A DNA stretch of 64,000 nucleotides from Janibacter indicus (lineage in GTDB: Bacteria; Actinomycetota; Actinomycetes; Actinomycetales; Dermatophilaceae), in NCBI RefSeq assembly GCF_900176385.1, contig NZ_FWXN01000004.1, positions 62,001 through 126,000 on the forward strand, written 5' to 3'. Positions 1 to 64,000 of the stretch are shown here, one piece after another; position 1 is the stretch's first letter, and every line of letters begins with the position of its first letter. The position numbers were made by a program, and so were the translations under genes. The notes below the pieces were generated by a model. It saw nothing but the letters and a program-made list of their open reading frames with translations, was not told where the DNA came from and did not search any database.

Positions 1-527
1 GCGGGGTCGAGCCAGACTCCGGTGCGCGAGTGCAGCGGGTCGAGCGGTGCCTCGAAGTCCTCGGCCACACCGGTGCGGGCCCGGCTGTCGGGCCACGGCC
101 GCAGGTTGACGTCGGCGATGGCCGCCGTGAGCGGGTCGGCATCGACGCCGTGGACGGTGACACCGAGGGCGCTCATCGCCATCGCGTCCGAGCCGATGCC
201 GCAGCCGAGGTCGTGGACGGTCGCCAGGCTGGCCGTCGCGTAGCGGCCGGCGTGCGTCGCCGCCACCTCGAGCCGGCTGGCCTGCTCGAGACCATCGGGG
301 GTGAAGAGCATGCCGTCGGCGAACTCGCCGAACTTCTCCTGCGCGCGCGCCTGCAGGCGCTTCTGCGTCAGGAGGGCGGCGACGCGCTCGGCGGAGTGAC
401 CCCCCGCCCGCAGCCGAGAGGCCAGACCGACCGCGTCCGCCTCGCGGTACTCGGGCAGGCCGTGCAGGGACTCGTGCCCCTCGGGGGAGGCCAGCCAGCG
501 CACGGTCGTCGGATCCACGTGCGCCAT
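1..527 (-). CDS. Class I SAM-dependent methyltransferase, THUMP-like (partial)
   Basis: The reading frame starts at the ATG complementary to 525-527 and runs off the left edge of the window, so only about 175 N-terminal residues are visible. It begins MAHVDPTTVRWLASPEG and carries a SAM-binding motif I, VHDLGCGIGSDAMAM, at about residues 103-117, followed by an acidic residue (GVDAD) typical of a Rossmann methyltransferase. A helical N-terminal part precedes it, as in the actinobacterial 'class I methyltransferase/THUMP-like' proteins. A GTG lies 6 nt upstream in frame and is an alternative start. The gene is divergent from groES, and its 5' end abuts the CIRCE-containing promoter region. The substrate cannot be told from this fragment. 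Confidence 0.75.
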   Translation of the reverse strand, partial: MAHVDPTTVRWLASPEGHESLHGLPEYREADAVGLASRLRAGGHSAERVAALLTQKRLQARAQEKFGEFADGMLFTPDGLEQASRLEVAATHAGRYATASLATVHDLGCGIGSDAMAMSALGVTVHGVDADPLTAAIADVNLRPWPDSRARTGVAEDFEAPLDPLHSRTGVWLDP

Positions 528-571
528 TGTCACGCATCCCGGGCCGCCCAGCGGCCCGGTCGCGACGGGGA

Positions 572-598
572 TTGGCACTCGGGTTGACCGAGTGCCAA
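572..598. promoter_or_regulatory. CIRCE operator 1 (HrcA binding site)
   Basis: TTGGCACTC-N9-GAGTGCCAA is a perfect 9-bp inverted repeat with the 9-nt spacer of the CIRCE element (consensus TTAGCACTC-N9-GAGTGCTAA). HrcA binds such sites to repress chaperonin genes. The -35 hexamer of the groES promoter lies in its spacer. Confidence 0.92.
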
Positions 599-613
599 TC
601 GGGTGCCTAGATT
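584..613 (+). promoter_or_regulatory. groES-groEL promoter
   Basis: TTGACC (584-589), an 18-nt spacer and TAGATT (608-613) form a sigma-70-type promoter. The -35 sits in CIRCE 1 and the -10 just before CIRCE 2, so HrcA on either site should block RNA polymerase. Confidence 0.75.
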
Positions 614-618
614 TGCTC

Positions 619-645
619 TTGGCACTCACCTCCGGCGAGTGCCAG
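619..645. promoter_or_regulatory. CIRCE operator 2 (HrcA binding site)
   Basis: TTGGCACTC-N9-GAGTGCCAG is a second CIRCE copy, 20 nt after the first and with one mismatch in the right arm. It covers the expected transcription start, so the groES leader RNA also carries the inverted repeat. Confidence 0.9.
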
Positions 646-730
646 ATGCCACGGTTGGACGACCCCCGCGACGGCGCCCGGCCAGGCTTCGCCCCACGTT
701 CACACACACGTCCCCACAGAAGGAGTCACC

Positions 731-1027
731 GTGTCGGTTTCCATCAAGCCGCTCGAGGACCGGATCGTCGTCCAGGGCATCGAGGCGGAGCAGACCACCG
801 CCTCCGGCCTCGTCATCCCGGACACCGCCAAGGAGAAGCCCCAGGAGGGCGAGGTCGTCGCCGTCGGCCCCGGCCGGTTCAACGAGGACGGTGACGAGCG
901 CATCCCGATGGACATCTCCGTCGGCGACCGCGTCATCTACTCCAAGTACGGCGGCACCGAGGTCAAGCACGGCGGCCAGGAGTACCTCATCCTCTCCGCG
1001 CGCGACGTGCTCGCGATCGTCGGCTGA
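731..1027 (+). CDS. groES: Co-chaperonin GroES (Hsp10)
   Basis: This 98-residue protein matches GroES length and sequence throughout: it opens with [12 protein letters not shown], has the mobile-loop region around [17 protein letters not shown] (residues 21-37), and ends [17 protein letters not shown]. It forms the heptameric lid on GroEL in the cytoplasm and enables ATP-driven folding. The GTG start at 731 has an AAGGAG ribosome site 8 nt upstream. It is the first gene of a two-gene operon with groEL, 98 nt downstream, under two CIRCE operators and so heat-inducible through HrcA (established for the family, inferred here). Confidence 0.98.
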
Positions 1028-1110
1028 CGATCCTTCCCAGTACTGAGCTGACGCCCCGGGTGCGGCCCCTCCCGGGCCCTCCGGGGCGTCACCTCTTCCC
1101 CCTTCGTTAG

Positions 1111-2727
<1,617 letters not shown>

Positions 2728-2742
2728 CGTCCCGACCTGATC

Positions 2743-2780
2743 GAATGGGGTGGCGCACCGGTTGGTGCGCCACCCCATTC
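2743..2780 (+). terminator. Terminator of groES-groEL
   Basis: A perfect 17-bp inverted repeat (2743-2759 and 2764-2780) with a GGTT loop starts just after the groEL stop codon. It is GC-rich with little T-tract, as usual for actinobacteria. Confidence 0.85.
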
Positions 2781-2889
2781 GTCATGCTCCGTGGTGTAGA
2801 TGCGACCTAGGAGCCACCGACCGACCCTGATCGCTGTGAAAGACCGCCCCAGCGAGGCTGCCGCGGGCCGCAGCCGGTGGCGCTGAGGG

Positions 2890-3432
2890 TCAGTCCTCGG
2901 GATCGAGCCGCTCGGCCAAGTCCACCCAGAAGGCCAGCGCTGCCTCGGTCATCGCGATTCCCAGCTCGAGGGGGATCATCCGCGAGGCCACATCGGCACG
3001 GTCGGCGAACCGCTCCTGGATGGAGTGGTACTCGGCCAGTCGGGCCGTGTGCTGCTTGATCTGGCCGGCGGCCAACCGTCGCTCCGTGTCGGGTCCCATC
3101 AACTCGCTGAAGAAGAGTTTCAGCTCCGCGACGTCGCGGATCTGCATCGGATCGGTGATCGGTTGGTCGAGCCACGCCACCAGTGCCTCACGCCCCTCCT
3201 CGGTGATCGAGAAGGTCTGGCGGCGGCGCCCGTTCATCTCCTCCTCGACCGTGAGCAGCCCGGCGTCGGCGAGCTTGCGCGGCTCCGAGTAGAGCTGGGC
3301 GTGCGGGAACGGCCAGAAGTAGCCGATCGAGTGGCCGGAGGCCCGCTTCAAGTCGTACGAGGTGGAGGGTCCGCGGAGAGCAATCAGCCCGAGCACCAGG
3401 AACGAGGTGACAGTGAGGCGGTCCCTTGACAT
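2890..3432 (-). CDS. PadR family transcriptional regulator
   Basis: The 180-residue protein has an N-terminal winged helix (about residues 5-85) with the PadR pattern: LGLIALRGPSTSYDLK, then AQLYSEPRKLADAGLLTVEEE and an RRRQTFSITEEGREAL wing. A helical C-terminal dimerisation domain (about 95-178) follows (PadR_C/Vir_C-like). PadR repressors commonly sense aromatic acids or their CoA esters. The gene is divergent from the molybdenum hydroxylase cluster and shares a 78-bp intergenic region containing a dyad, so it probably controls that cluster. I chose the ATG at 3432 because the domain begins there. A start 54 nt upstream is open but would extend into the likely operator. Confidence 0.85.
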   Translation of the reverse strand: MSRDRLTVTSFLVLGLIALRGPSTSYDLKRASGHSIGYFWPFPHAQLYSEPRKLADAGLLTVEEEMNGRRRQTFSITEEGREALVAWLDQPITDPMQIRDVAELKLFFSELMGPDTERRLAAGQIKQHTARLAEYHSIQERFADRADVASRMIPLELGIAMTEAALAFWVDLAERLDPED

Positions 3433-3434
3433 GC

Positions 3435-3453
3435 CCACATGGTAAACATATGG
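3435..3453. promoter_or_regulatory. Candidate PadR operator
   Basis: CCACATG-GTAAA-CATATGG is a 7-bp inverted repeat with one mismatch and a 5-nt centre, immediately upstream of the regulator start and in the divergent promoter region of the catabolic operon. Size and symmetry suit a winged-helix dimer. The assignment is inference. Confidence 0.45.
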
Positions 3454-3510
3454 TGCAGTCAAGACGGTCCGAAATGGACGGTGCATGTCACACGGTGAAA
3501 GGTGTGGAGG

Positions 3511-5910
3511 ATGACTTCAAGGGCGATGTCCAGACTCGAGGACGCCAACCTTGTCACCGGCAAGGGCTCCTTCCTCGACGATCTCGACCCCATTCCGGGC
3601 ACCCTCGTCGCCGCCATCGTCCGGAGCCCGAACGCACACGCCAAGATCACGTCCGTCGACCTGCAACGCGCTCGGAATCATCCCGGCGTGGCCGCGGTGA
3701 TCGGGCCCGAGGAAGTCCTTGCAGCCTTGAAGCCCTTCCCCCTTTCGCTGCGGGCACCGATGGACTACTACCCGACCGGGACCGACAAGGTCCGCTACGT
3801 CGGGGAGCCGGTTGCCGTGGTCGTCGCCACCGATCGATACACCGCGGAGGACGCCGGCGACCTGGTGGACATCAGCTACGAGCTCGAACCCGTCGTCGTG
3901 GATGCGATGAAGGCCCTCACCCCGGACTCCCCGCTGCTGCACGAGCGCAGCAAGACCAACGTCGCCAGCGATCGCACCTTCAACTTCGGCGAGGTGGACG
4001 AGGCCTTCGCCGATGCCGCCCACGTGGTCGAGGGGGAGTACTACTTCCCGCGTTACTCCTCCACCCCGATGGAGTGCTACAACGTGGTGGCCAACTGGGT
4101 CGACGGTCCCCAACACCCCGAGGTGACGGTCTGGTCGAACTTCCACGGGCCCTTCTCGATGGTCCCGGTGCTCTGTGGGGCAATGGGGCTGACCACCTCT
4201 CAGTTGCGCCTGCACGTCCCGGCCGACAACGGCGGATCATTCGGTATCAAGGCGGGCATCTACCCCTACATCGCGCTGATGGCGCTGGCCTCTCGGCACG
4301 CCGGTCGACCGGTGCGCTGGTCGGAGGATCGCTCCGAGCACCTGCTCGCCAGCTCAGCCGGGTCGGACCGACACATGAAGGTCCGGACCGCCATCGACGC
4401 GGCCGGCATCATCCAGGCCATCGACATCGACTTCGTGGAGAACGTCGGCGCATACCTGCGCCCGCCCGAGCCCGCCACCCTCTACCGCTGCTTCGGCAAC
4501 ATGACCGGGGCGTACGGCATCGAGCACGTCCGACTCCGGTCCCGGGCAGTGGTCACGAACAAGTGCCCGACCGGGCTGAACCGTGGCTTCGGCGGCCAGC
4601 AGCTCTACTTCGCCCTGGAACGGATCATGGACAAGGCTGCCAAGGCGGTCGGGCTGGATCGGCTGGAGTTCCGCAAGCGAAACCTGATCGGAGCGGAGTC
4701 CTTCCCGTACGCCACCCCGACGGGTGGGATCTACGACTCGGGCAACTACCAGAAGGTGGTGGAACACCTCGAGGACAACTCCGACTACCAAGCCCTGTTG
4801 GCCCGCCAGGCCGAAGCCCGGGCGCGCGGCGAACTGGTCGGAACCGGGGTCGCGCTGATCGTCGAACCGTCCGGGACCAACATCGGCTACGTCGGGCTGG
4901 CCACCCCAGCGGAGAACCGTCCGCCCGGACGTGGCAAGTCGGGTTCGACGGAACACGTACACCTCAGCGTTGATCCGCAAGGCATCGTCGGCATCACCCT
5001 CGGCACCGTCCCGCAGGGCCAGGGGCATGCCACGGTCGCGCGCCAGGTGGTCGCCCGCGAACTCGGTCTACCCGAGGAGCAGGTGGTGCCGACCGTGGTG
5101 ATGGACACCGCCACCACGGCGTGGACCATCACCTCCGGCAGCTACTCCTCACGATTCTCCCCGCTGCTCACCTCCGCACTGGTGGACGGTGCCCGTGAGA
5201 TCGGTGAGCGGATCAAGAGGGCCGCTGCCCTGATGCTCGACACCACCGCGGACCTGCTCGAACTCCACCAAGGCACCGTCCGTGTCATGGGCGACCCGGA
5301 GAAGTCAGTGTCGTTCAAGCACGCCGCCGGCCTGATCCACTGGGATCCGGGCCGCCTGCCGGGAGGCGAAGAGGCCACGCTCGAGGTCAACGTTGCCTTC
5401 ACGCCCCCGCAGGCACAGGCGCCGTCGCGCACCGACCAGGTCAACTCGTCGCTGTGCTACGGCTTCGTCGCCGACCTGGTGAGTGTTCGGATCGACCCGG
5501 AGACGCTGGAGATCACCATCGACGACGTGGTCAGCGTTCACGACGCCGGCACCATCCTGAACGAGCAGTTGTTCACAGGTCAGGTGCACGGTGCGATGGT
5601 CCAGGCCCTCGGCGGTGCCATGTACGAAGAGATGAGCTACTCCGATTCGGGGCAGCCCGTCTCCACCTTCATGGACTACCTGGTGCCCACCTCGGCGGAG
5701 TCGATGTTTCCGTTCCGGATGGATCACATCGAGACCCCCTCCCCGCTCACCCGGCTGGGTGCCAAGGGAGCCGGTGAGGGCGCCAGCATGAGTTTCCCCG
5801 TGGCCCTCGCGAATGCTGTCGAGGACGCCGTCAGCGAGCACGGGGTGGAGATCAACTCCCTGCCCGTCCACCCCAGCGTGCTGCACGACCTGCTGTACCC
5901 GAACGACTGA
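3511..5910 (+). CDS. Molybdenum hydroxylase large subunit (xanthine dehydrogenase/CoxL family), candidate 2-furoyl-CoA dehydrogenase HmfA
   Basis: The product, about 799 residues, is a molybdopterin-binding large subunit: an aldehyde oxidase/xanthine dehydrogenase a/b hammerhead domain (about 5-125), then the molybdopterin domain (about 135-790). The expected catalytic Glu lies in GAKGAGEGAS near the C-terminus. The form-I CO dehydrogenase loop AYRCSFR is absent; the equivalent segment reads GLNRGFGGQQ, so it is not a CO dehydrogenase. It is followed by a crotonase, FAD subunit, 2Fe-2S subunit and acyl-CoA ligase, the set needed to activate an aromatic acid as a CoA ester and hydroxylate it. 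The best known match in gene content is the furoate pathway. The start at 3511 has GAAAGG 8 nt upstream; GTG 3502 and ATG 3526 are alternatives. Confidence 0.8.
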   Translation: MTSRAMSRLEDANLVTGKGSFLDDLDPIPGTLVAAIVRSPNAHAKITSVDLQRARNHPGVAAVIGPEEVLAALKPFPLSLRAPMDYYPTGTDKVRYVGEPVAVVVATDRYTAEDAGDLVDISYELEPVVVDAMKALTPDSPLLHERSKTNVASDRTFNFGEVDEAFADAAHVVEGEYYFPRYSSTPMECYNVVANWVDGPQHPEVTVWSNFHGPFSMVPVLCGAMGLTTSQLRLHVPADNGGSFGIKAGIYPYIALMALASRHAGRPVRWSEDRSEHLLASSAGSDRHMKVRTAIDAAGIIQAIDIDFVENVGAYLRPPEPATLYRCFGNMTGAYGIEHVRLRSRAVVTNKCPTGLNRGFGGQQLYFALERIMDKAAKAVGLDRLEFRKRNLIGAESFPYATPTGGIYDSGNYQKVVEHLEDNSDYQALLARQAEARARGELVGTGVALIVEPSGTNIGYVGLATPAENRPPGRGKSGSTEHVHLSVDPQGIVGITLGTVPQGQGHATVARQVVARELGLPEEQVVPTVVMDTATTAWTITSGSYSSRFSPLLTSALVDGAREIGERIKRAAALMLDTTADLLELHQGTVRVMGDPEKSVSFKHAAGLIHWDPGRLPGGEEATLEVNVAFTPPQAQAPSRTDQVNSSLCYGFVADLVSVRIDPETLEITIDDVVSVHDAGTILNEQLFTGQVHGAMVQALGGAMYEEMSYSDSGQPVSTFMDYLVPTSAESMFPFRMDHIETPSPLTRLGAKGAGEGASMSFPVALANAVEDAVSEHGVEINSLPVHPSVLHDLLYPND

Positions 5911-5974
5911 CGACAACACCTGCAGCCCAACCCCCAGCACAAGATCCCCCAGCACACCCATCGAAAGGAATGCC

Positions 5975-6754
5975 ATGCCCACCACCGGAGGCGACATCCG
6001 GCTCGAGCGCAGCCATGACGGCCGCGTGGCCAACCTCACCCTCGACCACGGTCGGCTCAACATCGTCACCATGGAGATGCGGGCCTTGATGGCCGAACGG
6101 TTCTCCGAGATCGATGCCGACGATGACGTTCGGGTCGTGGTCATCCGTGGTGAGGGTGAGAACTTCACCTCCGGTGGCGACATCGCCGGCTTCATGGAGG
6201 TGGCCCCCTTCGACCTGACCGATCTCGGCCACGACGTCACCGCAGCAAGCCGGTCCCCGAAGCCGGTGATCGCGGCGATCGACGGCTACTGCTTCGGCGT
6301 CGGCCTGGAGCTCGTGCTGTCCACAGACATTCGGCTGGCCACTCAGCGGTCCTCGTTCGCGCTGCCGGAGATGAAGCTCGGGATGATGCCCGGTTCGGGT
6401 GGGACCCAGCGGCTGTCCCGGCTGATCGGGCTGTCTCGCGCGAAGTACCACATCCTCACCGGCGAACGGATCACCGGCCAGCAGGCCCAGGACTGGGGTC
6501 TGGTGGCCAGTGCCTCCGCGGACAAGAAGGCAATGGAGGACGAGGTCGAGCGCGTCGTGTCCTCCCTGCTCGGCTTCTCCTCCGTGGCACTGCGGACCGC
6601 CAAGGAAGTCCTCGACCGTGGCATCGACGGCCCGCTGGCCACCGGTGTCGAGCTGGAGCGCAAGTCGTACGCGATGCTGCGCGCCACCGAGGACTTCGCC
6701 GAGGGTGTCGCTGCTTTCGGGGAAAACCGCAAGCCGCAGTTCCGGAACCGCTGA
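5975..6754 (+). CDS. Enoyl-CoA hydratase/isomerase family protein, candidate HmfE
   Basis: The 259-residue crotonase-fold protein has the oxyanion-hole segments GENFTSGGDIAGF (about 60-72) and GYCFGVGLELVLSTDIRLA, followed by FALPEMKLGMMPGSGGTQRL. Both acidic positions used by true hydratases (Glu in GLELV and in LPEMK) are kept, so water addition or hydrolysis of a CoA ester is plausible. In the furoate pathway an enzyme of this family (HmfE) is assigned to the last steps, giving 2-oxoglutarate and CoA. ATG 5975 has GAAAGGAA 6 nt upstream. It lies 64 nt after the large subunit and 1 nt before the FAD subunit, within one operon. The exact reaction is inference. Confidence 0.75.
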   Translation: MPTTGGDIRLERSHDGRVANLTLDHGRLNIVTMEMRALMAERFSEIDADDDVRVVVIRGEGENFTSGGDIAGFMEVAPFDLTDLGHDVTAASRSPKPVIAAIDGYCFGVGLELVLSTDIRLATQRSSFALPEMKLGMMPGSGGTQRLSRLIGLSRAKYHILTGERITGQQAQDWGLVASASADKKAMEDEVERVVSSLLGFSSVALRTAKEVLDRGIDGPLATGVELERKSYAMLRATEDFAEGVAAFGENRKPQFRNR

Positions 6755-6755
6755 C

Positions 6756-7646
6756 ATGAAGGCCGCTCCCTTCGCGTACGTCCGTCCGACGACTCCGCAG
6801 GACGTCGTGGCGGAACTGGCTGCCGCGCAGGCCCATGGCGAGGCGAAGGTCATCGCCGGTGGCCAGTCGTTGGTGCCAGTGCTCGCGATGCGGCTGGGGC
6901 GGCCGACCACGCTCGTCGACATCACTCGAGTGGAGCGGTGGCAGCAGATCGAAACTGCTGACCACGTTCGGATCGGGGCCGCGGTGCGGCAGCGCACAGT
7001 CGAGCGACACCGCGACCTCGGAGTTCCGCTGCTGTCACGGGCCCTGCCCTGGATCGGCCACCGGGAGATCCGGAGCCGGGGGACCGTGTGCGGATCACTG
7101 GCACACGCGGATCCCGCCTCGGAGCTACCGGCGGTGGCACTCACCCTCGGCGCCCGGTTTGGTGTCAACGGGCCCAAGGGGACCAAGGAACTCACCGCCG
7201 CGGAGTTTTTCCGCGGAGCGATGACCACGGCCCTGGAACCGGGGGAGGTACTGGAGTACGTCGACTTCCCTCGCGCCCGGCCGGGGCAGGGTTTCGGCTT
7301 CGCCGAGACGGCCCGCAGGCACGGCGACTTCGCACTGGTCGGGATCACGGCCATGGTGGAGACGGACGGCGATCGCGTCCGACGGGCCCGGATCGGCGCC
7401 TTCGGGGTCGCGGATCGCCCGCAGCTGATCGACGTCACTGATGCAGTGGGCGAACTGCTGTCGGGCGAAGTACAGCGGGCAGACGCCGGCCGGGTGACCG
7501 ACGCACTGGCGGAGGCAGCCGACGCACTGGTCACTACCGGCGGAGACAAGCACGCCAGCGCTGCTTACCGTCGACGGTTGGTGCGCGTGCTCGGTGGCCG
7601 CGAGTTGATCTCCGCCACCCAGCGCAGCATGAGGAGGAACCACTGA
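6756..7646 (+). CDS. Molybdenum hydroxylase FAD-binding subunit (CoxM family), candidate HmfB
   Basis: The 296-residue protein matches FAD-binding domain 5 of CoxM/XDH medium subunits. Its FAD motifs are KVIAGGQSLVPVLAMRL (about 30-46, the AGGQSL motif) and SRGTVCGSLAHADPASELPA (about 107-126, the TxGG-like segment), with a C-terminal CO dehydrogenase flavoprotein domain (about 175-285). The subunit takes electrons from the Fe-S centres and passes them to an acceptor. The ATG follows the crotonase stop after 1 nt, and the stop overlaps the next start (TGATG), so translation is coupled. The extra 4Fe-4S loop of 4-hydroxybenzoyl-CoA reductase is not evident, arguing against that reductase. Confidence 0.85.
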   Translation: MKAAPFAYVRPTTPQDVVAELAAAQAHGEAKVIAGGQSLVPVLAMRLGRPTTLVDITRVERWQQIETADHVRIGAAVRQRTVERHRDLGVPLLSRALPWIGHREIRSRGTVCGSLAHADPASELPAVALTLGARFGVNGPKGTKELTAAEFFRGAMTTALEPGEVLEYVDFPRARPGQGFGFAETARRHGDFALVGITAMVETDGDRVRRARIGAFGVADRPQLIDVTDAVGELLSGEVQRADAGRVTDALAEAADALVTTGGDKHASAAYRRRLVRVLGGRELISATQRSMRRNH

Positions 7647-8899
7647 TGACCGAACTCCGCGAACGGGCACTCGCCCCGCTTCGGCGGCACCGCAGGCGCC
7701 GAGGACACCAGACGCCGGGGGTGCGTTGTGCCGCCGACGAGTTGATGAGGGTCGATTTCATCATCAACGGTCGACCCGCGACCGTACACGTCGCACCGCG
7801 GGTGACACTGGCGGATGCGCTCCGTGACCATCTCGGCCTGACCGGGACCCACCTGGGCTGCGAGCACGGCGTCTGTGGCCTCTGCACGGTGCTGGTCGAC
7901 GGCGACGCTGCCCGCGCCTGCTTGATGCTGGCCTGCCAGGTCGACGGCTCCGAGGTGCTGACCGTTGAGGGAATGGGCACTCCCTCCGACCTGCATCCCC
8001 TGCAAGAGTCCTTCGGCAGCCACCACGCACTGCAGTGCGGGTTCTGCACCCCGGGGCAGATCATGAGTGCCTACGACCTGCTGAAGACCGACGAGCAGCC
8101 GAGCGAGGAAGAACTGCCGGACCAACTGTCCGGTGTGTTGTGCCGGTGCACCGGATACCGCAACATCGTCGACGCCGTCGCCGACGTCGCCCGGAAGTAC
8201 CCCGACGGGGTGCCAGGACCGCGCAACTGCGCCCAACCCGAACCCCGGCTGCCGCGGGCGACCCTCGGCGGAGCCGGTGAGCCGATGGAGCTCGAACAGG
8301 CAAATACCGGGGGACGGGCCGAGATCAGCGTTCCCTCGGGCGAGCCCACCGCCGTCGTCACGGTGGACACCGCGGCCGACGAGCCGATCGACCGGATCTG
8401 GTCGATCATCGAAAGTACCTCAACGCTCGCCGCCTGCCTGCCGGGGGCGGAGATCATCGAGGACTTCGGCGACGACCAGTACAAGGGGCGGATGCGGGTC
8501 AGCCTCGGCCCGGTACGACTCGCGTTCCTCGGGGACGTGCGGATCGTCGAGCGGGACGAGGAAACGCACCGGGTCAAGGTGATCGGCCAAGCCGCGGACG
8601 CGTCCTCCGGCGACGTCGCGGCCGTCGTCGACCTGGTCGCGGAACCGCAGGGGGACGGGCGGACCGCCCTGCGCGCCACGGCCGAACTCCACATGGCGGG
8701 CCGGATCGCGCAGTTTGGTCGCGGCCTGGTCAACGACGTCAGCCGGGACATGTTCCAGCAGTTCGCCAGCAACATCGAGGCCGCCGCACGCGGTGAGGCG
8801 CCCACCGAGGCCGCCCCGGCCAGCGCACTGTCGATGGTGATGGCCCTCATTCGCTCCCGTGTGGCAGCGCTCGTTCGACTGTTCTCCAGAAGGAATTGA
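7646..8899 (+). CDS. Fusion of 2Fe-2S subunit (CoxS) and CoxG/SRPBCC domain, candidate HmfC
   Basis: The 417-residue protein joins two domains. Residues about 35-190 are a CoxS-type small subunit with a plant-ferredoxin-like cluster (CEHGVCGLC plus a later Cys) and a second 2Fe-2S cluster (CGFCTPGQ ... CRCTGYRNI). Residues about 230-375 form a CoxG/SRPBCC domain (PIDRIWSIIESTSTLAACLP, then KGRMRVSLGPVRLAFLG). Stand-alone CoxG proteins assist cofactor maturation or membrane attachment of CO dehydrogenase. Here the domain is covalently part of the electron-transfer subunit, followed by a hydrophobic tail (LSMVMALIRSRVAALVRLF) that may contact the membrane. ATG 7646 overlaps the preceding stop and follows GAGGAA; an arginine-rich 34-residue leader precedes the ferredoxin domain, and ATG 7748 is an alternative start. 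Confidence 0.82.
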   Translation: MTELRERALAPLRRHRRRRGHQTPGVRCAADELMRVDFIINGRPATVHVAPRVTLADALRDHLGLTGTHLGCEHGVCGLCTVLVDGDAARACLMLACQVDGSEVLTVEGMGTPSDLHPLQESFGSHHALQCGFCTPGQIMSAYDLLKTDEQPSEEELPDQLSGVLCRCTGYRNIVDAVADVARKYPDGVPGPRNCAQPEPRLPRATLGGAGEPMELEQANTGGRAEISVPSGEPTAVVTVDTAADEPIDRIWSIIESTSTLAACLPGAEIIEDFGDDQYKGRMRVSLGPVRLAFLGDVRIVERDEETHRVKVIGQAADASSGDVAAVVDLVAEPQGDGRTALRATAELHMAGRIAQFGRGLVNDVSRDMFQQFASNIEAAARGEAPTEAAPASALSMVMALIRSRVAALVRLFSRRN

Positions 8900-8900
8900 C

Positions 8901-10499
8901 ATGGAACTCGGAAGAACCCTTACCTGGGCGGCTGAACGTCACCCCGAGCGGCTCGCGTTCGCAGGCCAGCGCCGACTGACCTACCGCGAGCTCGACGAGC
9001 GGACAAATCGGATCGCGAACCTGATGACCTCCCTCGGCGTACGTCGAGGCGACAGGGTCGGGTTGCTCCTGTCCAACAGCGAGGAGATGGCCTCCACCCA
9101 CCTGGCGCTGCAGAAGATCGGCGTGATGTCCACCCCGTACAACATCCGACTCGGCGTGGTCGAGTTGGTGCACTGCCTGGACGACTCGACCCCGACAGTG
9201 GTCGTGGTGGACGACGTCGCCGGCTCGATGGCCGCCGAGGTGCTCAGCGCGTCGAAGGTTTCACCGATCGTGCTGTCAGTCGACACCGATGCGGTGGCCG
9301 GGGCTCAGGACTTCGAGCAAGCGGTGGCCGGGGCGGACCCCACTGACCCGGGCGTCGAGGTCGGGCCGGACGACTGGAGCGTGATGCTCTACACCAGTGG
9401 CACCACCGGGCGGCCCAAGGGGGTGCCGCGCACCCAGAGCAACGAGCATGCCGCTTCGGTGGCGCACGTCGTGCAGGCCCGTTACGCCCCGGGGGAGATC
9501 ACCCTCGGCGCGATGCCGCTCTACCACACGATGGGCCTGCGCTCGTTGCTCTCGATGGTGGTGGTGGGCGGCACCTTCGTCGTCCAGCCGGTGTTCAACC
9601 CAGGCGAAGCAGTCGACCTGATCGAACAGGAGGGCGTGACGGCGCTCTACCTGGTGCCGACGGCCTTCTGGTCCGTTGTGAACAAGGGTGGCGACATGGA
9701 AAGGGTGGCCGGCAGCGTCCGCAAGCTGGCCTTCGCCGGGGCACCAATGACCTCCGCGCTCTGCGAGCAGTTGGTGCAGGCGATCCACCCCGAGGTGTTC
9801 GTCAACCACTACGGATCCAGCGAGGTCTACACCTTCTCCATCGCCGCCGACGCCGCCGCCAAGCCGGGCGCAGCCGGACGCCCGGGTGTGTTCGGACGCT
9901 GGCGGGTCGTGGACCCCACCTCGGATGAGACTCATGACTCCCTGCCGGTGGGAACCGAGGGCGAAATCGTGGTCGATCTGCGCTGCCCCGAGGCCTTCGC
10001 CGGCTACTGGCAGCGTCCTGACGCCGACGCGAAGTCGATTCGCCACGGGTGGTACCACACCGGGGACGTCGGGCGGGTCGACGAGGACGGCGACCTGTGG
10101 GTCGAGGGCCGCGTCGACGACATGATCATCACCGGCGGCGAAAACGTCCACCCGGTCGAGGTGGAAGACGTCCTGTCCCACCACCCGGCGATCGGCGAGG
10201 TGGTCGTCGTTGGCCTTCCGGACGAACGCTGGGGGCAGTCCGTGACCTGCTTCGTCGTGCCGGTTGACGGAGTCGACCCGAGTGGGCTCAGCGCGCAGAT
10301 CCTCGACTGGGCCAAGAACGACTCCGGTCTGTCGCCGTACAAGGTACCCAAGCGTGTCGAGATCGTGCCGGAGATTCCGAAGAGCCCGGTGGGGAAGATC
10401 CTCCGCCGAAAGCTGATCGACGCCGAGGCCGCCACGACGGCACGGCCCGTTCCTGATCAACCCACTGAACCACCCACCGAACCACCAACAACTGCCTGA
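8901..10499 (+). CDS. AMP-dependent aryl/acyl-CoA ligase, candidate 2-furoyl-CoA synthetase HmfD
   Basis: The 532-residue adenylating enzyme has all ANL-family motifs: P-loop YTSGTTGRPKGV (about 170-181), NHYGSSE (about 305), the hinge region GWYHTGDVGRVDEDG and GRVDDMIITGGENVHPVEVE, and the catalytic Lys near the end (SPVGKILRRK). The C-terminal half resembles 4-chlorobenzoate/4-hydroxybenzoate-CoA ligases (MIITGGENVHP, RWGQSVT), fitting a cyclic carboxylic acid substrate. It would start the pathway by making the CoA thioester that the molybdenum hydroxylase oxidises. ATG 8901 has AGAAGGA 6 nt upstream and lies 1 nt after the previous stop. It ends with a low-complexity Pro/Thr/Glu tail (PTEPPTEPPTTA) directly at the junction with the permease remnant. 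Confidence 0.85.
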   Translation: MELGRTLTWAAERHPERLAFAGQRRLTYRELDERTNRIANLMTSLGVRRGDRVGLLLSNSEEMASTHLALQKIGVMSTPYNIRLGVVELVHCLDDSTPTVVVVDDVAGSMAAEVLSASKVSPIVLSVDTDAVAGAQDFEQAVAGADPTDPGVEVGPDDWSVMLYTSGTTGRPKGVPRTQSNEHAASVAHVVQARYAPGEITLGAMPLYHTMGLRSLLSMVVVGGTFVVQPVFNPGEAVDLIEQEGVTALYLVPTAFWSVVNKGGDMERVAGSVRKLAFAGAPMTSALCEQLVQAIHPEVFVNHYGSSEVYTFSIAADAAAKPGAAGRPGVFGRWRVVDPTSDETHDSLPVGTEGEIVVDLRCPEAFAGYWQRPDADAKSIRHGWYHTGDVGRVDEDGDLWVEGRVDDMIITGGENVHPVEVEDVLSHHPAIGEVVVVGLPDERWGQSVTCFVVPVDGVDPSGLSAQILDWAKNDSGLSPYKVPKRVEIVPEIPKSPVGKILRRKLIDAEAATTARPVPDQPTEPPTEPPTTA

Positions 10500-10667
10500 C
10501 TTCTGTCGGCAGTTCTCCCGGACAACGAGGTCCCCTTCGCTGTCGACTGGTGGCTCGTTGCCGGCGTCGTGGTGCTCATGACCGGGGGGACGGCGGCGGC
10601 TGCCTGGGTCGCTTCAGCCCGGATCGTGCGGGCCGCAGACGTGGCTGCGCTGCGCGACGGGGAGTGA
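10500..10667 (+). pseudogene. C-terminal remnant of an FtsX-type ABC transporter permease
   Basis: Directly after the ligase stop, the same frame stays open for 55 codons without a start. It encodes LLSAVLPDNEVPFAVDWW, a hydrophobic stretch (LVAGVVVLMTGGTAAAAWVA), then SARIVRAADVAALRDGE. A last transmembrane helix followed by R..R..D.V.ALR is the signature C-terminus of FtsX/MacB permeases. No N-terminal part is found on the other side of the cluster within the window. The simplest reading is that the catabolic island inserted into, or replaced the front of, a permease gene. Similarity is by motif only. Confidence 0.65.
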
Positions 10668-10690
10668 CCCCCTCCACCCGCGAAGGGGGA

Positions 10691-11893
10691 TCAGGCCGTG
10701 ACGATGACCCGGACCTCGACGGTCTCGGGCAGGTCGCGCAGACGCTGCTCGGTGTCGGCGGGCAGGCCGCTCGCGAGGTCGGTGACGGCGTAGCCGTACT
10801 CGCCCTTGGTGCTCAGCTGCTGGCTGTCGATGTTGACGTCGCCCTCGGACAGGATCGTGTTGACCCGGGCGAGGACGCCGGGGACGTTCTTGTGCAGGTG
10901 GAGGATGCGGGTGCTACCCACGGCGACGGGGGCAGCGACGGCCGGGACGTTGACCGACATCGAGGTCGCGCCGGTGTCGGCCCAGTCGCGCAGCTTGCCG
11001 GCGACGTAGCGGCCGATGTCGTACTGCGCCTCCTCGGTGGAGCCACCGACGTGCGGGGTGAGGATGACGTTGGGGATGCCCTGCAGGCAGTTCTCGAAGG
11101 GGTCGCCCGCCTTCTTGGGCTCGCTCGGGAAGACGTCGACGGCCGCGCCGGCGATGTGCCCGGAGACGAGGTTGTCGCGCAGGGCCTCGAGGTCGACGAC
11201 GAAGCCGCGCGAGAGGTTGAGGAAGAGGCTGCGCGGGCGCATCTTGGCGAACTGCTCGGCGCCGAAGGTGCCGGCATTGCCCGCGCGGCCGTCGACGTGG
11301 AGCGTGATCGTCTCGCAGGTCTCGAGCAGCTCGTCGAGCGAGGTGCACTTCGTGGCATTGCCCAGCGGCAGCTTGTCCTCGAGGTCGTAGAAGGACACGT
11401 GCATGCCGAAGGCCTCGGCGACGACCGACAGCTGGGCGCCGATGTTGCCGTAGCCGACGATGCCGAGCGTGCGGCCGCGCACCTCGTGGGCGCCCTTGGC
11501 CGACTTGTCCCAGACACCGGCGTGGAGCGCGGCGTTCTTGTCCGTCAGGTGGCGGGCGAGGGCGATGATCTCGCCCAGGGCCAGCTCGACGACGCTGCGC
11601 GTGTTGGAGAAGGGGGCATTGAAGACGACGGTGCCGGCCTGGGCGGCCGCGTCGAGGTCGATCTGGTTGGTGCCGATGCAGAAGGCGCCGACGGCCTTGA
11701 GCTCGGGCCGGGCCTGGATGACCGCCTGGGTCACCTTGGTCTTGGAGCGGACGCCGAGCAGGTCGACGCCCTCGAGGGCGGAGATCAGCTCGGTCTCGTC
11801 GAGGGCCCCGGAGCGGGTCTCGACCTCGAAGCCGGCGGAGGTCAGGGCGTCACGGGCGACGTCGTGGATGTTCTCGAGCAGCAGCACCTTCAC
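10691..11893 (-). CDS. serA: D-3-phosphoglycerate dehydrogenase
   Basis: The 400-residue protein catalyses the first step of serine biosynthesis, oxidising 3-phosphoglycerate with NAD+. It has the D-2-hydroxyacid dehydrogenase fold: RSKTKVTQ, the NAD motif GIVGYGNIGAQLS (about 152-164), the catalytic Arg in NLSRG, the Glu region and the His in LTPHVGGSTEEAQ, plus a C-terminal ACT domain (about 325-400; HKNVPGVLARVN). Length fits the E. coli-type enzyme and not the longer mycobacterial type with an ASB domain. The GTG at 11893 is preferred: TACCCT ends 6 nt upstream, suggesting a leaderless transcript, and homologues begin at KVLLLENI. Confidence 0.93.
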   Translation of the reverse strand: MKVLLLENIHDVARDALTSAGFEVETRSGALDETELISALEGVDLLGVRSKTKVTQAVIQARPELKAVGAFCIGTNQIDLDAAAQAGTVVFNAPFSNTRSVVELALGEIIALARHLTDKNAALHAGVWDKSAKGAHEVRGRTLGIVGYGNIGAQLSVVAEAFGMHVSFYDLEDKLPLGNATKCTSLDELLETCETITLHVDGRAGNAGTFGAEQFAKMRPRSLFLNLSRGFVVDLEALRDNLVSGHIAGAAVDVFPSEPKKAGDPFENCLQGIPNVILTPHVGGSTEEAQYDIGRYVAGKLRDWADTGATSMSVNVPAVAAPVAVGSTRILHLHKNVPGVLARVNTILSEGDVNIDSQQLSTKGEYGYAVTDLASGLPADTEQRLRDLPETVEVRVIVTA

Positions 11894-11905
11894 GCCTGCA
11901 GGGTA
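11891..11905 (-). promoter_or_regulatory. Leaderless -10 element of serA
   Basis: On the minus strand TACCCT (11905-11900) is followed by 6 nt and the GTG start (11893-11891). It is one of a series of such sites in this window. Confidence 0.6.
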
Positions 11906-11990
11906 TGCCCGGGCCGGATGTGGCCGGACAACCGCCCGCGATGCGAACCACAAGGCGGAACGAAGGCCCCGCGCGCGCAAGCCTGCTGGC

Positions 11991-12002
11991 TAGGGTGTGC
12001 CC
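11991..12002 (+). promoter_or_regulatory. Leaderless -10 element of the racemase-like gene
   Basis: TAGGGT (11991-11996) is followed by six bases and ATG at 12003. There is no Shine-Dalgarno sequence. Confidence 0.65.
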
Positions 12003-12698
12003 ATGCGTCTCCTTGGTGTCCTCGGCGGAATGGGTTGGTCGGCGACGGCGGAGTACTACCGCCGTCTCAACGAAGGGGTCGACGCGCGCCTGGGCGGGTT
12101 GCACAGCGCCCGTGTCCTCGTGCACAGCCTCGACTTCCAGCCGGTCGACGACGCCGAAAATGCCGGTGACTGGGACGAGATGGCCCGGCTGCTCGTCGAG
12201 GGGGCCCGGAGCCTGCAGGCCGGGGGAGCGGAGGGCATCATCCTCGCCGCCAACACGATGCACGTCGTGGCCGACCAGGTCGCCGAGGCGGTCGACCTGC
12301 CCTTCCTGCACATCGCCGAGGCGACCGCTCGCCGGGTCGAGGCCTCGCGGCAGCGCAAGATCGGGCTGATCGCCACGCTGACGACGATGTCGGGGGACTT
12401 TTACACCGCTCCCTTCGTCGAGCGCGGCATCGAGGTGCTCCTGCCCGAGGAGGCCGAGCGGCCCGAGGTCGACCGGATCATCTACGAGGAGCTCGTCCAC
12501 GGGGTCATCAAGGACACCTCACGGCGCGCCCTGCGCTCGGTGATGCAGGGGATGGCCGAGCGGGGCGCCGAGTGCGTCGTGCTCGCGGGCACCGAGCTCG
12601 GCCTGCTGCTCGAGGAGGACGACTGCCCCGTGCCGCTGCACGACACCACGGCGATCCACGTCGACCAGGCGCTCGACTGGATGCTCACCGAGGGCTGA
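12003..12698 (+). CDS. Aspartate/glutamate racemase superfamily protein lacking one catalytic Cys
   Basis: The 231-residue protein aligns along its length with YgeA/AspR-type racemases: start LLGVLGGMGWSATAEYYRRLNE, middle AANTMHVVADQV, LPFLHIAEATARRV, and end DTTAIHVDQALDWML. Members of this branch use a Thr/Cys pair. The Thr is present (ANTMH), but the second site, GCTEIGLL in YgeA, reads AGTELGLL here at about residue 196, so the Cys is replaced by Gly. Ordinary two-base racemisation is therefore doubtful; a one-base epimerase, lyase or binding role is possible. The gene is leaderless and convergent with the S4 gene, with a repeat between the stops. Confidence 0.8.
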   Translation: MRLLGVLGGMGWSATAEYYRRLNEGVDARLGGLHSARVLVHSLDFQPVDDAENAGDWDEMARLLVEGARSLQAGGAEGIILAANTMHVVADQVAEAVDLPFLHIAEATARRVEASRQRKIGLIATLTTMSGDFYTAPFVERGIEVLLPEEAERPEVDRIIYEELVHGVIKDTSRRALRSVMQGMAERGAECVVLAGTELGLLLEEDDCPVPLHDTTAIHVDQALDWMLTEG

Positions 12699-12700
12699 CC

Positions 12701-12735
12701 CATCGAGACGGTCGCTGCGCGACCTCCTCAGGGAC
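12701..12735. repeat. Interspersed repeat family A, copy 1
   Basis: This element reads, on the minus strand, GTCCCTGAGGAGGTCGCGC then AGCGACCGTCTCGA. It matches the copy at 22326-22365 and the in-gene copy at 37301-37362. It lies between two convergent stop codons and can fold through GACGGTC/GACCGTC, so it may act as a terminator. Confidence 0.65.
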
Positions 12736-12740
12736 CGTCG

Positions 12741-12986
12741 TCACCAGGGGACGTCGATCTCGGCCTCTCCGGTGACGACCTCGACCTGCTGGCCGGCGAA
12801 GTCCACGAGGCTGCCCGCCCGGACCTGCGCGCCGCGGCGCGTCTCGGGCTGGCCGTCGACGCTCACCTCGCCGGCGGCGATGACCTCGCGAGCCATCGCG
12901 CCGTCCTCCACGAGGCCGGCGAGCTTGAGCAGCTGGCCGAGGCGGATGGACTCGTCACGAATGTGGACCGGTGCGGGAGAGCTCAC
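12741..12986 (-). CDS. S4-domain RNA-binding protein (YbcJ-like)
   Basis: The 81-residue protein is essentially one S4 domain: IRLGQLLKLAGLVEDGAMAREVIAAGEVSVDGQPETRRGAQVRAG. This is the alpha-L RNA-binding motif found in YbcJ and the ribosomal S4 family. It probably binds structured RNA; the target is unknown. GTG 12986 is preceded on the minus strand by TAGGCT and 6 nt, so it is probably leaderless. It is upstream of nothing obvious and convergent with the racemase-like gene. Confidence 0.85.
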   Translation of the reverse strand: MSSPAPVHIRDESIRLGQLLKLAGLVEDGAMAREVIAAGEVSVDGQPETRRGAQVRAGSLVDFAGQQVEVVTGEAEIDVPW

Positions 12987-12998
12987 CCCACCAGCCTA
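12984..12998 (-). promoter_or_regulatory. Leaderless -10 element of the S4 gene
   Basis: On the minus strand TAGGCT (12998-12993), six bases, then GTG (12986-12984). Confidence 0.6.
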
Positions 12999-13003
12999 GG
13001 ACG

Positions 13004-13032
13004 CGAAGGGGGCGCCTGACGCCCCCCTTCGT
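13004..13032 (-). terminator. Terminator after whiB3 built from an inverted CGAAGGGGG pair
   Basis: CGAAGGGGGCG and CGCCCCCCTTCG face each other across a short loop, with one extra C in the right arm. The hairpin starts about 12 nt beyond the whiB stop on the minus strand. Confidence 0.7.
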
Positions 13033-13043
13033 CGAGTCGTCGC

Positions 13044-13346
13044 TCAGCCGGCGATGCCTGCGGCGGCGATGTCGCGCTCGGCGAGGGCGACCTGACGCTC
13101 GTCCTCGGTCATGCCGCCCCACACGCCGAAGGGCTCACGGATGGCGAGGGCGTGCTCGCGGCAGGCGAGCATCACGGGGCAGCCGGTGCAGATCTCCTTG
13201 GCGGCCGCGTCGCGGAGGCGGCGGGCCGCGCCGCGCTCGCCGTCGGGGTGGTAGAAGGACTCGCTGCCCGTCTCGCGGCACGCGCCCTCGAACTGCCACT
13301 CCCACAGGTCCGCGACCGGACCGGGCGCCTTGTCTGCCTGTGCCAT
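13044..13346 (-). CDS. whiB3: WhiB family redox-sensing transcription factor, WhiB3/WhiD type
   Basis: The 100-residue protein has the four Cys of the 4Fe-4S cluster (CRETG, then CTGCPVMLAC) and the GVWGG turn before a short basic/acidic tail. The N-terminal half (PGPVADLWEWQFEGAC, then ESFYHPDGERG) is characteristic of the WhiB3/WhiD branch rather than WhiB1, WhiB2 or WhmD. Family members bind sigma-A and sense redox or NO; WhiB3 in mycobacteria and WhiD in Streptomyces act in redox balance and sporulation. The ATG at 13346 has a good GGAGG 7 nt upstream. The neighbourhood with groEL1, guaB and guaB3 parallels mycobacteria, supporting the symbol. Confidence 0.9.
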   Translation of the reverse strand: MAQADKAPGPVADLWEWQFEGACRETGSESFYHPDGERGAARRLRDAAAKEICTGCPVMLACREHALAIREPFGVWGGMTEDERQVALAERDIAAAGIAG

Positions 13347-13516
13347 CTGTCTACCTCCGTGCTCAGGGTGCTGTGGAGGTCGAGCACCCCCGTGATTTCT
13401 CTGCCAACCTAAGAAGATCGGCGCAAACAGAGGTCGACGAAAAGGTATGGGTTTGCCCCGAAGTTGAGCCATTTGGTCAGCGATTGGTCAGGTCCGGAGG
13501 CGCGCTCGGGGTGACT

Positions 13517-15070
<1,554 letters not shown>

Positions 15071-15072
15071 CC

Positions 15073-16032
15073 ATGTCTGCGCGGGGGGAGCAGCACGTCG
15101 AGCCCAAGGCCCTGGGGCCGATGTGGTGGCTGATGATCGTCGTCGGCCTGCCCGTCGTGCTCCTGCTCATGGCGGTCCTGTCCTTCGCCATGACCATGCT
15201 CACCCGCATGCTCGTCGAGGGGCAGACCGAGCCCGACGCGCACGTGCCGACCTTCCTCGCGTGGTTCGTGCTCTTCGGCGGTGCGGCGCTCGTCTTCTAC
15301 GTCCGCGACACGTGGCGACAGCTCAAGGACGAGCGCGTGCACGTCGACGTCTTCGGCAACGAGCTGCGGATCGACCGGTGGTCACCGCCGCACGAGCGGG
15401 AGCGATTCGCCGAGCGGGTCGCGGCCGACGAGGGGGCCCGCACCCGCCAGGCGGGGCGGCGTGACGCCAGCGCACCGGCCCGTCAGCGACCTGAGCCCAC
15501 CGAAGACGAGCTGCGTGCCGCCGCGCTGCGTCGTCGTGAGGTCGGGCCGGGGATCCCGACGTCGACCCGTGGCAGCGGCCGGGGCCTCGACCTGCTGGGC
15601 GCGATCGGCGGCATCTGCCTCATCGCCTGGTTGCCCGCCCTCGTCGTGCTCGGCGTCGTCCTGAGCAAGCTGCAGGACACGATCGCCCCCGAGTGGGCCA
15701 TGCTCTCCCTGGTCCTGCTGCCGATCGGGTGGCTGCTCTCCTGGACCGCCGGGCTGCTGCGGCACCGCTGGTTGCGCACCCGCGAGACCCGCAGCGACCT
15801 CGCGGGGTTCCACATGGTCACAGCCTTCGTCGGGATCGTGATCCTGACGCTGACCGGCATCACCGGGCTCGTCATGCGCGACGAGGCAATCGGTGTCGCC
15901 CTGATCAGCTTCCCCCTCGTCGCCCTGTGTGTCTGGGTCATCCGGCACGAGGCGCGGCACCACATCTCCGACGGCCCGAGTGGCGACGGCCCCAGCGGCG
16001 ACGTCGACCTGACCTTCGTCACCTCCGACTGA
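15073..16032 (+). CDS. Hypothetical multi-pass membrane protein
   Basis: I do not recognise this 319-residue protein. Hydrophobic segments are at about residues 18-45, 60-80, 175-200, 212-235, 248-270 and 275-295, giving about six predicted helices. A charged cytoplasmic-looking stretch (85-165) is rich in Arg, Glu and Ala. The C-terminus ends with a Gly/Ser/Asp repeat (DGPSGDGPSGD). It starts 2 nt after the guaB stop and is probably cotranscribed with it. Its 3' end overlaps the P1 peptidase gene on the other strand by 14 nt. Confidence 0.75.
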   Translation: MSARGEQHVEPKALGPMWWLMIVVGLPVVLLLMAVLSFAMTMLTRMLVEGQTEPDAHVPTFLAWFVLFGGAALVFYVRDTWRQLKDERVHVDVFGNELRIDRWSPPHERERFAERVAADEGARTRQAGRRDASAPARQRPEPTEDELRAAALRRREVGPGIPTSTRGSGRGLDLLGAIGGICLIAWLPALVVLGVVLSKLQDTIAPEWAMLSLVLLPIGWLLSWTAGLLRHRWLRTRETRSDLAGFHMVTAFVGIVILTLTGITGLVMRDEAIGVALISFPLVALCVWVIRHEARHHISDGPSGDGPSGDVDLTFVTSD

Positions 16033-17050
16033 GCGTCGCCCGGTAGCCCGGCAGCACGGCCCCACCGTCCTCGCTGCGGTCGACCGATCCGGCAGCCAGC
16101 ACCGCCCGGGTGATGGCCCGGCTCACGCAGTCGGCTGCCGCGGTCTGCAGCTCCACCACGTCGAAGGGAGTCGGCGTCACCCCGCCCGGTGTCGACAGCG
16201 CGAAGACCGTGTCGCCGTCGAAGGCCGTGTGCACGGGGGACAGGGCCCGGGCGAAGCCGTCGTGGGCGACGCCCGCGAGCTTCGAACAGCCGGCCTTGTC
16301 GAGCCGGGCATCTGTCGCGACGACCGCGAGCGTCGTGGCGGTCCCCGCGCGCAGAGCCTGCGCCTCGGCCTCCTGACGCTCCCAGTGGGCTTGCACCGCA
16401 ACGGGATCCGGCTCGGGCAGGTCGACCTCGCCCGGCGCGAGCAGGCGCTCGGCGAGCAGCCGGCCGTCGGGGGAGAGGGGTGAGCCGACGGCGTTGACCG
16501 CGACGAGAGCGCCGACCGTCGCGCCCGACGACAGGACGAGGCTCGCCGACCCGATGCCGCCGCGCAGGCCCCCGGCACGGGCTCCGGTGCCGGCGCCGAC
16601 ACCCCCTTCGTCCACCGGGCCGTCGCTCGCCGCGAGGTAGGCCGCGCGACCCTCGGCCGGACCGGGGTGGTGGCGCCAGGAGCCGGCCCGCCCGAGGTCG
16701 AAGAGGATCGCCGCGGGCACGATCGGCACGACCTCTCCCGGCCCGGGACCGACCGGCCAGCCGCGCCGCTCGTCGGCGAGCGCAGCGACCACACCGTCGG
16801 CGGACGAGAGCCCGTAGGCGCTGCCGCCGGAGAGGACGACGGCGTCGACGGCGTCGACGAGGTTGCGAGGGTCGAGCAGGTCGGTCTCGCGGGTGCCCGG
16901 GCCACCACCGCGCACGTCGACCCCGCCCGTGGTGCCGAGCGGCGGCACGACCACCGTCGTGCCGGTCAGCCAGCCGGGCTCGTCACGGGTGGCGTGGCCG
17001 ACGCGCACGCCGGGCACGTCGGTGATGGCGTTGTGGACTCCGGGGCGCAT
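16019..17050 (-). CDS. P1 family peptidase (DmpA/L-aminopeptidase-D-esterase type)
   Basis: The 343-residue protein begins RPGVHNAITDVPGVRVGHAT, the conserved start of the DmpA/NylC family. It contains VLSGGSAYGLSSADGV (about 76-91), RGGIGSASLVLSSGATVGAL (about 180-199) and AVVATDARLDKAGCSKLAG. Family members are Ntn-fold enzymes made as a proenzyme that cleaves itself next to a Ser/Thr nucleophile; they act as beta-aminopeptidases or amidases on small peptides and nylon oligomers. I chose the ATG at 17050 because the family motif starts there. CATGCT-N6-ATG upstream may be a leaderless promoter. The 3' end overlaps the neighbouring membrane-protein gene. Confidence 0.87.
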   Translation of the reverse strand: MRPGVHNAITDVPGVRVGHATRDEPGWLTGTTVVVPPLGTTGGVDVRGGGPGTRETDLLDPRNLVDAVDAVVLSGGSAYGLSSADGVVAALADERRGWPVGPGPGEVVPIVPAAILFDLGRAGSWRHHPGPAEGRAAYLAASDGPVDEGGVGAGTGARAGGLRGGIGSASLVLSSGATVGALVAVNAVGSPLSPDGRLLAERLLAPGEVDLPEPDPVAVQAHWERQEAEAQALRAGTATTLAVVATDARLDKAGCSKLAGVAHDGFARALSPVHTAFDGDTVFALSTPGGVTPTPFDVVELQTAAADCVSRAITRAVLAAGSVDRSEDGGAVLPGYRATLSRR

Positions 17051-17088
17051 GGCACCAGCATGCACCGGGTGACTGGTTGACTGGGGTG

Positions 17089-18108
17089 ATGACGACCAGC
17101 GCACCGATCCCGGTCCTCGACGGCCACAACGACCTGCCCTGGCACCACCGCGAGGTGGCCGGCTACGACCTCGACGCGTGCGACATCGCCCGACCGCAGC
17201 CGCACCTGCACACGGACCTGCCGCGGATGCGCGAAGGGGGTCTGGCCGCCCAGCTGTGGTCGGTGTGGGTGCCGTGCTCGATGGAGGGTGAGGACGCGGT
17301 CGTCGCGACGCACCAGCAGATCGACTTCGTCGAGGCGATGTGCCGCCGCTACGACGAGATGGTGCCGGCCCGCACGGTCGCCGAGGTCCGCGCCGCCTGG
17401 GCGGAGGGCAAGCACGCGGCGCTCGTCGGCATGGAGGGTGGGCACAGCATCAACGGCTCGCTCCAGCACCTCGCCAACTTCGCCGACCGCGGTGCGCGCT
17501 ACATGACGCTCACCCACAACGACAACACGCCGTGGGCGGACTCGGCGACGGACGAGCGCGTGCACGGTGGGCTGACCGACGTCGGGCGCGAGGTCGTGGC
17601 GGAGATGAACCGCCTGGGGGTCATGGTCGACCTGTCCCACGTGAGCGCCGAGACGATGCACGACGCGCTCGACGCGACCCGCCTGCCGGTGCTCTTCAGC
17701 CACTCGGGAGCCCGCGCGATCTGCGACCACCCGCGCAATGTCCCCGACGACGTGCTCGAGCGCATCCCGGGCAACGGCGGCATCGTCATGGCCAATGTCG
17801 TGCCGAAGTTCGTCAACCAGGCCCGCGCCGACGAGGTCCTCGGCCGCACCGACGTCGTGCCCGACCCGGTGGCGACCCTCGAGCACGTCGTCGCGCACTT
17901 CGAGCACCTGCGGGAGGTCGTCGGCGTCGAGCACGTGGGCATCGGGGCCGACTACGACGGCGTCGACGAGACGCCCGTCGGGCTCGAGGACGTCGCGAGC
18001 TATCCGCGCCTGCTCGCTGCGCTGGGGGAGCGGGGCTGGAGCCGCAGCGACCTCGAGGCCCTCGCGCACGGCAACGTGCTGCGCGTCCTCGAGGCCACCG
18101 AGGTGTAG
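17089..18108 (+). CDS. Membrane dipeptidase (renal dipeptidase family, M19)
   Basis: The 339-residue amidohydrolase has the M19 metal ligands: HND in VLDGHNDLPW (residues 10-19), Glu in GMEGGHS, His in LSHVS and FSHSG, and Asp in IGADYDG. It cleaves dipeptides, including those with a D-residue at the C-terminal side, and acts in peptide salvage or cell-wall recycling. No signal peptide is visible, so it is probably cytoplasmic. The ATG at 17089 is 6 nt after a weak -10-like TTGACT. The gene is divergent from the P1 peptidase, so two small-peptide hydrolases share one 38-bp intergenic region. Confidence 0.9.
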   Translation: MTTSAPIPVLDGHNDLPWHHREVAGYDLDACDIARPQPHLHTDLPRMREGGLAAQLWSVWVPCSMEGEDAVVATHQQIDFVEAMCRRYDEMVPARTVAEVRAAWAEGKHAALVGMEGGHSINGSLQHLANFADRGARYMTLTHNDNTPWADSATDERVHGGLTDVGREVVAEMNRLGVMVDLSHVSAETMHDALDATRLPVLFSHSGARAICDHPRNVPDDVLERIPGNGGIVMANVVPKFVNQARADEVLGRTDVVPDPVATLEHVVAHFEHLREVVGVEHVGIGADYDGVDETPVGLEDVASYPRLLAALGERGWSRSDLEALAHGNVLRVLEATEV

Positions 18109-18109
18109 C

Positions 18110-18391
18110 TCAGAGTCGGCCGTCGGGGAAGGTGGGCTTCGAGCCCTGCGGCTTCGGCGGCGCCTGGTCGTGGACGGTCGAGCCGCGCACCGTGTCGGTG
18201 CCGGTGAGGTTCTTCTTCGCCATGGAGGAGAAGCCGGCGATCTGGGAGGTGTACTTCCCCTTCGTGCGGCTGTCGACGAAGCCGGTGGCCGTGTCGATGA
18301 ACTTGGCGGCCTGCTCGGGGTTGTTGTGCGCCCACTGACGGGCGGCCTCGGCGGCGGTGATGATGACGGCGGCGTTCTTGAGCTTGCGCAT
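18110..18391 (-). CDS. Small protein resembling MT0933-like antitoxin proteins
   Basis: The 93-residue protein (start MRKLKNAAVIITAAEAARQW) has a short hydrophobic N-terminus, a helical middle, and the segment FVDSRTKGKYTSQIAGF (about 38-54). This resembles the 'DERTGGKY..QI' core of the actinobacterial MT0933/Rv0909-like putative antitoxin family. No toxin partner is adjacent: neighbours are a dipeptidase (convergent, stops 1 nt apart) and a secreted protein gene. A GAAGGA ribosome site precedes the ATG. The antitoxin role is unproven even for the family. Confidence 0.7.
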   Translation of the reverse strand: MRKLKNAAVIITAAEAARQWAHNNPEQAAKFIDTATGFVDSRTKGKYTSQIAGFSSMAKKNLTGTDTVRGSTVHDQAPPKPQGSKPTFPDGRL

Positions 18392-18510
18392 CCGGGGGTT
18401 CCTTCCCTCGTGGGTGTCTCCATCGTGCCCAACGACCGGGGCCCAGTGTGGATTCCGGGGCCCCGGTCGTCGTGTGCTCGCCGGCCGTCCCCCGACGACC
18501 GCGACGACGG

Positions 18511-19221
18511 TCAGATGCCGCTCGGCAGGTAGGGGATGTTCCAGCCGCTCCACTCGCCGGCCGTGGAGGCGCTGACCGTGCGGGTGAGCAGGCTCAGCCG
18601 CTGCCAGTCGCCGTTCTTCCACTGCGCGGAGTAGAGGGTCTGGCGGAAGGCGCCGCCGTTGGCGGGGCGGGCGGCCTCGGACGCGATGACCTTGACCGCG
18701 CCGGTGCTCGTCGTCGTCCGCTTGTAGCCCACCGAGGACCACACCGAGCCGTCGGTGACCCAGCGGTACCGGGAGCGCGGGTCCTTGAGCGTGGTCAGCC
18801 GTCCGTCGCGATAGGTGAGGACCTGCGAGTAGGCGGTGTGGGCGCCGAGGTCGGTCTTGGTGACGAGCTCGTAGCCGGCCTCGCCGTCGATCTTCGCGGC
18901 CCCGAAGAAGGCATCGCGGCCCATCCTGCGCTGGGTGTCGGTGACGACCTGGAGCCGCTCGCCGTCGGCGGTGTGCACGCGGGTGGTGATCTTGTCCCCG
19001 CCCTCGGCGGTGGCACCCCAGTGCGTCTGCGCGACGGAGTCGGAGCGCCCGTCGCCGTCGACGTCGGCCCGGCTGACGATGACGCAGCCGCTGCCCTTGC
19101 CCTCGCAGGCATTGGGGCCCGCGGACCCGCCCGAGCCGGCGGCCTGCGCCGTTCCGGCGAAGCCGGTGGCGGCGAGCGCGAGCGTGATGGCGGTCGTGGT
19201 GGTGGTGCGCACGTGCTTCAT
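18511..19221 (-). CDS. Secreted protein with a calcium-loop-like repeat (FG-GAP/VCBS-like)
   Basis: The 236-residue protein has a clear signal peptide (KHVRTTTTTAITLALAATGFA, likely cleaved after AQA at about residue 27). The mature part contains ADVDGDGRSDSVAQTHWGA (about 52-70), a DxDxDG-type calcium-binding loop as in FG-GAP/VCBS repeats, then mainly beta-type sequence. A Cys pair (NACEGKGSGC, about 38-47) may form a disulphide. The function is unknown; an extracellular role is likely. The ATG has GGGAG upstream. It is transcribed toward the MT0933-like gene with a 119-nt gap. Confidence 0.8.
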   Translation of the reverse strand: MKHVRTTTTTAITLALAATGFAGTAQAAGSGGSAGPNACEGKGSGCVIVSRADVDGDGRSDSVAQTHWGATAEGGDKITTRVHTADGERLQVVTDTQRRMGRDAFFGAAKIDGEAGYELVTKTDLGAHTAYSQVLTYRDGRLTTLKDPRSRYRWVTDGSVWSSVGYKRTTTSTGAVKVIASEAARPANGGAFRQTLYSAQWKNGDWQRLSLLTRTVSASTAGEWSGWNIPYLPSGI

Positions 19222-19328
19222 TGCTGATCTCCCCTGATGATCTGCGGCCCCCTGTGGCCCGCGTCATCTCTCCAGACGTGCCTCGGGTGCGGCCGGTTGC
19301 GTGGTCTGCAAAAAACTTCCGAGCACGA

Positions 19329-19367
19329 CGAAGGGGGCCGCTCCCGTCACGGGAGCGACCCCCTTCG
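19329..19367 (-). terminator. Terminator of the DHA2 transporter gene
   Basis: A long hairpin whose outer arms are CGAAGGGGG and CCCCCTTCG and whose inner arms are CCGCTCCCG and CGGGAGCG, with a 3-nt loop. It lies 19 nt beyond the transporter stop on the minus strand. Confidence 0.85.
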
Positions 19368-19386
19368 CCATGGGGTGGGCAGGGCC

Positions 19387-21051
19387 TCAGTGCACGAGGA
19401 CCGGAGCGCTCTCGCCCGGCTCCTCGTCGAGCAGGTGGCTCTCCTCCCGCTTGCGCGGCAGGAAGGCCGCCACGACGAGGGTCGCGAGGCACATGAAGGC
19501 GGAGACCCAGTAGGTCGCCGCGAAGGCCTCGGCCATGTCGACGCGCACGGCCTGCATCAGCGCCGCGGCACCGGCCTGCGGGTCTGATGCGTACTGGGCC
19601 ATGATCTGCGCGACCTCGGGGAACTTCGCGAGCAGCTCCTGCATCGCACCCGGGTCGGTGGCCTTGGCGCTCTCCTCGCCGAACTGCTGGGCCTGACCGA
19701 TGAGCGGCCGGTCCTCGAAGCCGCGGGTCAGCACGACCGACGCGATGGCGACGCCGAAGGAACTGGCGACCTGCTGGGTGATGTTGAGCAGCGTCGAGCC
19801 ACGGGCGACCTGGTGGGCCGTGAGGGCCTTGAGCGAGCTGGTCATGAGCGGCATCATCGTCGCGCCCATGCCCAGGCCCATGACGAAGAGCGCCGGGATG
19901 ACGAAGCCCCAGTAGCTCGAGTCCGCCGACAGCTGGGTGAAGGCGAACATGCCGCCGGTGATCAGGGCGATGCCGACCGGGACGATCCGGCCGACGGGGT
20001 ACTTGTCGACGAGCATGCCGGCGATGGGCATGGTGACGAGTGCGCCGAGACCCTGCGGGATCATCAGCACGCCGGCCATCGTCGTGCTCTCGCCGCGCAC
20101 CTGCTGGAAGTAGGTCGGCATGAGGAGCAGGCCGCCGAAGAAGGCTGCCGCGAAGAGGAACATCGTCAGCGCGGCGACCGAGAACTGCCGGTTGGCGAGC
20201 AGGCGCAGGTCGAGCAGCGGGTGCTTGGGCCGCATCGACCACCAGGCGAAGGCGAGGATGAGGACGAGCCCGGCCAGCGCCGTGCCGTAGACCTTGGGCG
20301 AGTTGACCGTGCCCTCCTCGGGGATCGAGGAGACGCCGTAGAGGAAGAGCGCCAGGCCCGGGGACATCAGGAGCAGGCCGACGACGTCGAGCGACTCAGT
20401 GGGCTCGGTGTGGTCCTTGGGCAGGGCGATGGCGGCGTAGACGAGCGCGACGATGCCGAGCGGCAGGTTGATCAGGAAGATCCACGTCCAGCTCGGGCGG
20501 CCGAGCCAGTGCGCGTTGTCGATGAGCCAGCCGCCGAGGATCGGGCCACCGATCGGGCCGAGGAGCATCGGGATGCCGAGGATCGCCATGAGGCGACCGA
20601 TGCGGTCGGGGCCCGCCGCGCGGGTCATGATCGTCATACCGAGCGGCATGAGCATGCCGCCACCCAGGCCCTGGACGACGCGGGCGCCGATGAGCATGCC
20701 GATCGACGGGGCGAAGGCGCACAGGACCGAGCCGGCGACGAAGAAGGCGATGGCCATGAGGTACAGGCGCTTGGTGCCGAAGCGGTCGGCGGCCCACCCG
20801 GTGAGCGGGATGACCGTGGCCAGGGCGAGCGTGTAGGCGGTGACGGTCCACGCGACGGTGGAGTAGTGCAGCGGCTCGGGGCCGGTCGCCAGGTCGGTCT
20901 GGAAGTGGGGCAGGGCGACGTTGACGACCGTGATGTCGAGGATCGACATGATCGAGCCGAGGACGACGACGCCGGCGATCTTGAGCACGGCGGCGTCGAT
21001 CTTGTCCGGGTACTCCGGTGGCAGTGAGGGGTCGTGCGTGGTGACGGACAC
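19387..21051 (-). CDS. MFS multidrug transporter, DHA2 family (EmrB/QacA type)
   Basis: The 554-residue protein has the 14-helix layout of DHA2 drug:H+ antiporters. Near the first helix it carries LDITVVNVALPHFQ (motif D1) and, after helix 2, GWAADRFGTKRLY (motif A). A periplasm-facing loop near the C-terminus (about 455-520) precedes the last helix and a charged tail. It is predicted to export hydrophobic or cationic compounds. I chose the GTG at 21051, which has AGGAG 6 nt upstream; longer in-frame extensions add only proline-rich sequence. No TetR or MarR regulator adjoins it. Upstream (21100-21160) a direct repeat GCATAC occurs twice and might be an operator. Confidence 0.9.
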   Translation of the reverse strand: MSVTTHDPSLPPEYPDKIDAAVLKIAGVVVLGSIMSILDITVVNVALPHFQTDLATGPEPLHYSTVAWTVTAYTLALATVIPLTGWAADRFGTKRLYLMAIAFFVAGSVLCAFAPSIGMLIGARVVQGLGGGMLMPLGMTIMTRAAGPDRIGRLMAILGIPMLLGPIGGPILGGWLIDNAHWLGRPSWTWIFLINLPLGIVALVYAAIALPKDHTEPTESLDVVGLLLMSPGLALFLYGVSSIPEEGTVNSPKVYGTALAGLVLILAFAWWSMRPKHPLLDLRLLANRQFSVAALTMFLFAAAFFGGLLLMPTYFQQVRGESTTMAGVLMIPQGLGALVTMPIAGMLVDKYPVGRIVPVGIALITGGMFAFTQLSADSSYWGFVIPALFVMGLGMGATMMPLMTSSLKALTAHQVARGSTLLNITQQVASSFGVAIASVVLTRGFEDRPLIGQAQQFGEESAKATDPGAMQELLAKFPEVAQIMAQYASDPQAGAAALMQAVRVDMAEAFAATYWVSAFMCLATLVVAAFLPRKREESHLLDEEPGESAPVLVH

Positions 21052-21176
21052 AGGAGTCTCCTGGGAGAGTGCGAAGGGGGGAGGCGGCGGCCTCGCCGCC
21101 ACCCTGGCCACACGCGGATAGATGTATGCGTCGGCCAAGTAAGTATGCGCCCTCGTGGGTGAGGGGCCAAGCCAAT

Positions 21177-21188
21177 TAGGGTGTGCGG
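21177..21188 (+). promoter_or_regulatory. Leaderless -10 element of guaB3
   Basis: TAGGGT (21177-21182), six bases, then GTG 21189. This fixes the start at 21189 rather than at the GTG 6 nt upstream. Confidence 0.65.
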
Positions 21189-22310
21189 GTGAACGAGAAC
21201 GAGATCGGCCGAGGCAAGCGGGGCCGCAGGGCCTACTCCTTCGACGACATCGCGGTGCTGCCGAGTCGGCGTACGCGCGACCCCGAGGAGGTCTCCCTGG
21301 ACTGGCAGATCGATGCCTACCACTTCGAGATGCCGGTCATCGCCGCGCCGATGGACTCGGTGATGTCGCCGACGACGGCGATCGCCTTCGGCGAGGCCGG
21401 GGGGCTGCCGGTGCTCGACCTCGAGGGGCTGTGGACGCGCTACAGCGACCCCGAGCCGCTCCTGGCGGAGATCGCCTCGCTCGACCCCGCCCTGGCGACC
21501 GCGCGCATGCAGGAGATCTACGCCGCCCCGATCCAGCCGGAGCTGATCACCGAGCGGCTGCGCCAGCTGCGCGCCGCGGGGGTCGCCGTCGCCGGTGCCC
21601 TCAGCCCGCAGAACACCCAGCAGCACTGGAAGACCGTCGTCGACGCCGGGGTCGACCTCTTCGTCATCCGCGGCACGACCGTCTCCGCAGAGCACGTGAG
21701 CAGCCGCAGCGAGCCGCTCAACCTCAAGCGGTTCATCTACGAGCTCGACGTGCCGGTGATCGTCGGTGGCGCCGCGAGCTACACCGCAGCCCTGCACCTG
21801 ATGCGCACCGGTGCCGCGGGCGTCCTCGTCGGCTTCGGCGGGGGAGCGGCGCACACGACCCGGCAGGCGCTCGGCATCCACGCCCCGATGGCCAGTGCGG
21901 TCGCCGACGTCGCGGCGGCCCGCCGTGACTACCTCGACGAGTCCGGCGGTCGCTACGTCCACGTCATCGCCGACGGCGGGCTGGGCACGAGCGGCGACAT
22001 CGTCAAGGCGATCGCCTGCGGTGCCGACGCGGTCATGCTCGGTGCCGCCCTCGCCCGAGCCACCGATGCACCCGGGCGCGGATTCCACTGGGGGGCCGAG
22101 GCGCACCACCCCGAGCTGCCTCGTGGCGCGCGGGTCGAGGTCGGCTCGGTCGCCCCGCTCCAGGAGGTCCTCTTCGGCCCCAGCCGGGTCGCCGACGGCA
22201 CGACCAACCTCATCGGCGCCCTGCGCCGGGCCATGGCCACCACCGGCTACACCGAGGTCAAGGAGCTGCAGCGCATCGAGGTCGTCGTCGCGCCCCACCA
22301 GCCGAGCTGA
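21189..22310 (+). CDS. guaB3: GuaB3 family IMP dehydrogenase-related protein
   Basis: The 373-residue protein has an IMPDH/GMP-reductase TIM barrel without CBS domains: GRRAYSFDDIAVLPSRRTRD at the start, PVIAAPMDSVMSPTTA, and IADGGLGTSGDIVKAIACGAD near the C-terminus. The catalytic loop differs from IMPDH: where guaB has GSICTTR, this protein has GAAHTTR, so the nucleophilic Cys is a His. Loss of this Cys is shared, to my knowledge, by actinobacterial GuaB3 proteins. It may act on a purine nucleotide in another way, or regulate. Its place between guaB and guaA follows the mycobacterial guaB2-guaB3 arrangement. It is leaderless. Confidence 0.9.
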   Translation: MNENEIGRGKRGRRAYSFDDIAVLPSRRTRDPEEVSLDWQIDAYHFEMPVIAAPMDSVMSPTTAIAFGEAGGLPVLDLEGLWTRYSDPEPLLAEIASLDPALATARMQEIYAAPIQPELITERLRQLRAAGVAVAGALSPQNTQQHWKTVVDAGVDLFVIRGTTVSAEHVSSRSEPLNLKRFIYELDVPVIVGGAASYTAALHLMRTGAAGVLVGFGGGAAHTTRQALGIHAPMASAVADVAAARRDYLDESGGRYVHVIADGGLGTSGDIVKAIACGADAVMLGAALARATDAPGRGFHWGAEAHHPELPRGARVEVGSVAPLQEVLFGPSRVADGTTNLIGALRRAMATTGYTEVKELQRIEVVVAPHQPS

Positions 22311-22325
22311 CCGGGGTGGTCTGAC

Positions 22326-22365
22326 GCTCCCTGAGGAGCTTGCGCAGCGAGCGTCTCGAAGGGAG
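22326..22365. repeat. Interspersed repeat family A, copy 2
   Basis: GCTCCCTGAGGAG, a GC-rich middle (CTTGCGCAGCGAG), then CGTCTCGAAGGGAG. The ends CTCCC/GGGAG are inverted. It is closely similar, on the opposite strand, to the copy at 12701-12735. Confidence 0.7.
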
Positions 22366-22511
22366 TCGCGTGCGGCCTCGGTTCACATGTCCTTGAGGTC
22401 GTGCGCCCTTCGAGGCACTGATGGTCGGGAGGCAGGGCCATCCGCGCCGGGCGGCGCCGCGGTGACGCCCCCTTCCGTGTGACGGTCCGCCCGCCCGTGT
22501 CACTCCATGCG

Positions 22512-22536
22512 GTCACACAGGTGCCGCCTGTGTGAC
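22512..22536. promoter_or_regulatory. Perfect inverted repeat, operator or guaB3 terminator
   Basis: GTCACACAGG-TGCCG-CCTGTGTGAC: 10-bp arms and a 5-nt centre, 150 nt upstream of the aldehyde dehydrogenase promoter and 200 nt after guaB3. Nearby GTGTGAC and GTGTCAC sequences suggest a regulator site rather than only a terminator. Confidence 0.5.
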
Positions 22537-22687
22537 ACAGATGCGGCCGGGCTCGGCCGCGGCTCACCCGCAGCGCCAAGGCCGGGTTCCCCGTCTTCTC
22601 AGGGGCCGGAGCCTCTCCTCAGGGGCCAGAGTCGGCCGCGTCGCGCGCATCACGTCGCGCACTCTGGCGGGCCCCCGGCTGCACGGT

Positions 22688-22699
22688 TATCTTGGGGTA
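22688..22699 (+). promoter_or_regulatory. Leaderless -10 element of the aldehyde dehydrogenase gene
   Basis: TATCTT (22688-22693), six bases, then ATG 22700. Confidence 0.65.
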
Positions 22700-24292
22700 A
22701 TGACCTCGGAGATCATCGCTGACCCTGACCTCGACCCCACCGCCACCTATGCGGTCGACCCGGGGCGTGCCCGACGTCTGGCCAGCCGGGTGGTCGCCTC
22801 TCCCACGGCAGCGACCTTCACCCGCACCTCCCCGCTGACCGGCGGGCCGATCGCGGCGCTCCCGACGTCGAGCGCGCAGGACGTCGACCGCGCGGTGATC
22901 GCGGCTCGCGCGGCCCAGCCACGGTGGGCGGCCACGTCCTTCGAGGAGCGTCGCCGGGTCCTGCTGCGCTTCCACGACCTCGTCCTGGCCAAGCAGGTCG
23001 AGCTGCTCGACCTCGTCCAGATCGAGTCCGGCAAGGTGCGCAAGCAGGCCTTCGAGGAGGTCCTCGACACGGCTCTTGCCGCGCGCTACTACGGCCGGAC
23101 CGCCGAGGCCCACCTGCGCCCGCGCAAGGTCGCCGGCGCCTTCCCGGTGCTGACCCAGACCCGCGTGCAGCACCACCCCAAGGGCGTCGTCGGCATCGTC
23201 TCGCCGTGGAACTACCCGCTGAGCCTGGCGATCACCGACGCGCTGCCCGCACTCATGGCCGGCAACGCCGTCGTGCTGCGCCCCGACCAGCAGGGCTCGG
23301 TGACCGCGCTCGCCGGGGTCGAGCTGCTCGGCGACGCCGGGCTGCCCGAGGGTGTCCTGCAGGTCGTCCTCGGCTCGGGGGCCGAGGCAGGTCAGGCCGT
23401 CGTCGACACCACCGACTACGTCTGCTACACCGGCTCGACCCCGACCGGCCGCCGGGTCGCGGTGTCCGCTGCCGAGCGTCTCGTCTCCTTCAGCCTCGAG
23501 CTCGGCGGCAAGAACTCCGTCTACATCGCCGACGACGCCGACCTGGGTCGCGCGGTCGAGGGTGCGGTGCGCGCCTGCTTCTCCAGCGCGGGCCAGCTGT
23601 GCATCTCGACCGAGCGGGTCCTCGTCCACGAGGCGATCGCCGACGAGTTCATCCCGCGCTTCGTGGCCGCCGTCGACGCGATGACCCTCGGCACCGAGCT
23701 CGAGTACGGCTACGACATGGGCTCGCTGGTCAACCAGGCCCAGCTCGACACCGTCACCCGCCACGTCGAGGACGCCGTCGCCAAGGGGGCCACGGTCCTC
23801 ACCGGCGGCAAGCACCGCCCCGACATCGGGCCCTATGTCTACGAGCCGACCGTCATCGAGGGCGTCAGCGCCGGGATGGAGTGCCGCGACGACGAGACCT
23901 TCGGGCCGCTCGTGGCCATCTACCGGGTCGCCGACGACGACGACGCGGTCCGGCTGGCCAACGACACCAGCTACGGGCTCAACTCCTCGGTCTGGACCAC
24001 CGACGTCGCCCGCGGGCGACGCATCGCCGCGCGCATCAAGTCCGGCACGGTCAACATCAACGAGTGCTACGCCGCCGCCTGGGGGTCCATGGGGGCCCCG
24101 ATGGGCGGCATGAAAGACTCCGGCATGGGCCGCCGCCACGGGGCCGAGGGCATCCTCAAGTACACCGAGGCGCAGACCGTCGCCGCCCAGTACCTCGTGC
24201 CGATCGCACCCGCCTTCGGGCTGAGCGACAAGACCTACTCCAAGGCCCTCACCGCTGGCCTGAAGCTGATGAAGATGGCAGGGATGAAGTGA
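22700..24292 (+). CDS. Succinate-semialdehyde dehydrogenase-type aldehyde dehydrogenase
   Basis: The 530-residue NAD(P)+-dependent aldehyde dehydrogenase has all core motifs: GVVGIVSPWNYPLSLAI (about 170-186), the NAD-site TGSTPTGRRVA, the catalytic Glu in SLELGGKNS, and the catalytic Cys in SSAGQLCIS (about 298). Sequence style matches the actinobacterial succinate-semialdehyde dehydrogenase branch that lies next to a GMC oxidoreductase. The leaderless ATG at 22700 is favoured; a longer upstream frame is open but has no coding character. The next gene overlaps it by 4 nt, indicating a two-gene unit and perhaps shared metabolism of an aldehyde and an alcohol or sterol. Confidence 0.88.
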   Translation: MTSEIIADPDLDPTATYAVDPGRARRLASRVVASPTAATFTRTSPLTGGPIAALPTSSAQDVDRAVIAARAAQPRWAATSFEERRRVLLRFHDLVLAKQVELLDLVQIESGKVRKQAFEEVLDTALAARYYGRTAEAHLRPRKVAGAFPVLTQTRVQHHPKGVVGIVSPWNYPLSLAITDALPALMAGNAVVLRPDQQGSVTALAGVELLGDAGLPEGVLQVVLGSGAEAGQAVVDTTDYVCYTGSTPTGRRVAVSAAERLVSFSLELGGKNSVYIADDADLGRAVEGAVRACFSSAGQLCISTERVLVHEAIADEFIPRFVAAVDAMTLGTELEYGYDMGSLVNQAQLDTVTRHVEDAVAKGATVLTGGKHRPDIGPYVYEPTVIEGVSAGMECRDDETFGPLVAIYRVADDDDAVRLANDTSYGLNSSVWTTDVARGRRIAARIKSGTVNINECYAAAWGSMGAPMGGMKDSGMGRRHGAEGILKYTEAQTVAAQYLVPIAPAFGLSDKTYSKALTAGLKLMKMAGMK

Positions 24293-26070
24293 CCCCGGAC
24301 GTGACCACCGACACCGACGTCCTGGTCATCGGCTCCGGCTTCGGAGGCTCGGTCGCCGCCCTTCGCCTGGCGGAGAAGGGCTACCGGGTGACCATCCTCG
24401 AGGCCGGGCGCCGCTTCGCCGACGAGGACTTCGCCGAGACCAGCTGGGACCTGAAGAACTTCCTGTGGGCGCCCAAGGCCGGCTGTTACGGCATCCAGCG
24501 CATCCACATGCTCAAGGACGTGATGATCCTCGCCGGAGCGGGTGTGGGTGGCGGGTCGCTCAACTACGCCAACACCCTCTACGTCCCGCCGGAGGTCTTC
24601 TTCCGCGACCGGCAGTGGGGGCACATCACCGACTGGCAGGCCGAGCTCCTGCCGCACTACGACATGGCGAGCACGATGCTCGGCGTCGTCACCAACCCCT
24701 GCGAGGGGGTCGTCGAGGACGCCATGCGCGACGCGGCCGCCCAGATGGGCGTGGCCGAGACCTTCCGCAAGACGCCGGTCGGCGTGCTCTTCGGTGACGA
24801 CGACTCGCGCGAGCAGCAGGGCAAGGACGTCGGCGACCCCTACTTCGGTGGGGCCGGCCCCGCGCGCACGACGTGCACCGAGTGCGGCAACTGCATGGTC
24901 GGTTGCCGCGTCGGCGCCAAGAACACCCTGATGAAGAACTACCTGGCGCTCGCCGAGGGGCTCGGTGTGCAGATCGTCCCGATGCGGACCGTCACCCGCG
25001 TCGGCGTGGTCCCCGGCACCGAGGGCCCCGACGAGGTCTACCGGGTGCGCCACGAGGCGACCGATGCGTTGGGGGACAAGAGCGCCCGCGTCACGACGGC
25101 CAGCAAGGTCGTCGTCGCGGCCGGCACCTGGGGCACGCAGACCCTCCTCCACGAGATGAAGGCCGACGGCGAGCTGCCGGCGATCAGCGACTTCCTCGGG
25201 CAGCTGACCCGGACCAACTCCGAGGCGCTCGTCGGGGCGCTCGCCGACAGCCCGCCGGAGGGAGAGCACGACCTGACGAAGGGCGTGGCCATCACCTCCT
25301 CCTTCCACCCCGACGCAGACACGCACATCGAAAACGTGCGCTACGGCCACGGCTCCGACGCGATGGGTCTGCTCACGACTCTGCTCGCGCCCCCGCGCAC
25401 CGGTCACGCCCCGCGCTGGGCCAAGCTGCTCGCCGAGCTGCCGCGCCAGCTGCCGGCGCTCAAGGCGTGGTTCCCGCCGGGCACGCACTTCGCCGACAGC
25501 ACGGTCATCGGCCTGGTCATGCAGTCGCTCGACAACTCGCTGACGACCTCTCTGACGACGGGACCGGGTCGGCGCCGGCGGTTGACCTCGACGCAGGGCC
25601 ACGGTGAGGAGAACCCGACCTACATCGCGGCCGGGCACGAGGGCATCCGGGTCCTGGCCACCAAGCTGGCCGAGCGGATCGGGCGCCCCTTCTACCCCGG
25701 CGGCACGTGGAGCGAGGCCTTCGACATCCCGCTCACCGCGCACTTCCTCGGCGGCGCCCCGATCGCCGACTCCCCGGCCACCGGCGTCATCGACCCCTAC
25801 CACCGTCTGTGGGGCCACCCGGGCATCAGCGTCGTCGACGGCTCGGCCGTCTCTGCCAACCTCGGGGTCAACCCCTCACTGACGATCACCGCGCAGGCCG
25901 AGCGCGCCTTCTCGCTGTGGCCCAACGCCGGTGACGCCGATGGGCGCCCCGCTCAGGGCGACGCCTACCGGCGCCTCGACCCGGTGCCCGCCCGCACGCC
26001 GGCGGTCCGCGAGTACACGCACACCAGCTCCAAGGTGTCGCTGCCCATGCCATCCGTGCGGAGGGCGTGA
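24289..26070 (+). CDS. GMC-type FAD oxidoreductase with a four-Cys cluster (ChoD-like)
   Basis: The 593-residue flavoprotein starts with the ADP-binding motif VLVIGSGFGGSVAALRLAEKG (from about residue 10), has the GMC signature around AGAGVGGGSLNYANTL, and ends with the C-terminal domain DGSAVSANLGVNPSLTITA. It carries CTECGNCMVGC (about 197-207), a C-x2-C-x2-C-x3-C pattern like a ferredoxin cluster, as in the ChoD subgroup. ChoD was named cholesterol oxidase in mycobacteria, but that activity is doubtful and the substrate here is unknown. GTG 24289 overlaps the SSADH stop (GTGA). It lies between guaB3 and guaA, as in mycobacteria. Confidence 0.85.
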   Translation: MTPDVTTDTDVLVIGSGFGGSVAALRLAEKGYRVTILEAGRRFADEDFAETSWDLKNFLWAPKAGCYGIQRIHMLKDVMILAGAGVGGGSLNYANTLYVPPEVFFRDRQWGHITDWQAELLPHYDMASTMLGVVTNPCEGVVEDAMRDAAAQMGVAETFRKTPVGVLFGDDDSREQQGKDVGDPYFGGAGPARTTCTECGNCMVGCRVGAKNTLMKNYLALAEGLGVQIVPMRTVTRVGVVPGTEGPDEVYRVRHEATDALGDKSARVTTASKVVVAAGTWGTQTLLHEMKADGELPAISDFLGQLTRTNSEALVGALADSPPEGEHDLTKGVAITSSFHPDADTHIENVRYGHGSDAMGLLTTLLAPPRTGHAPRWAKLLAELPRQLPALKAWFPPGTHFADSTVIGLVMQSLDNSLTTSLTTGPGRRRRLTSTQGHGEENPTYIAAGHEGIRVLATKLAERIGRPFYPGGTWSEAFDIPLTAHFLGGAPIADSPATGVIDPYHRLWGHPGISVVDGSAVSANLGVNPSLTITAQAERAFSLWPNAGDADGRPAQGDAYRRLDPVPARTPAVREYTHTSSKVSLPMPSVRRA

Positions 26071-26091
26071 GGGGCGCCCAGAGCGCTCACG

Positions 26092-26103
26092 TAGCCTGAG
26101 CGG
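26092..26103 (+). promoter_or_regulatory. Leaderless -10 element of the SURF1 gene
   Basis: TAGCCT (26092-26097), six bases, then GTG 26104. Confidence 0.6.
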
Positions 26104-26856
26104 GTGCTCCGGACCGCCCTTCGCCCCCGCTATCTGGGGCTGCTCGTGGTGGCCCTGGTGCTCGTGGTCCTCGGCATCATCGCGGGCCGCTGGCAGTGGT
26201 CCGTGGCGCACGACGTGGCCCGGGCCGACGCGGTCCGTGAGGTGCAGGAGCAGCCGGTGCGGCCGCTGGCCGAGGTCATGGCCCCGCACGAGTCCTTCCC
26301 CGACGACGGGTCGGGCCAGCGGGTGACCGCGACCGGTCGCTACGTCGGTACCCCCCTCGTCGTCGTGGACCGGCGCTACGAGGGGCAGCACGTCGAGTGG
26401 GTCCTCGACCGCTTCGTCGTGGACGGCACCGGCGCCAACCTCGCCGTCGTCCGCGGCTTCGTCCCCGAAGGGGAGGACCCCCCTTCGGCCCCGCAGGGAA
26501 CCACCGAGCTCGTCGGGTCGTTGGCTCCTCCGGAGGCGCCGGACGAGACCGGTGGCGTCGAGGACGGTCAGCTGGCCTCGGTCGACATCGCCCAGCTGGT
26601 CAACGAGTGGTCGGGCGAGATGTACAACGGCTTCGCCTTCGCCGTCAGCGAGGACGGCGTCGCGCGGGCCGACGGTCTGGAGCGGGTGCCACCACCGCTG
26701 CCGGACACCTCGCTGCAGTTCCGCAACGTGATGTACGCCTTCCAGTGGTGGCTTTTCGCGGCCTTCGCGGTGTGGATGTGGTTGAAGATCGTGCGCCAGG
26801 CGGCGCGCCAGGACGAGGCGGACGTACCCGCCCGGGAGTTGGAGGAGTCGACGTGA
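26104..26856 (+). CDS. SURF1 family protein (cytochrome oxidase assembly)
   Basis: The 250-residue protein has the SURF1 layout: an N-terminal membrane helix (about 10-30) ending in GRWQW, a large extracytoplasmic domain with RVTATGRYVGTPLVVVDRRYEGQHVEWVLDRF (about 70-105, in parts), and a C-terminal helix (about 215-237; YAFQWWLFAAFAVWMWLK). SURF1 proteins help insert heme into the aa3-type cytochrome oxidase. The start is set by a leaderless promoter. The stop overlaps the DUF3817 gene start by 4 nt, so the two membrane proteins are coupled. The coding region contains a facing CGAAGGGG/CCCCTTCG pair near 26467-26491. Confidence 0.88.
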   Translation: MLRTALRPRYLGLLVVALVLVVLGIIAGRWQWSVAHDVARADAVREVQEQPVRPLAEVMAPHESFPDDGSGQRVTATGRYVGTPLVVVDRRYEGQHVEWVLDRFVVDGTGANLAVVRGFVPEGEDPPSAPQGTTELVGSLAPPEAPDETGGVEDGQLASVDIAQLVNEWSGEMYNGFAFAVSEDGVARADGLERVPPPLPDTSLQFRNVMYAFQWWLFAAFAVWMWLKIVRQAARQDEADVPARELEEST

Positions 26857-27197
26857 GCAGCCACGAGACCAAGGCAGGTCCCACCGCGGACCCGAGAGCG
26901 ATCGCGACGGCCCTGACCTTCTTCCGCGGGACGGCGATCGTCGCCGGTCTGGCGATGTTCGTCCTCATCGTCGAGATGGTCCTCAAGTACGGCATGGACA
27001 ACGACGTGCTCTCGTGGTGGTCGCCGGTGCACGGACTGATCTTCATGGTCTTCGCCGTCGCGACGGCCAACCTCGGCTTCAAGGTCGGCTGGTCCGTGGG
27101 CCGGATGATCGTCATCCTGCTGCTCGCGTGCATCCCCTTCCTCGCCTTCGTCGAGGAGCGCCGCGTCGTCCGCGAGGTCACGCCGCTCACCACCTGA
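26853..27197 (+). CDS. DUF3817 family membrane protein
   Basis: The 114-residue protein has three predicted helices (about 25-50, 58-80, 82-102) and the DUF3817 pattern: FFRGTAIVAGLAMFVLIVEM, then SWWSPVHGLIFMVF and GRMIVILLLACIPFLAFVEER. Function is not established. In actinobacteria such genes often sit beside SURF1 and guaA, as here. GTG 26853 overlaps the SURF1 stop (GTGA). A short spacer and the guaA promoter follow. Confidence 0.85.
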   Translation: MSSHETKAGPTADPRAIATALTFFRGTAIVAGLAMFVLIVEMVLKYGMDNDVLSWWSPVHGLIFMVFAVATANLGFKVGWSVGRMIVILLLACIPFLAFVEERRVVREVTPLTT

Positions 27198-27227
27198 GGC
27201 GACGAAGGGGGAGCGCCCTCGCCCCGG

Positions 27228-27239
27228 TAGCCTGTGCGG
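27228..27239 (+). promoter_or_regulatory. Leaderless -10 element of guaA
   Basis: TAGCCT (27228-27233), six bases (GTGCGG), then GTG 27240. The upstream in-frame GTG at 27234 would lie where the spacer is. Confidence 0.65.
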
Positions 27240-28821
<1,582 letters not shown>

Positions 28822-28838
28822 GACCTCCCTTCGACCCG

Positions 28839-29249
28839 TCAGCCGAAGACGAGCTTCCACACACCCCCGATGAGACCGCAGAGGCAGATCAGCCCGACAC
28901 CGCCACCGATCGAGACGGCGACCTGCCGCATGTCGAGGCCCGCGCGCCGAGGCTGCGGCGTCGTCCCGAGCTCACCCTTGGACACCATCGACTTCGGGAC
29001 GGCGTAGAAGAGGTCGGCCGCCTGACCCGGCGCCACGTCGACGTCTGTGCGGGTCTCCCCGTAGGTCGTGAAGCCGACCGACGACTCCACCTCGAGCCGG
29101 TGACGTCCCGGGGCGACCGGGACGACGGTCGTGGGTGCGACGACGTCGACGCCGTGCCCGTCGACCCGGGCACGGACGATCGCACCCGTGGTGCTGCCCG
29201 TGATCGTCAGCCTGATCCACCCCTGGGGCGCGTTCGCGTTCGGTGTCAT
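28839..29249 (-). CDS. Small single-TM protein, paralogue of the 31341-31844 product
   Basis: The 136-residue protein has a beta-rich domain (about 10-85) with PGRHRLEVESSVGF, TTYGETRTDVDVAPGQ and DLFYAVP, a linker, and a C-terminal hydrophobic helix (about 112-133) reading GGGVGLICLCGLIGGVW. It shares the order PGRH..YG..GQ..FYAVP..ICLCGL with the product of 31341-31844, so the two are paralogues flanking the WXG-type locus. The domain resembles PEGA-like surface modules. The ATG at 29249 follows TAGGGT by 7 nt. It is divergent from the WXG gene. Function is unknown; a membrane-anchored partner of that locus is possible. Confidence 0.7.
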   Translation of the reverse strand: MTPNANAPQGWIRLTITGSTTGAIVRARVDGHGVDVVAPTTVVPVAPGRHRLEVESSVGFTTYGETRTDVDVAPGQAADLFYAVPKSMVSKGELGTTPQPRRAGLDMRQVAVSIGGGVGLICLCGLIGGVWKLVFG

Positions 29250-29353
29250 GGCGGCCACCCTAGGGGAGTGCTCCCCATCGTCTCGGTGAGGCATTGCCCG
29301 TAGGTTCGTCATCAGCACCTTGCCGCAGACCGAGAGAGACGAGGGGACGAGCA

Positions 29354-30421
29354 GTGACCGTCACCGATGGGATGGACGTCGAACGCGTGCGTTCAATCGC
29401 TCAGCAGCTGCTGAGCCAGAGCACGAAGATCGACGACGTGCGTGCGAGCGGCGAGGGGCAGATCAGTGTGCTCGAGGGGGCGTGGTCCGGACCCGACCTC
29501 GAGAAGTTCGAGGACGGGTGGGACCGGGCCATGCCGCAGCTCGACCACGCGGGTCAGGCGCTGCGCGACTTCGGCCGCGAGCTCGTCCGCCAGGCCAACG
29601 ACCAGGACAAGGCATCCGACGGCGTCGGTGGCCGGACCGGCGGCCCGGTCGTGCCCCCGGGCAAGAGCGGTGAGGGGCAGTCCCTGCTCGATCGGATCAT
29701 CAAGGGGATCGGCGACGGGCTCTCCAAGGTCTGGGAGGGCGTCAAGGGCGTCGTCGACTGGATCAAGGACAACATCTGGACGCCCCTCGGCATCCCGCTC
29801 ATCCTCAAGGACATCTGGGACAGCGTCCGAGACATCTCGGCCAAGTTCAAGCAGGTGACCGACGACCTGCTGCGTCAGGCCGGCAAGTGGTTCGACGAGA
29901 CCTTCCCCAAGCTGCTGAAGTGGGGCGAGAAGCTCGCCCCCGTCGGCAAGTTCGTCGGCAAGCTCGGCAAGATCTTCGGCAAGGCCATCCCGGGCCTCGG
30001 TGTGGGCTTCTGGGCCTGGGACATGAAGGATCTCGTCCATGACTGGTGGAGCGGCGAGATCAACCCGGCCGACTTCTGGAACAAGGGAATCCTCGGAACC
30101 ACGGCGATGGTTGCCGGCTTCTTCCCGCCCTACGGCACCCTGATCGCCGCCGGCATCGGTCTGGAGCAGCTGCGCCACGAGTACATGCCGAAGATGGAGC
30201 GCGCGCTCGCCAACAAGCTGGGCCTGCCGGAGAACTCGATCACGACGGTGCGGGCCCTGGCCATGGCGCCGATCTACCCGCTCGGGCTCGCCGACCTCCT
30301 GCCCAACAAGGACTTCGACCTGCCCGGGCCCTCTCCCAAGGAGCTGTTCGAGGGCGGTGTCGACGCCGTCAAGGACGCCGGCGACACGCTGGCCGACCTC
30401 AACCCACTGCCCTGGCCCTAA
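29354..30421 (+). CDS. WXG100-like protein with amphipathic C-terminal region (candidate type VII substrate)
   Basis: The 355-residue protein begins with a helical hairpin of WXG100 type (about 8-85): VERVRSIAQQLLSQSTKI, then GAWSGPDLEKFEDGWDR with the W-x-G turn. A Gly/Pro linker (about 88-108) leads into long amphipathic helices (110-200) and a hydrophobic stretch (about 205-285; IPGLGVGFWAWDMKDLVHDW and TTAMVAGFFPPYGTLIAAGI). No known toxin domain is recognised, but the arrangement, a secretion domain followed by a membrane-active-looking C-terminus, is that of LXG/WXG effectors. GTG 29354 has AGGGGA upstream; TAGGTT at 29301-29306 may be its -10. No EccC or other secretion machinery lies nearby. 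Confidence 0.65.
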   Translation: MTVTDGMDVERVRSIAQQLLSQSTKIDDVRASGEGQISVLEGAWSGPDLEKFEDGWDRAMPQLDHAGQALRDFGRELVRQANDQDKASDGVGGRTGGPVVPPGKSGEGQSLLDRIIKGIGDGLSKVWEGVKGVVDWIKDNIWTPLGIPLILKDIWDSVRDISAKFKQVTDDLLRQAGKWFDETFPKLLKWGEKLAPVGKFVGKLGKIFGKAIPGLGVGFWAWDMKDLVHDWWSGEINPADFWNKGILGTTAMVAGFFPPYGTLIAAGIGLEQLRHEYMPKMERALANKLGLPENSITTVRALAMAPIYPLGLADLLPNKDFDLPGPSPKELFEGGVDAVKDAGDTLADLNPLPWP

Positions 30422-30476
30422 CAGACGCGCGCACCCCCGCTCGCCACTGCCGACCGTCTGACGCGAGGATGTCCTC

Positions 30477-31331
30477 ATGACCCAACCTGCCGACACCACG
30501 ATCGACCTGGCCGACGGCGCGGAGGCCGTCCGTCTCGTCGTCGACGACTACCGCACCTCGGGGGACGACGTGCTCAACCTGGGCATGCTCACCGACGAGG
30601 AGCTCTTCGCCTACACGCGGGACCTCGAGGAGGCCGCCCCCTTCGGGCTCTGGTTCGGGCGCCTGGAGGAGGTCGAGCAGCAGGCGGCGGCGCTCGGGGC
30701 GGTCCGGGCGCGAGCGGTGCGAGGTGAGATCGGCGCCGACCTCGGCCTGGCCGAGGTCCCGGTCGAGATCGCCGAGGACGGGACCGGCACGGTCTCGCTC
30801 GAGACGCCGGTCGTCGCCGGGATCACGCTGCGGCGCAACGCGATCCAGCTGTCCCTGCGCGTGATGGGGGCGATCGGTGAGACGTGGTATCTGCTGCGTC
30901 ACGTCGAGGACGACATCTGGCTGCGGGAGACCGTCACCACGCAGGGCTTCCACCTCCTCGCCCTCGTGCGTCTGGGAGCCGAGGAGCGAGCGGTCTACAT
31001 GAGCCGCCTCCAGCTGCCGGACGGGGCTCGCGAGCGCACGGCACCCGCGGTGTCCGCATCCTTCACGGAGCAGGAGCTCAGCGACGCTGCGGGCACCGGA
31101 GGGTTGAACTTCCTCCAGGACACCTACGTCATCGGCAACCTCACCACGCTCTCCCGCGAGTCGGGTGAGCCCCGGGCGCGAATGATCAACGTCCTGCACG
31201 ACGGGTCCCTCGTGGCCGGTGACGTCGGTGGCGGCCGGGTGACCTACCGGGGGACCACCGTGGCAGACCTCGAGTCCGACTGGGACGAGTGGGTGGCCAC
31301 CGTCGCCCAGACGGACGACGACGGGAGCTGA
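30477..31331 (+). CDS. Unknown protein paired with the WXG-type gene
   Basis: I do not recognise this 284-residue soluble protein. It starts TQPADTTIDLADGAEAVRLV and has mixed alpha/beta character with no signal peptide or membrane helix. Notable segments are LNLGMLTDEELFAYTRDLEE (about 34-53), GETWYLLRHVEDDIWLRET (about 140-158) and VTYRGTTVADLESDWDEWV (about 259-277). It follows the WXG gene by 55 nt in the same direction and is probably cotranscribed. Length and context would suit a secretion chaperone of EspG type or an immunity protein; both are inference from position only. Confidence 0.6.
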   Translation: MTQPADTTIDLADGAEAVRLVVDDYRTSGDDVLNLGMLTDEELFAYTRDLEEAAPFGLWFGRLEEVEQQAAALGAVRARAVRGEIGADLGLAEVPVEIAEDGTGTVSLETPVVAGITLRRNAIQLSLRVMGAIGETWYLLRHVEDDIWLRETVTTQGFHLLALVRLGAEERAVYMSRLQLPDGARERTAPAVSASFTEQELSDAAGTGGLNFLQDTYVIGNLTTLSRESGEPRARMINVLHDGSLVAGDVGGGRVTYRGTTVADLESDWDEWVATVAQTDDDGS

Positions 31332-31340
31332 CCCCCTTCG

Positions 31341-31844
31341 TCAGGCGGAGGCCAGCACGCTGCCGAGGCCGCAGAGGCAGATGATCGCCACGGTCGCGAC
31401 GATGATCGCGATCATCACGCCCAGACCCTTGCGCGACTGCTTGTCGTGGCCGATCGAGCCGGTCGTGAACTGGTGCCACGGCACCGCGTAGAAGCCCGGC
31501 ACCGTCTGCCCGGCGTGGACCTCAAGGGGCAGGTCGGCCTGGCCGTACTGCCGCATCCACTGCGCGTGCACGTGGACGTGGTGCCTCCCGGGACGAAGGG
31601 GGTAGAAGTTCGGCCCGAAGGCGGCCGGCACCGGGTAGCCGTCGATGTGCACCGTCGGCGTCAGGCCGGTGGTGAAGGCATTGCCCTGCAGGGTGAGCAG
31701 CAGCGCTCCGTGCCCCGGCGGGGGCTGCATCGTGCTCGCCTGCGGACCGGACACCGGCATCACCTGCTGACCGTGCGGCGACTGGCCCTGGGGCTGGTGG
31801 CCGTGCGGCTGCTGCGGCGGGTGCGGGGGAGGCGGCGTCGTCAT
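31341..31844 (-). CDS. Small single-TM protein with His/Pro/Gln-rich N-terminus, paralogue of the 28839-29249 product
   Basis: The 167-residue protein opens with a low-complexity segment of Pro, His, Gln and Gly (about 1-45). A beta-rich domain (about 47-120) follows with LRPGRHHVHVHAQWMRQYGQ and FYAVPWHQFTTGS, then a basic linker and a C-terminal helix (about 143-165; ATVAIICLCGLGSVLAS). It matches the product of 28839-29249 over the domain and helix. The stop lies 9 nt from the stop of the convergent gene 30477-31331. Start choice (31844 or 31862) is uncertain because no ribosome site stands out. Confidence 0.65.
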   Translation of the reverse strand: MTTPPPPHPPQQPHGHQPQGQSPHGQQVMPVSGPQASTMQPPPGHGALLLTLQGNAFTTGLTPTVHIDGYPVPAAFGPNFYPLRPGRHHVHVHAQWMRQYGQADLPLEVHAGQTVPGFYAVPWHQFTTGSIGHDKQSRKGLGVMIAIIVATVAIICLCGLGSVLASA

Positions 31845-31900
31845 GGGCGCATGCTCGCCCATCGGCCGGACGCGCGCCAATCGGGGAAGTGACGCTGGCC

Positions 31901-31912
31901 TACGCTGGCCGG
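31901..31912 (+). promoter_or_regulatory. Leaderless -10 element of the PlsC-like gene
   Basis: TACGCT (31901-31906), six bases, then GTG 31913. Confidence 0.55.
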
Positions 31913-32623
31913 GTGAGCAGCAACCCGGCGATGCGCGTCCTGGAGTGGCTCCTGCGGCGGGTCGTCGTGGGGCCACCGCTGCGGGCGTGGGTGCGACTGC
32001 GGGTCGAGGGCGCCGAGCACGTCCCGGCGACCGGCCCGGTGATCATCGCGAGCAACCACCTGAGCTTCATCGACTCGATGGTCATCCCGCTCGCCGCCGG
32101 CCGCAAGGTCGGGTTCCTCGGCAAGGCCGAGTACGTCACCGGCACGGGGATCAAGGGCTGGCTGGGCCGGCTGTGGTTCGGCGAGTTCGGCGGGATGATC
32201 CCTGTCGACCGCTCCGACGCCCGCGCCGCGGCGCGCTCGCTCGAGCTCGCCGAGGAGCACCTCGCGACCGGCGGGGCCTTCGGCATCTACCCGGAGGGCA
32301 CCCGCAGCCGCGACGGTCTGCTGCACAAGGGCCGCACCGGTGTCGGCCGGCTGGCGCTGGCCTCCGGCGCACCGGTCGTCCCCTGCGCCCTCATCGGCAC
32401 CGACCGGGCCCAGCCCGTCGACGCGCGGGGCATCCGCCCGCACCGCGTGACCGTGCGCTTCGCCCCGCCGGTCGACGTCGCGGCCCTCGAGGCCCAGCAC
32501 GTCAAGGGCAAGCTGCTGCGCGCGATCACCGACGAGGTGATGGACGCCATCGCCGAGCGCTCCGGTCAGACGCGCAGCGCCGACTTCGCTGCACGGCCGG
32601 GGGCCTCCGCGCCGTTAGGGTGA
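31913..32623 (+). CDS. 1-acyl-sn-glycerol-3-phosphate acyltransferase family protein
   Basis: The 236-residue protein has the PlsC/AGPAT motifs: NHLSFID (HxxxxD, about residues 46-52), GMIPVDRSDARAA, FGIYPEGTRSRDG (about 122-134) and APVVPCALIG. These catalyse acyl transfer to lysophosphatidic acid or a related acceptor at the inner membrane face. A short hydrophobic/amphipathic N-terminus may anchor it. It ends 4 nt before murT, whose promoter overlaps its 3' end. Which acceptor is used cannot be told from sequence. Confidence 0.88.
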   Translation: MSSNPAMRVLEWLLRRVVVGPPLRAWVRLRVEGAEHVPATGPVIIASNHLSFIDSMVIPLAAGRKVGFLGKAEYVTGTGIKGWLGRLWFGEFGGMIPVDRSDARAAARSLELAEEHLATGGAFGIYPEGTRSRDGLLHKGRTGVGRLALASGAPVVPCALIGTDRAQPVDARGIRPHRVTVRFAPPVDVAALEAQHVKGKLLRAITDEVMDAIAERSGQTRSADFAARPGASAPLG

Positions 32624-32627
32624 GTCG
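32616..32627 (+). promoter_or_regulatory. Leaderless -10 element of murT
   Basis: TAGGGT (32616-32621) overlaps the stop region of the acyltransferase gene; six bases later comes GTG 32628. Confidence 0.6.
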
Positions 32628-33959
32628 GTGCTCAAGACCGCAGTCGCCGCCTTCGCCGGCAAGACCGCCCGTCGTGCCGCCCGCCTCCGCGGTGGAGGTT
32701 CTGGCGGCTCGGCGCTACCGGGCCTCGTGGCCGAGAAGATCGACCCCGGCTTCCTCGCCCACGCCCTCGGCGACGTCCCGGGCGGGATCGTCGTCGTCTC
32801 CGGCACCAACGGCAAGACGACGACGACCAAGATGCTCGTCGCGCTGCTGCGGGCCCACGGCCGCACCGTCTTCACCAACCCCACCGGCAGCAACTTCACG
32901 CGTGGCGTCATCTCCGCCCTGCTCGCCGAGCGACTCCACCGCGGCCGACTCCAGGCCGACATCGCCGTCCTCGAGCTCGATGAGGCGCACGCACTGCACT
33001 TTGCCCGGGCCGTCGCACCGACCCACGCCCTGCTGCTCAACGTCGCGCGTGACCAGCTCGACCGCTTCGCCGAGATCGACCACACCGCAGGCCTGCTCAC
33101 GCAGCTGGCCGGCATGACGACGCAGGGCGTCGTGCTCAACCGCGACGACCCCTTCGTCAACCGCATCGCGACGACGGTGAGCGGCCTCGACATCGCGTGG
33201 TTCGGCCTCGACGCCTCGATCGCCGACCGGCTCGGCGAGCTGCAGGAGCACGACGCCCGCGGCCACGAGACCTACACCCCGCCGCCGGTCGGCCCGCGAG
33301 ACGCGCTCCTGCAGCCGGTCGACGAGCACGAGCTGAGCGTGCTCTTCGGCGAGCAGGGCGAAGGGGGCCGCGTCGGCCCCGTCTCCCTGCGCCAGCGCGG
33401 CCTCGCCGCGATGATCAACGCCACGGCCGCGACGGCCACCGCCCGCGCCCTCCTCGGCGACGGCTTCCGCACCGACGCCGCCGAGCAGGCGTTGCGGACG
33501 GTCGCGCCCCCCTTCGGCCGGGGTGAGGTCGTCGACGCCGACGGGACCCCGCTCGAGCTGGTCCTGGTCAAGAACCCCGCCGGCTTCACCGTCGCGCTCG
33601 GCACCTACGGCTCGACGCCGGTCGCCACGATGGTCGCGATCAACGACGACTACGCCGACGGTCGCGACGTCTCGTGGCTCTACGACGTGAGCTTCGAGTC
33701 CTTGCGCGACAAGGGAGTTGCCATCACCAGCGGCGTGCGTGGCTGGGACATGGCCCTGCGGCTGCAGTACGACGACGTGCCCGTCGGCGACACCGAGGTC
33801 GACCTCGCGGCCGCCCTCGACCGCTTCCTCGCCGACCACCGCGACGAGCCCAAGCGGATCTTCTGCACCTACACGGCGATGCTCGCGCTGCGCCGCATGC
33901 TCGGTGAGCGCTACGACCTGCCGGAGATGGGCGTCGACGCGCCCGAGGGAGCCCAGTGA
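32628..33959 (+). CDS. murT: Lipid II isoglutaminyl synthase, MurT subunit
   Basis: The 443-residue Mur-ligase-like protein has the ATP loop VSGTNGKTTTTKML (about 48-61), NPTGSNFTRGVISALL, LELDEAHALHF, LNVARDQLDRFAEID and the C-terminal DUF1727 region (about 310-430). With GatD it amidates the D-Glu of lipid II to D-isoglutamine in the cytoplasm. The protein contains only one Cys (IFCTY), so the four-Cys zinc ribbon known in staphylococcal MurT is absent. The stop overlaps the gatD start (TGATG). The gene is leaderless. Confidence 0.93.
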   Translation: MLKTAVAAFAGKTARRAARLRGGGSGGSALPGLVAEKIDPGFLAHALGDVPGGIVVVSGTNGKTTTTKMLVALLRAHGRTVFTNPTGSNFTRGVISALLAERLHRGRLQADIAVLELDEAHALHFARAVAPTHALLLNVARDQLDRFAEIDHTAGLLTQLAGMTTQGVVLNRDDPFVNRIATTVSGLDIAWFGLDASIADRLGELQEHDARGHETYTPPPVGPRDALLQPVDEHELSVLFGEQGEGGRVGPVSLRQRGLAAMINATAATATARALLGDGFRTDAAEQALRTVAPPFGRGEVVDADGTPLELVLVKNPAGFTVALGTYGSTPVATMVAINDDYADGRDVSWLYDVSFESLRDKGVAITSGVRGWDMALRLQYDDVPVGDTEVDLAAALDRFLADHRDEPKRIFCTYTAMLALRRMLGERYDLPEMGVDAPEGAQ

Positions 33960-34759
33960 TGAGTGACGCCAGCCTCGACATCCCGATCCTCGGCGAGCCG
34001 ACCGGGTCCGCACTGCCGGCCGACCCCGGCCACGAGGGCAAGGGCGAGATCCACCTCGTGCACCTCTACCCGCGCGAGATGAGCATCTACGGCGACCTGG
34101 GCAACACCCGCTGCCTCGCCGCGCGGATCCGCCGCCACGGCTACGTGCCCGTGGTCCACCAGCACCACCCCGGGCAGGAGTTCCCCGAGCAGGCCCACCT
34201 CGTCGTGGGCGGCGGCGGCCAGGACTCGGGCCAGTCCAAGGTTGAGGAGGACCTCGATCGGATCGGCGACCGGCTGCGCTCGCTGGCCGCCGACGGCACG
34301 CCGATGCTCATGATCTGCGGCATGTACCAGCTCTTCGGCAATGCCTTCGTCACCGTCGAGGGGCAGCGCCTGCCGGGCCTGGGGATCCTCGACGTGACCA
34401 CCCAGGGCAACGAAAAGAGGATGATCGGACCGGTCGTCCTCACCACCGACCACGGTGACGTCGTGGGCTACGAAAACCACTCGGGCTCGACGACGCTCGG
34501 GGCGGGCCAGGCCCCCTTCGGTCGGGTGCGGCACGGCATGGGCAACAACGGCGCCGACGGCACCGAGGGCGCCGTCACCGGCCACGTCATCGGCTCCTAC
34601 CTGCACGGCCCGATCCTCCCGGCCAACCCGCGCCTCGCCGACACCCTCATCGGGTGGGCGGCCGAGCTGGCGACCGGACGCGACTTCGCGCCGGAGCAGC
34701 TCGACGACGAGGTGGCGCGGCAGGCCCAGAGCCGGCAGGTGCGGCGACTCGTCGGCTGA
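33959..34759 (+). CDS. gatD: Lipid II isoglutaminyl synthase, GatD glutaminase subunit
   Basis: The 266-residue class I glutamine amidotransferase-like protein has the nucleophile Cys in MLMICGMYQLFG (about 117-128) and the partner His in GSYLHGPILPANP (about 214-226), the CobB/CobQ-like pattern of GatD. It starts with a family segment LVHLYPREMSIYGDLGNTRC. It supplies ammonia to MurT for lipid II amidation. ATG 33959 overlaps the murT stop. The N-terminus is about 25 residues longer than the shortest homologues; ATG 33959 is used because coupling supports it. Confidence 0.93.
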   Translation: MSDASLDIPILGEPTGSALPADPGHEGKGEIHLVHLYPREMSIYGDLGNTRCLAARIRRHGYVPVVHQHHPGQEFPEQAHLVVGGGGQDSGQSKVEEDLDRIGDRLRSLAADGTPMLMICGMYQLFGNAFVTVEGQRLPGLGILDVTTQGNEKRMIGPVVLTTDHGDVVGYENHSGSTTLGAGQAPFGRVRHGMGNNGADGTEGAVTGHVIGSYLHGPILPANPRLADTLIGWAAELATGRDFAPEQLDDEVARQAQSRQVRRLVG

Positions 34760-34777
34760 GCCCGGCGAGCGGGGCGA

Positions 34778-35857
34778 TCAGGCCTCCGTCGCGGCCCGCT
34801 CCCGGGCGCTGGCCCGGGGCATGAGGCTCCAGGCGATCCAGCCGAGCGCGCCCAGCGGGATCTCCATGAAGTGCGTGAAGATCGAGAAGAGCACCACCCC
34901 AGCCATCGCCGACGCCGGGTCGGCACCCCAGGCGACGAGCGCCGCGGCCGTGCCCGTCTCGGTGACGCCCAGTCCGCCGGGGGTGACGCCGACGGCGGTG
35001 AGCAGCCGGCCGATCGCATAGGCCGCGAAGAGCTGGCCGAAGGGCAGCTCGATGCCGGTGGTCTGCGTGCACAGCAGGAAGAGCACGTAGTAGAGACCGA
35101 AGAAGCCGACCATCCCCAGGGTCATCGACAGCCAGCCGGTGCGCACGGTCTCGGCGGTGCGGGACCGCAGCCCGGTCAGGCCCGCCTCGACGGTGTCGCC
35201 GTGGCCGCGTCGGACGAGCCGGACCAGCCGGTCGATGGCCCGGCCGAGCTGGCGGGCTCCCGCATCGGTCCCGACGGCCAGCGCGAAGACCACGACGATC
35301 GCCGTGCCGGACAGGACCGCGGCCCAGGCGGCCTCGCGCATGGCCGTCGGCAAGTCCGTGGCACCCCAGGCGAGCCCGAGCACGGCGATGATGGGGAGGG
35401 CGACCCGGGCGAGGACATTCCACACGCCGGTCACCACGGCCATCGTCGTGACGGAGGCGGCGGAGAAGCCCCAGGACTTGGCGATCGAGTAGGTCGCCGC
35501 GAGCCCCACGGCGCCGCCACCGGGCAGCAGGTTGGACACGGACGACCCGCAGACGTTGAGGATGAGGGCGCGCAGATGGCTCAGCCCCTGCATCGCGCCC
35601 GTCATCACGAAGGTGTAGCAGTACAGCCCGGCGACGACGAGGCCCATGAAGAGCGCGGCCTTCCACGCCGGCACCGTGCGCAGGACGTGCCACACCTCGG
35701 CCCACGACGTCTTGGCGAAGTGCGGCAGGCCCCACCACAGCATGGCGACGGCAAGCCCCAGCCCGAGTGTCACCTGCAGCACCCGGACGAAGGGGGAGGT
35801 CCGTCGCGTCGGTGGGGTGGAGCCGGAGGTGTCCGGCTCGGTGAGCGCGTCCGTCAT
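34778..35857 (-). CDS. UPF0104/LPG-synthase-TM-like integral membrane protein
   Basis: The 359-residue protein has about eight predicted helices and the pattern of the YbhN/lysylphosphatidylglycerol-synthetase membrane domain: SSVSNLLPGGGAVGLAATY (about 112-130), AVGVTPGGLGVTETG and a final helix before a short charged tail. Family members flip or transport lipids or precursors. It is the second gene of a two-gene unit: its ATG overlaps the PIG-L deacetylase stop (ATGA). Pairing with a PIG-L deacetylase and a divergent glycosyltransferase suggests glycolipid or polyisoprenoid-linked sugar handling. Confidence 0.82.
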   Translation of the reverse strand: MTDALTEPDTSGSTPPTRRTSPFVRVLQVTLGLGLAVAMLWWGLPHFAKTSWAEVWHVLRTVPAWKAALFMGLVVAGLYCYTFVMTGAMQGLSHLRALILNVCGSSVSNLLPGGGAVGLAATYSIAKSWGFSAASVTTMAVVTGVWNVLARVALPIIAVLGLAWGATDLPTAMREAAWAAVLSGTAIVVVFALAVGTDAGARQLGRAIDRLVRLVRRGHGDTVEAGLTGLRSRTAETVRTGWLSMTLGMVGFFGLYYVLFLLCTQTTGIELPFGQLFAAYAIGRLLTAVGVTPGGLGVTETGTAAALVAWGADPASAMAGVVLFSIFTHFMEIPLGALGWIAWSLMPRASARERAATEA

Positions 35858-36699
35858 GCCAGCCCCTCGAAGACGTCGGTGGCGGTCGTGCCGGGCGGGG
35901 CGTCGGGGTCGACGAACCACTCCCGGCCGAAGACGAGGTCGTAGAGCGGGCGGGGGATGCGCACGAGCATCCCGAGCGTGCGGTCGTCGCCCCCCGCGGC
36001 CGACGCCTGGCTGGCGTGCGCGCGCATCGACGCGCGCTTGGCCGCGGCGAAGCGCCGCACCGGGACGCGGTGGGTGATCTCGGCCGAGGCGCTGAAGGCC
36101 CGGTCGAAGCTGCTGCGGTCGAACTCCGGCGGGAAGCGGTAGACCCTGGCCACGAGGTCGAGGGCCCGGCAGATGAGATCGCGGGGGACCGTCGCCCACA
36201 GCACCCGCACGTCGACACCGCGCTCGCGGGCCAGCTCGGCGGCCCGGGCCCCGACCTCGTGGACGTGCACGTGGTCACGGTGACCGTAGCCGCCGTGGGG
36301 GTCGTAGGTGGTCAGCACGTCGGCCTGCTCCTCGACGAGGATCTGGCTCACCGCCTCGGCTGCCTCGTCCACCGGCACGCGGACGAAGCGGCGCCCGCCC
36401 GGCGGGTCGGGCCACACGTCGGGGCCGCTGCCGCTGTCGGCGTGGCCCAGCTCGACGGTGCGGGCGACGCCCAGCGCGCGTGCGCTCGCGGCCAGCTCCC
36501 GGCTGCGGGTGGCGGCGAGGGCGTCCCCCTTCGTCCCGAAGGTGGACTCGTCGGCCTGGCCGAGCGCGCCGTCGGTGGCGACGACGAGGACGACCCGGTG
36601 TCCCGCGGCGGCGGCCCGCGCCATCGTGCCGGCGGTGAGCAGCGCCTCGTCGTCGGGGTGCGCGTGGAAGACGACGAGGGTGCGGGCTGGCTGGTCCAT
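35854..36699 (-). CDS. PIG-L family N-acetylglucosaminyl deacetylase
   Basis: The 281-residue protein has the zinc motif AHPDDEALL (about 13-21) and the second ligand region GYGHRDHVHVHE (about 139-150), as in MshB, Mca and GlcNAc-PI deacetylases. MshB (mycothiol biosynthesis) or lincomycin-like deacetylases are possible; the C-terminal region (PEFDRSSFDRAFSASAEITH) resembles a general actinobacterial PIG-L group rather than clear MshB. The ATG has GGAGGG 9 nt upstream. It is divergent from a GT4 glycosyltransferase with only 42 nt between, and cotranscribed with the membrane protein after it. Confidence 0.85.
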   Translation of the reverse strand: MDQPARTLVVFHAHPDDEALLTAGTMARAAAAGHRVVLVVATDGALGQADESTFGTKGDALAATRSRELAASARALGVARTVELGHADSGSGPDVWPDPPGGRRFVRVPVDEAAEAVSQILVEEQADVLTTYDPHGGYGHRDHVHVHEVGARAAELARERGVDVRVLWATVPRDLICRALDLVARVYRFPPEFDRSSFDRAFSASAEITHRVPVRRFAAAKRASMRAHASQASAAGGDDRTLGMLVRIPRPLYDLVFGREWFVDPDAPPGTTATDVFEGLA

Positions 36700-36741
36700 C
36701 GGTGAAACCCTCCCACACCGCGCCGTGGCACCCTTGGACGC

Positions 36742-37905
36742 GTGAAGGTGGCCCTGCTCTCCGACTGCTACCCGCCGCGCACGGGCGGGATCGAGTCGCA
36801 GGTGGGGGACCTCGCGGTGCAGCTGGTGCAGGCCGGCCACGAGGTCGAGGTGCTCACCGCGACCTCCGCTGGTCGAGGTGCGAGTTTGCGCAGCAAGGGA
36901 GCCTCGAGACCCAGCATCCTCGTGCACCGACTCGACACCCCGCTCGCGCTGGGCCTGCCGGTCAACCCGCTCGCGGTGCCGGAGGCGCGACGTCTGCTGG
37001 CCGAAGGGGGCTTCGACGTGGCGCACGTGCACTTGGGCGTCGTCTCTCCCTTCGCGTGGGACATGGCCGAGCTGGCGACCCATCTGGGCCTGCCGACGGC
37101 CCTCACGTGGCACTGCGTCCTCGACCGCGCCGCACGCCCCCTCGGACCGGCGGTGCGCCGGTGGGTGGAGCGGGGGGCGGTGCTGTCGGCCGTCTCCGGT
37201 TTCGCTGCCGAGGGTGTGCGACAGGCGGCGAAGGGGGAGCCCGTCGCCGTGCTGCCCAATGGCATCGACCCCAGCCTGTGGGAACCGCCGCTGGTCGCCG
37301 TTCGAGACGGCGCTGGCGCGCCTCCTCAGGACCCGGGGAGAGCGCCAGCGCGCCTCGAGACCACCCCCGTCCGCCTCGTCACGGCCACCCGCCTGGCCCC
37401 CCGCAAGCGGGTCGGCGCGCTGCTCTCCGTGGTCGCCGCCGCCCGTCGCCGGCTGGGCCCGGGTGCCATGGTCCTCGACGTCTACGGCGAAGGACCGCTG
37501 CGGCCCTGGCTCGAGGCCCGGGTCGCCGCGCTCGGGCTGCATGACGTCGTCCGGCTGCGCGGGCGGGTGAGCAGGCCCGAGCTCGCGGCGGCCTGGTCCC
37601 GGGCCGACGCCTATCTCTCTCCGACCCGCCTGGAGGCCTTCGGCATCGCCGCGCTCGAAGCTCGCACCGCCGGCCTGCCGGTGATCGCCCGCGCCGACTC
37701 CGGGGTACGCGAGGTCGTCACCGACGGGGTCTCGGGGCTGCTCGCCCCGGACGACTCGGGGCTCGCCGACGCGCTCGTGCGGCTCGTCGCCGACGACACC
37801 CTGCGCACCCGGATCGCCGCGCACAACCGACGCGTGCCGCCGGCCCAGACCTGGGACCGCGTCGTCGCGCTCGCCGTCGACGAGTACCGACGGGCCGGCG
37901 CATGA
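36742..37905 (+). CDS. GT4 family glycosyltransferase carrying two repeat-derived insertions
   Basis: The 387-residue GT-B enzyme has VALLSDCYPPRTGGIESQV at the start, FDVAHVHLGVVSP, the C-terminal nucleotide-sugar region VTATRLAPRKRVGALL, and the EX7E motif in SPTRLEAFGIAALEARTAGLP. It probably transfers a sugar from a nucleotide donor to a lipid-linked acceptor, like mannosyltransferases PimB/MgtA. Two stretches look foreign: GRGASLRSKGASRP (about 44-57) and RDGAGAPPQDPGRAPARLE (about 188-206). The DNA there matches interspersed repeat families B and A. Both keep the frame and avoid the catalytic motifs, so the enzyme is probably active. The GTG start is 42 nt from the divergent deacetylase. 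Confidence 0.85.
   Translation: MKVALLSDCYPPRTGGIESQVGDLAVQLVQAGHEVEVLTATSAGRGASLRSKGASRPSILVHRLDTPLALGLPVNPLAVPEARRLLAEGGFDVAHVHLGVVSPFAWDMAELATHLGLPTALTWHCVLDRAARPLGPAVRRWVERGAVLSAVSGFAAEGVRQAAKGEPVAVLPNGIDPSLWEPPLVAVRDGAGAPPQDPGRAPARLETTPVRLVTATRLAPRKRVGALLSVVAAARRRLGPGAMVLDVYGEGPLRPWLEARVAALGLHDVVRLRGRVSRPELAAAWSRADAYLSPTRLEAFGIAALEARTAGLPVIARADSGVREVVTDGVSGLLAPDDSGLADALVRLVADDTLRTRIAAHNRRVPPAQTWDRVVALAVDEYRRAGA
36871..36911. repeat. Interspersed repeat family B inside the glycosyltransferase gene
   Basis: GGTCGAGGTGCGAG, a central part, and GGGAGCCTCGAGACC: ends identical to the family B elements at 41904, 42001 and 46333. It encodes a 14-residue insert between the first Rossmann beta-alpha unit and ILVHRLDTP. 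Confidence 0.65.
37301..37362. repeat. Interspersed repeat family A inside the glycosyltransferase gene
   Basis: TTCGAGACGGCGCTGGCGCG, CCTCCTCAGGACC, then GAGCGCCAGCGCGCCTCGAG ACC. The left half matches family A (12701, 22326), and the halves pair as a hairpin (GCGCTGGCGC/GCGCCAGCGC). It encodes the linker between the two Rossmann domains. Confidence 0.65.
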
Positions 37906-38573
37906 GCGTCGTCGTCGTGGCCGACGGCCCAGACGGCGAGGTCGGGCGCTGGCCGCTCGCGCACGGGCAGGACCCGGCCGACCTGCTCGCCGCGCACGGC
38001 TGGTCGGGTGCACCGACGGGCAGCGATCTCGCGGGTGGTGACGTCGAGGTCCGCTGGCAGGTCAGCCCGCTGCCCGGGCCGGTGCCACCCGTGACGCCGC
38101 AGACTGCCCCGCCCGGCGCGACGGTCCTGCAGCGGCTCGCCGCCTATGCGCTCGTCGTCGACGAGGGGCGGCTGCTCATGTCGCAGCTCTCCGACTGGGT
38201 GGGCGGCGCGGGTGGCCTGTGGACCCTGCCCGGCGGTGGCGTCGACCCGGGCGAGTCCCCGGCCGACGGCGTCGTCCGCGAGGTGCACGAGGAGACCGGG
38301 CAGGAGGTCGTCGTCGACGAGCTCGTGCAGGTGCAGTCACGTCACTGGGTCGGCGACGTGGCAGCCGGGGAGCGGCACGAGGACTTCCACGCGGTGCGGC
38401 TGATCCACCGGGCGACCTGCCCACGACCGACGCCGGCGCACGTCGTGGAGGTCGACGGCTCGACCGGTGCTGCCGCGTGGGTCCCGCTCGCCGAGGTCGG
38501 GGACCTGCCGCTCGCCGAGATGGTGCGCCTGGCCTGGCCGTGGGTGCCGGGCAGCGACTCCTACCCGCTGTAG
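37902..38573 (+). CDS. NUDIX hydrolase
   Basis: The 223-residue protein has the NUDIX box GGGVDPGESPADGVVREVHEETGQ (in parts, about 110-133), matching GX5EX7REUXEEXGU. An N-terminal segment of about 75 residues precedes the domain. It hydrolyses a nucleoside diphosphate-linked compound; the substrate is unknown. The ATG overlaps the glycosyltransferase stop (ATGA), so it is translated together with that enzyme and might act on a nucleotide sugar, which is inference. Confidence 0.88.
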   Translation: MSVVVVADGPDGEVGRWPLAHGQDPADLLAAHGWSGAPTGSDLAGGDVEVRWQVSPLPGPVPPVTPQTAPPGATVLQRLAAYALVVDEGRLLMSQLSDWVGGAGGLWTLPGGGVDPGESPADGVVREVHEETGQEVVVDELVQVQSRHWVGDVAAGERHEDFHAVRLIHRATCPRPTPAHVVEVDGSTGAAAWVPLAEVGDLPLAEMVRLAWPWVPGSDSYPL

Positions 38574-38606
38574 GAGACGGGGCGCAGGTCGCCTAGGCTT
38601 GGGCGC

Positions 38607-38945
38607 ATGGACGCCCTGCACCTCATCCTCTACATCCTCCACATGATCGCCATGCTCGCGATCGTCGTCGGCCCCGCCGTCGCCGGGCGCGGTCACCTGA
38701 TCCAGGTGTGGGGCGCGCGCATCCAGCTCCTGCTCGGTCTGGGCCTCACCGGCCTCGCCGGGGCGGGCGACGACCCGGTCAACCACGCCAAGATCGGCAC
38801 CAAGCTCGTCATCATGATCGCCGTCCTCGCCTGCGCCGAGATCGGCAACGCCAAGGCCAAGCGCGGTGAGGCCGCCGCGCCCAAGCTCGCCTGGGCCGCC
38901 GCCGGCCTGGCGGTCGTCAACGCCGCCATCGCCTTCCTCTGGTAG
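38607..38945 (+). CDS. Small integral membrane protein, unknown
   Basis: The 112-residue protein has about four hydrophobic helices (about 4-25, 33-53, 62-82, 91-111) and the loop DPVNHAKIGTKLVIM. I recognise no family with confidence; it resembles small actinobacterial membrane proteins annotated as hypothetical. TAGGCT ends 7 nt before the ATG, suggesting a leaderless or near-leaderless transcript. It follows the NUDIX gene by 33 nt and ends 7 nt before a palindromic repeat. Confidence 0.7.
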   Translation: MDALHLILYILHMIAMLAIVVGPAVAGRGHLIQVWGARIQLLLGLGLTGLAGAGDDPVNHAKIGTKLVIMIAVLACAEIGNAKAKRGEAAAPKLAWAAAGLAVVNAAIAFLW

Positions 38946-38952
38946 TCAGCTG

Positions 38953-39039
38953 CGGCGTGTCCCGCGGCTGTTGACGCGGCACGCCCGGCACCGGGCCCGG
39001 ATCCACGTCAGGCCGAGCGCGAACTGCCGCGCGACACGC
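38953..39039. repeat. Palindromic repeat family C, copy 1
   Basis: About 87 nt with inverted ends: GGCGTGTCCCGCGGC at the left and CGAACTGCCGCGCGACACGC at the right, around a core GGGCCCGGATCC. It matches 39948-40033 along its length. The right part overlaps the 3' end of the AbiEi-like gene. Confidence 0.75.
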
Positions 39040-39886
39040 CCCCTCGTTGCTGCACGACCCACGCGATGACCTCGCGCACCCAGTCGGGGTTGAACATCAC
39101 GTGCTCCCAGGCAAAGCGGAGCACGACCCAGCAGGCGAGGGTCATCTCGTTGCCACGCCAGCAGTCCGTGCGCACGGCCTCGCGCTTCTTGTGGAACTCG
39201 TGGCTGTCTGCCTCGAGCGCGATCCGGGTCACCGGGTCACCCACGTCGGCGTGCAGTGTCCTCCCGTCCCGCAGGGTGATCGGCACCTGGGCGACCCAGC
39301 CGCGGTCGTCCGCCTCGACCGCCAGAGCGCGTAGGCCCGACTCGAAGGGATTGACGGCCTCGGCAGACGCGAGGTCCAGCACCCGGCGAGCCGCCGCGCG
39401 ACCGGTGCGCGGCAGGGTCGCACGCGTCAGCTCCCGTGGGGTGACCAGACCTGACCGCAGCGCCGAGTCGGCGACTGCAAGTGCCTCGGGCAGGGGGAGG
39501 TCACGAGCGCAGTCGACGACGGTCCGCAGGGGTGTGGTCGCCGGGCCCTCGACATCTCCGGGCCCGAGGGTGCGGAAGCGCAGCCGCAGCTCGTCGGGGA
39601 CGGTGATGCTGCGAGCGCGGGAGACGACGGCCTCCGGCGGCTCGGGCGCGTGCAGGACGGGCAGTCCGTGGTGGAGAGCGGCGCTGCGATGGCTGAGCAC
39701 CGCTCCGGTGCGGACGGCGATGGCCCCCTGCTCGTCGAGTGGGAGCCCGTAGACACCGCGCCGGTGCCGCATGACCTCTCCCGCCGCGAGGGCGTCGCGC
39801 AGACCCATGGGCGTGGTGATCTCAAGGATCTGGGCGCGCGATGCGGTGCCGCCGTGCTGAGCGATGAGGAGCGGGAGGACGGACAT
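39008..39886 (-). CDS. AbiEi-like/DUF559 domain protein (antitoxin-like winged helix plus nuclease-like fold)
   Basis: The 292-residue protein has an N-terminal helix-turn-helix of AbiEi antitoxin type (about 1-50; LIAQHGGTASRAQILEIT and RHRRGVYGLPLDEQG), a middle domain with SHRSAALHHGLPV, and a C-terminal DUF559/Vsr-like region (about 205-285; EADSHEFHKKREAVRTDCWR and WVVLRFAWEHVMFNPDWV) with the Asp/Glu/His pattern of a restriction-endonuclease fold. No toxin gene adjoins. The gene lies between two copies of palindromic repeat C, and its last residues are encoded by the first copy. Many actinobacteria carry such orphan proteins; function is unproven. Confidence 0.8.
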   Translation of the reverse strand: MSVLPLLIAQHGGTASRAQILEITTPMGLRDALAAGEVMRHRRGVYGLPLDEQGAIAVRTGAVLSHRSAALHHGLPVLHAPEPPEAVVSRARSITVPDELRLRFRTLGPGDVEGPATTPLRTVVDCARDLPLPEALAVADSALRSGLVTPRELTRATLPRTGRAAARRVLDLASAEAVNPFESGLRALAVEADDRGWVAQVPITLRDGRTLHADVGDPVTRIALEADSHEFHKKREAVRTDCWRGNEMTLACWVVLRFAWEHVMFNPDWVREVIAWVVQQRGGVSRGSSRSA

Positions 39887-39947
39887 CACCCAAGAGTGGC
39901 CCGGATCGCTCCAGTCGCCGCGGGGGTTTCCACAGCGGCAACCCGGC

Positions 39948-40033
39948 GGCATGTCACGCGGCAGTTCGCACGGCGCGCCGGGTGACAGGCCCGGATCCTC
40001 GTCGGACGCAGCCCGAACTGCCGCGCGACACGC
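39948..40033. repeat. Palindromic repeat family C, copy 2
   Basis: About 86 nt: GGCATGTCACGCGGCAGTTC at the left end is the inverse of GAACTGCCGCGCGACACGC at the right end, with core AGGCCCGGATCC. It is a direct repeat of 38953-39039 and lies upstream of the AbiEi-like gene, so the gene sits between two copies. Confidence 0.8.
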
Positions 40034-40048
40034 GGGCGCAGCGCCGGG

Positions 40049-41038
40049 TCAGGGCACGAGGATGACCTTGCCCGTCGTCTGCCGCCCCTCGAGCGCGCGA
40101 TAGGCCTCAGCCGCCTCGGCGAAGGAGTGCCGCCCACCGATGGCGATGTCGAGCCGTCCGGCCGCGATGTCCTCGAAGACCTCGCGCCCGCGCATGAGCA
40201 GCTCCTCGCGGTCCTCGATGTAGTGGGCCAGCGTCGGCCGGGTGACGAAGAGCGAGCCGCCGGAGTTCAGCCGCTGCAGGTCGAAGGGGGGTACCTGCCC
40301 GGACGCCGCGCCGAAGAGCACGAGGGTCCCGCGCCGGCGCAGCGACGCGAGCGACGCGTCGAAGGTCGCCTTGCCCACCCCGTCGTAGACGACGTCGACA
40401 CCCGCGTCGGCCCCCAGCCGGCGTGCGGCGGCGGCGATGTCGGCGGCGAGGTCCTCGCTCTGGCCGTAGTCGATGACCTCGGAGGCACCTCGGGAGCGAG
40501 CGATCTCGAGCTTGGTGTCCGACCCCGCCGTCGCGATGACGGTGCCGCCGCGGTTCGTGATCATCTGCGTCAGCAGCTGCCCGACGCCACCGGCCGCGGC
40601 GTGCACGACGGCGACGGTGCCCTCCTCGACGCGCACGCAGTCGGTGACGAGCGCGTGGGCGGTCATGCCCTGCAGCGTCGCGGCGCACGCGGTCTCGAGG
40701 TCGACGTCGTCGGGGACGGGCAGCAGCCGCGTCGAGTCGGCGAGGACGAGCTCGGCGTGCAGGCCCGAGGTCATCGACCAGGCGACCCGGTCTCCCACGG
40801 CGACGGCCGCGCCCTCACCCACGGCGCGGACGGTGCCGGCCGCCTCGAAGCCCGCGACGTAGGGCGGCTCGGTCGGGTAGATCCCCTCCCGCTGGTAGAC
40901 GTCGATGAAGTTGACGCCTCCGGCCGCCACCTCGACGAGCGCCTCCCCGGGGCCCGGCTCCGCCACCTCCCTCTCCTCGACGGCGAGGACCTCGGGTCCT
41001 CCGTGGCGGGTGACGACGAGTGCGCGCGTGGTGGCCAT
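40049..41038 (-). CDS. Quinone oxidoreductase, zinc-independent MDR family
   Basis: The 329-residue protein is a medium-chain dehydrogenase/reductase of the QOR type: VEVAAGGVNFIDVYQREGIYP (about 36-56), the NADPH site VVHAAAGGVGQLLTQM (about 144-159) and VVYDGVGKATFDASL. The zinc ligands of alcohol dehydrogenases are lacking, as in quinone oxidoreductases. It reduces quinones or conjugated ketones with NADPH. TAGGGT-N6-ATG upstream implies a leaderless start; that promoter overlaps the 3' end of the UDG gene 4 nt away. Confidence 0.92.
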   Translation of the reverse strand: MATTRALVVTRHGGPEVLAVEEREVAEPGPGEALVEVAAGGVNFIDVYQREGIYPTEPPYVAGFEAAGTVRAVGEGAAVAVGDRVAWSMTSGLHAELVLADSTRLLPVPDDVDLETACAATLQGMTAHALVTDCVRVEEGTVAVVHAAAGGVGQLLTQMITNRGGTVIATAGSDTKLEIARSRGASEVIDYGQSEDLAADIAAAARRLGADAGVDVVYDGVGKATFDASLASLRRRGTLVLFGAASGQVPPFDLQRLNSGGSLFVTRPTLAHYIEDREELLMRGREVFEDIAAGRLDIAIGGRHSFAEAAEAYRALEGRQTTGKVILVP

Positions 41039-41050
41039 GCCCTCACCCTA
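41036..41050 (-). promoter_or_regulatory. Leaderless -10 element of the quinone oxidoreductase gene
   Basis: On the minus strand TAGGGT (41050-41045), six bases, ATG (41038-41036). The hexamer overlaps the last codons and stop of the upstream UDG gene. Confidence 0.6.
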
Positions 41051-41876
41051 GGGACTGCAGCGAGCCGATGACCTCGTCGAGCATGGCCTCGGTGAGCCGA
41101 CCGGTCTGGGTGTTGTGCTGGCTCACGTGGTAGCAGCCGACGAGCTCCACCTCGCGTCCCTCGGGTGTGCGCAGGCCCGCGCGGGCGCCGTGGCCGAACT
41201 TCGGCTTCGGTCGGGGCACCTCCCACCCGGCGTGCCGCACCCCGGCGATCGTCGCGTCCCACGCGATGGCACCCAGGCACATGATCGAGCGGACGAAGGG
41301 AGCGCTCCTCGCCAGGTCCGCGTCGAGCCACGGTGCGCACGTCTGCTTCTCGTCGGTCGTGGGCTTGTTCTGCGGGGGCGCGCACCGCACCGGGGCCATG
41401 ATCCGTACGCGGTCGAGGGTCAGTCCGTCCCCGGCCGCCCAGGACTCGGGTTGGCCCGCGTACCCCGCCCGGTGCAGTGCGGCGAAGAGCCAGTCGCCCG
41501 ACCGGTCGCCGGTGAAGTTGCGCCCGGTCCGGTTGGCCCCGTGCGCCGCCGGCGCCAGCCCGACGATCACCACGGGGGCGTCGGGCGGTCCGAGCGCCGG
41601 CACCGGCCGCCCCCAGTAGGGCTGGTCGGCGAAGGCCGCGCGCTTGGTGGCCGCGACCTCCTCGCGCCAGGCGACGAGTCGCGGGCAGGCCCGGCACACG
41701 GAGATCCGGGCGTCGAGCTCCTCGCCCGTCGCTCCCTTCGCCAGTCGTCTCACCTGAGCAGCCGTGCGGGCCACGGGCGTCTCCGCGCTCGCGAGGTCGT
41801 CCGGCCAGCCGGTCCCCGGCGCCACCGGTGAGGCGAAGGGAGCGCCCGTCACCGGGTGCGGCAGCAGCTCGCTCAT
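41043..41876 (-). CDS. Uracil-DNA glycosylase, family 5 (UdgB)
   Basis: The 277-residue protein has the family 5 motifs: VGLAPAAHGANRTGRNFTGD (about 106-125), where the usual catalytic acidic residue is missing as in UdgB, and CYHVSQHNTQTGRL (about 248-261). Four Cys for a 4Fe-4S cluster are present (CRACP near residue 64, then C in PVRCAPP and QTCAPWL). It removes uracil and related lesions in base-excision repair. TATGTT-N6-ATG upstream implies a leaderless start. Directly upstream lie two tandem family B repeats. Confidence 0.92.
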   Translation of the reverse strand: MSELLPHPVTGAPFASPVAPGTGWPDDLASAETPVARTAAQVRRLAKGATGEELDARISVCRACPRLVAWREEVAATKRAAFADQPYWGRPVPALGPPDAPVVIVGLAPAAHGANRTGRNFTGDRSGDWLFAALHRAGYAGQPESWAAGDGLTLDRVRIMAPVRCAPPQNKPTTDEKQTCAPWLDADLARSAPFVRSIMCLGAIAWDATIAGVRHAGWEVPRPKPKFGHGARAGLRTPEGREVELVGCYHVSQHNTQTGRLTEAMLDEVIGSLQSLG

Positions 41877-41888
41877 CCATCCAACATA
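41874..41888 (-). promoter_or_regulatory. Leaderless -10 element of the UDG gene
   Basis: On the minus strand TATGTT (41888-41883), six bases, ATG (41876-41874). Confidence 0.6.
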
Positions 41889-41903
41889 GGGGCCAATCCC
41901 GGT

Positions 41904-41982
41904 GGTCGAGGTGTGAGGAGCTTTGCGACGAGCCTCGAGACCTGGTGCGGGGTCTCGAGGGCCTCGCTGGCGCTCGGCCACC
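41904..41982. repeat. Composite family B repeat, tandem unit 1
   Basis: A 79-nt unit: an element GGTCGAGGTGTGAGGAG ... GAGCCTCGAGACC, a short spacer, then an inverted element GGTCTCGAGGGCC ... CTCGGCCACC. An 18-nt linker separates it from a nearly identical second unit. Confidence 0.85.
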
Positions 41983-42000
41983 ACGACCATCACACCCGTT

Positions 42001-42079
42001 GGTCGAGGTGTGAGGAGCTTTGCGACGAGCCTCGAGACCTGGTGCGCGGTCTCGAGGGCCTCGCTGGCGCTCGGCCACC
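42001..42079. repeat. Composite family B repeat, tandem unit 2
   Basis: Identical to unit 1 apart from one visible difference (GCGGGGTCTC versus GCGCGGTCTC), at a pitch of 97 nt. It sits just upstream of the TfoX-like gene promoter. Confidence 0.85.
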
Positions 42080-42096
42080 TCGACCGGCGGGTGGGG

Positions 42097-42108
42097 CAGA
42101 CTCGTCCG
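42097..42108 (+). promoter_or_regulatory. Probable leaderless -10 element of the TfoX-like gene
   Basis: CAGACT (42097-42102), six bases, GTG 42109. The first base deviates from TANNNT. Confidence 0.45.
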
Positions 42109-42441
42109 GTGGCCATCGACATAGCCCTCGCCGCTCGCATCCGCACCGACCTCGCCGACCGCGGCATCGAGTGGCAGGAGAAGAGGATGTTCGGCGCGCT
42201 GATCTTCATGGTCGGCGGGTCGATCCTCGTCGGCGTCCGCGGCGGGGGAGGGCTGCTCGCGCGCGTCGACCCCGTCGAGAGCGCGGACCTGCTCGCCGAC
42301 GCCGGCCCGCTCTACGCCCAGATCGCCGACATGGGCGGCAAGGACATGGGCCCGAGCTGGCTCGACGTCCACCCCGATGCCGTCGACGACGAGGCGGGCC
42401 TGACCCACTGGCTCGACGCCTGCCTGCGGCGCGGGGAGTAG
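42109..42441 (+). CDS. TfoX N-terminal domain-like protein
   Basis: The 110-residue protein matches the TfoX N-terminal fold: an opening helix (IALAARIRTDLADRG), EKRMFGALIFMVGGSILVGVRG (about 24-45; the conserved MFGG-like step), VDPVESADLLADAG, then PSWLDVHPDAVDDEAGLTHW. In gamma-proteobacteria TfoX/Sxy regulates competence; stand-alone domains in actinobacteria have no proven role. The GTG start agrees with the promoter spacing. It is convergent with the LigD-type gene, stops 10 nt apart. Confidence 0.78.
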   Translation: MAIDIALAARIRTDLADRGIEWQEKRMFGALIFMVGGSILVGVRGGGGLLARVDPVESADLLADAGPLYAQIADMGGKDMGPSWLDVHPDAVDDEAGLTHWLDACLRRGE

Positions 42442-42451
42442 CCGGCCGCGG

Positions 42452-43420
42452 TCAGTCGCCCGGGTCCGCCGGCCCCTCGTGCCCGGCGGCCTCGTCACGC
42501 TGGGCCCACTCGAGGAGCAGCGTGAGGTCGTGCGCGACGTCGTCGATGCTCGCGTGCAGGTCGCCGACCTCAGCGAAGCGCTCCGGTACGGTCGCGATCG
42601 TGCAGTCCTGCGGCTCGACGTCGGCGATCTCGTCCCAGGTGACCGGCGTCGACACCGTCCCGCGCGCATTGCCTCGCACCGAGTAGGCGGCCGCGATGGT
42701 GTGGTCGCGGGCATTCTGGTTGTAGTCGACGAAGACCGCCGCCGGGTCGCGGTCCTTGCGCCACCACGTCGTCGTCACGTCCTGCGGGGCGCGTCTCTCG
42801 ACCTCACGGGCGAAGGCGAGCGCCGCCCTTCGTACCTCGCCGAACTCCCACCGCGGCTCGACCCGGACGTAGACGTGCAGGCCGGACCCGCCGCTCGTCT
42901 TGGGGTAGCCGACGACCCCGAGCTCGTCGAGCACCTCGTGGACGACGCCGGCCACCCGCCGCACCCGGTCGAAGGGAGCATCCGGCATGGGGTCGAGGTC
43001 GATCCGCCACTCGTCGGGTCGGTCGACGTCGGCGCGGCGGACATTCCACGGGTGCAGCTCGACCGTGCTCATCTGCACCGCCCAGATGATCTGCGCGAGC
43101 TCGGTCGGGCACAGCTCGTCGGCGTGCAGGTCGAAGCGGGGGAAGTGCAGCCGCACCGTCTCGACCCAGTCGGGCGCCCCCTTGGGCAGGCGCTTCTGGT
43201 GGACCTTGGCGCCGCTCACCCCCTTGGGGAAGCGGTGCAGCATCGTCGGCCGCTCGCGCAGCGCGCGCAGGATCCCGTCGCCGACGGCCAGGTAGTAGTG
43301 CGCGAGGTCGAGCTTGGTCTCCCCGCGCTCGGGGAAGTAGACCCGGTCGGGGGAGGAGATGCGCACATCGCGCCCCCCGACGTCGAGATGGACGTCCTCG
43401 CCGTGCTTGCCGCGGGCCAT
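42452..43420 (-). CDS. Stand-alone LigD-type polymerase/primase (NHEJ)
   Basis: The 322-residue protein is the archaeo-eukaryotic primase-like polymerase domain of LigD. It has ISSPDRVYFPERGETKLDLA, RFPKGVSGAKVHQKRLP, the catalytic Asp pair in WRIDLDPMP (about 145-153), TSGGSGLHVYVRVEP and FVDYNQNARDHTIAAAYSVR. The nuclease and ligase domains of full LigD are absent, so it is the separate-polypeptide form, used with Ku and another ligase in end joining. ATG 43420 follows TAGTCT by 7 nt; AAGGA also precedes it. It lies 10 nt after a GNAT gene on the same strand. No ku gene is in the window. Confidence 0.9.
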   Translation of the reverse strand: MARGKHGEDVHLDVGGRDVRISSPDRVYFPERGETKLDLAHYYLAVGDGILRALRERPTMLHRFPKGVSGAKVHQKRLPKGAPDWVETVRLHFPRFDLHADELCPTELAQIIWAVQMSTVELHPWNVRRADVDRPDEWRIDLDPMPDAPFDRVRRVAGVVHEVLDELGVVGYPKTSGGSGLHVYVRVEPRWEFGEVRRAALAFAREVERRAPQDVTTTWWRKDRDPAAVFVDYNQNARDHTIAAAYSVRGNARGTVSTPVTWDEIADVEPQDCTIATVPERFAEVGDLHASIDDVAHDLTLLLEWAQRDEAAGHEGPADPGD

Positions 43421-43430
43421 GTCCTTGAGA

Positions 43431-44021
43431 CTAGGCCAGCCGGGCGCCCGCGGGGCGGTCCGTGACCAGGGTGGGCACCCAGTAGCGCCGCTTGCCGACC
43501 CGCGAGTCCTCGTAGGCCCCACCGGCGCCCTCGATCGTCGCGCGGGAGGCGGCGTTGTCCTCGTCGCACGTGACGAGCACCCGGTCGTGCCCCATCTCGG
43601 CGGCGAGCTCGAGCACCTGGCGCAGGGCGGCGCTCGCGTGCCCCTGCCGCCTCGCCGAGGGCCGGATCGAGTAGCCGATGTGCCCGCCCTGCTCGAGGAG
43701 GAAGTCGGTCAGCTCGTGCCGGAAGGCGATCGAGCCGAGATAGGTGTCGCCCTCGACGATCCACAGGTAGGTGCACGGGACGAAGTGGGCCGGCCTCGGG
43801 GTCTCCGGCAGCTCGTCGGCGCGGCGCGCCTGCACCAGCCGACGGAAGGCGTCGGGGTTCTCGAGCCCCTCGCGGGTGAAGTCCAGGCCGGCGAAGCCCG
43901 TCGTCGGGTCGGCCGCCAGCTGCAGCTCGCCGTCGCCGTCGCGGTGCGCCCCGTCGAACTCGTCCAGCGCCTCGAGGTAGGAGCGCTGGTAGCGGGCGTC
44001 GGGTCGCACGATCTGGGTCAT
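43431..44021 (-). CDS. GNAT family N-acetyltransferase
   Basis: The 196-residue protein has the GNAT core: LGSIAFRHELTDFLLEQGGHIGYSIRPSARRQGHAS, in parts (about 118-153), with the acetyl-CoA loop RRQGHAS, then VLVTCDEDNAASRATIEGAGG. It is related to the YitI-like acetyltransferase group. The target is unknown. ATG 44021 follows TAGGGT by 7 nt and may be near-leaderless. The gene ends 10 nt before the LigD-type gene and may be read with it, though that gene has its own -10-like hexamer. Confidence 0.88.
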   Translation of the reverse strand: MTQIVRPDARYQRSYLEALDEFDGAHRDGDGELQLAADPTTGFAGLDFTREGLENPDAFRRLVQARRADELPETPRPAHFVPCTYLWIVEGDTYLGSIAFRHELTDFLLEQGGHIGYSIRPSARRQGHASAALRQVLELAAEMGHDRVLVTCDEDNAASRATIEGAGGAYEDSRVGKRRYWVPTLVTDRPAGARLA

Positions 44022-44103
44022 GCCGGACACCCTAGGCCGAGCAATCTCCCACCATGTGAATAGGAGTTTGACGGGAGGGGTGCGCACGTGGTGGGCTCTC
44101 GGC

Positions 44104-44205
44104 ATGGACCACACGACGCGCGCCGGGACCCCCTTCGCCGGGGTGCGTCGTCTGCACCTGGACCTCGCGCTCCACCTCGGTGCCCTCTGTCGCCGCTGCG
44201 CCTGA
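44104..44205 (+). CDS. Cysteine leader peptide (putative attenuator)
   Basis: A 33-codon frame begins MDHTTRAGTPFAG and ends RRLHLDLALHLGALCRRCA. The pattern R-x-H-x-D-L ... ALCR, with Cys codons at the end, is that of small leader peptides upstream of sulphur genes in actinobacteria. Ribosome stalling at the two Cys codons could report low cysteine. It lies 35 nt upstream of a cysteine dioxygenase gene, now broken, and a rhodanese gene. Start choice is uncertain because frames are open further upstream. It contains one CCCCCTTCG motif. Confidence 0.6.
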   Translation: MDHTTRAGTPFAGVRRLHLDLALHLGALCRRCA

Positions 44206-44240
44206 CCGCAGCCCGCAGACCACCGCACAGGAGCCCGCCC

Positions 44241-44608
44241 ATGTACACGACCTCGTCCACCCCTGCCCTCGCCGGGCCGACCCCCGGCGTCGAGGCCTTC
44301 ACCCCCGTCCAGCTGCTGCGGCTGACGCAGCTCTTCTCGAGCGACCCTGCCCTGGCCGACACCCTCGGTCCCGACCCCGAACGCCCCGGTGAGCGCAGCT
44401 GGCGGCTGCTCGCCGACAGCCCGCAGCTGCAGGTCTGGCTCATCCGCAAGCCTTCGGGGGCAGCCACCTCCACGACGTCGCCAACCTCGGGCGCGAGGTC
44501 GCCGTCTCGGTCCACGCCTACAGCCCGACGCTCGCGCAGATGACCCACTACGACCTCGTCGACGGAGCGCTGCGGCCCTCCGGCGTCGAGCAGCGACCGG
44601 CGTGGTGA
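44241..44608 (+). pseudogene. Cysteine dioxygenase, internally deleted and frameshifted
   Basis: Codons from ATG 44241 (GAGC ribosome site) give an N-terminal part ending QLQVWLIRK at about 44450. From 44453 a different frame (+2) gives FGGSHLHDVANLGREVAVSV and HAYSPTLAQMTHYDL, the C-terminal part of actinobacterial cysteine dioxygenases. The middle of the cupin with the H-x-H metal ligands (TGWHDHGG-type segment) is missing, an estimated 55-65 codons. Neither half can make the enzyme. Intact CDO oxidises cysteine to cysteine sulphinate and is usually followed by a rhodanese gene, as here. Confidence 0.8.
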
Positions 44609-45024
44609 GCGGCATGGCCGGCCACCACGCCGGCATCGACGCGCTGCTCGCCGACGCCCGCTCCCGCCTGAGCCGCATCACGCCGACGCAGGCCTGGCGG
44701 GAGGTGCGCGAGGGCACCGCGCGCCTGGTCGACATCCGCCCCGCGGCGCAGCGGGCTGCCGAAGGGGAGGTCGCCGGCGTCCTCGACCCCTGGGTCATCG
44801 AGCGCAATGTCCTCGAGTGGCGGCTCGACCCGCGGCAGGAGGCCTCGCTGCCCGGCGTCGCCCTCGGCGACCGGGTCATCGTCATCTGCCAGGAGGGCTA
44901 CACCTCGTCGCTGGCGGCGGACTCCCTGCGCTCCATCGGGATCGGGCGGGCGACCGACGTCGTCGGGGGCTTCGCCGCGTGGCGTGACCTCGGGCTGCCG
45001 GTGGCCCGTCTCCGCGCGGCCTGA
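44605..45024 (+). CDS. Rhodanese-like sulfurtransferase domain protein
   Basis: The 139-residue protein is a single rhodanese domain with REGTARLVDIRPAAQRAAEG (about 34-53) and the active-site loop CQEGYTSSLAA (about 96-106), where Cys carries the persulphide. GTG 44605 overlaps the dioxygenase remnant stop (GTGA); ATG 44614 is an alternative. It looks intact although its upstream partner is broken. It handles sulphane sulphur, here probably the remaining part of a cysteine catabolism pair. It is convergent with the MFS gene, with a CGAAGGGGG motif between the stops. Confidence 0.88.
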   Translation: MSGMAGHHAGIDALLADARSRLSRITPTQAWREVREGTARLVDIRPAAQRAAEGEVAGVLDPWVIERNVLEWRLDPRQEASLPGVALGDRVIVICQEGYTSSLAADSLRSIGIGRATDVVGGFAAWRDLGLPVARLRAA

Positions 45025-45033
45025 CGAAGGGGG

Positions 45034-46311
45034 TCAGGGCGCAGCCGGGTCGACCGGCGCCGCGAAGCTGCCCTCGGGCACCGGGGTGGCCACCTCCGGT
45101 GCCTGCAGGGTGCGCACCTCACGGGAGAGCAGCGCGAGCAGGGCCGAGGCGATGATCACGCCGGCGCACACGAGCAGCGCGGTGTGCGCGCCGAGGTGCA
45201 CCGCGGCGGGACCGGCGAGCAGCACCCCGACCGGACCGAAGACCATCGAGCCGAAGGCGTCGTAGGAGGCCACCCGGGAGAGGGCCTCCGGCGGTACCTC
45301 CCGCTGCATGGTCGTCTGCCAGAGCACGGTGAAGGCGTCCATGCCCAGCCCCATGACGAAGCCGCCGAGCACGATGACCGGCAGGGGAGCGCCGAGCCCG
45401 AGGAGCAGGTAGGGCAGGGCCGTGGCGGAGGTGAGCAGGACACCGACGAGGATCGGCCGGCGGGGGCGGATGCGCATCGCGACGAGGACCCCGACGAGCA
45501 TGCCGACGGCCTCACCGGTGAGGATTGCCGACCACGCGCCGGCCCCGCCCAGCTCGGCCTTGGCGACGACCGGGCCCAGCACGGTGTGCGCGCCCTGCCA
45601 GGCGAGGACGAGCAGGGCGAACTGCGCGACCACCACCCACAGCCACTCCCGGGAGGAGAACTCGACCCACCCCTCCCGCAGCTCGGCGAGGACGGAGGTC
45701 CCCCCTTCGCGTCCGGGGCGGGTGGTGCCGATGCGCCACGCGAAGCCGGCCGCGCAGGCGTAGATCGCGGCGGCCGTGATGAGTGCCCAGCCGGGACCGA
45801 TGGCGACGACCACCGCGCCCGCGGCGATGAGGCCGCCGACGCGAGCGGCGTTGGCGCCCACGGCGAGCAGGGCGTTGGCCGGCTGGAGCCGGTCGCGCGG
45901 CGCGACCTCGGGGATGATCCCCGACAGGACCGGCCAGACGACCGCGCCCGCCAGGCCGGTGAGGACGGCGAAGGCGCACACGAGCGGGATCGGCGCCCAG
46001 CCGACGAGGAGCATGGTGCCGATGCCCAGCCACGCGACGAGCGAGAGGCACTCCCCGGTGAACATCACCAGCCGGCGCGGGTAGCGGTCGGCGACCACGC
46101 CACCGAGGAGCAGGCCGAGCACGTGCGGGACCGCCTCGGCGGCGACGACGAGCGAGAGGGTGCCGGCGTCGGCCCCGGGCAGGTCGAGCACCCCGAAGGC
46201 CAGTGCCACCGGTGCGAAGGCGAGCCCGAGCATCGACAGGGTGCGCGCGGCGAAGAGCGAGGCGAAGCGTCGCTCGCGCAGCAGACTCAGGTCCTCGCGC
46301 ATCGGGCTCAC
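45034..46311 (-). CDS. MFS transporter (putative exporter)
   Basis: The 425-residue protein has 12 predicted helices of the MFS_1/MFS_3 (enterobactin-exporter-like) type: FASLFAARTLSMLGLAFAPVALA (in parts, about 18-40), GGVVADRYPRRLVMF (motif A, about 78-92) and GLGMDAFTVLWQTTMQREVPPEALSRV late in the chain. It probably exports a small molecule; the substrate is unknown. GTG 46311 is chosen because TATCTT ends 6 nt upstream. Family B repeats lie just upstream and no regulator adjoins. Confidence 0.87.
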   Translation of the reverse strand: MSPMREDLSLLRERRFASLFAARTLSMLGLAFAPVALAFGVLDLPGADAGTLSLVVAAEAVPHVLGLLLGGVVADRYPRRLVMFTGECLSLVAWLGIGTMLLVGWAPIPLVCAFAVLTGLAGAVVWPVLSGIIPEVAPRDRLQPANALLAVGANAARVGGLIAAGAVVVAIGPGWALITAAAIYACAAGFAWRIGTTRPGREGGTSVLAELREGWVEFSSREWLWVVVAQFALLVLAWQGAHTVLGPVVAKAELGGAGAWSAILTGEAVGMLVGVLVAMRIRPRRPILVGVLLTSATALPYLLLGLGAPLPVIVLGGFVMGLGMDAFTVLWQTTMQREVPPEALSRVASYDAFGSMVFGPVGVLLAGPAAVHLGAHTALLVCAGVIIASALLALLSREVRTLQAPEVATPVPEGSFAAPVDPAAP

Positions 46312-46323
46312 CGGCGCAAGATA
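46309..46323 (-). promoter_or_regulatory. Leaderless -10 element of the MFS gene
   Basis: On the minus strand TATCTT (46323-46318), six bases, GTG (46311-46309). Confidence 0.6.
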
Positions 46324-46332
46324 CTCCTGAGT

Positions 46333-46408
46333 GGTCTCGAGGCTCGCCAGCTCGCACCTCGACCCCCGTTGGTCGAGGTGGCCGAGCGCCAGCGAGGCCC
46401 TCGAGACC
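46333..46408. repeat. Composite family B repeat (opposite arrangement)
   Basis: GGTCTCGAGGCTCG ... GCACCTCGACC (46333-46364), a 6-nt linker, then GGTCGAGGTGGCCGAGCGCC ... CCTCGAGACC (46371-46408). The second half equals the inverted half of the units at 41904 and 42001. It separates two divergent genes. Confidence 0.8.
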
Positions 46409-46420
46409 CGGGGCGCGTGG

Positions 46421-46432
46421 TAGGCAGAGGAC
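46421..46432 (+). promoter_or_regulatory. -10 element of the glycosyltransferase gene
   Basis: TAGGCA (46421-46426), six bases (GAGGAC), ATG 46433. Confidence 0.5.
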
Positions 46433-47665
46433 ATGGTGCGCGTCCTCTTCGCTCCCGAGACCTTCAACCTGGGGGAGACCTCCCGCGGGGTCGAGGTCGC
46501 GCGCCGCATGCGAGCGGACGGGCACGAGGTCATCGTCTGCGGGTACTCGACGCGCTTCAGCGGTCACGTGACGGACGCCGGGCTGCCCCTCGAGTTGCTC
46601 GAGCCCCGCCTGAGCGAGGCGGACGCCGACCGTCTCCTCGCCGTCGACCAGGGGCGTGCGGTGCGGCACCCCTTCACCGTCGACATGTTGCGCCGGCGAG
46701 TGCGCAGCGAGCTCGACCTCATGGACGAGTGGCGACCCGACGTCGTCGTCATCGGGTCGACGATGAGCACCTTCGTCTCGGCCCGTGCGGCCGGGATCCC
46801 CCTCGTCTACGTCAAGCCCTACGCCATGAGTCGCGGGCACCTGTCGTCCATGAGCGACTTCCCGGTGGTTGCCGGGCGGGGGCGCCTCGCGACGGCGGCC
46901 AACGCGGTGGCGGGTCGGACGATCCGGACGGTGGGCCAGAGGCTGACCTACCTGCCGGGGGCCTTCCGCGCCGTCGCGGCGGAGCACGGTGTGTGCCTGC
47001 CCCCAACCACGCTCGAGGCGCTGGACGGCGATCTCAACCTCATCGCCTCGCTCCCGCCCGCGCTCGAGCCGCTGCCGCTCGGGCCGAGGGACGAGGTCAT
47101 CGGTCCGGTCTACTCCCGGACGGCGGGGGAGTTGCCGCAGGAGGTCCACGCCCTGACCGCCACCGGCCGGCCCGTCGTCTACGTGGGCATGGGGTCCTCG
47201 GCACGCCGCGACCTCGTGCTCGCGGTCCTCGAGGCGGTCGGGGCCCTCGACGTGGAGATCGTCTCCGGGGCCGGCCGGTACCTCACGGAAGCCGACCGTC
47301 GCCGGCTTCCCCGCTCGGTGGTCATGACCGACTTCATCCCGGCACACCGACTGGCCGGGCTCGTCGACGCGTCCGTGACCCACGGTGGCGAGGGCACGGT
47401 GCAGACGGCGTGCGTCTCCGGTGCCCCCTTCGCCGGGATCGGGCTGCAGGCGGAGCAGCGCTGGAACATCCGGCAGTGCGAGCTCGCCGGTCATGCCCTC
47501 CCCTTCACCGCCCGACAGCTGCGCCTTGGCGAGCTGCCGGGGATCGTCGATCGCCTGCTCCGCGATCCACGGCTGCGCGAGGCGGCGCGGAAGGTCCGGG
47601 ACCGGGCCGCTGCGATCGACGGCCCGGCCGCCGCCTCGCGGGCCATCGCCGCCCTCGCCGGGTGA
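46433..47665 (+). CDS. Glycosyltransferase, GT1/GT28-like (UGT/MGT type)
   Basis: The 410-residue GT-B protein begins VRVLFAPETFNLGETSRGVEVARRM. Its C-terminal half has RPVVYVGMGSSARRDLV, then ASVTHGGEGTVQTACVSGAPF (about 321-341) followed by GIGLQAEQRWNIRQCE. This is the HGG.GT donor-binding pattern of macrolide/UDP-glycosyltransferases and MurG-like enzymes. It should glycosylate a lipid or small molecule. The pattern differs from the GT4 enzyme earlier in the window. It ends 36 nt before pcrA. Confidence 0.83.
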   Translation: MVRVLFAPETFNLGETSRGVEVARRMRADGHEVIVCGYSTRFSGHVTDAGLPLELLEPRLSEADADRLLAVDQGRAVRHPFTVDMLRRRVRSELDLMDEWRPDVVVIGSTMSTFVSARAAGIPLVYVKPYAMSRGHLSSMSDFPVVAGRGRLATAANAVAGRTIRTVGQRLTYLPGAFRAVAAEHGVCLPPTTLEALDGDLNLIASLPPALEPLPLGPRDEVIGPVYSRTAGELPQEVHALTATGRPVVYVGMGSSARRDLVLAVLEAVGALDVEIVSGAGRYLTEADRRRLPRSVVMTDFIPAHRLAGLVDASVTHGGEGTVQTACVSGAPFAGIGLQAEQRWNIRQCELAGHALPFTARQLRLGELPGIVDRLLRDPRLREAARKVRDRAAAIDGPAAASRAIAALAG

Positions 47666-47701
47666 TCGGTGTCGGGGCTCCGACGTAGGCTGGAGGGCGA
47701 G

Positions 47702-50134
47702 ATGAGCAGCCTCTTCGACGACCTTCCCGATGCCCTCCCCGGTGAGTGGACCACCGACGTCTCCGATGCGGGGGTGCCCACGTGGGCCATGTCCGCCGAG
47801 GGGCCGACGCGGGCCGCGCACAGCCCGCACCAGCGCCCGCCGGAGCGCGATCCCGAGGAGCTCGTCGCGGGTCTCAACCCCGCCCAGCGCGAGGCGGTCC
47901 TGCACGCGGGCGGTCCGCTGCTCATCGTCGCGGGCGCCGGCTCGGGCAAGACCCGGGTGCTCACCCACCGCATCGCCCACCTGCTCGCCGCCCGCGGTGC
48001 CCAGCCGGGGCAGATCCTCGCGATCACCTTCACCAACAAGGCCGCCGCGGAGATGCGCGAGCGGGTCGAAGACCTCGTCGGTCCCCGGGCCAAGGCGATG
48101 TGGGTGATGACCTTCCACTCGGCGTGCGTGCGCATCCTGCGCCGCGAGGCCACCAAGGTCGGCATGAAGAGCAGCTTCTCGATCTACGACGCCGCCGACA
48201 GCCAGCGGCTCATCGCCCTCGTCATGCGCGACCTCGACCTCGACCCCAAGCGCTTCCCGCCGAGGGCCATGGGGCACCGGATCAGCAACCTCAAGAACGA
48301 GCTCGTCGACGAGGAGGAGTACGCCCGCCGGGTCGCGGCCGACGAGGACGCGCAGCAGCCGGGAGGCACGCAGCAGGACCAGACGCTGTCGCAGGTCTAC
48401 ACCGAGTACCAGCGTCGGCGGCGCCAGGCCAATGCGCTCGACTTCGACGACATCATCATGACGACGGTGCACATCCTGCAGGCCTTCCCCGACGTGGCCG
48501 AGCACTACCGTCGCCGCTTCCGCCACGTGCTCGTCGACGAGTACCAGGACACCAACCACGCGCAGTACATGCTCGTCAAGGAGCTCGTGGGCGGCGACAA
48601 GGACGCGACCCGGGGCGAGCACGCCGTCGAGCCGAGCGAGCTCGTCGTCGTCGGTGACGCCGACCAGTCGATCTACGCCTTCCGCGGGGCCTCGATCCGC
48701 AACATCATCGAGTTCGAGGAGGACTACCCGGACGCGCGCTCGATCCTGCTGGAGCAAAACTACCGCTCGACCCAGACGATCCTCACCGCGGCCAATGCCG
48801 TCATCGAGCGCAACGAGTCCCGTCGCAAGAAGAACCTCTGGACGCAGTCCGGCGAGGGCGAGCCGATCGTCGGCTACGTCGGCGACAACGAGCACGACGA
48901 GGCCTCCTTCATCGCCAAGACCATCGACGAGCTCCACGACGAGCACGGCGTGCGGCCCGGCGACGTCGCGGTCTTCTACCGGACCAATGCCCAGTCGCGC
49001 GCCATCGAGGAGGTCTTCGTCCGCGTCGGCCTGCCCTACAAGGTCGTCGGTGGCACCCGCTTCTACGAGCGGCGCGAGGTCAAGGACGCACTGGCCTACC
49101 TGCGCGTCGTCGCCAACCCCGCCGACACCGTCAACCTGCGCCGGATCATCAACGTCCCCAAGCGGGGCATCGGCGACCGGGCCCAGGCCGCCGTGGCGCA
49201 GCTCGCCGATCGCGAGCGGATCCCCTTCGTCGCGGCGCTCGGTCGGGTCGAGGACGCACCGGGCATCGCGACCCGGTCGGTCACGGCCGTACGTGGCTTC
49301 ACCGCACTCCTCGAGAGTCTGGGCGCGCTGCAGGAGGAGGGGGCCGGCATCGGTGACCTCCTCGAAGCCGTCCTCGACCGCACCGGCTACGTCGCCGAGC
49401 TGCAGGCCAGCCGCGACCCGCAGGACGAGACCCGCCTCGAAAATTTGCAAGAGCTCGTCGGGGTGGCCCGCGAGTTCGACGCGACCCGCGAGGAGACCGG
49501 CGAGGTCATCAGCCTCGACGACTTCCTCGAGCAGGTCAGCCTCGTTGCCGACGCCGACGAGATCCCCGACGACGAGGCCGACGACCAGGGCGTCGTCACC
49601 CTCATGACTCTGCACACCGCCAAGGGTCTGGAGTTCCCGGTCGTCTTCCTCACCGGCATGGAGGACGGCACCTTCCCGCACCAGCGCAGCCTGGGCAAGG
49701 AGGTCGAGCTCGAGGAGGAGCGGCGGCTGGCCTATGTCGGCATCACCCGTGCCCGGGAGCGGCTGCACCTGTCGCGGGCCGCGGTCCGCAGCGCCTTCGG
49801 TGCGCCGCAGTACAACCCCGCCTCGCGCTTCCTTGACGAGATCCCGCAGCACCTCGTGCGGTGGGAGCGCACCGGTCCGCCGGTCGGCCCGACCCGCTCG
49901 ACGAATGCCCCGGCGGTCGCTCGACTGGCTGCGCGGCCCGGTGTCCGCTCGCCCGGCAACCGTCCGGTGATCGCCCTGTCCGACGGCGACAAGGTCACCC
50001 ATGACAGCTTCGGTCTGGGCACCGTGATCCGGGTCGAGGGCGAGGGCGACAAGGCCATGGCCCACGTCGACTTCGGGGGCGAGGACGGCGTCAAGCGCCT
50101 CCTGCTGCGCTATGCCCCCCTCGAAAAGCTCTGA
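47702..50134 (+). CDS. pcrA: ATP-dependent DNA helicase PcrA/UvrD
   Basis: The 810-residue SF1 helicase has motif I VAGAGSGKTRVL (about 80-91), Ia ILAITFTNKAAAEM, II VDEYQDTN, III VVGDADQSIYAFRGA, IV QNYRSTQ, V VVTLMTLHTAKGLEFPVVFL and VI VGITRARERL, in the right order. The C-terminal region ends DKVTHDSFGLGTVIRVEGEG, the Tudor-like domain of PcrA that binds RNA polymerase. It unwinds DNA in repair and restarts forks. ATG 47702 is chosen because GGAGGG lies 6-8 nt upstream; the frame is open further upstream. Tandem hairpins and a strong terminator follow. Confidence 0.96.
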   Translation: MSSLFDDLPDALPGEWTTDVSDAGVPTWAMSAEGPTRAAHSPHQRPPERDPEELVAGLNPAQREAVLHAGGPLLIVAGAGSGKTRVLTHRIAHLLAARGAQPGQILAITFTNKAAAEMRERVEDLVGPRAKAMWVMTFHSACVRILRREATKVGMKSSFSIYDAADSQRLIALVMRDLDLDPKRFPPRAMGHRISNLKNELVDEEEYARRVAADEDAQQPGGTQQDQTLSQVYTEYQRRRRQANALDFDDIIMTTVHILQAFPDVAEHYRRRFRHVLVDEYQDTNHAQYMLVKELVGGDKDATRGEHAVEPSELVVVGDADQSIYAFRGASIRNIIEFEEDYPDARSILLEQNYRSTQTILTAANAVIERNESRRKKNLWTQSGEGEPIVGYVGDNEHDEASFIAKTIDELHDEHGVRPGDVAVFYRTNAQSRAIEEVFVRVGLPYKVVGGTRFYERREVKDALAYLRVVANPADTVNLRRIINVPKRGIGDRAQAAVAQLADRERIPFVAALGRVEDAPGIATRSVTAVRGFTALLESLGALQEEGAGIGDLLEAVLDRTGYVAELQASRDPQDETRLENLQELVGVAREFDATREETGEVISLDDFLEQVSLVADADEIPDDEADDQGVVTLMTLHTAKGLEFPVVFLTGMEDGTFPHQRSLGKEVELEEERRLAYVGITRARERLHLSRAAVRSAFGAPQYNPASRFLDEIPQHLVRWERTGPPVGPTRSTNAPAVARLAARPGVRSPGNRPVIALSDGDKVTHDSFGLGTVIRVEGEGDKAMAHVDFGGEDGVKRLLLRYAPLEKL

Positions 50135-50195
50135 GGCTGCATTGCCCTACGGCAATGCAGGCTGACGTCGCATTGCCCTACGGCAATGCAGCCTC
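50133..50195 (+). terminator. Tandem twin hairpins after pcrA
   Basis: Two copies of GCATTGCC-CTAC-GGCAATGC (50137-50160 with 10-bp arms, and 50170-50189). Their outer arms GAGGCTGCATTGCC (50133-50146) and GGCAATGCAGCCTC (50182-50195) also pair, so a single larger structure competes with the two small hairpins. Confidence 0.75.
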
Positions 50196-50203
50196 CGGAC
50201 GAC

Positions 50204-50242
50204 CGAAGGGGGCCGACGACCAGTGGTCGTCGGCCCCCTTCG
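50204..50242. terminator. Bidirectional terminator between pcrA and the M23 gene
   Basis: A perfect 19-bp inverted repeat with a single central base, made from CGAAGGGGGCCGACGACCA and its complement. The ends are a facing CGAAGGGGG/CCCCCTTCG pair. It lies 16 nt beyond the M23 stop on the minus strand. Confidence 0.88.
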
Positions 50243-50257
50243 GGCTGGCTGGGTGGG

Positions 50258-51190
50258 TCAGCTGATCCCGCGCTCGGCGAGCCAGCCGGCGGGGTCGATC
50301 GGCTCGCCGCCGCCCGGGTGGATCTCCATGTGCAGGTGCGGCCCGGTCGAGCGGCCGGTGTTGCCCGAGAGGGCGACGGTGTCGCCCGGGGCGACCTGCT
50401 GGCCGACGGAGGCGCTCACCGAGCTCAGGTGCCCGTAGCGCGAGACCGTGCCGTCCCAGTACTTGATGTCGATGTAGATGCCGTAGCCGTCCATCGGACC
50501 GGCGCCGATGACCTCACCGCTGCTCATCGCCTTGAGCGGGGTGCCGACGGCGGCGGCGTAGTCCTGACCGGCGTGCAGGCGACCCCAGCGGTGACCGAAG
50601 GGGGAGGTGAAGACCGCGTTGTCGAGCGGCTTGACCCAGCCCTGGGCACCGACCGAGCTGGCGTCACCGGAGTCGCTGGTCTCGGCACCGGCGGCCGTGG
50701 TGGTCGAGCCCGAGGTGCTCTCGGCGGAGCGCTCGCGGGCGGCGCGCTTCTTGGCCTCGGCGCGGTCGGCGGCCAGCTGCTTGCGGGCCTTGTCGCGGGC
50801 GACGCGCTGGCGCTCCTGGGTGCGGCCCTGGTCCTGGGCGACCGAGGTCGACGCGGCCTGGCGGCGCTGGGCGAGACCGTCGGTCTCGTCGGTGGTCGTG
50901 GCGGACTGGGCGCGGGCGCTCTCGACGACGTCGGGGTCGGAGAGCAGCGCAGCGGCGCTCGGGGTCTCGGCGCCGGCCGGGGTGAAGGCGGCCTGCGCGT
51001 GCGAGGCGGCCGAGGTGAACGGCGAGGACTGCGCGGCGGTGGCGCCGGCAGCCGTCAGCACGAGGGCCGCGGCGGCCGCGGTGGGCAGCGCGTAGGCGGG
51101 GCCGAAGCTCTTGGGGAGGCGCGATCGGCGCTGCTGGGCGCGGCGCTCGGCGCGGGTGGGCGGCCGGTGTCGACCGGTGTACTCACTCAT
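50258..51190 (-). CDS. M23 family metallopeptidase (LytM-type peptidoglycan hydrolase)
   Basis: The 310-residue protein has a basic N-terminus (RPPTRAERRAQQRRSRLP), one hydrophobic segment (about 28-48), an Ala/Gln/Arg-rich predicted coiled coil (about 95-165), a Ser/Thr/Ala linker, and a C-terminal LytM domain (about 195-305). Zinc ligands are in GRLHAGQDYAA and GPHLHMEIHPG. It should cut peptidoglycan cross-bridges outside the cell or activate an amidase. The ATG at 51190 follows GAGG by about 11 nt. A promoter and a hairpin-bearing leader lie upstream. Confidence 0.9.
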   Translation of the reverse strand: MSEYTGRHRPPTRAERRAQQRRSRLPKSFGPAYALPTAAAAALVLTAAGATAAQSSPFTSAASHAQAAFTPAGAETPSAAALLSDPDVVESARAQSATTTDETDGLAQRRQAASTSVAQDQGRTQERQRVARDKARKQLAADRAEAKKRAARERSAESTSGSTTTAAGAETSDSGDASSVGAQGWVKPLDNAVFTSPFGHRWGRLHAGQDYAAAVGTPLKAMSSGEVIGAGPMDGYGIYIDIKYWDGTVSRYGHLSSVSASVGQQVAPGDTVALSGNTGRSTGPHLHMEIHPGGGEPIDPAGWLAERGIS

Positions 51191-51206
51191 GAAGGGGACG
51201 TCCTCG

Positions 51207-51231
51207 CAGGGGATCTCGGACTCAGCCCCTG
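51207..51231 (-). other. Hairpin in the M23 gene leader
   Basis: CAGGGG and CCCCTG arms around a 13-nt loop, inside the 5' leader between the promoter and the M23 start. It does not match a riboswitch I know. Confidence 0.45.
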
Positions 51232-51267
51232 GGGTGGGACCGTGGACAAATCTCGGCAACCCTAGCG

Positions 51268-51295
51268 TGACCATTTCGTTATGCAAAACTGAGGG
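51268..51295 (-). promoter_or_regulatory. Promoter of the M23 peptidase gene
   Basis: On the minus strand TTGCAT, a 16-nt spacer and TAGGGT, giving a transcript with a leader of roughly 70 nt before the ATG at 51190. Confidence 0.55.
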
Positions 51296-51354
51296 TGGCC
51301 CGGGCCACACGAGTGTGGTCGACCCCGTCGAGGCCGTCGCGCGCGGGCGCCCGA

Positions 51355-52269
51355 TCAGGCGGAGATGTCGGTGACCGACGCGGTCTGGTTGCCCTCGGAG
51401 TCGATCTGCACGAGGCTCGTCGCGATCTTGTGCACGACGGTCGGCAGGATCGGCAGCGACAGGTGCCCGACGCCCCGCAGGCGCACATTGGTCACCTCGA
51501 CGCCCTCCTGCTGGAGTGAGGCCCCAACCGCCGGGACGATCACCTCGTCGGTGTCGGACCAGAAGGCGATGATCCGGGTCCGGCAGCCGGGCGCGGGCTC
51601 GTTGAGCTCCTGCATCAGCGCACTGCCGGGGCGCAACTGGCGGGTGAGCGAGGTGGGCAGGAGGTAGGCCGCGAGCGTGCCCGTGTGCGGCGCGCCGAGC
51701 GTGGCGAGGGTGTGGATGCGCTCGTCACCACCGAGGCGGGTGACGTAGTAGCGGGCGACGACCCCACCCAGGCTGTGCGCGACGATGTGGATCCGCTCGT
51801 AGCCCGTCTCCTCGACGATCGCCTCGACCTCCTCCGCGAGCTGGGCGGCGGCCGTGCGCACGTCGCGGGTGCGCACGGAGTAGTTCATCGCGAAGACCCG
51901 GCTGAAGCCGCGCCGCAGCAGGCCGCGACGCAGCACGGTGAAGATCGAGTGGTTGTCGGCGAAGCCGTGGAGCAGCAGGATCGGCGTCCCGCTCTCGACG
52001 AGGCCGGCGACGAGCATGCCGCGGCGCACGGGGTTGAGGTGCTCGATGCGGTAGCCGTGGCGCGGGCCGCCGCGGCGGGGCGAGCGGGTGCCGAAGGGGT
52101 AGAGGGAGAAGTGCGTCGTCGCCCAGACGAGCTCGACGGCGGCGAAGACCATCGCCTGCGTCGTCGCCATCCGCCGGGCCTGGTCGACCACGCCGGACCG
52201 CAGGCTCGCCGACGTCGGTGCCGGGTCGCCGGTCGCGAGGTCGCCGTCGTGCGGCTGCTGCGTGGCCAT
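51355..52269 (-). CDS. Alpha/beta hydrolase (lipase/esterase)
   Basis: The 304-residue protein has PILLLHGFADNHSIF (oxyanion-hole region, about 96-110), the nucleophile elbow IVAHSLGGVVARYY (about 159-172), Asp in FWSDTDEVIV and His in LRGVGHLSLP, a complete catalytic triad. It resembles triacylglycerol lipase/EstA-type acylhydrolases. A hydrophobic patch near residues 37-55 may bind membrane or be a short anchor; no typical signal peptide is present. The ATG at 52269 is the conservative choice and the longer open frame upstream lacks coding character. It stands alone, divergent from sucC. Confidence 0.85.
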   Translation of the reverse strand: MATQQPHDGDLATGDPAPTSASLRSGVVDQARRMATTQAMVFAAVELVWATTHFSLYPFGTRSPRRGGPRHGYRIEHLNPVRRGMLVAGLVESGTPILLLHGFADNHSIFTVLRRGLLRRGFSRVFAMNYSVRTRDVRTAAAQLAEEVEAIVEETGYERIHIVAHSLGGVVARYYVTRLGGDERIHTLATLGAPHTGTLAAYLLPTSLTRQLRPGSALMQELNEPAPGCRTRIIAFWSDTDEVIVPAVGASLQQEGVEVTNVRLRGVGHLSLPILPTVVHKIATSLVQIDSEGNQTASVTDISA

Positions 52270-52447
52270 GGTGACCCGAGGGTAACCCCGCTTCGGTGCT
52301 TTGAGCGAGATCTCGTGACGACTCCGTGATCCACGGTTGAACGACCCCGCGTCGCGAGCGCTCGCGAGACCGGACGTGCTCCCCCTTCGTCCGGGGGCTA
52401 GTCTCGTCCCGCACCCCGTTACCACAGCAGAGGACGGAATCACCCTC

Positions 52448-53629
52448 GTGGATCTCTTCGAGTACCAAGCACGCGACGTGTTCGAGAAGCACGGCGTCCC
52501 GGTTCTTGCCGGCGCCGTCGCCACCACCCCCCAGGAGGCTCGAGCAGCCGCCGAGACCATCGGCGCCAAGAGCGGCGGTGTCACCGTCGTCAAGGCCCAG
52601 GTCAAGACCGGTGGCCGCGGCAAGGCCGGCGGCGTCAAGGTCGCCAAGACCGCTGACGAGGCCGAGGCGCACGCCGAGGCCATCCTGGGCATGGACATCA
52701 AGGGCCACACGGTCCACAAGGTCATGATCGCCCAGGGCGCGCAGATCGCCGAGGAGTACTACTTCTCCATCCTGCTCGACCGGGCCAACCGGACCTACCT
52801 CGCCATGTGCTCCAAGGAGGGCGGCATGGAGATCGAGCAGCTCGCTGTCGAGCGCCCCGAGGCCCTCGCCCGCATCGCGGTCGACCCCAACGTCGGCATC
52901 GACGACGCCAAGGCCACCGAGATCGTCCAGGCCGCCGGCTTCGACGAGGCCGACCAGGCCAAGATCGCCGACGTGCTCAAGAAGCTGTGGGTCGTCTACC
53001 GCGACGAGGACGCGACCCTCGTCGAGGTCAACCCCCTCGTCAAGACCGAGCAGGGCGACATCGTCGCCCTCGACGGCAAGGTCACCCTCGACGGCAACGC
53101 CGACTTCCGTCAGCCGGCCCACGCCGAGTTCGAGGACAAGGCCGCGGCCGACCCGCTCGAGGCGAAGGCCAAGGAGAAGGGCCTCAACTACGTCAAGCTC
53201 GACGGCAACGTCGGCATCATCGGCAACGGCGCCGGGCTCGTCATGAGCACCCTCGACGTCGTCGCCTACGCCGGTGAGGACTTCACCGGGGGCAAGGCCA
53301 AGCCGGCCAACTTCCTCGACATCGGTGGCGGCGCCTCGGCCGAGGTCATGGCCAACGGCCTCGACGTCATCCTCGGCGACGAGCAGGTCAAGTCCGTCTT
53401 CGTCAACGTCTTCGGTGGCATCACCGCGTGCGACGCGGTCGCTGACGGCATCGTCGGCGCCCTCAAGACCCTCGGCGACTCGGCCACCAAGCCCCTCGTC
53501 GTGCGTCTCGACGGCAACAACGTCGACGAGGGTCGTCGCATCCTCGCCGAGTTCAACCACCCGCTCGTGACCGTCGAGGCCACCATGGACGGCGCTGCCC
53601 GCAAGGCCGCCGAGCTGGCCGCGAAGTAA
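52448..53629 (+). CDS. sucC: Succinyl-CoA synthetase beta subunit (ADP-forming type)
   Basis: The 393-residue protein is a full-length ATP-grasp beta subunit: [38 protein letters not shown] (about 43-60), [20 protein letters not shown] (about 195-214), [12 protein letters not shown] and [13 protein letters not shown]. With SucD it makes succinate and ATP/GTP from succinyl-CoA in the TCA cycle. GTG 52448 has GAGGA about 13 nt upstream, which is rather far; the family start makes it secure. It is followed 18 nt later by sucD. The 178-nt upstream region holds one CCCCCTTCG and no other element I recognise. Confidence 0.97.
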
Positions 53630-53647
53630 AGGACGACTGAAACAGAC

Positions 53648-54538
53648 ATGGCAATCTTCCTCACCGCTGACTCCAAGGTCATCGTCCAGGGCATGACCGG
53701 CGCGGAGGGCATGAAGCACACGACGCGCATGCTCGCCTCGGGCACCAACGTCGTGGGCGGCGTCAACCCCAAGAAGGCCGGCCAGAGCGTCGACTTCCCG
53801 GGGGGCCAGTCCGTCCCCGTCTTCGGCTCCGTCGCCGACGCGATCAAGGAGACCGGCGCCGACGTGTCGGTCATCTTCGTGCCGCCGGCCTTCGCCAAGT
53901 CCGCCGTCGTCGAGGCCATCGACGCCGAGATCGGCCTCGCCGTCATCATCACCGAGGGCATCCCCGTCAGGGACTCCGCGGAGTTCTACAACTACTCCGT
54001 CGGCAAGGCCACGCGCCTCATCGGCCCCAACTGCCCCGGCCTGATCAGCCCCGGCAAGTCCAATGCCGGCATCATCCCGGCGGACATCGCCGGCGCCGGT
54101 CGCATCGGCCTGGTCTCCAAGTCGGGCACGCTGACCTACCAGATGATGTACGAGCTGCGTGAGTTCGGCTTCTCCACGGCCGTCGGCATCGGTGGCGACC
54201 CGATCATCGGCACGACGCACATCGACTGCCTCGAGGCCTTCGAGGCCGACCCCGAGACCGACGCGATCGTCATGATCGGCGAGATCGGTGGCGACGCCGA
54301 GGAGCGGGCTGCGGCCTACATCAAGGAGCACGTCACGAAGCCGGTCGTCGGCTACGTCGCGGGCTTCACCGCCCCGGAGGGCAAGACCATGGGCCACGCC
54401 GGCGCCATCGTCTCCGGCTCCTCGGGCACGGCTGCCGCCAAGAAGGAGGCCCTCGAGGCCGCCGGCGTCAAGGTCGGCAAGACGCCGTCCGAGACCGCTG
54501 CCCTCATGCGCGAGATCATGCAGGGTCTGGGCAAGTAA
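53648..54538 (+). CDS. sucD: Succinyl-CoA synthetase alpha subunit
   Basis: The 296-residue protein has the CoA-binding Rossmann domain (about 1-130; [31 protein letters not shown]) and the ligase domain with the phosphorylated His in [13 protein letters not shown] (about 243-255). [19 protein letters not shown] is the conserved segment at the nucleotide face. It pairs with SucC, encoded 18 nt upstream, in the TCA cycle. A strong hairpin follows the stop by 12 nt and ends the operon. Confidence 0.97.
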
Positions 54539-54550
54539 CCAGCCCGACCC

Positions 54551-54599
54551 ACGAGCGAAGGGGAGGGGAGACCGCGAGGTCTTCCCTCCCCTTCGTCGT
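54551..54599 (+). terminator. Terminator of sucCD
   Basis: A long hairpin with arms GCGAAGGGGAGGG and CCCTCCCCTTCG plus inner pairing ACC/GGT around a GCGA loop. Confidence 0.85.
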
Positions 54600-54670
54600 G
54601 CCCGGCAGATCCTGACGAAGGTCTGACCGCAGCGAGGGGAGTTCGTGGGCCCCTCGTCACCTGCGGTCCC

Positions 54671-54703
54671 TAGGGTCCACGCGGGCCGCCTGCCGCGGCC
54701 CGC
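54671..54703 (+). promoter_or_regulatory. Promoter -10 and leader hairpin of the GH25 gene
   Basis: TAGGGT (54671-54676) is a likely -10. The leader then holds a perfect 9-bp hairpin (GCGGGCCGC-CTGCC-GCGGCCCGC, 54681-54703) before the AGGAG ribosome site. Confidence 0.5.
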
Positions 54704-54724
54704 ACCCGACGCCAGGAGACCTCC

Positions 54725-55546
54725 ATGTCCCGCACGACCACCGTGCTCGCCGCGCTGCTCGCGGCGACCGCCCTCACGGCCACGACCGCCTCGGCCGCAC
54801 CCACCCAGGACCGCCCGACACCCGAGGCCAAGGCGGCCGGCATCACCGAGCCCGGCGACGCGCGCATGGGGTGGAAGGAGCGCTCGCAGCAGCCGACGGC
54901 GCGCAGCAGCGCAACCGTGGCCGCGCCCGCGGGCGTCCCGGGCATCGACGTGTCCAACTGGCAGGGCTCGGTCGACTGGACCGCGCAGTGGAATGCCGGC
55001 AAGCGCTTCGCCTACGTCAAGGCGACCGAGGGGACCGGCTACACCAGCCCCTCCTTCGCCCAGCAGTACAACGGCTCCTACAACGTAGGCATGGTCCGCG
55101 GCAGCTACCACTTCGCGCTGCCCAACACCTCCTCGGGCGCCACCCAGGCCAACTACTTCGTCGACCACGGGGGCGGCTGGTCCGCCGACGGCCAGACGCT
55201 GCCCGGCGTCCTCGACGTCGAGTGGAACCCCTACGGCAGCACCTGCTACGGACTGACCCAGAGCGGCATGCGGACCTGGATCAACTCCTTCCTCAACCAG
55301 TACAAGGCGCGCACCGGCCGCTACCCGGTGATCTACACCAACACCAACTGGTGGAACGAGTGCGTCGGCCACGACACGAGCTTCGCGGCGAAGTCGCCGC
55401 TGTGGATCGCCCGCTACTCCAGCAGCGTCGGCACGCTGCCCACCGGCTGGGGCACCTACTCCTTCTGGCAGTACACCGACAGCCCGATCGATCAGAACGT
55501 CTGGAACGGCTCGCTCGACCGGCTGCGCTACTTCGCGAAGAACTGA
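54725..55546 (+). CDS. Secreted GH25 lysozyme
   Basis: The 273-residue protein has a signal peptide (SRTTTVLAALLAATALTATT, cleavage likely after ASA at about residue 25), a variable linker, and a GH25 domain (about 75-270). Its start GIDVSNWQGSVDW carries the conserved Asp and LDVEWNPYG the acid/base Glu pair. FAYVKATEGTGYTSPSF and SPLWIARYSS are family segments. It cuts the beta-1,4 bond between MurNAc and GlcNAc outside the cell, in wall turnover or against other bacteria. AGGAG precedes the ATG. A terminator hairpin follows, then the riboflavin operon. Confidence 0.93.
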   Translation: MSRTTTVLAALLAATALTATTASAAPTQDRPTPEAKAAGITEPGDARMGWKERSQQPTARSSATVAAPAGVPGIDVSNWQGSVDWTAQWNAGKRFAYVKATEGTGYTSPSFAQQYNGSYNVGMVRGSYHFALPNTSSGATQANYFVDHGGGWSADGQTLPGVLDVEWNPYGSTCYGLTQSGMRTWINSFLNQYKARTGRYPVIYTNTNWWNECVGHDTSFAAKSPLWIARYSSSVGTLPTGWGTYSFWQYTDSPIDQNVWNGSLDRLRYFAKN

Positions 55547-55563
55547 CGTGACATCCTCCGGGC

Positions 55564-55596
55564 CGGTGCCGTGTGGTGAGACCCACGATGGCACCG
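55564..55596 (+). terminator. Terminator of the GH25 gene
   Basis: CGGTGCC and GGCACCG arms with inner partial pairing, 18 nt after the stop codon. Confidence 0.6.
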
Positions 55597-55610
55597 ACCC
55601 GTGAGGGGAG

Positions 55611-55644
55611 TAGCCTGATGCGCGTACGAGTTCAGTCGTACGCG
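55611..55644 (+). promoter_or_regulatory. Riboflavin operon promoter -10 and 5'-end hairpin
   Basis: TAGCCT (55611-55616) is the likely -10. The RNA would begin with a perfect 9-bp hairpin (CGCGTACGA-GTTCAG-TCGTACGCG, 55621-55644) directly before the FMN aptamer. It may protect the 5' end or help the aptamer fold. Confidence 0.5.
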
Positions 55645-55646
55645 TG

Positions 55647-55764
55647 CTCCGGGGTCGGTGTAATTCCGAGCCGGCGGTAACAGTCCGCGAGCCCGTCCTC
55701 TCGAGGCCGGGTTGAGCTGGTGGAACTCCAGCACCGACGGTGAAAGTCCGGATGGGAGGCAGCA
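55647..55764 (+). ncRNA. FMN riboswitch (RFN element)
   Basis: The conserved aptamer segments occur in order: GGGGTCGGTG.AATTCCGA, GCCGGCGGTAACAGTCCGCG, a variable stem, ACTCCAGCACCGACGGTGAA, and AGTCCGGATGGGAGGCAGC. These are the six-helix RFN element that binds FMN. It lies about 150 nt upstream of ribD, and FMN binding should lower expression of ribD-ribE-ribBA-ribH. Confidence 0.95.
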
Positions 55765-55880
55765 CGCGACGGCGTGGGCCGTGCCGTGCGGGCTCCCTGT
55801 CGGGTGACCGTCCGGTGCGGTCGTCACCGGCTGCCCGGTGGTCCCACGTCGTCGTCACGCCATCGGCGTGCCTTCCTGTG

Positions 55881-55910
55881 CTCCGTGGTCCGCGTCGGAC
55901 CACGGAGAGG
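55881..55910 (+). promoter_or_regulatory. Ribosome-site-sequestering hairpin before ribD
   Basis: CTCCGTGGTCC-GCGTC-GGACCACGGAG is a perfect 11-bp hairpin; its 3' arm ends within the Shine-Dalgarno GGAGAGG (55904-55910), 3 nt from the ATG. It is a likely expression platform of the FMN riboswitch acting on translation. Confidence 0.6.
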
Positions 55911-55913
55911 CAG

Positions 55914-57005
55914 ATGCAGCAACCGGTCACCATCGAGTGGGCCATGACCCGCGCCGTCGAGCTGGCGGCGCGCGGCCTCGGTCGCACCGCCCCCAACCCC
56001 GTCGTCGGGTGCGTCGTCCTCGACGCGGCCGGTGCCGTCGTGGGCGAAGGGTGGCACTCCCGGGCCGGTGGCCCCCACGCCGAGGTCGAGGCGCTGGCTG
56101 CCGCCGGAGACTCCGCACGCGGCGGCACCGCCGTCGTCACCCTCGAGCCCTGCCGCCACACCGGTCGCACCGGCCCCTGCACGAGCGCCCTCCTCGCCGC
56201 CGGCGTCGCCCGGGTCGTCGTCGCCGTCCCCGACCCCACCGAGACCGCCGGCGGGGGAGCGGACCTGTTGCGCCGCAACGGTGTCGAGATCGTCGAGGGG
56301 GTCGGCCGAGAGGCGGCCGAGCACGGCAACCGGGCCTGGCTGCACGCCGTGCGCACCGGTCGGCCGTGGGTGACGTGGAAGCTCGCCACGACCCTCGACG
56401 GACGCACATCGGCCGCCGACGGCACGAGCCGCTGGATCACCGGCGCGACGGCCCGCGAGGCGGTCCACCGGCTGCGCGCCGAGCGTGACGCCGTCCTCGT
56501 CGGCGCCGGCACCCTGCGCGCGGACGACCCGCACCTGGCGGTCCGCGGCCTCGACGACGTCACCCAACCGCTGCGCGTCGTCCTCGACCCGCGCGCCGAG
56601 ATCGCGCTCACCGCCCGGGTCCTCGACGACGTCGCGCCGACGCTCGTCGTCGTCGCCGAGGGCGCCGACGTGGCCCGGCTCACCGCGGCCGGGGTCGACG
56701 TGCTCGCCCTGCCGGCGGGGGAGCGGAGCCTCGACCTCGCGGCCCTGCTCACGGCCCTCCACGGGCGCGGGGTGCACTCCGTCCTGCTCGAGGGCGGCGC
56801 GCGACTGGCCGCGTCCGCCGTCGCCGACGACCTCGTCGACGAGGTCGTCGCCCACATCGCCCCCGCGCTGCTCGGGGCCGGCTCGCCGGTCCTCGCGGAC
56901 GCGGGGATCACGACCATCACCGAGGCGCTGCGCCTCACCACCACCGACGTCGCCCGCCTCGGCGACGACGTCGCCGTCACCGCCACCGTGAGGAGGGAGC
57001 GCTGA
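55914..57005 (+). CDS. ribD: Bifunctional pyrimidine deaminase/reductase RibD
   Basis: The 363-residue enzyme has a deaminase domain (about 1-145) with zinc ligands in GPHAEVEAL and [12 protein letters not shown], and a reductase domain (about 150-360; [21 protein letters not shown] and [14 protein letters not shown]). It converts the GTP-derived pyrimidine to 5-amino-6-ribitylamino-uracil phosphate in two steps. The ATG at 55914 is set by the family start and the ribosome site. The stop overlaps ribE (TGATG), first of four coupled genes under the FMN riboswitch. Confidence 0.97.
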
Positions 57006-57616
57006 TGTTCACCGGGATCATCGAGGAGCTCGGGGAGGTGGTCGCCATCGAGCCGGGCGCCGACTCCAGCCGGCTCACCGTCCGTGGCGAGGTGACGACC
57101 ACCGAGGTCGCCCACGGGGCGTCGATCGCCGTCAACGGCGCCTGCCTGACCGTCACCGACCACGAGGCGAAGGGGGGAGTCGTCACCTTCGACGTCATGG
57201 CCGAGAGCCTGCGCCGCACCGTCCTCGGCGACCTCGCGGTCGGCGACGTGGTCAACCTCGAGCGGGCGATGGTGCTCGGCGCGCGCCTCGACGGGCACCT
57301 CGTCCAGGGGCACGTCGACGGGACCGCGACGATCACCGAGCGACGCCCGGGGGATCGCTGGGAGGAGGTGCGGCTCTCGCTCGCGCCCGAGCTGGCCCCC
57401 TTCGTCGTGGACAAGGGCTCGATCTGTCTCGACGGGGTGAGCCTGACCCTCACCGCGGTCGGCGACGACCACGTCGAGGTCGCCCTCATCCCGACGACCA
57501 TGGAGCTGACGACCCTGGGCCGCAAGGGAGTCGGCGACCGGGTCAACGTCGAGGTCGACATCCTCGGCAAGTACGTGCAGCGCACCCTCGCGCTCGGGAC
57601 GAAGGACGCACGATGA
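57005..57616 (+). CDS. ribE: Riboflavin synthase alpha subunit
   Basis: The 203-residue protein begins [12 protein letters not shown] and has two repeated lumazine-binding barrels: about 1-95 ([14 protein letters not shown]) and about 97-190 ([16 protein letters not shown]). The internal duplication is that of riboflavin synthase, which dismutates two lumazine molecules to riboflavin. The ATG overlaps the ribD stop and the stop overlaps ribBA (ATGA). It is often labelled ribC or ribE; the symbol follows actinobacterial use. Confidence 0.97.
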
Positions 57617-58860
57617 GCCACGACGAGAGCCTGCTCGACCCGATCGAGACCGCCATCGAGGCCATGGCCGCCGGTCGCCCGGTGCTCGTCGTCGACGACG
57701 CCGACCGGGAGAACGAGGGCGACATCATCTTCGCCGCGGACGCCGCGACCGACGAGCTCATGGGTGCCACCGTGCGCCTCGGCAGCGGGGTCATCTGCGT
57801 CGCGATGACGGGGGAGGACCTCGACCGCCTCGCCCTGCCGCCGATGACGGCGATCAACGAGGACGCCAAGGGCACCGCATACACGATCTCGGTCGACGCG
57901 CGCGAGGGTGTGACGACCGGCATCAGCGCCGCCGACCGGGCCCGCACGGCGCGGCTGCTCGCCGACCCGGCGACCGGTCGCGAGGACCTGGCCCGCCCGG
58001 GCCACGTCTTCCCCCTTCGGGCTCGTGACGGGGGTGTCCTCGTGCGCCGCGGGCACACCGAGGCCGCCGTCGACCTGTGCCGGCTCGCCGGCCGCCGCCC
58101 GGCCGGCGTCATCTGCGAGGTCGTCGAGGAGGACGGCTCGATGTCGCGGCTGCCGCAGCTGCGCCGGCTCGCCGACGAGCGAGGCTGGCCGCTGGTGAGC
58201 ATCGCCGACCTCGTCGACCTGCGCCGCCGCACCGAGGCGCTCGTCGAGCGGGTCGTCTCGACGCGGCTGCCGACGGTGCACGGCGAGTTCACCGCCCACG
58301 GCTACCGCAGCGGTGTCGACGGCAGCGAGCACATCGCGCTCGTCCACGGCGACATCAGCGAGGGCACCCCCCTCGTGCGGGTGCACAGCGAGTGCCTGAC
58401 CGGAGACGTCTTCGGCTCCAAGCGCTGCGACTGCGGCCCGCAGCTCGAGGCGGCCCAGTCGGCCGTCGTGCGGGCCGGGGCCGGCGTCATCGTCTACGTC
58501 CGCGGCCACGAGGGTCGCGGCATCGGGCTCGTCGACAAGCTGCGCGCCTACGCCGCCCAGGACGCCGGCGCCGACACCGTCGACGCCAACTCCGAGCTCG
58601 GCCTGCCCGTCGACGCGCGGGACTACACGCACGCCGCCCAGGTGCTGCGCGACCTCGGGCTCGGCACCGTGCGCCTGCTGAGCAACAACCCGGCGAAGGT
58701 CGAGGCGCTCACCTCGCTCGGCATCGAGGTGTCCGGCCGGGAGCCGTTGCCGCCGAGCATCACCAGCGACAACCTCCACTACCTGCGCACCAAGCGCGAC
58801 CGGATGGGCCACGACCTCCCGTGGCTGCCGGAGACCCACGACGAAGGGAGCACCCGATGA
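57613..58860 (+). CDS. ribBA: Bifunctional DHBP synthase/GTP cyclohydrolase II RibBA
   Basis: The 415-residue protein joins a 3,4-dihydroxy-2-butanone-4-phosphate synthase domain (about 1-205; [37 protein letters not shown]) to a GTP cyclohydrolase II domain (about 210-405; [20 protein letters not shown] with the zinc Cys cluster, [18 protein letters not shown]). It supplies both substrates of the riboflavin pathway from ribulose-5-phosphate and GTP. It overlaps ribE and ribH by 4 nt each. Both catalytic centres look complete. Confidence 0.97.
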
Positions 58861-59327
58861 GCGGGCACGGAGCACCTCGGATCGACCTCGGCGACGCGAG
58901 CGACCTGCGGGTCGCGATCGTCGCGTCGAGCTGGCACACCCAGGTCATGGACGGCCTCGTCGCCGGCGCGCGGGCCGCGCTGGGCGAGGCGGGCATCGAG
59001 CCGACCTTCGTCCCGGTGCCGGGCAGCTTCGAGCTGCCGGTCGTCGCGGCGCAGCTGGCGAGGACCCACGACGCGGTCGTGGCCCTGGGGGTGGTGATCC
59101 GCGGTGGCACACCGCACTTCGACTACGTCTGCTCCGCGGCGACCGACGGGTTGTCGCGGGTGGCGATCGAGACCGGGACCCCGGTGGGCTTCGGCCTGCT
59201 GACCTGCGACGACGACGCGCAGGCCCTCGACCGTGCCGGGCTGCCGGGGTCGCGCGAGGACAAGGGGCGTGAGGCGGCGGAGGCCGCGGTGTCGACCGCG
59301 CTCACCCTGCGCTCCCTGCGTGGGTGA
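58857..59327 (+). CDS. ribH: 6,7-dimethyl-8-ribityllumazine synthase
   Basis: The 156-residue protein has the lumazine synthase segments [18 protein letters not shown] (about 18-35), [17 protein letters not shown] (about 52-68), [17 protein letters not shown] (about 78-94, with the catalytic His) and [20 protein letters not shown]. It condenses the pyrimidine and DHBP into the lumazine that RibE uses. The ATG overlaps the ribBA stop (ATGA) and it is the last gene of the operon, followed by a strong hairpin. Confidence 0.96.
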
Positions 59328-59401
59328 CGCAGGACACATCCGGACGGTGGGGTCCGGGGAGTGACGTGCAGTCCTCCCCGGGCCTACCGTTGGCGACACA
59401 G

Positions 59402-59439
59402 CGCCGACCCGGTCGATCCCCCCTGCTCCCGGGTCGGCG
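59402..59439. terminator. Terminator between ribH and the convergent membrane protein gene
   Basis: CGCCGACCCGG (59402-59412) and CCGGGTCGGCG (59429-59439) form a perfect 11-bp stem with a 16-nt loop. Confidence 0.75.
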
Positions 59440-59483
59440 TTGCCGTGCTCGCCGGGAGTGCATCGCCGCGGCTGTCGCTGCGG

Positions 59484-60353
59484 TCAGTAGGTGATCTCGG
59501 CGCCGTCCGGGCCGGTCGTCGTGCTGACGCCGTCACCCGGCATCCAGCCCGTGTCGGTCACCAGGTCGACGTCGCCCAGCGCAGCCTTGGCGAGGTTGCG
59601 CATCTCGTCGCTCGAGTAGGTCATGCCGTCGAGCTCGGCGACGGTGAGGAAGGTCGTCGTGCGACCTCGTGAGGCCTCGACCCACCAGTAGGTCGAGCCG
59701 TCGGGGCCGGTGGCGTGCCACGAGCGGTAGGTCGCGTCGCCGGTGGTGAGCGGCAGCTGCTCGGTGATGCGCGAGGAGACGGTGTAGGTCTCCTCGCAGC
59801 GGGCGACGGCCTCGTCGACCGCGTCGGTCGGGGCGTCGGTGCTCGTGGTCGAGGTGCCGATCCACTGCCCGGCGATGACCCGGCCGTCGGCGAGCGTGGA
59901 GACGCGTCGGTCCCAGGACCCGCTCTCGGGGGTCTGGAAGCACTGGCCCTGCGGGTCGGCCGACGAACGGGTGCTGGTCACGTCGAGCCCGAGCGCGGCG
60001 CTCCACTCCTGCGAGTCGAGCAGGGCGATCGCATCGTCGGTGGCGGTGACGGTCGTGGTGCCGGCGGGTGCGGTGCCGGGTCGGTCCACGACGATCACCG
60101 CGGCCGAGGTCGCGACGAGTGCGGCGGCGGCCACGCCGGCGACGACCGCAAAGGTCCGGCGCCGGCGGCGGCCGAGCTCGACGACGGTGCCGGTGGCGTC
60201 GTGCTCCCGGTCCCTCGAGCCCTCGGCCCGGGCGCGGATGAAGGCGGGCTCGGGCAGCGGCTCGTCGCGGACGTCGTCCATGAGCGACATGAGCGCCGCC
60301 CGGACCAGCTCGTCGTCCTCGGGGTCCCACGGCGGGTCGTGACGGTCAGTCAT
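59484..60353 (-). CDS. Single-TM protein coupled to an ECF sigma factor (candidate anti-sigma factor)
   Basis: The 289-residue protein has an acidic cytoplasmic N-terminus (about 1-65; DPEDDELVRAALMSLMDDV), one membrane helix (about 68-92) and a Thr/Ser-rich extracytoplasmic domain (about 95-289) with two Cys (GQCFQ and ARCEE) that may form a disulphide. This topology is that of anti-sigma factors, but the zinc-binding HxxxCxxC motif is absent. Its ATG overlaps the sigma gene stop by 8 nt, so the pair is cotranslated. An N-terminal sigma-binding segment acting through the membrane is inferred from context. Confidence 0.7.
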   Translation of the reverse strand: MTDRHDPPWDPEDDELVRAALMSLMDDVRDEPLPEPAFIRARAEGSRDREHDATGTVVELGRRRRRTFAVVAGVAAAALVATSAAVIVVDRPGTAPAGTTTVTATDDAIALLDSQEWSAALGLDVTSTRSSADPQGQCFQTPESGSWDRRVSTLADGRVIAGQWIGTSTTSTDAPTDAVDEAVARCEETYTVSSRITEQLPLTTGDATYRSWHATGPDGSTYWWVEASRGRTTTFLTVAELDGMTYSSDEMRNLAKAALGDVDLVTDTGWMPGDGVSTTTGPDGAEITY

Positions 60354-60852
60354 CGTGGGCCTCCTTGTCGGCGAGGATCTTGGCGAGCTGCGCGCGCCCG
60401 CGGTGCAGGCGCGCCTTGATGGTGCCCGGCGGGGTGCCGGTCTGGCGGGAGATCTCCTCCACGGAGAGGTCGGTGAGGTAGTGCAGGGCGAGCGTCTCGC
60501 GCACGTCCGGACCGAGGGTGCGCAGGGCAGCCACGACCGCCACGCGGTCCTCGTTGGGAGCGGTGGGGGCGGAGCCCTCGCCGTGGCGTTCCATCGCCTT
60601 GGTCCGGTTGGTGTCCTTGCGCCATGCGGAGATCGCAATGCGGCGTGCCACGGTTCGTACCCAGGCGCCCGGCTCGTCCGTGGCGCGGACCTGGTCCCAC
60701 CGCTGCCACGCCCTGGCGAAGGCCTCCTGGGTGGAGTCCCGAGCCAGCTCGAGGTCGCCCGTCGAGGCATAGACGAGGTGCACGACGCGCTGCGCCGTGG
60801 AGCGGTAGAAGTCGTCGAACTCGGCCTCCGCCGATGCTTCGCCTCCCTTCAT
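60346..60852 (-). CDS. ECF sigma factor, SigE family (SigE/SigM-like of actinobacteria)
   Basis: The 168-residue protein has region 2 (about 10-80; FYRSTAQRVVHLVYASTGDLELARDSTQEAF) and region 4 (about 110-165; LRTLGPDVRETLALHYLTDLSVEEISRQTG, then GTIKARLHRGRAQL). It lacks regions 1.1 and 3, as ECF sigmas do. It is encoded with a membrane protein that overlaps it by 8 nt, presumably its antagonist. Upstream, GGCAACC-N16-CGTCT is a plausible autoregulated promoter, and the same motif precedes the lipoprotein gene at 62262. GGAGGGG precedes the ATG at 60852. Confidence 0.9.
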   Translation of the reverse strand: MKGGEASAEAEFDDFYRSTAQRVVHLVYASTGDLELARDSTQEAFARAWQRWDQVRATDEPGAWVRTVARRIAISAWRKDTNRTKAMERHGEGSAPTAPNEDRVAVVAALRTLGPDVRETLALHYLTDLSVEEISRQTGTPPGTIKARLHRGRAQLAKILADKEAHDD

Positions 60853-60862
60853 TCACCCCTCC

Positions 60863-60890
60863 AGACGCGTCAGGGGGGCACTCGGTTGCC
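60863..60890 (-). promoter_or_regulatory. Predicted ECF promoter upstream of the sigma gene
   Basis: On the minus strand GGCAACC, a 16-nt spacer and CGTCT, ending 10 nt before the ATG. The layout (AAC-containing -35, CGTC -10) is typical of ECF promoters. A GCCGAG-C-CTCGGC dyad lies upstream at 60910-60922. Confidence 0.6.
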
Positions 60891-60965
60891 CCCGATCCCG
60901 AAATCTTTTGCCGAGCCTCGGCTTGCCTCCACCACCGGCCCCGCGTCGTCGGTGACGATGGGGGT

Positions 60966-62129
60966 GTGACGGTGATGGAGATGATCCGGTCGGCCACGAC
61001 CGGGCACGACGCTACCCGCCAGCGGCCCGAGGTGCGGGCTGCGGGCGCCGGCGCGGCGACCGCGGCCGCCGGGTGGTGCGTCACCGTCCTGCTCGTCGTC
61101 CTCGCCGGTCTGGCCGTACCGCGGGCCACCGCGAGCTTCGGTGACGTGCTCGGCTCGGGCAGCCTGCTGTGGCTCGTCCTCGGCGGCGGCCGCCTGCACG
61201 TGGGCGAGGGCGTCCTCGCCCTCACCCCGCTGCTCGGCACCCTCCTGCTCGTGCTGCTCGCCCGGTGGGGCGCCCGTCGCGGTCTGCCCGACGAGTCCGA
61301 GCCGCGGCTGCAGGGCGCCTGGGTCGGCGGGTACGCGCTCTTCGGTCTCGTCGCCGCACTGCTCGGTCAGCTCTCCCCGGCCACTCCCGGCTGGACCAGC
61401 CTGCCCGTACCCCTCGTCGTCGTGCCGGTTGTCGGCCTGCTCCTCGCGCACGGCCTGCCCGAGCCGGTCGCCGAGCGGTGGGCGAGCGCGCCGCTCGCGC
61501 TGCGTCGTGGCCTGCGGCCCGGGGCGAAGGGGGCCGCCACCCTCGTCGGAATGGGTTCCCTGCTCGTCGTCGTCGCGACGGCGATCCACCTGGGCCGTGT
61601 CGGGCACATCCAGTCCGAGCTCGAGGCCGGCTTCTTCGGCGGCCTGCTCCTCGTGCTCCTCCAGCTGCTGCTGCTGCCCAACCTCGGCATCTGGGCGCTG
61701 TCCTTCGCCGCCGGCCCGGGTGTCGCCACCGCCGGCGGGGCGATGACCACCTGGTCGGGGGCCGAGGCCGGGCTGCTGCCGATGGTGCCCGTGCTCGCCG
61801 CCCAGCCCCAGCCCGGTGACCTGCCGTGGGTGACCCGGCTCCTGGTGCTGCTGCCCGTGGTCGTCGGGGTCCTCGTCGCCCGCTGGGCCCTCCGCGAGGT
61901 GCCGCGTCTGGCCCCCACCCAGGCCAAGCTCGCGGCCGTCGCCACCGCCGTCCTCGTCGCCGCCGTCGGGGTGGCCGTGCTCGACGGTCTCGGCGGCGGC
62001 TCGATCGGTGCGGTGCGCCTGAGCGACCTCGGTGCTCCCGCGCTGCCGCTCATGCTCGTGCTGCTGCTCGAGCTGGGGCTGGGCGCCCTGGCCGTTCTCG
62101 CCCGTGACTGGTGGGTCCTGCGCCGCTGA
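60966..62129 (+). CDS. DUF6350 family polytopic membrane protein
   Basis: The 387-residue protein has about nine hydrophobic helices between residues 30 and 380 and the layout of DUF6350, an actinobacterial membrane family commonly found near sucCD and purNH, as here. Segments LLWLVLGGGRLHVGEGVLALTPLLGTLLLVLL (in parts, about 65-95) and GGAMTTWSGAEAGLLPMVPVLAAQP (about 257-281) are conserved-looking. The function is unknown. GTG 60966 is preceded by GACGAT-N6, perhaps a leaderless promoter; GTG 60972 and ATG 60975 are close alternatives. Confidence 0.8.
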   Translation: MTVMEMIRSATTGHDATRQRPEVRAAGAGAATAAAGWCVTVLLVVLAGLAVPRATASFGDVLGSGSLLWLVLGGGRLHVGEGVLALTPLLGTLLLVLLARWGARRGLPDESEPRLQGAWVGGYALFGLVAALLGQLSPATPGWTSLPVPLVVVPVVGLLLAHGLPEPVAERWASAPLALRRGLRPGAKGAATLVGMGSLLVVVATAIHLGRVGHIQSELEAGFFGGLLLVLLQLLLLPNLGIWALSFAAGPGVATAGGAMTTWSGAEAGLLPMVPVLAAQPQPGDLPWVTRLLVLLPVVVGVLVARWALREVPRLAPTQAKLAAVATAVLVAAVGVAVLDGLGGGSIGAVRLSDLGAPALPLMLVLLLELGLGALAVLARDWWVLRR

Positions 62130-62184
62130 GCGGATCCCCCTTCGTCCTGCCGCAGCGGTCCCGGGTGCCGTGACCGACTCGTGA

Positions 62185-62212
62185 TGCAACCGGATCGCGG
62201 CTCCGACCGTCT
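62185..62212 (+). promoter_or_regulatory. Predicted ECF promoter of the lipoprotein gene
   Basis: TGCAACC (62185-62191), a 16-nt spacer and CGTCT (62208-62212). It matches the promoter of the sigma gene in both boxes and exact spacing, so the lipoprotein gene is a predicted regulon member. Confidence 0.6.
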
Positions 62213-62261
62213 GCTGGGGTGAGCGGCCCCGCAGGGGGAGCCGCAGGACAGGGGCACTCCG

Positions 62262-62993
62262 ATGAACCGCAGGACCCGACCGATCATGACCGTGGCGGCC
62301 GCCGCCATCGCCGCGCTCTCGCTCGCAGCCTGTGGCGGTTCCGACCAGGCCGGGGACCCGGCGTCGCAGACCACGGTGACCGAGCGCTCGCAGATGACCA
62401 CCTCGGCGACGACGACGCAGACTGCCTCCCCGGCCGCGAGCGCCACGTCGACCGCGGCCCCGGCCGCGCCCAGCAGCAGCGGGCCCTCCGCGGCGCCGGC
62501 CGATCCGAGCGAACCCGGGACCGTGCCGCCCGATGCCAACGCGTCCGCACCGTCGGGCGGCGGCGACGAGCTGACGACCCGGGACTCCGAAGCGCTCTTC
62601 GTCTCGCCGAGCGGCAGGATCAGCTGTCACATGACCGCCATGGGCACCACCCAGGTGCGGTGCGACCTCGTCGGCGCCACCTTCCCCGTCGCCGATGACG
62701 TCGCCGCCGACTGCGAGTGGGACACCGGCACGAGCATGCACGTGAGCAGTGACGGAGGTGCGCAGGTCGGCTGCGTGAGTGACGTCGTCGCCACCGGCAG
62801 AGCTGACTCCGAGCAGGCGCGGCTGTGGTGGCAGGAGTCCTTCGGCACCGCGGGCAACGGGCAGGCCGTCCTGCCCTATGGCAAGAGCCTCAACGTCGGT
62901 GGCGCCCGGTGCACGAGCACCCGGGAGCACGTGCGGTGCACGGTCGATGGCCAGGGATTCACGATCAGCACCGGCGGGTACACGCTCGTCTGA
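62262..62993 (+). CDS. Lipoprotein with DUF6636-like domain
   Basis: The 243-residue protein has a lipoprotein signal (IAALSLAACGG; lipidated Cys at about residue 25), a long Thr/Ser/Ala/Pro-rich spacer (about 30-100) and a C-terminal domain (about 105-243) with SPSGRISCHM, VRCDL, CEWDTGTS, GCVSDVV, LPYGKSLNVG, GARCTSTREHVRCTVDGQGF. Six Cys in this domain suggest three disulphides, and the pattern SPSG.I.C ... LPYG ... GF resembles DUF6636. It is anchored on the outer face of the cytoplasmic membrane. AGGGG precedes the ATG. A predicted ECF promoter links it to the sigma factor 1.4 kb away. Confidence 0.82.
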   Translation: MNRRTRPIMTVAAAAIAALSLAACGGSDQAGDPASQTTVTERSQMTTSATTTQTASPAASATSTAAPAAPSSSGPSAAPADPSEPGTVPPDANASAPSGGGDELTTRDSEALFVSPSGRISCHMTAMGTTQVRCDLVGATFPVADDVAADCEWDTGTSMHVSSDGGAQVGCVSDVVATGRADSEQARLWWQESFGTAGNGQAVLPYGKSLNVGGARCTSTREHVRCTVDGQGFTISTGGYTLV

Positions 62994-63047
62994 CGTCGAC
63001 GACGGGTCTCGTCCCCGGGACGACGAGGGGCGCTCACCCACGCGACC

Positions 63048-63059
63048 TAGACTCGCGGG
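63048..63059 (+). promoter_or_regulatory. Leaderless -10 element of purN
   Basis: TAGACT (63048-63053), six bases, GTG 63060. Confidence 0.65.
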
Positions 63060-63662
63060 GTGAGCGCCCCCCTTCGTCTCGTCGTCCTCGTCTCCGGCTC
63101 CGGGTCCCTCCTGCAGGCCCTGCTCGACGCCCAGTCCGCGGGCACCCTGCCCGCGCAGGTCGTCGCCGTCGGCGCCGACAAGGAGTGCGCCGGCCTGGAG
63201 CGCGCGCGGTCGGCCGGGGTGGAGACCTTCGTCGAGGCGGTGCGCGACCACGCCGACCGCGGCGCGTGGGACGAGGCGCTCGCCGCCCGCATCGCCGAGC
63301 ACGCGCCCGACCTCGTCGTCACGGCCGGCTTCATGAAGATCCTCGGGCCGCAGGCCCTGGCCGCCGCCACCTTCGTCAACACCCACCCGGCGCTGCTGCC
63401 CGCCTTCCCCGGTGCCCACGGGGTGCGCGATGCCCTCGCGTACGGCGTGACCGTCACCGGGTCGACCGCCCACCTCGTCGACTCCGGCGTCGACACCGGG
63501 CCGATCATCGAGCAGCGCACCGTGGCGATCGCGCCCGACGACACCGAGGAGACGCTGCACAAGCGGATCAAGGTCGTCGAGCGCGAGATGCTCGTCGACG
63601 TCGTCACCGCCATGGCCACCGGCGGCTGGCGGGTCGAGGGACGACGGGTGCACATCGGCTGA
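63060..63662 (+). CDS. purN: Phosphoribosylglycinamide formyltransferase
   Basis: The 200-residue enzyme transfers a formyl group from 10-formyl-THF to GAR, the third step of purine synthesis. It has LVSGSGSLLQALLDA near the N-terminus, the catalytic Asn/His in FVNTHPALLPAFPG (about 102-115), and STAHLVDSGVDTGPIIEQ with the catalytic Asp (about 138-155). Length is normal. It is leaderless, and purH follows 122 nt later with its own promoter and a riboswitch. Confidence 0.96.
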   Translation: MSAPLRLVVLVSGSGSLLQALLDAQSAGTLPAQVVAVGADKECAGLERARSAGVETFVEAVRDHADRGAWDEALAARIAEHAPDLVVTAGFMKILGPQALAAATFVNTHPALLPAFPGAHGVRDALAYGVTVTGSTAHLVDSGVDTGPIIEQRTVAIAPDDTEETLHKRIKVVEREMLVDVVTAMATGGWRVEGRRVHIG

Positions 63663-63667
63663 GCATC

Positions 63668-63673
63668 TAGACT
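63668..63673 (+). promoter_or_regulatory. -10 element upstream of the ZTP riboswitch/purH
   Basis: TAGACT at 63668-63673 lies 7 nt before the start of the riboswitch RNA. It overlaps the end of purN closely, so purH has its own transcript. Confidence 0.6.
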
Positions 63674-63679
63674 CGGGGG

Positions 63680-63752
63680 CACACGACTGGCGAAGGTGGA
63701 TCACCACCGGGGAGTGAGACAAGTCGAGGTGCATCGCCCGCCTGGGTGCACC
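63680..63752 (+). ncRNA. ZTP (ZMP/pfl) riboswitch
   Basis: The two conserved halves are present: CACGACTGGCGAAGGTGGA with ACCACCGGGGAGTGAG (63680-63718), then CCGCCTGGGTGCAC (about 63738-63751). The pair GGGGAG and CCGCCTGGG is the hallmark of the pfl motif, which senses ZMP/ZTP when 10-formyl-THF is low. It lies just upstream of purH, a classic location, and should turn on purH when AICAR builds up. Confidence 0.9.
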
Positions 63753-63784
63753 CACCGCACCGCAGCGACCCTCCAGGAGTACTC

Positions 63785-64000
63785 GTGTCAGACCGCCGTC
63801 CCGTCCGCCGTGCCCTCGTCTCCGTCTTCGACAAGACCGGCCTGGAGGACCTCGTCCGCGGGCTCGCCGACGCCGGGGTCGAACTCGTCTCCACCGGCGG
63901 CTCGGCCGCCACGATCGCCGGTCTCGGCCTCCCGGTGACCAAGGTCGAGGACCTCACCGGCTTCCCCGAGTGCCTCGACGGCCGGGTCAAGACCCTCCAC
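63785..64000 (+). CDS. purH: Bifunctional AICAR transformylase/IMP cyclohydrolase PurH (5' part)
   Basis: The first 72 codons are visible before the window ends. They encode [39 protein letters not shown] and the beginning of the PurH-specific [13 protein letters not shown], the MGS-fold IMP cyclohydrolase domain. PurH carries out the last two steps of IMP synthesis and uses 10-formyl-THF, like PurN. GTG 63785 has CAGGAG 5 nt upstream. A ZTP riboswitch precedes it. Confidence 0.97.

What the first reader, a model, noticed from the sequence alone, without database searches (positions are those of the whole stretch)
2890..10499. PadR-controlled hmf-like (furoic acid) catabolic island with a new gene order
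Seen: a divergent PadR gene, then a molybdenum hydroxylase large subunit, crotonase, FAD subunit, 2Fe-2S/CoxG fusion and aryl-CoA ligase, tightly spaced. Known: furoate catabolism (hmfABCDE in Cupriavidus basilensis) uses exactly this set: CoA ligase, three-subunit molybdenum furoyl-CoA dehydrogenase, and a crotonase-family last enzyme giving 2-oxoglutarate. Inference: this is an actinobacterial version with order A-E-B-C-D and PadR control. Other cyclic acids remain possible substrates.
Basis: partly seen in the sequence, partly recalled or inferred. Interest (0 to 1): 0.72.

Follow-up and report, generated by a model that had tools for sequence, protein, structure and literature searches.

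The report
Actinobacterial furoate-degradation operon
This is a horizontally acquired gene set that very probably lets an actinobacterium break down 2-furoic acid to a common metabolite, a known pathway here in a distinct actinobacterial build with its own type of regulator and an unusual protein fusion.

Summary
In detail: 2890-10499 carries a divergent padR and five co-directional intact genes. Against the hmf-type cluster of Cupriavidus necator NH9 the five proteins are 43-56% identical; HmfE and HmfD queries score the window genes at about twice the bits of any other gene of the genome. The large subunit groups with hmf-type relatives and misses the CO dehydrogenase and 4-hydroxybenzoyl-CoA reductase cut-offs by far. 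The nearest relative cluster, Georgenia subflava, continues on the same strand with MFS, aldehyde dehydrogenase, UbiD, LysR, UbiX and XdhC genes, a furandicarboxylate-to-furoate upper pathway. Furoate is thus well supported by inference, not shown. New details: CoxG is fused to the 2Fe-2S subunit in 14 of 14 actinobacterial clusters, but to the large subunit in 54 of 61 other, mostly proteobacterial, loci and is separate in 6 of 7 Bacilli; a shared palindromic motif overlaps a promoter-like site before hmfA. The island sits at a variable groEL-serA junction, absent there in 7 of 7 congeners examined. Verdict: new variant of a known kind.

The parts
2890..3432 (-). PadR-family regulator (ORF open to 3486; ATG at 3432 fits relatives)
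   Evidence: Pfam PadR + Vir_act_alpha_C; 55-67% identical PadR beside 12 of 13 related actinobacterial clusters
3426..3454 (+). sigma-70-like promoter TTGACA-N17-TATGGT for the operon; its -35 box overlaps the padR start codon
   Evidence: the one promoter-like site in 2650-10750, where shuffles give 0.4 on average; 0 of 200 shuffles of the upstream stretch score as high
3440..3487 (.). predicted PadR operator region (motif hits at 3440, 3459, 3468)
   Evidence: motif trained on 12 other loci; held-out window site 3468 ranks 2nd of all + strand positions of the 64 kb, 3459 and 3440 are in the top 8
3511..5910 (+). HmfA-like molybdopterin-binding large subunit (no CoxG tail); start 3502, 3511 or 3526
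5975..6754 (+). HmfE-like crotonase-fold enzyme
   Evidence: 45% to NH9 HmfE; NH9 HmfE gives it 221 bits against 110 for the next of 14 matches in the genome; both crotonase Glu positions kept
6756..7646 (+). HmfB-like FAD subunit
   Evidence: Pfam FAD_binding_5, CO_deh_flav_C; 43% to NH9 HmfB
7646..8899 (+). HmfC-like 2Fe-2S subunit (conserved part from 7745) fused to a C-terminal CoxG domain (about 8381-8785) with a basic tail
   Evidence: Pfam Fer2, Fer2_2, COXG; 2Fe-2S part 56% to NH9 HmfC; fusion in 14 of 14 actinobacterial loci
8901..10499 (+). HmfD-like 2-furoyl-CoA synthetase (AMP-dependent acyl-CoA ligase)
   Evidence: 47% to NH9 HmfD; NH9 HmfD gives it 438 bits against 209 for the next of 21 matches in the genome
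10500..10667 (+). 55-codon fragment resembling the 3' end of an ABC permease gene that sits at the same junction in congeners; flank of the island, not part of the pathway
   Evidence: 40% over 42 aa, E 1e-6, to L152; weaker to L149 and L148 (composition correction and low-complexity filter off)

Best explanation
A horizontally acquired furoate catabolic operon of the hmf type. HmfD makes 2-furoyl-CoA from 2-furoate. HmfABC, a molybdenum hydroxylase with FAD and 2Fe-2S subunits, hydroxylates C5. The lactone form opens, and HmfE (crotonase fold) releases 2-oxoglutarate, which enters the TCA cycle. CoxG, here carried on the 2Fe-2S subunit, probably tethers or matures the enzyme at the membrane, as its relatives are thought to do (recalled). 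PadR probably represses the operon by sitting on the operator over the -10 box and start site, and is released by furoate or furoyl-CoA. Shown here as sequence facts: gene content, relatedness, fusion, promoter-like site and motif. Inferred: substrate, reaction order, inducer, role of CoxG.
For: Window proteins 43-56% identical to the NH9 cluster; D and E stand out as orthologues in the genome. The NH9 cluster lies between UbiD, UbiX, GMC oxidoreductase, LysR and MFS genes, as published for HMF/furoate clusters (PMC6604932, PMC12064950, passages). A: 57 hmf-type rows separate from 18 outgroup rows at 100% SH-aLRT. Georgenia's sister cluster continues into MFS (51% to G. kaustophilus), aldehyde dehydrogenase (40% to D. 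shibae), UbiD (65% to D. shibae), LysR, UbiX (63%), XdhC (32%). XdhC and MoaA genes exist elsewhere in the window's genome. padR and motif recur.
Against: No biochemical or growth data. I did not obtain the characterised C. basilensis HMF14 proteins; the reference is NH9, chosen by cluster architecture. The window genome has no UbiD relative at E 1e-20, and of nine relatives' genomes searched only Georgenia has a close one. No transporter in the operon. Identity of A to non-actinobacterial clusters is only 40-48%, so a related five-ring acid could be the true substrate. PMC12064950 lists a separate putative ring-opening hydrolase (hyd) that this operon does not show.
Confidence: 0.85

Rival explanations
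1. Same enzyme logic, other substrate: thiophene-2-carboxylate, pyrrole-2-carboxylate or a substituted furoate is the physiological substrate of this clade.
For: 40-48% identity of A to non-actinobacterial clusters leaves room for a shift. Within the held flanks 0 of 13 related actinobacterial loci show a UbiD marker and 1 of 13 (Georgenia) an aldehyde dehydrogenase marker. Of 10 genomes searched for UbiD, 7 incl. the window's had none at E 1e-20 and 2 only remote ones (154 and 138 bits against 523 in Georgenia).
Against: The window's sister cluster in Georgenia (UbiD and UbiX just beyond the first flank) and the more distant L111 cluster (UbiD 71% to G. kaustophilus, UbiX 41% to NH9) stand beside UbiD and UbiX, as do proteobacterial and Bacilli clusters around the actinobacterial clade. 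MFS genes like those of furan clusters lie near the operon in Georgenia (51%), L031 (48%) and L036 (50%).
Confidence: 0.1
2. The large subunit belongs to another molybdenum hydroxylase class (CO dehydrogenase, 4-hydroxybenzoyl-CoA reductase, nicotinate or quinoline oxidoreductase) and the neighbours are coincidental.
For: Its best NCBIfam hits are CODH and related models and its best solved relative is CoxL; CoxG is named after CODH. My tree held no characterised member of these classes; its outgroup was unnamed paralogues.
Against: All NCBIfam hits of the large subunit are far below cut-off (466 of 950 for the best, 366 of 994.55 for 4-HBCR), as they also are for the reference Hmf large subunits. 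Solved CoxL 403 and 4-HBCR 207 bits by phmmer against 632 for NH9 HmfA by blastp (the two scales are only roughly comparable). The same partner genes recur in 13 of 13 related actinobacterial loci.
Confidence: 0.03

Closest known systems
hmfABCDE of Cupriavidus basilensis HMF14 (described in PMC6678421 and PMC6604932, passages seen) and the matching cluster of C. necator NH9 plasmid pENH92 (L007)
   Same: same five enzymes; to NH9: A 44%, C 56% (2Fe-2S part), D 47%, E 45%, B 43%. HMF14 proteins not compared
   Different: order A-E-B-C-D instead of A-B-C-D-E; PadR instead of LysR/AraC; CoxG on the 2Fe-2S subunit instead of on HmfA; no upper pathway or transporter in the island
hmf-like cluster of Geobacillus kaustophilus pHTA426 (L005)
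   Same: same enzymes, 35-54% identity; UbiD, MFS, XdhC nearby
   Different: CoxG is a separate gene; order A-CoxG-B-C-D-E; other regulator
Georgenia subflava cluster (L030, G449)
   Same: same order, divergent PadR, same fusion; 52-82% identity
   Different: followed by MFS, aldehyde dehydrogenase, UbiD, LysR, UbiX, XdhC
4-hydroxybenzoyl-CoA reductase (HcrABC)
   Same: three-subunit molybdenum enzyme acting on an aroyl-CoA (recalled)
   Different: 366 of 994.55 bits required; solved alpha subunit only 207 bits

Membership tests
hmf furoate cluster | genes for CoA ligase, three-subunit molybdenum dehydrogenase and crotonase-type last enzyme together | tested here: met
hmf furoate cluster | proteins orthologous to Hmf proteins rather than to general paralogues | tested here: met
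   E 221 vs 110 bits, D 438 vs 209; A in the hmf-type side of the tree; B and C by identity and position only. Reference chosen by cluster architecture; HMF14 sequences not obtained
hmf furoate cluster | CoxG partner (seen in most clusters here) | tested here: met
   present, but fused to C
hmf furoate cluster | gene order ABCDE (called highly conserved in PMC6604932) | tested here: not met
   A-E-B-C-D; order is a tendency of described clusters and does not bear on the chemistry
hmf furoate cluster | link to furan upper pathway (UbiD, UbiX, furan oxidation) | tested here: inconclusive
   UbiD absent from the window genome; UbiD and UbiX beside the sister cluster in Georgenia; UbiD marker in only 13 of 80 scan loci within held flanks
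hmf furoate cluster | growth on and induction by 2-furoate | not testable with these tools
   needs bench work
4-hydroxybenzoyl-CoA reductase | NCBIfam TIGR03194 above cut-off | tested here: not met
   365.7 of 994.55 bits
aerobic CO dehydrogenase | NCBIfam TIGR02416 above cut-off | tested here: not met
   422.8 of 991.15 bits
PadR family | PadR domain above Pfam gathering score | tested here: met
   35.7 bits, cut-off 27

The most novel reading that the evidence does not exclude
Actinobacteria hold their own branch of furoyl-CoA dehydrogenase, in which the CoxG membrane/maturation domain moved onto the electron-transfer (2Fe-2S) subunit, independently of the proteobacterial fusion to the catalytic subunit, together with a PadR switch that senses furoate or furoyl-CoA through a conserved operator overlapping the -10 box.
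Probability: 0.6. Interest if true: 0.5.

Novelty: new variant of a known kind. Interest (0 to 1): 0.42.

Why it matters
It extends furan degradation, relevant to clean-up of lignocellulose hydrolysates and furan-based plastics, to actinobacteria, and offers a testable furoate-responsive PadR sensor. Two fusions of CoxG to different subunits of the same enzyme, apparently independent, are a natural experiment on where CoxG must sit to serve a molybdenum hydroxylase.

Tried and rejected
Considered and rejected: CO dehydrogenase and 4-HBCR membership. No NCBIfam model passes its cut-off among the hits shown for the window proteins or the reference Hmf proteins (for long lists only the best 25 are shown), so family scans alone could not decide. 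In one search the FAD-subunit query was out of frame by a scripting slip and gave no hit; onward used the right frame. The script flagged L110 as a CoxG-2Fe-2S fusion; direct translation shows a stop between them, so L110 is counted as separate. The terminator scan gave 1 site against 2.9 in shuffles.

Papers: Koopman 2010 and Wierckx 2011 are not held. Eight library searches listed no paper that I could recognise, from titles and starts of abstracts, as describing an actinobacterial hmf cluster or a PadR regulator of furoate. Four lists were capped (20 of 27, 15 of 201, 10 of 52) and the library lacks most subscription journals, so this is weak evidence of novelty.

Limits of the motif test: the real run used 25 starts of 60 rounds, the 12 shuffled controls 3 starts of 30 rounds with mononucleotide shuffling; the 12 loci are related, so shared descent inflates the score; the sites picked are not all in one register and lie 17-81 bases before the first gene's match. 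Promoter match: 8 or fewer of 200 shuffles score as high in the window, L030-L033 and L036; 17 to 149 of 200 do in the other eight loci, so the promoter is not shown to be conserved in those.

Tree limits: quick search, LG+G4, SH-aLRT only; the program warned of long branches (among them L008 and L108) and of odd letter make-up in nine rows, mainly Bacilli. Eight of the 57 hmf-type rows had no CoxG state and were not counted in the two changes.
Full report
Observation. The window carries six intact genes at 2890-10499 as described: padR on the minus strand, then on the plus strand a molybdopterin-binding large subunit, a crotonase, an FAD subunit, a 2Fe-2S protein with a C-terminal CoxG domain, and an AMP-dependent acyl-CoA ligase. 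The start of padR is more likely 3432 than 3486, judged from relatives. No tRNA gene was found in the window.

What the proteins are. Against the hmf-type cluster of Cupriavidus necator NH9 (L007; with UbiD, UbiX, GMC oxidoreductase, LysR and MFS genes around it) the window proteins are 44% (A), 45% (E), 56% (C, 2Fe-2S part) and 47% (D) identical, and B is 43%. NH9 stands in for the characterised C. basilensis HMF14 by its architecture; I did not obtain the HMF14 proteins. In the window's own genome the NH9 HmfE query gives 221 bits for the window crotonase and 110 for the next of 14 matches; the NH9 HmfD query gives 438 bits and 209 for the next of 21. NCBIfam models for CO dehydrogenase, 4-hydroxybenzoyl-CoA reductase and others match the large subunit far below cut-off, as they do the reference large subunits. 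Among solved structures the best is CoxL (403 bits), with 4-HBCR at 207.

Relatives. Thirteen are actinobacterial at 60-72% identity (Georgenia, two Streptomyces, Blastococcus, five Pseudonocardia, Amycolatopsis, Actinomycetospora, a Nesterenkonia MAG, a Solirubrobacterales MAG), then six Bacilli and 61 others at 40-47%, nearly all Proteobacteria. In 396 genomes sampled from the phylum, 5 including the window's own match at E 1e-140. Among 58 genomes drawn as relatives, the window's own included, the other matches listed (E 1e-100 or better) are at most 38% identical. In a 75-row tree the 57 hmf-type rows (48 of the 80 scan loci, the window, four plasmid loci and four phylum loci) separate from 18 outgroup rows at 100; the window pairs with Georgenia and Nesterenkonia (99) inside a 14-row actinobacterial clade (100). 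The outgroup is unnamed paralogues, not characterised enzymes.

Gene order and the PadR. Window, Georgenia and Nesterenkonia have A-E-B-C-D; the other 11 actinobacterial loci have D-A-E-B-C. PadR lies next to the operon in 13 of 14 (not in L042), divergent in 12 and codirectional in L032. More distant actinobacterial genomes G153 and G164 have A-D-E-B-C-CoxG.

CoxG. The domain is fused to the 2Fe-2S subunit in 14 of 14 actinobacterial loci; fused to the large subunit in 54 of the 61 loci L049-L109, separate in L057 and not found in six; separate in six of seven Bacilli loci (L005, L043, L045-L048; not found in L044, a short contig) and in three f34 genomes. On the tree, with 49 of 57 rows given a state, this needs two changes, so the two fusions are best read as independent. 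Its role in the enzyme is inferred from CODH and CoxG knowledge as I recall it.

Furan context. Within flanks of at most 10 kb, a UbiD marker lies beside 13 of the 80 scan loci (2 of 6 Bacilli, 11 of 61 others, one of these only 33% identical) and beside 0 of 13 actinobacterial ones; most loci therefore show no upper pathway. But in Georgenia subflava a longer stretch shows the operon followed on the same strand by MFS (51% to G. kaustophilus), aldehyde dehydrogenase (40% to D. shibae), UbiD (65% to D. shibae), LysR, UbiX (63% to D. shibae) and XdhC (32%). In the more distant G142 (L111) UbiD is 71% identical to that of G. kaustophilus, with UbiX and aldehyde dehydrogenase next to it. Of 10 genomes searched for UbiD, Georgenia has a close one (523 bits), two have remote ones (154 and 138 bits at best) and seven, the window's own among them, none at E 1e-20 (L032's genome was not held). 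The window organism therefore probably starts from furoate or furfural, not from furandicarboxylate.

Regulation. A motif search in the stretches before the operon in 12 other loci gave a palindrome (TCTGTATCGTACGATACAGA, 198.6 bits; 93-102 in 12 shuffled controls that were run with fewer starts). Held out, the window site at 3468 (12.8 bits) ranks second of all plus-strand positions in 64 kb, and 3459 and 3440 are in the top eight; the top-ranked position, 5709, lies inside the large-subunit gene and is unexplained. The one promoter-like site of 2650-10750 is TTGACA-N17-TATGGT at 3426-3454, where shuffles give 0.4 on average. The motif hits thus cover the -10 box and the expected start site: a repressor layout, by inference. 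A comparable promoter is clear in five other loci and not above chance in the other eight.

Origin. groEL-serA is a conserved neighbourhood in the genus. In 7 of the 15 congeners I took this stretch: the gap is near-empty in three (33 to about 140 bases between aligned parts), holds genes that look like PadR and ABC transporter genes in three and an ABC-type cassette in one (read by eye from the translations, no family scan), and none has the island. A 55-codon fragment like the end of that ABC permease lies just after the island, suggesting that the island replaced such a cassette. GC is 0.666-0.686 over 2001-10000 against 0.689-0.760 in the other 2-kb steps. GC3 of padR, A, C and D is 0.85-0.87 against 0.93-0.98 for groEL, serA, the racemase gene and guaB; some ORFs further off are as low (0.82-0.89), and E and B did not pass that script's filter, so composition alone is weak. 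XdhC and MoaA are elsewhere in the genome.

Literature. Pathway statements come from passages of PMC6678421, PMC6604932 and PMC12064950. HmfE is described there as a 2-oxoglutaroyl-CoA hydrolase or thioesterase, with no gene firmly assigned to opening the lactone; both crotonase glutamates are kept in the 22 aligned members, so a water-adding, lactone-opening role for HmfE cannot be excluded.

Noticed in passing
window 2728-10690 and L147-L153: The groEL-serA junction is a variable site in this genus: near-empty in three congeners, PadR-like + ABC transporter-like genes in three, another ABC-type cassette in one, the hmf island in the window.
   Followed up: partly
window 10500-10667: 55-codon remnant resembling the end of an FtsX-like ABC permease gene directly after the island.
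   Followed up: partly
window 5709: The strongest plus-strand match to the PadR motif in 64 kb lies inside the hmfA gene; chance or an internal operator.
   Followed up: no
L115 (G000:C15:66000-84000): The genome holds a second molybdenum hydroxylase cluster with its own CoxG-like gene and XdhC, only 31-33% identical in A and CoxG.
   Followed up: no
L008 Halorussus vallis plasmid: A haloarchaeal plasmid cluster has the basal relative of HmfA with B, C, two AMP-binding ligases, a BenE-type transporter and XdhC, but no crotonase match in the stretch held; possibly a different substrate or last step.
   Followed up: no
window 42452-43522 -: Protein with a LigD primase-polymerase domain (end-joining type repair).
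   Followed up: no
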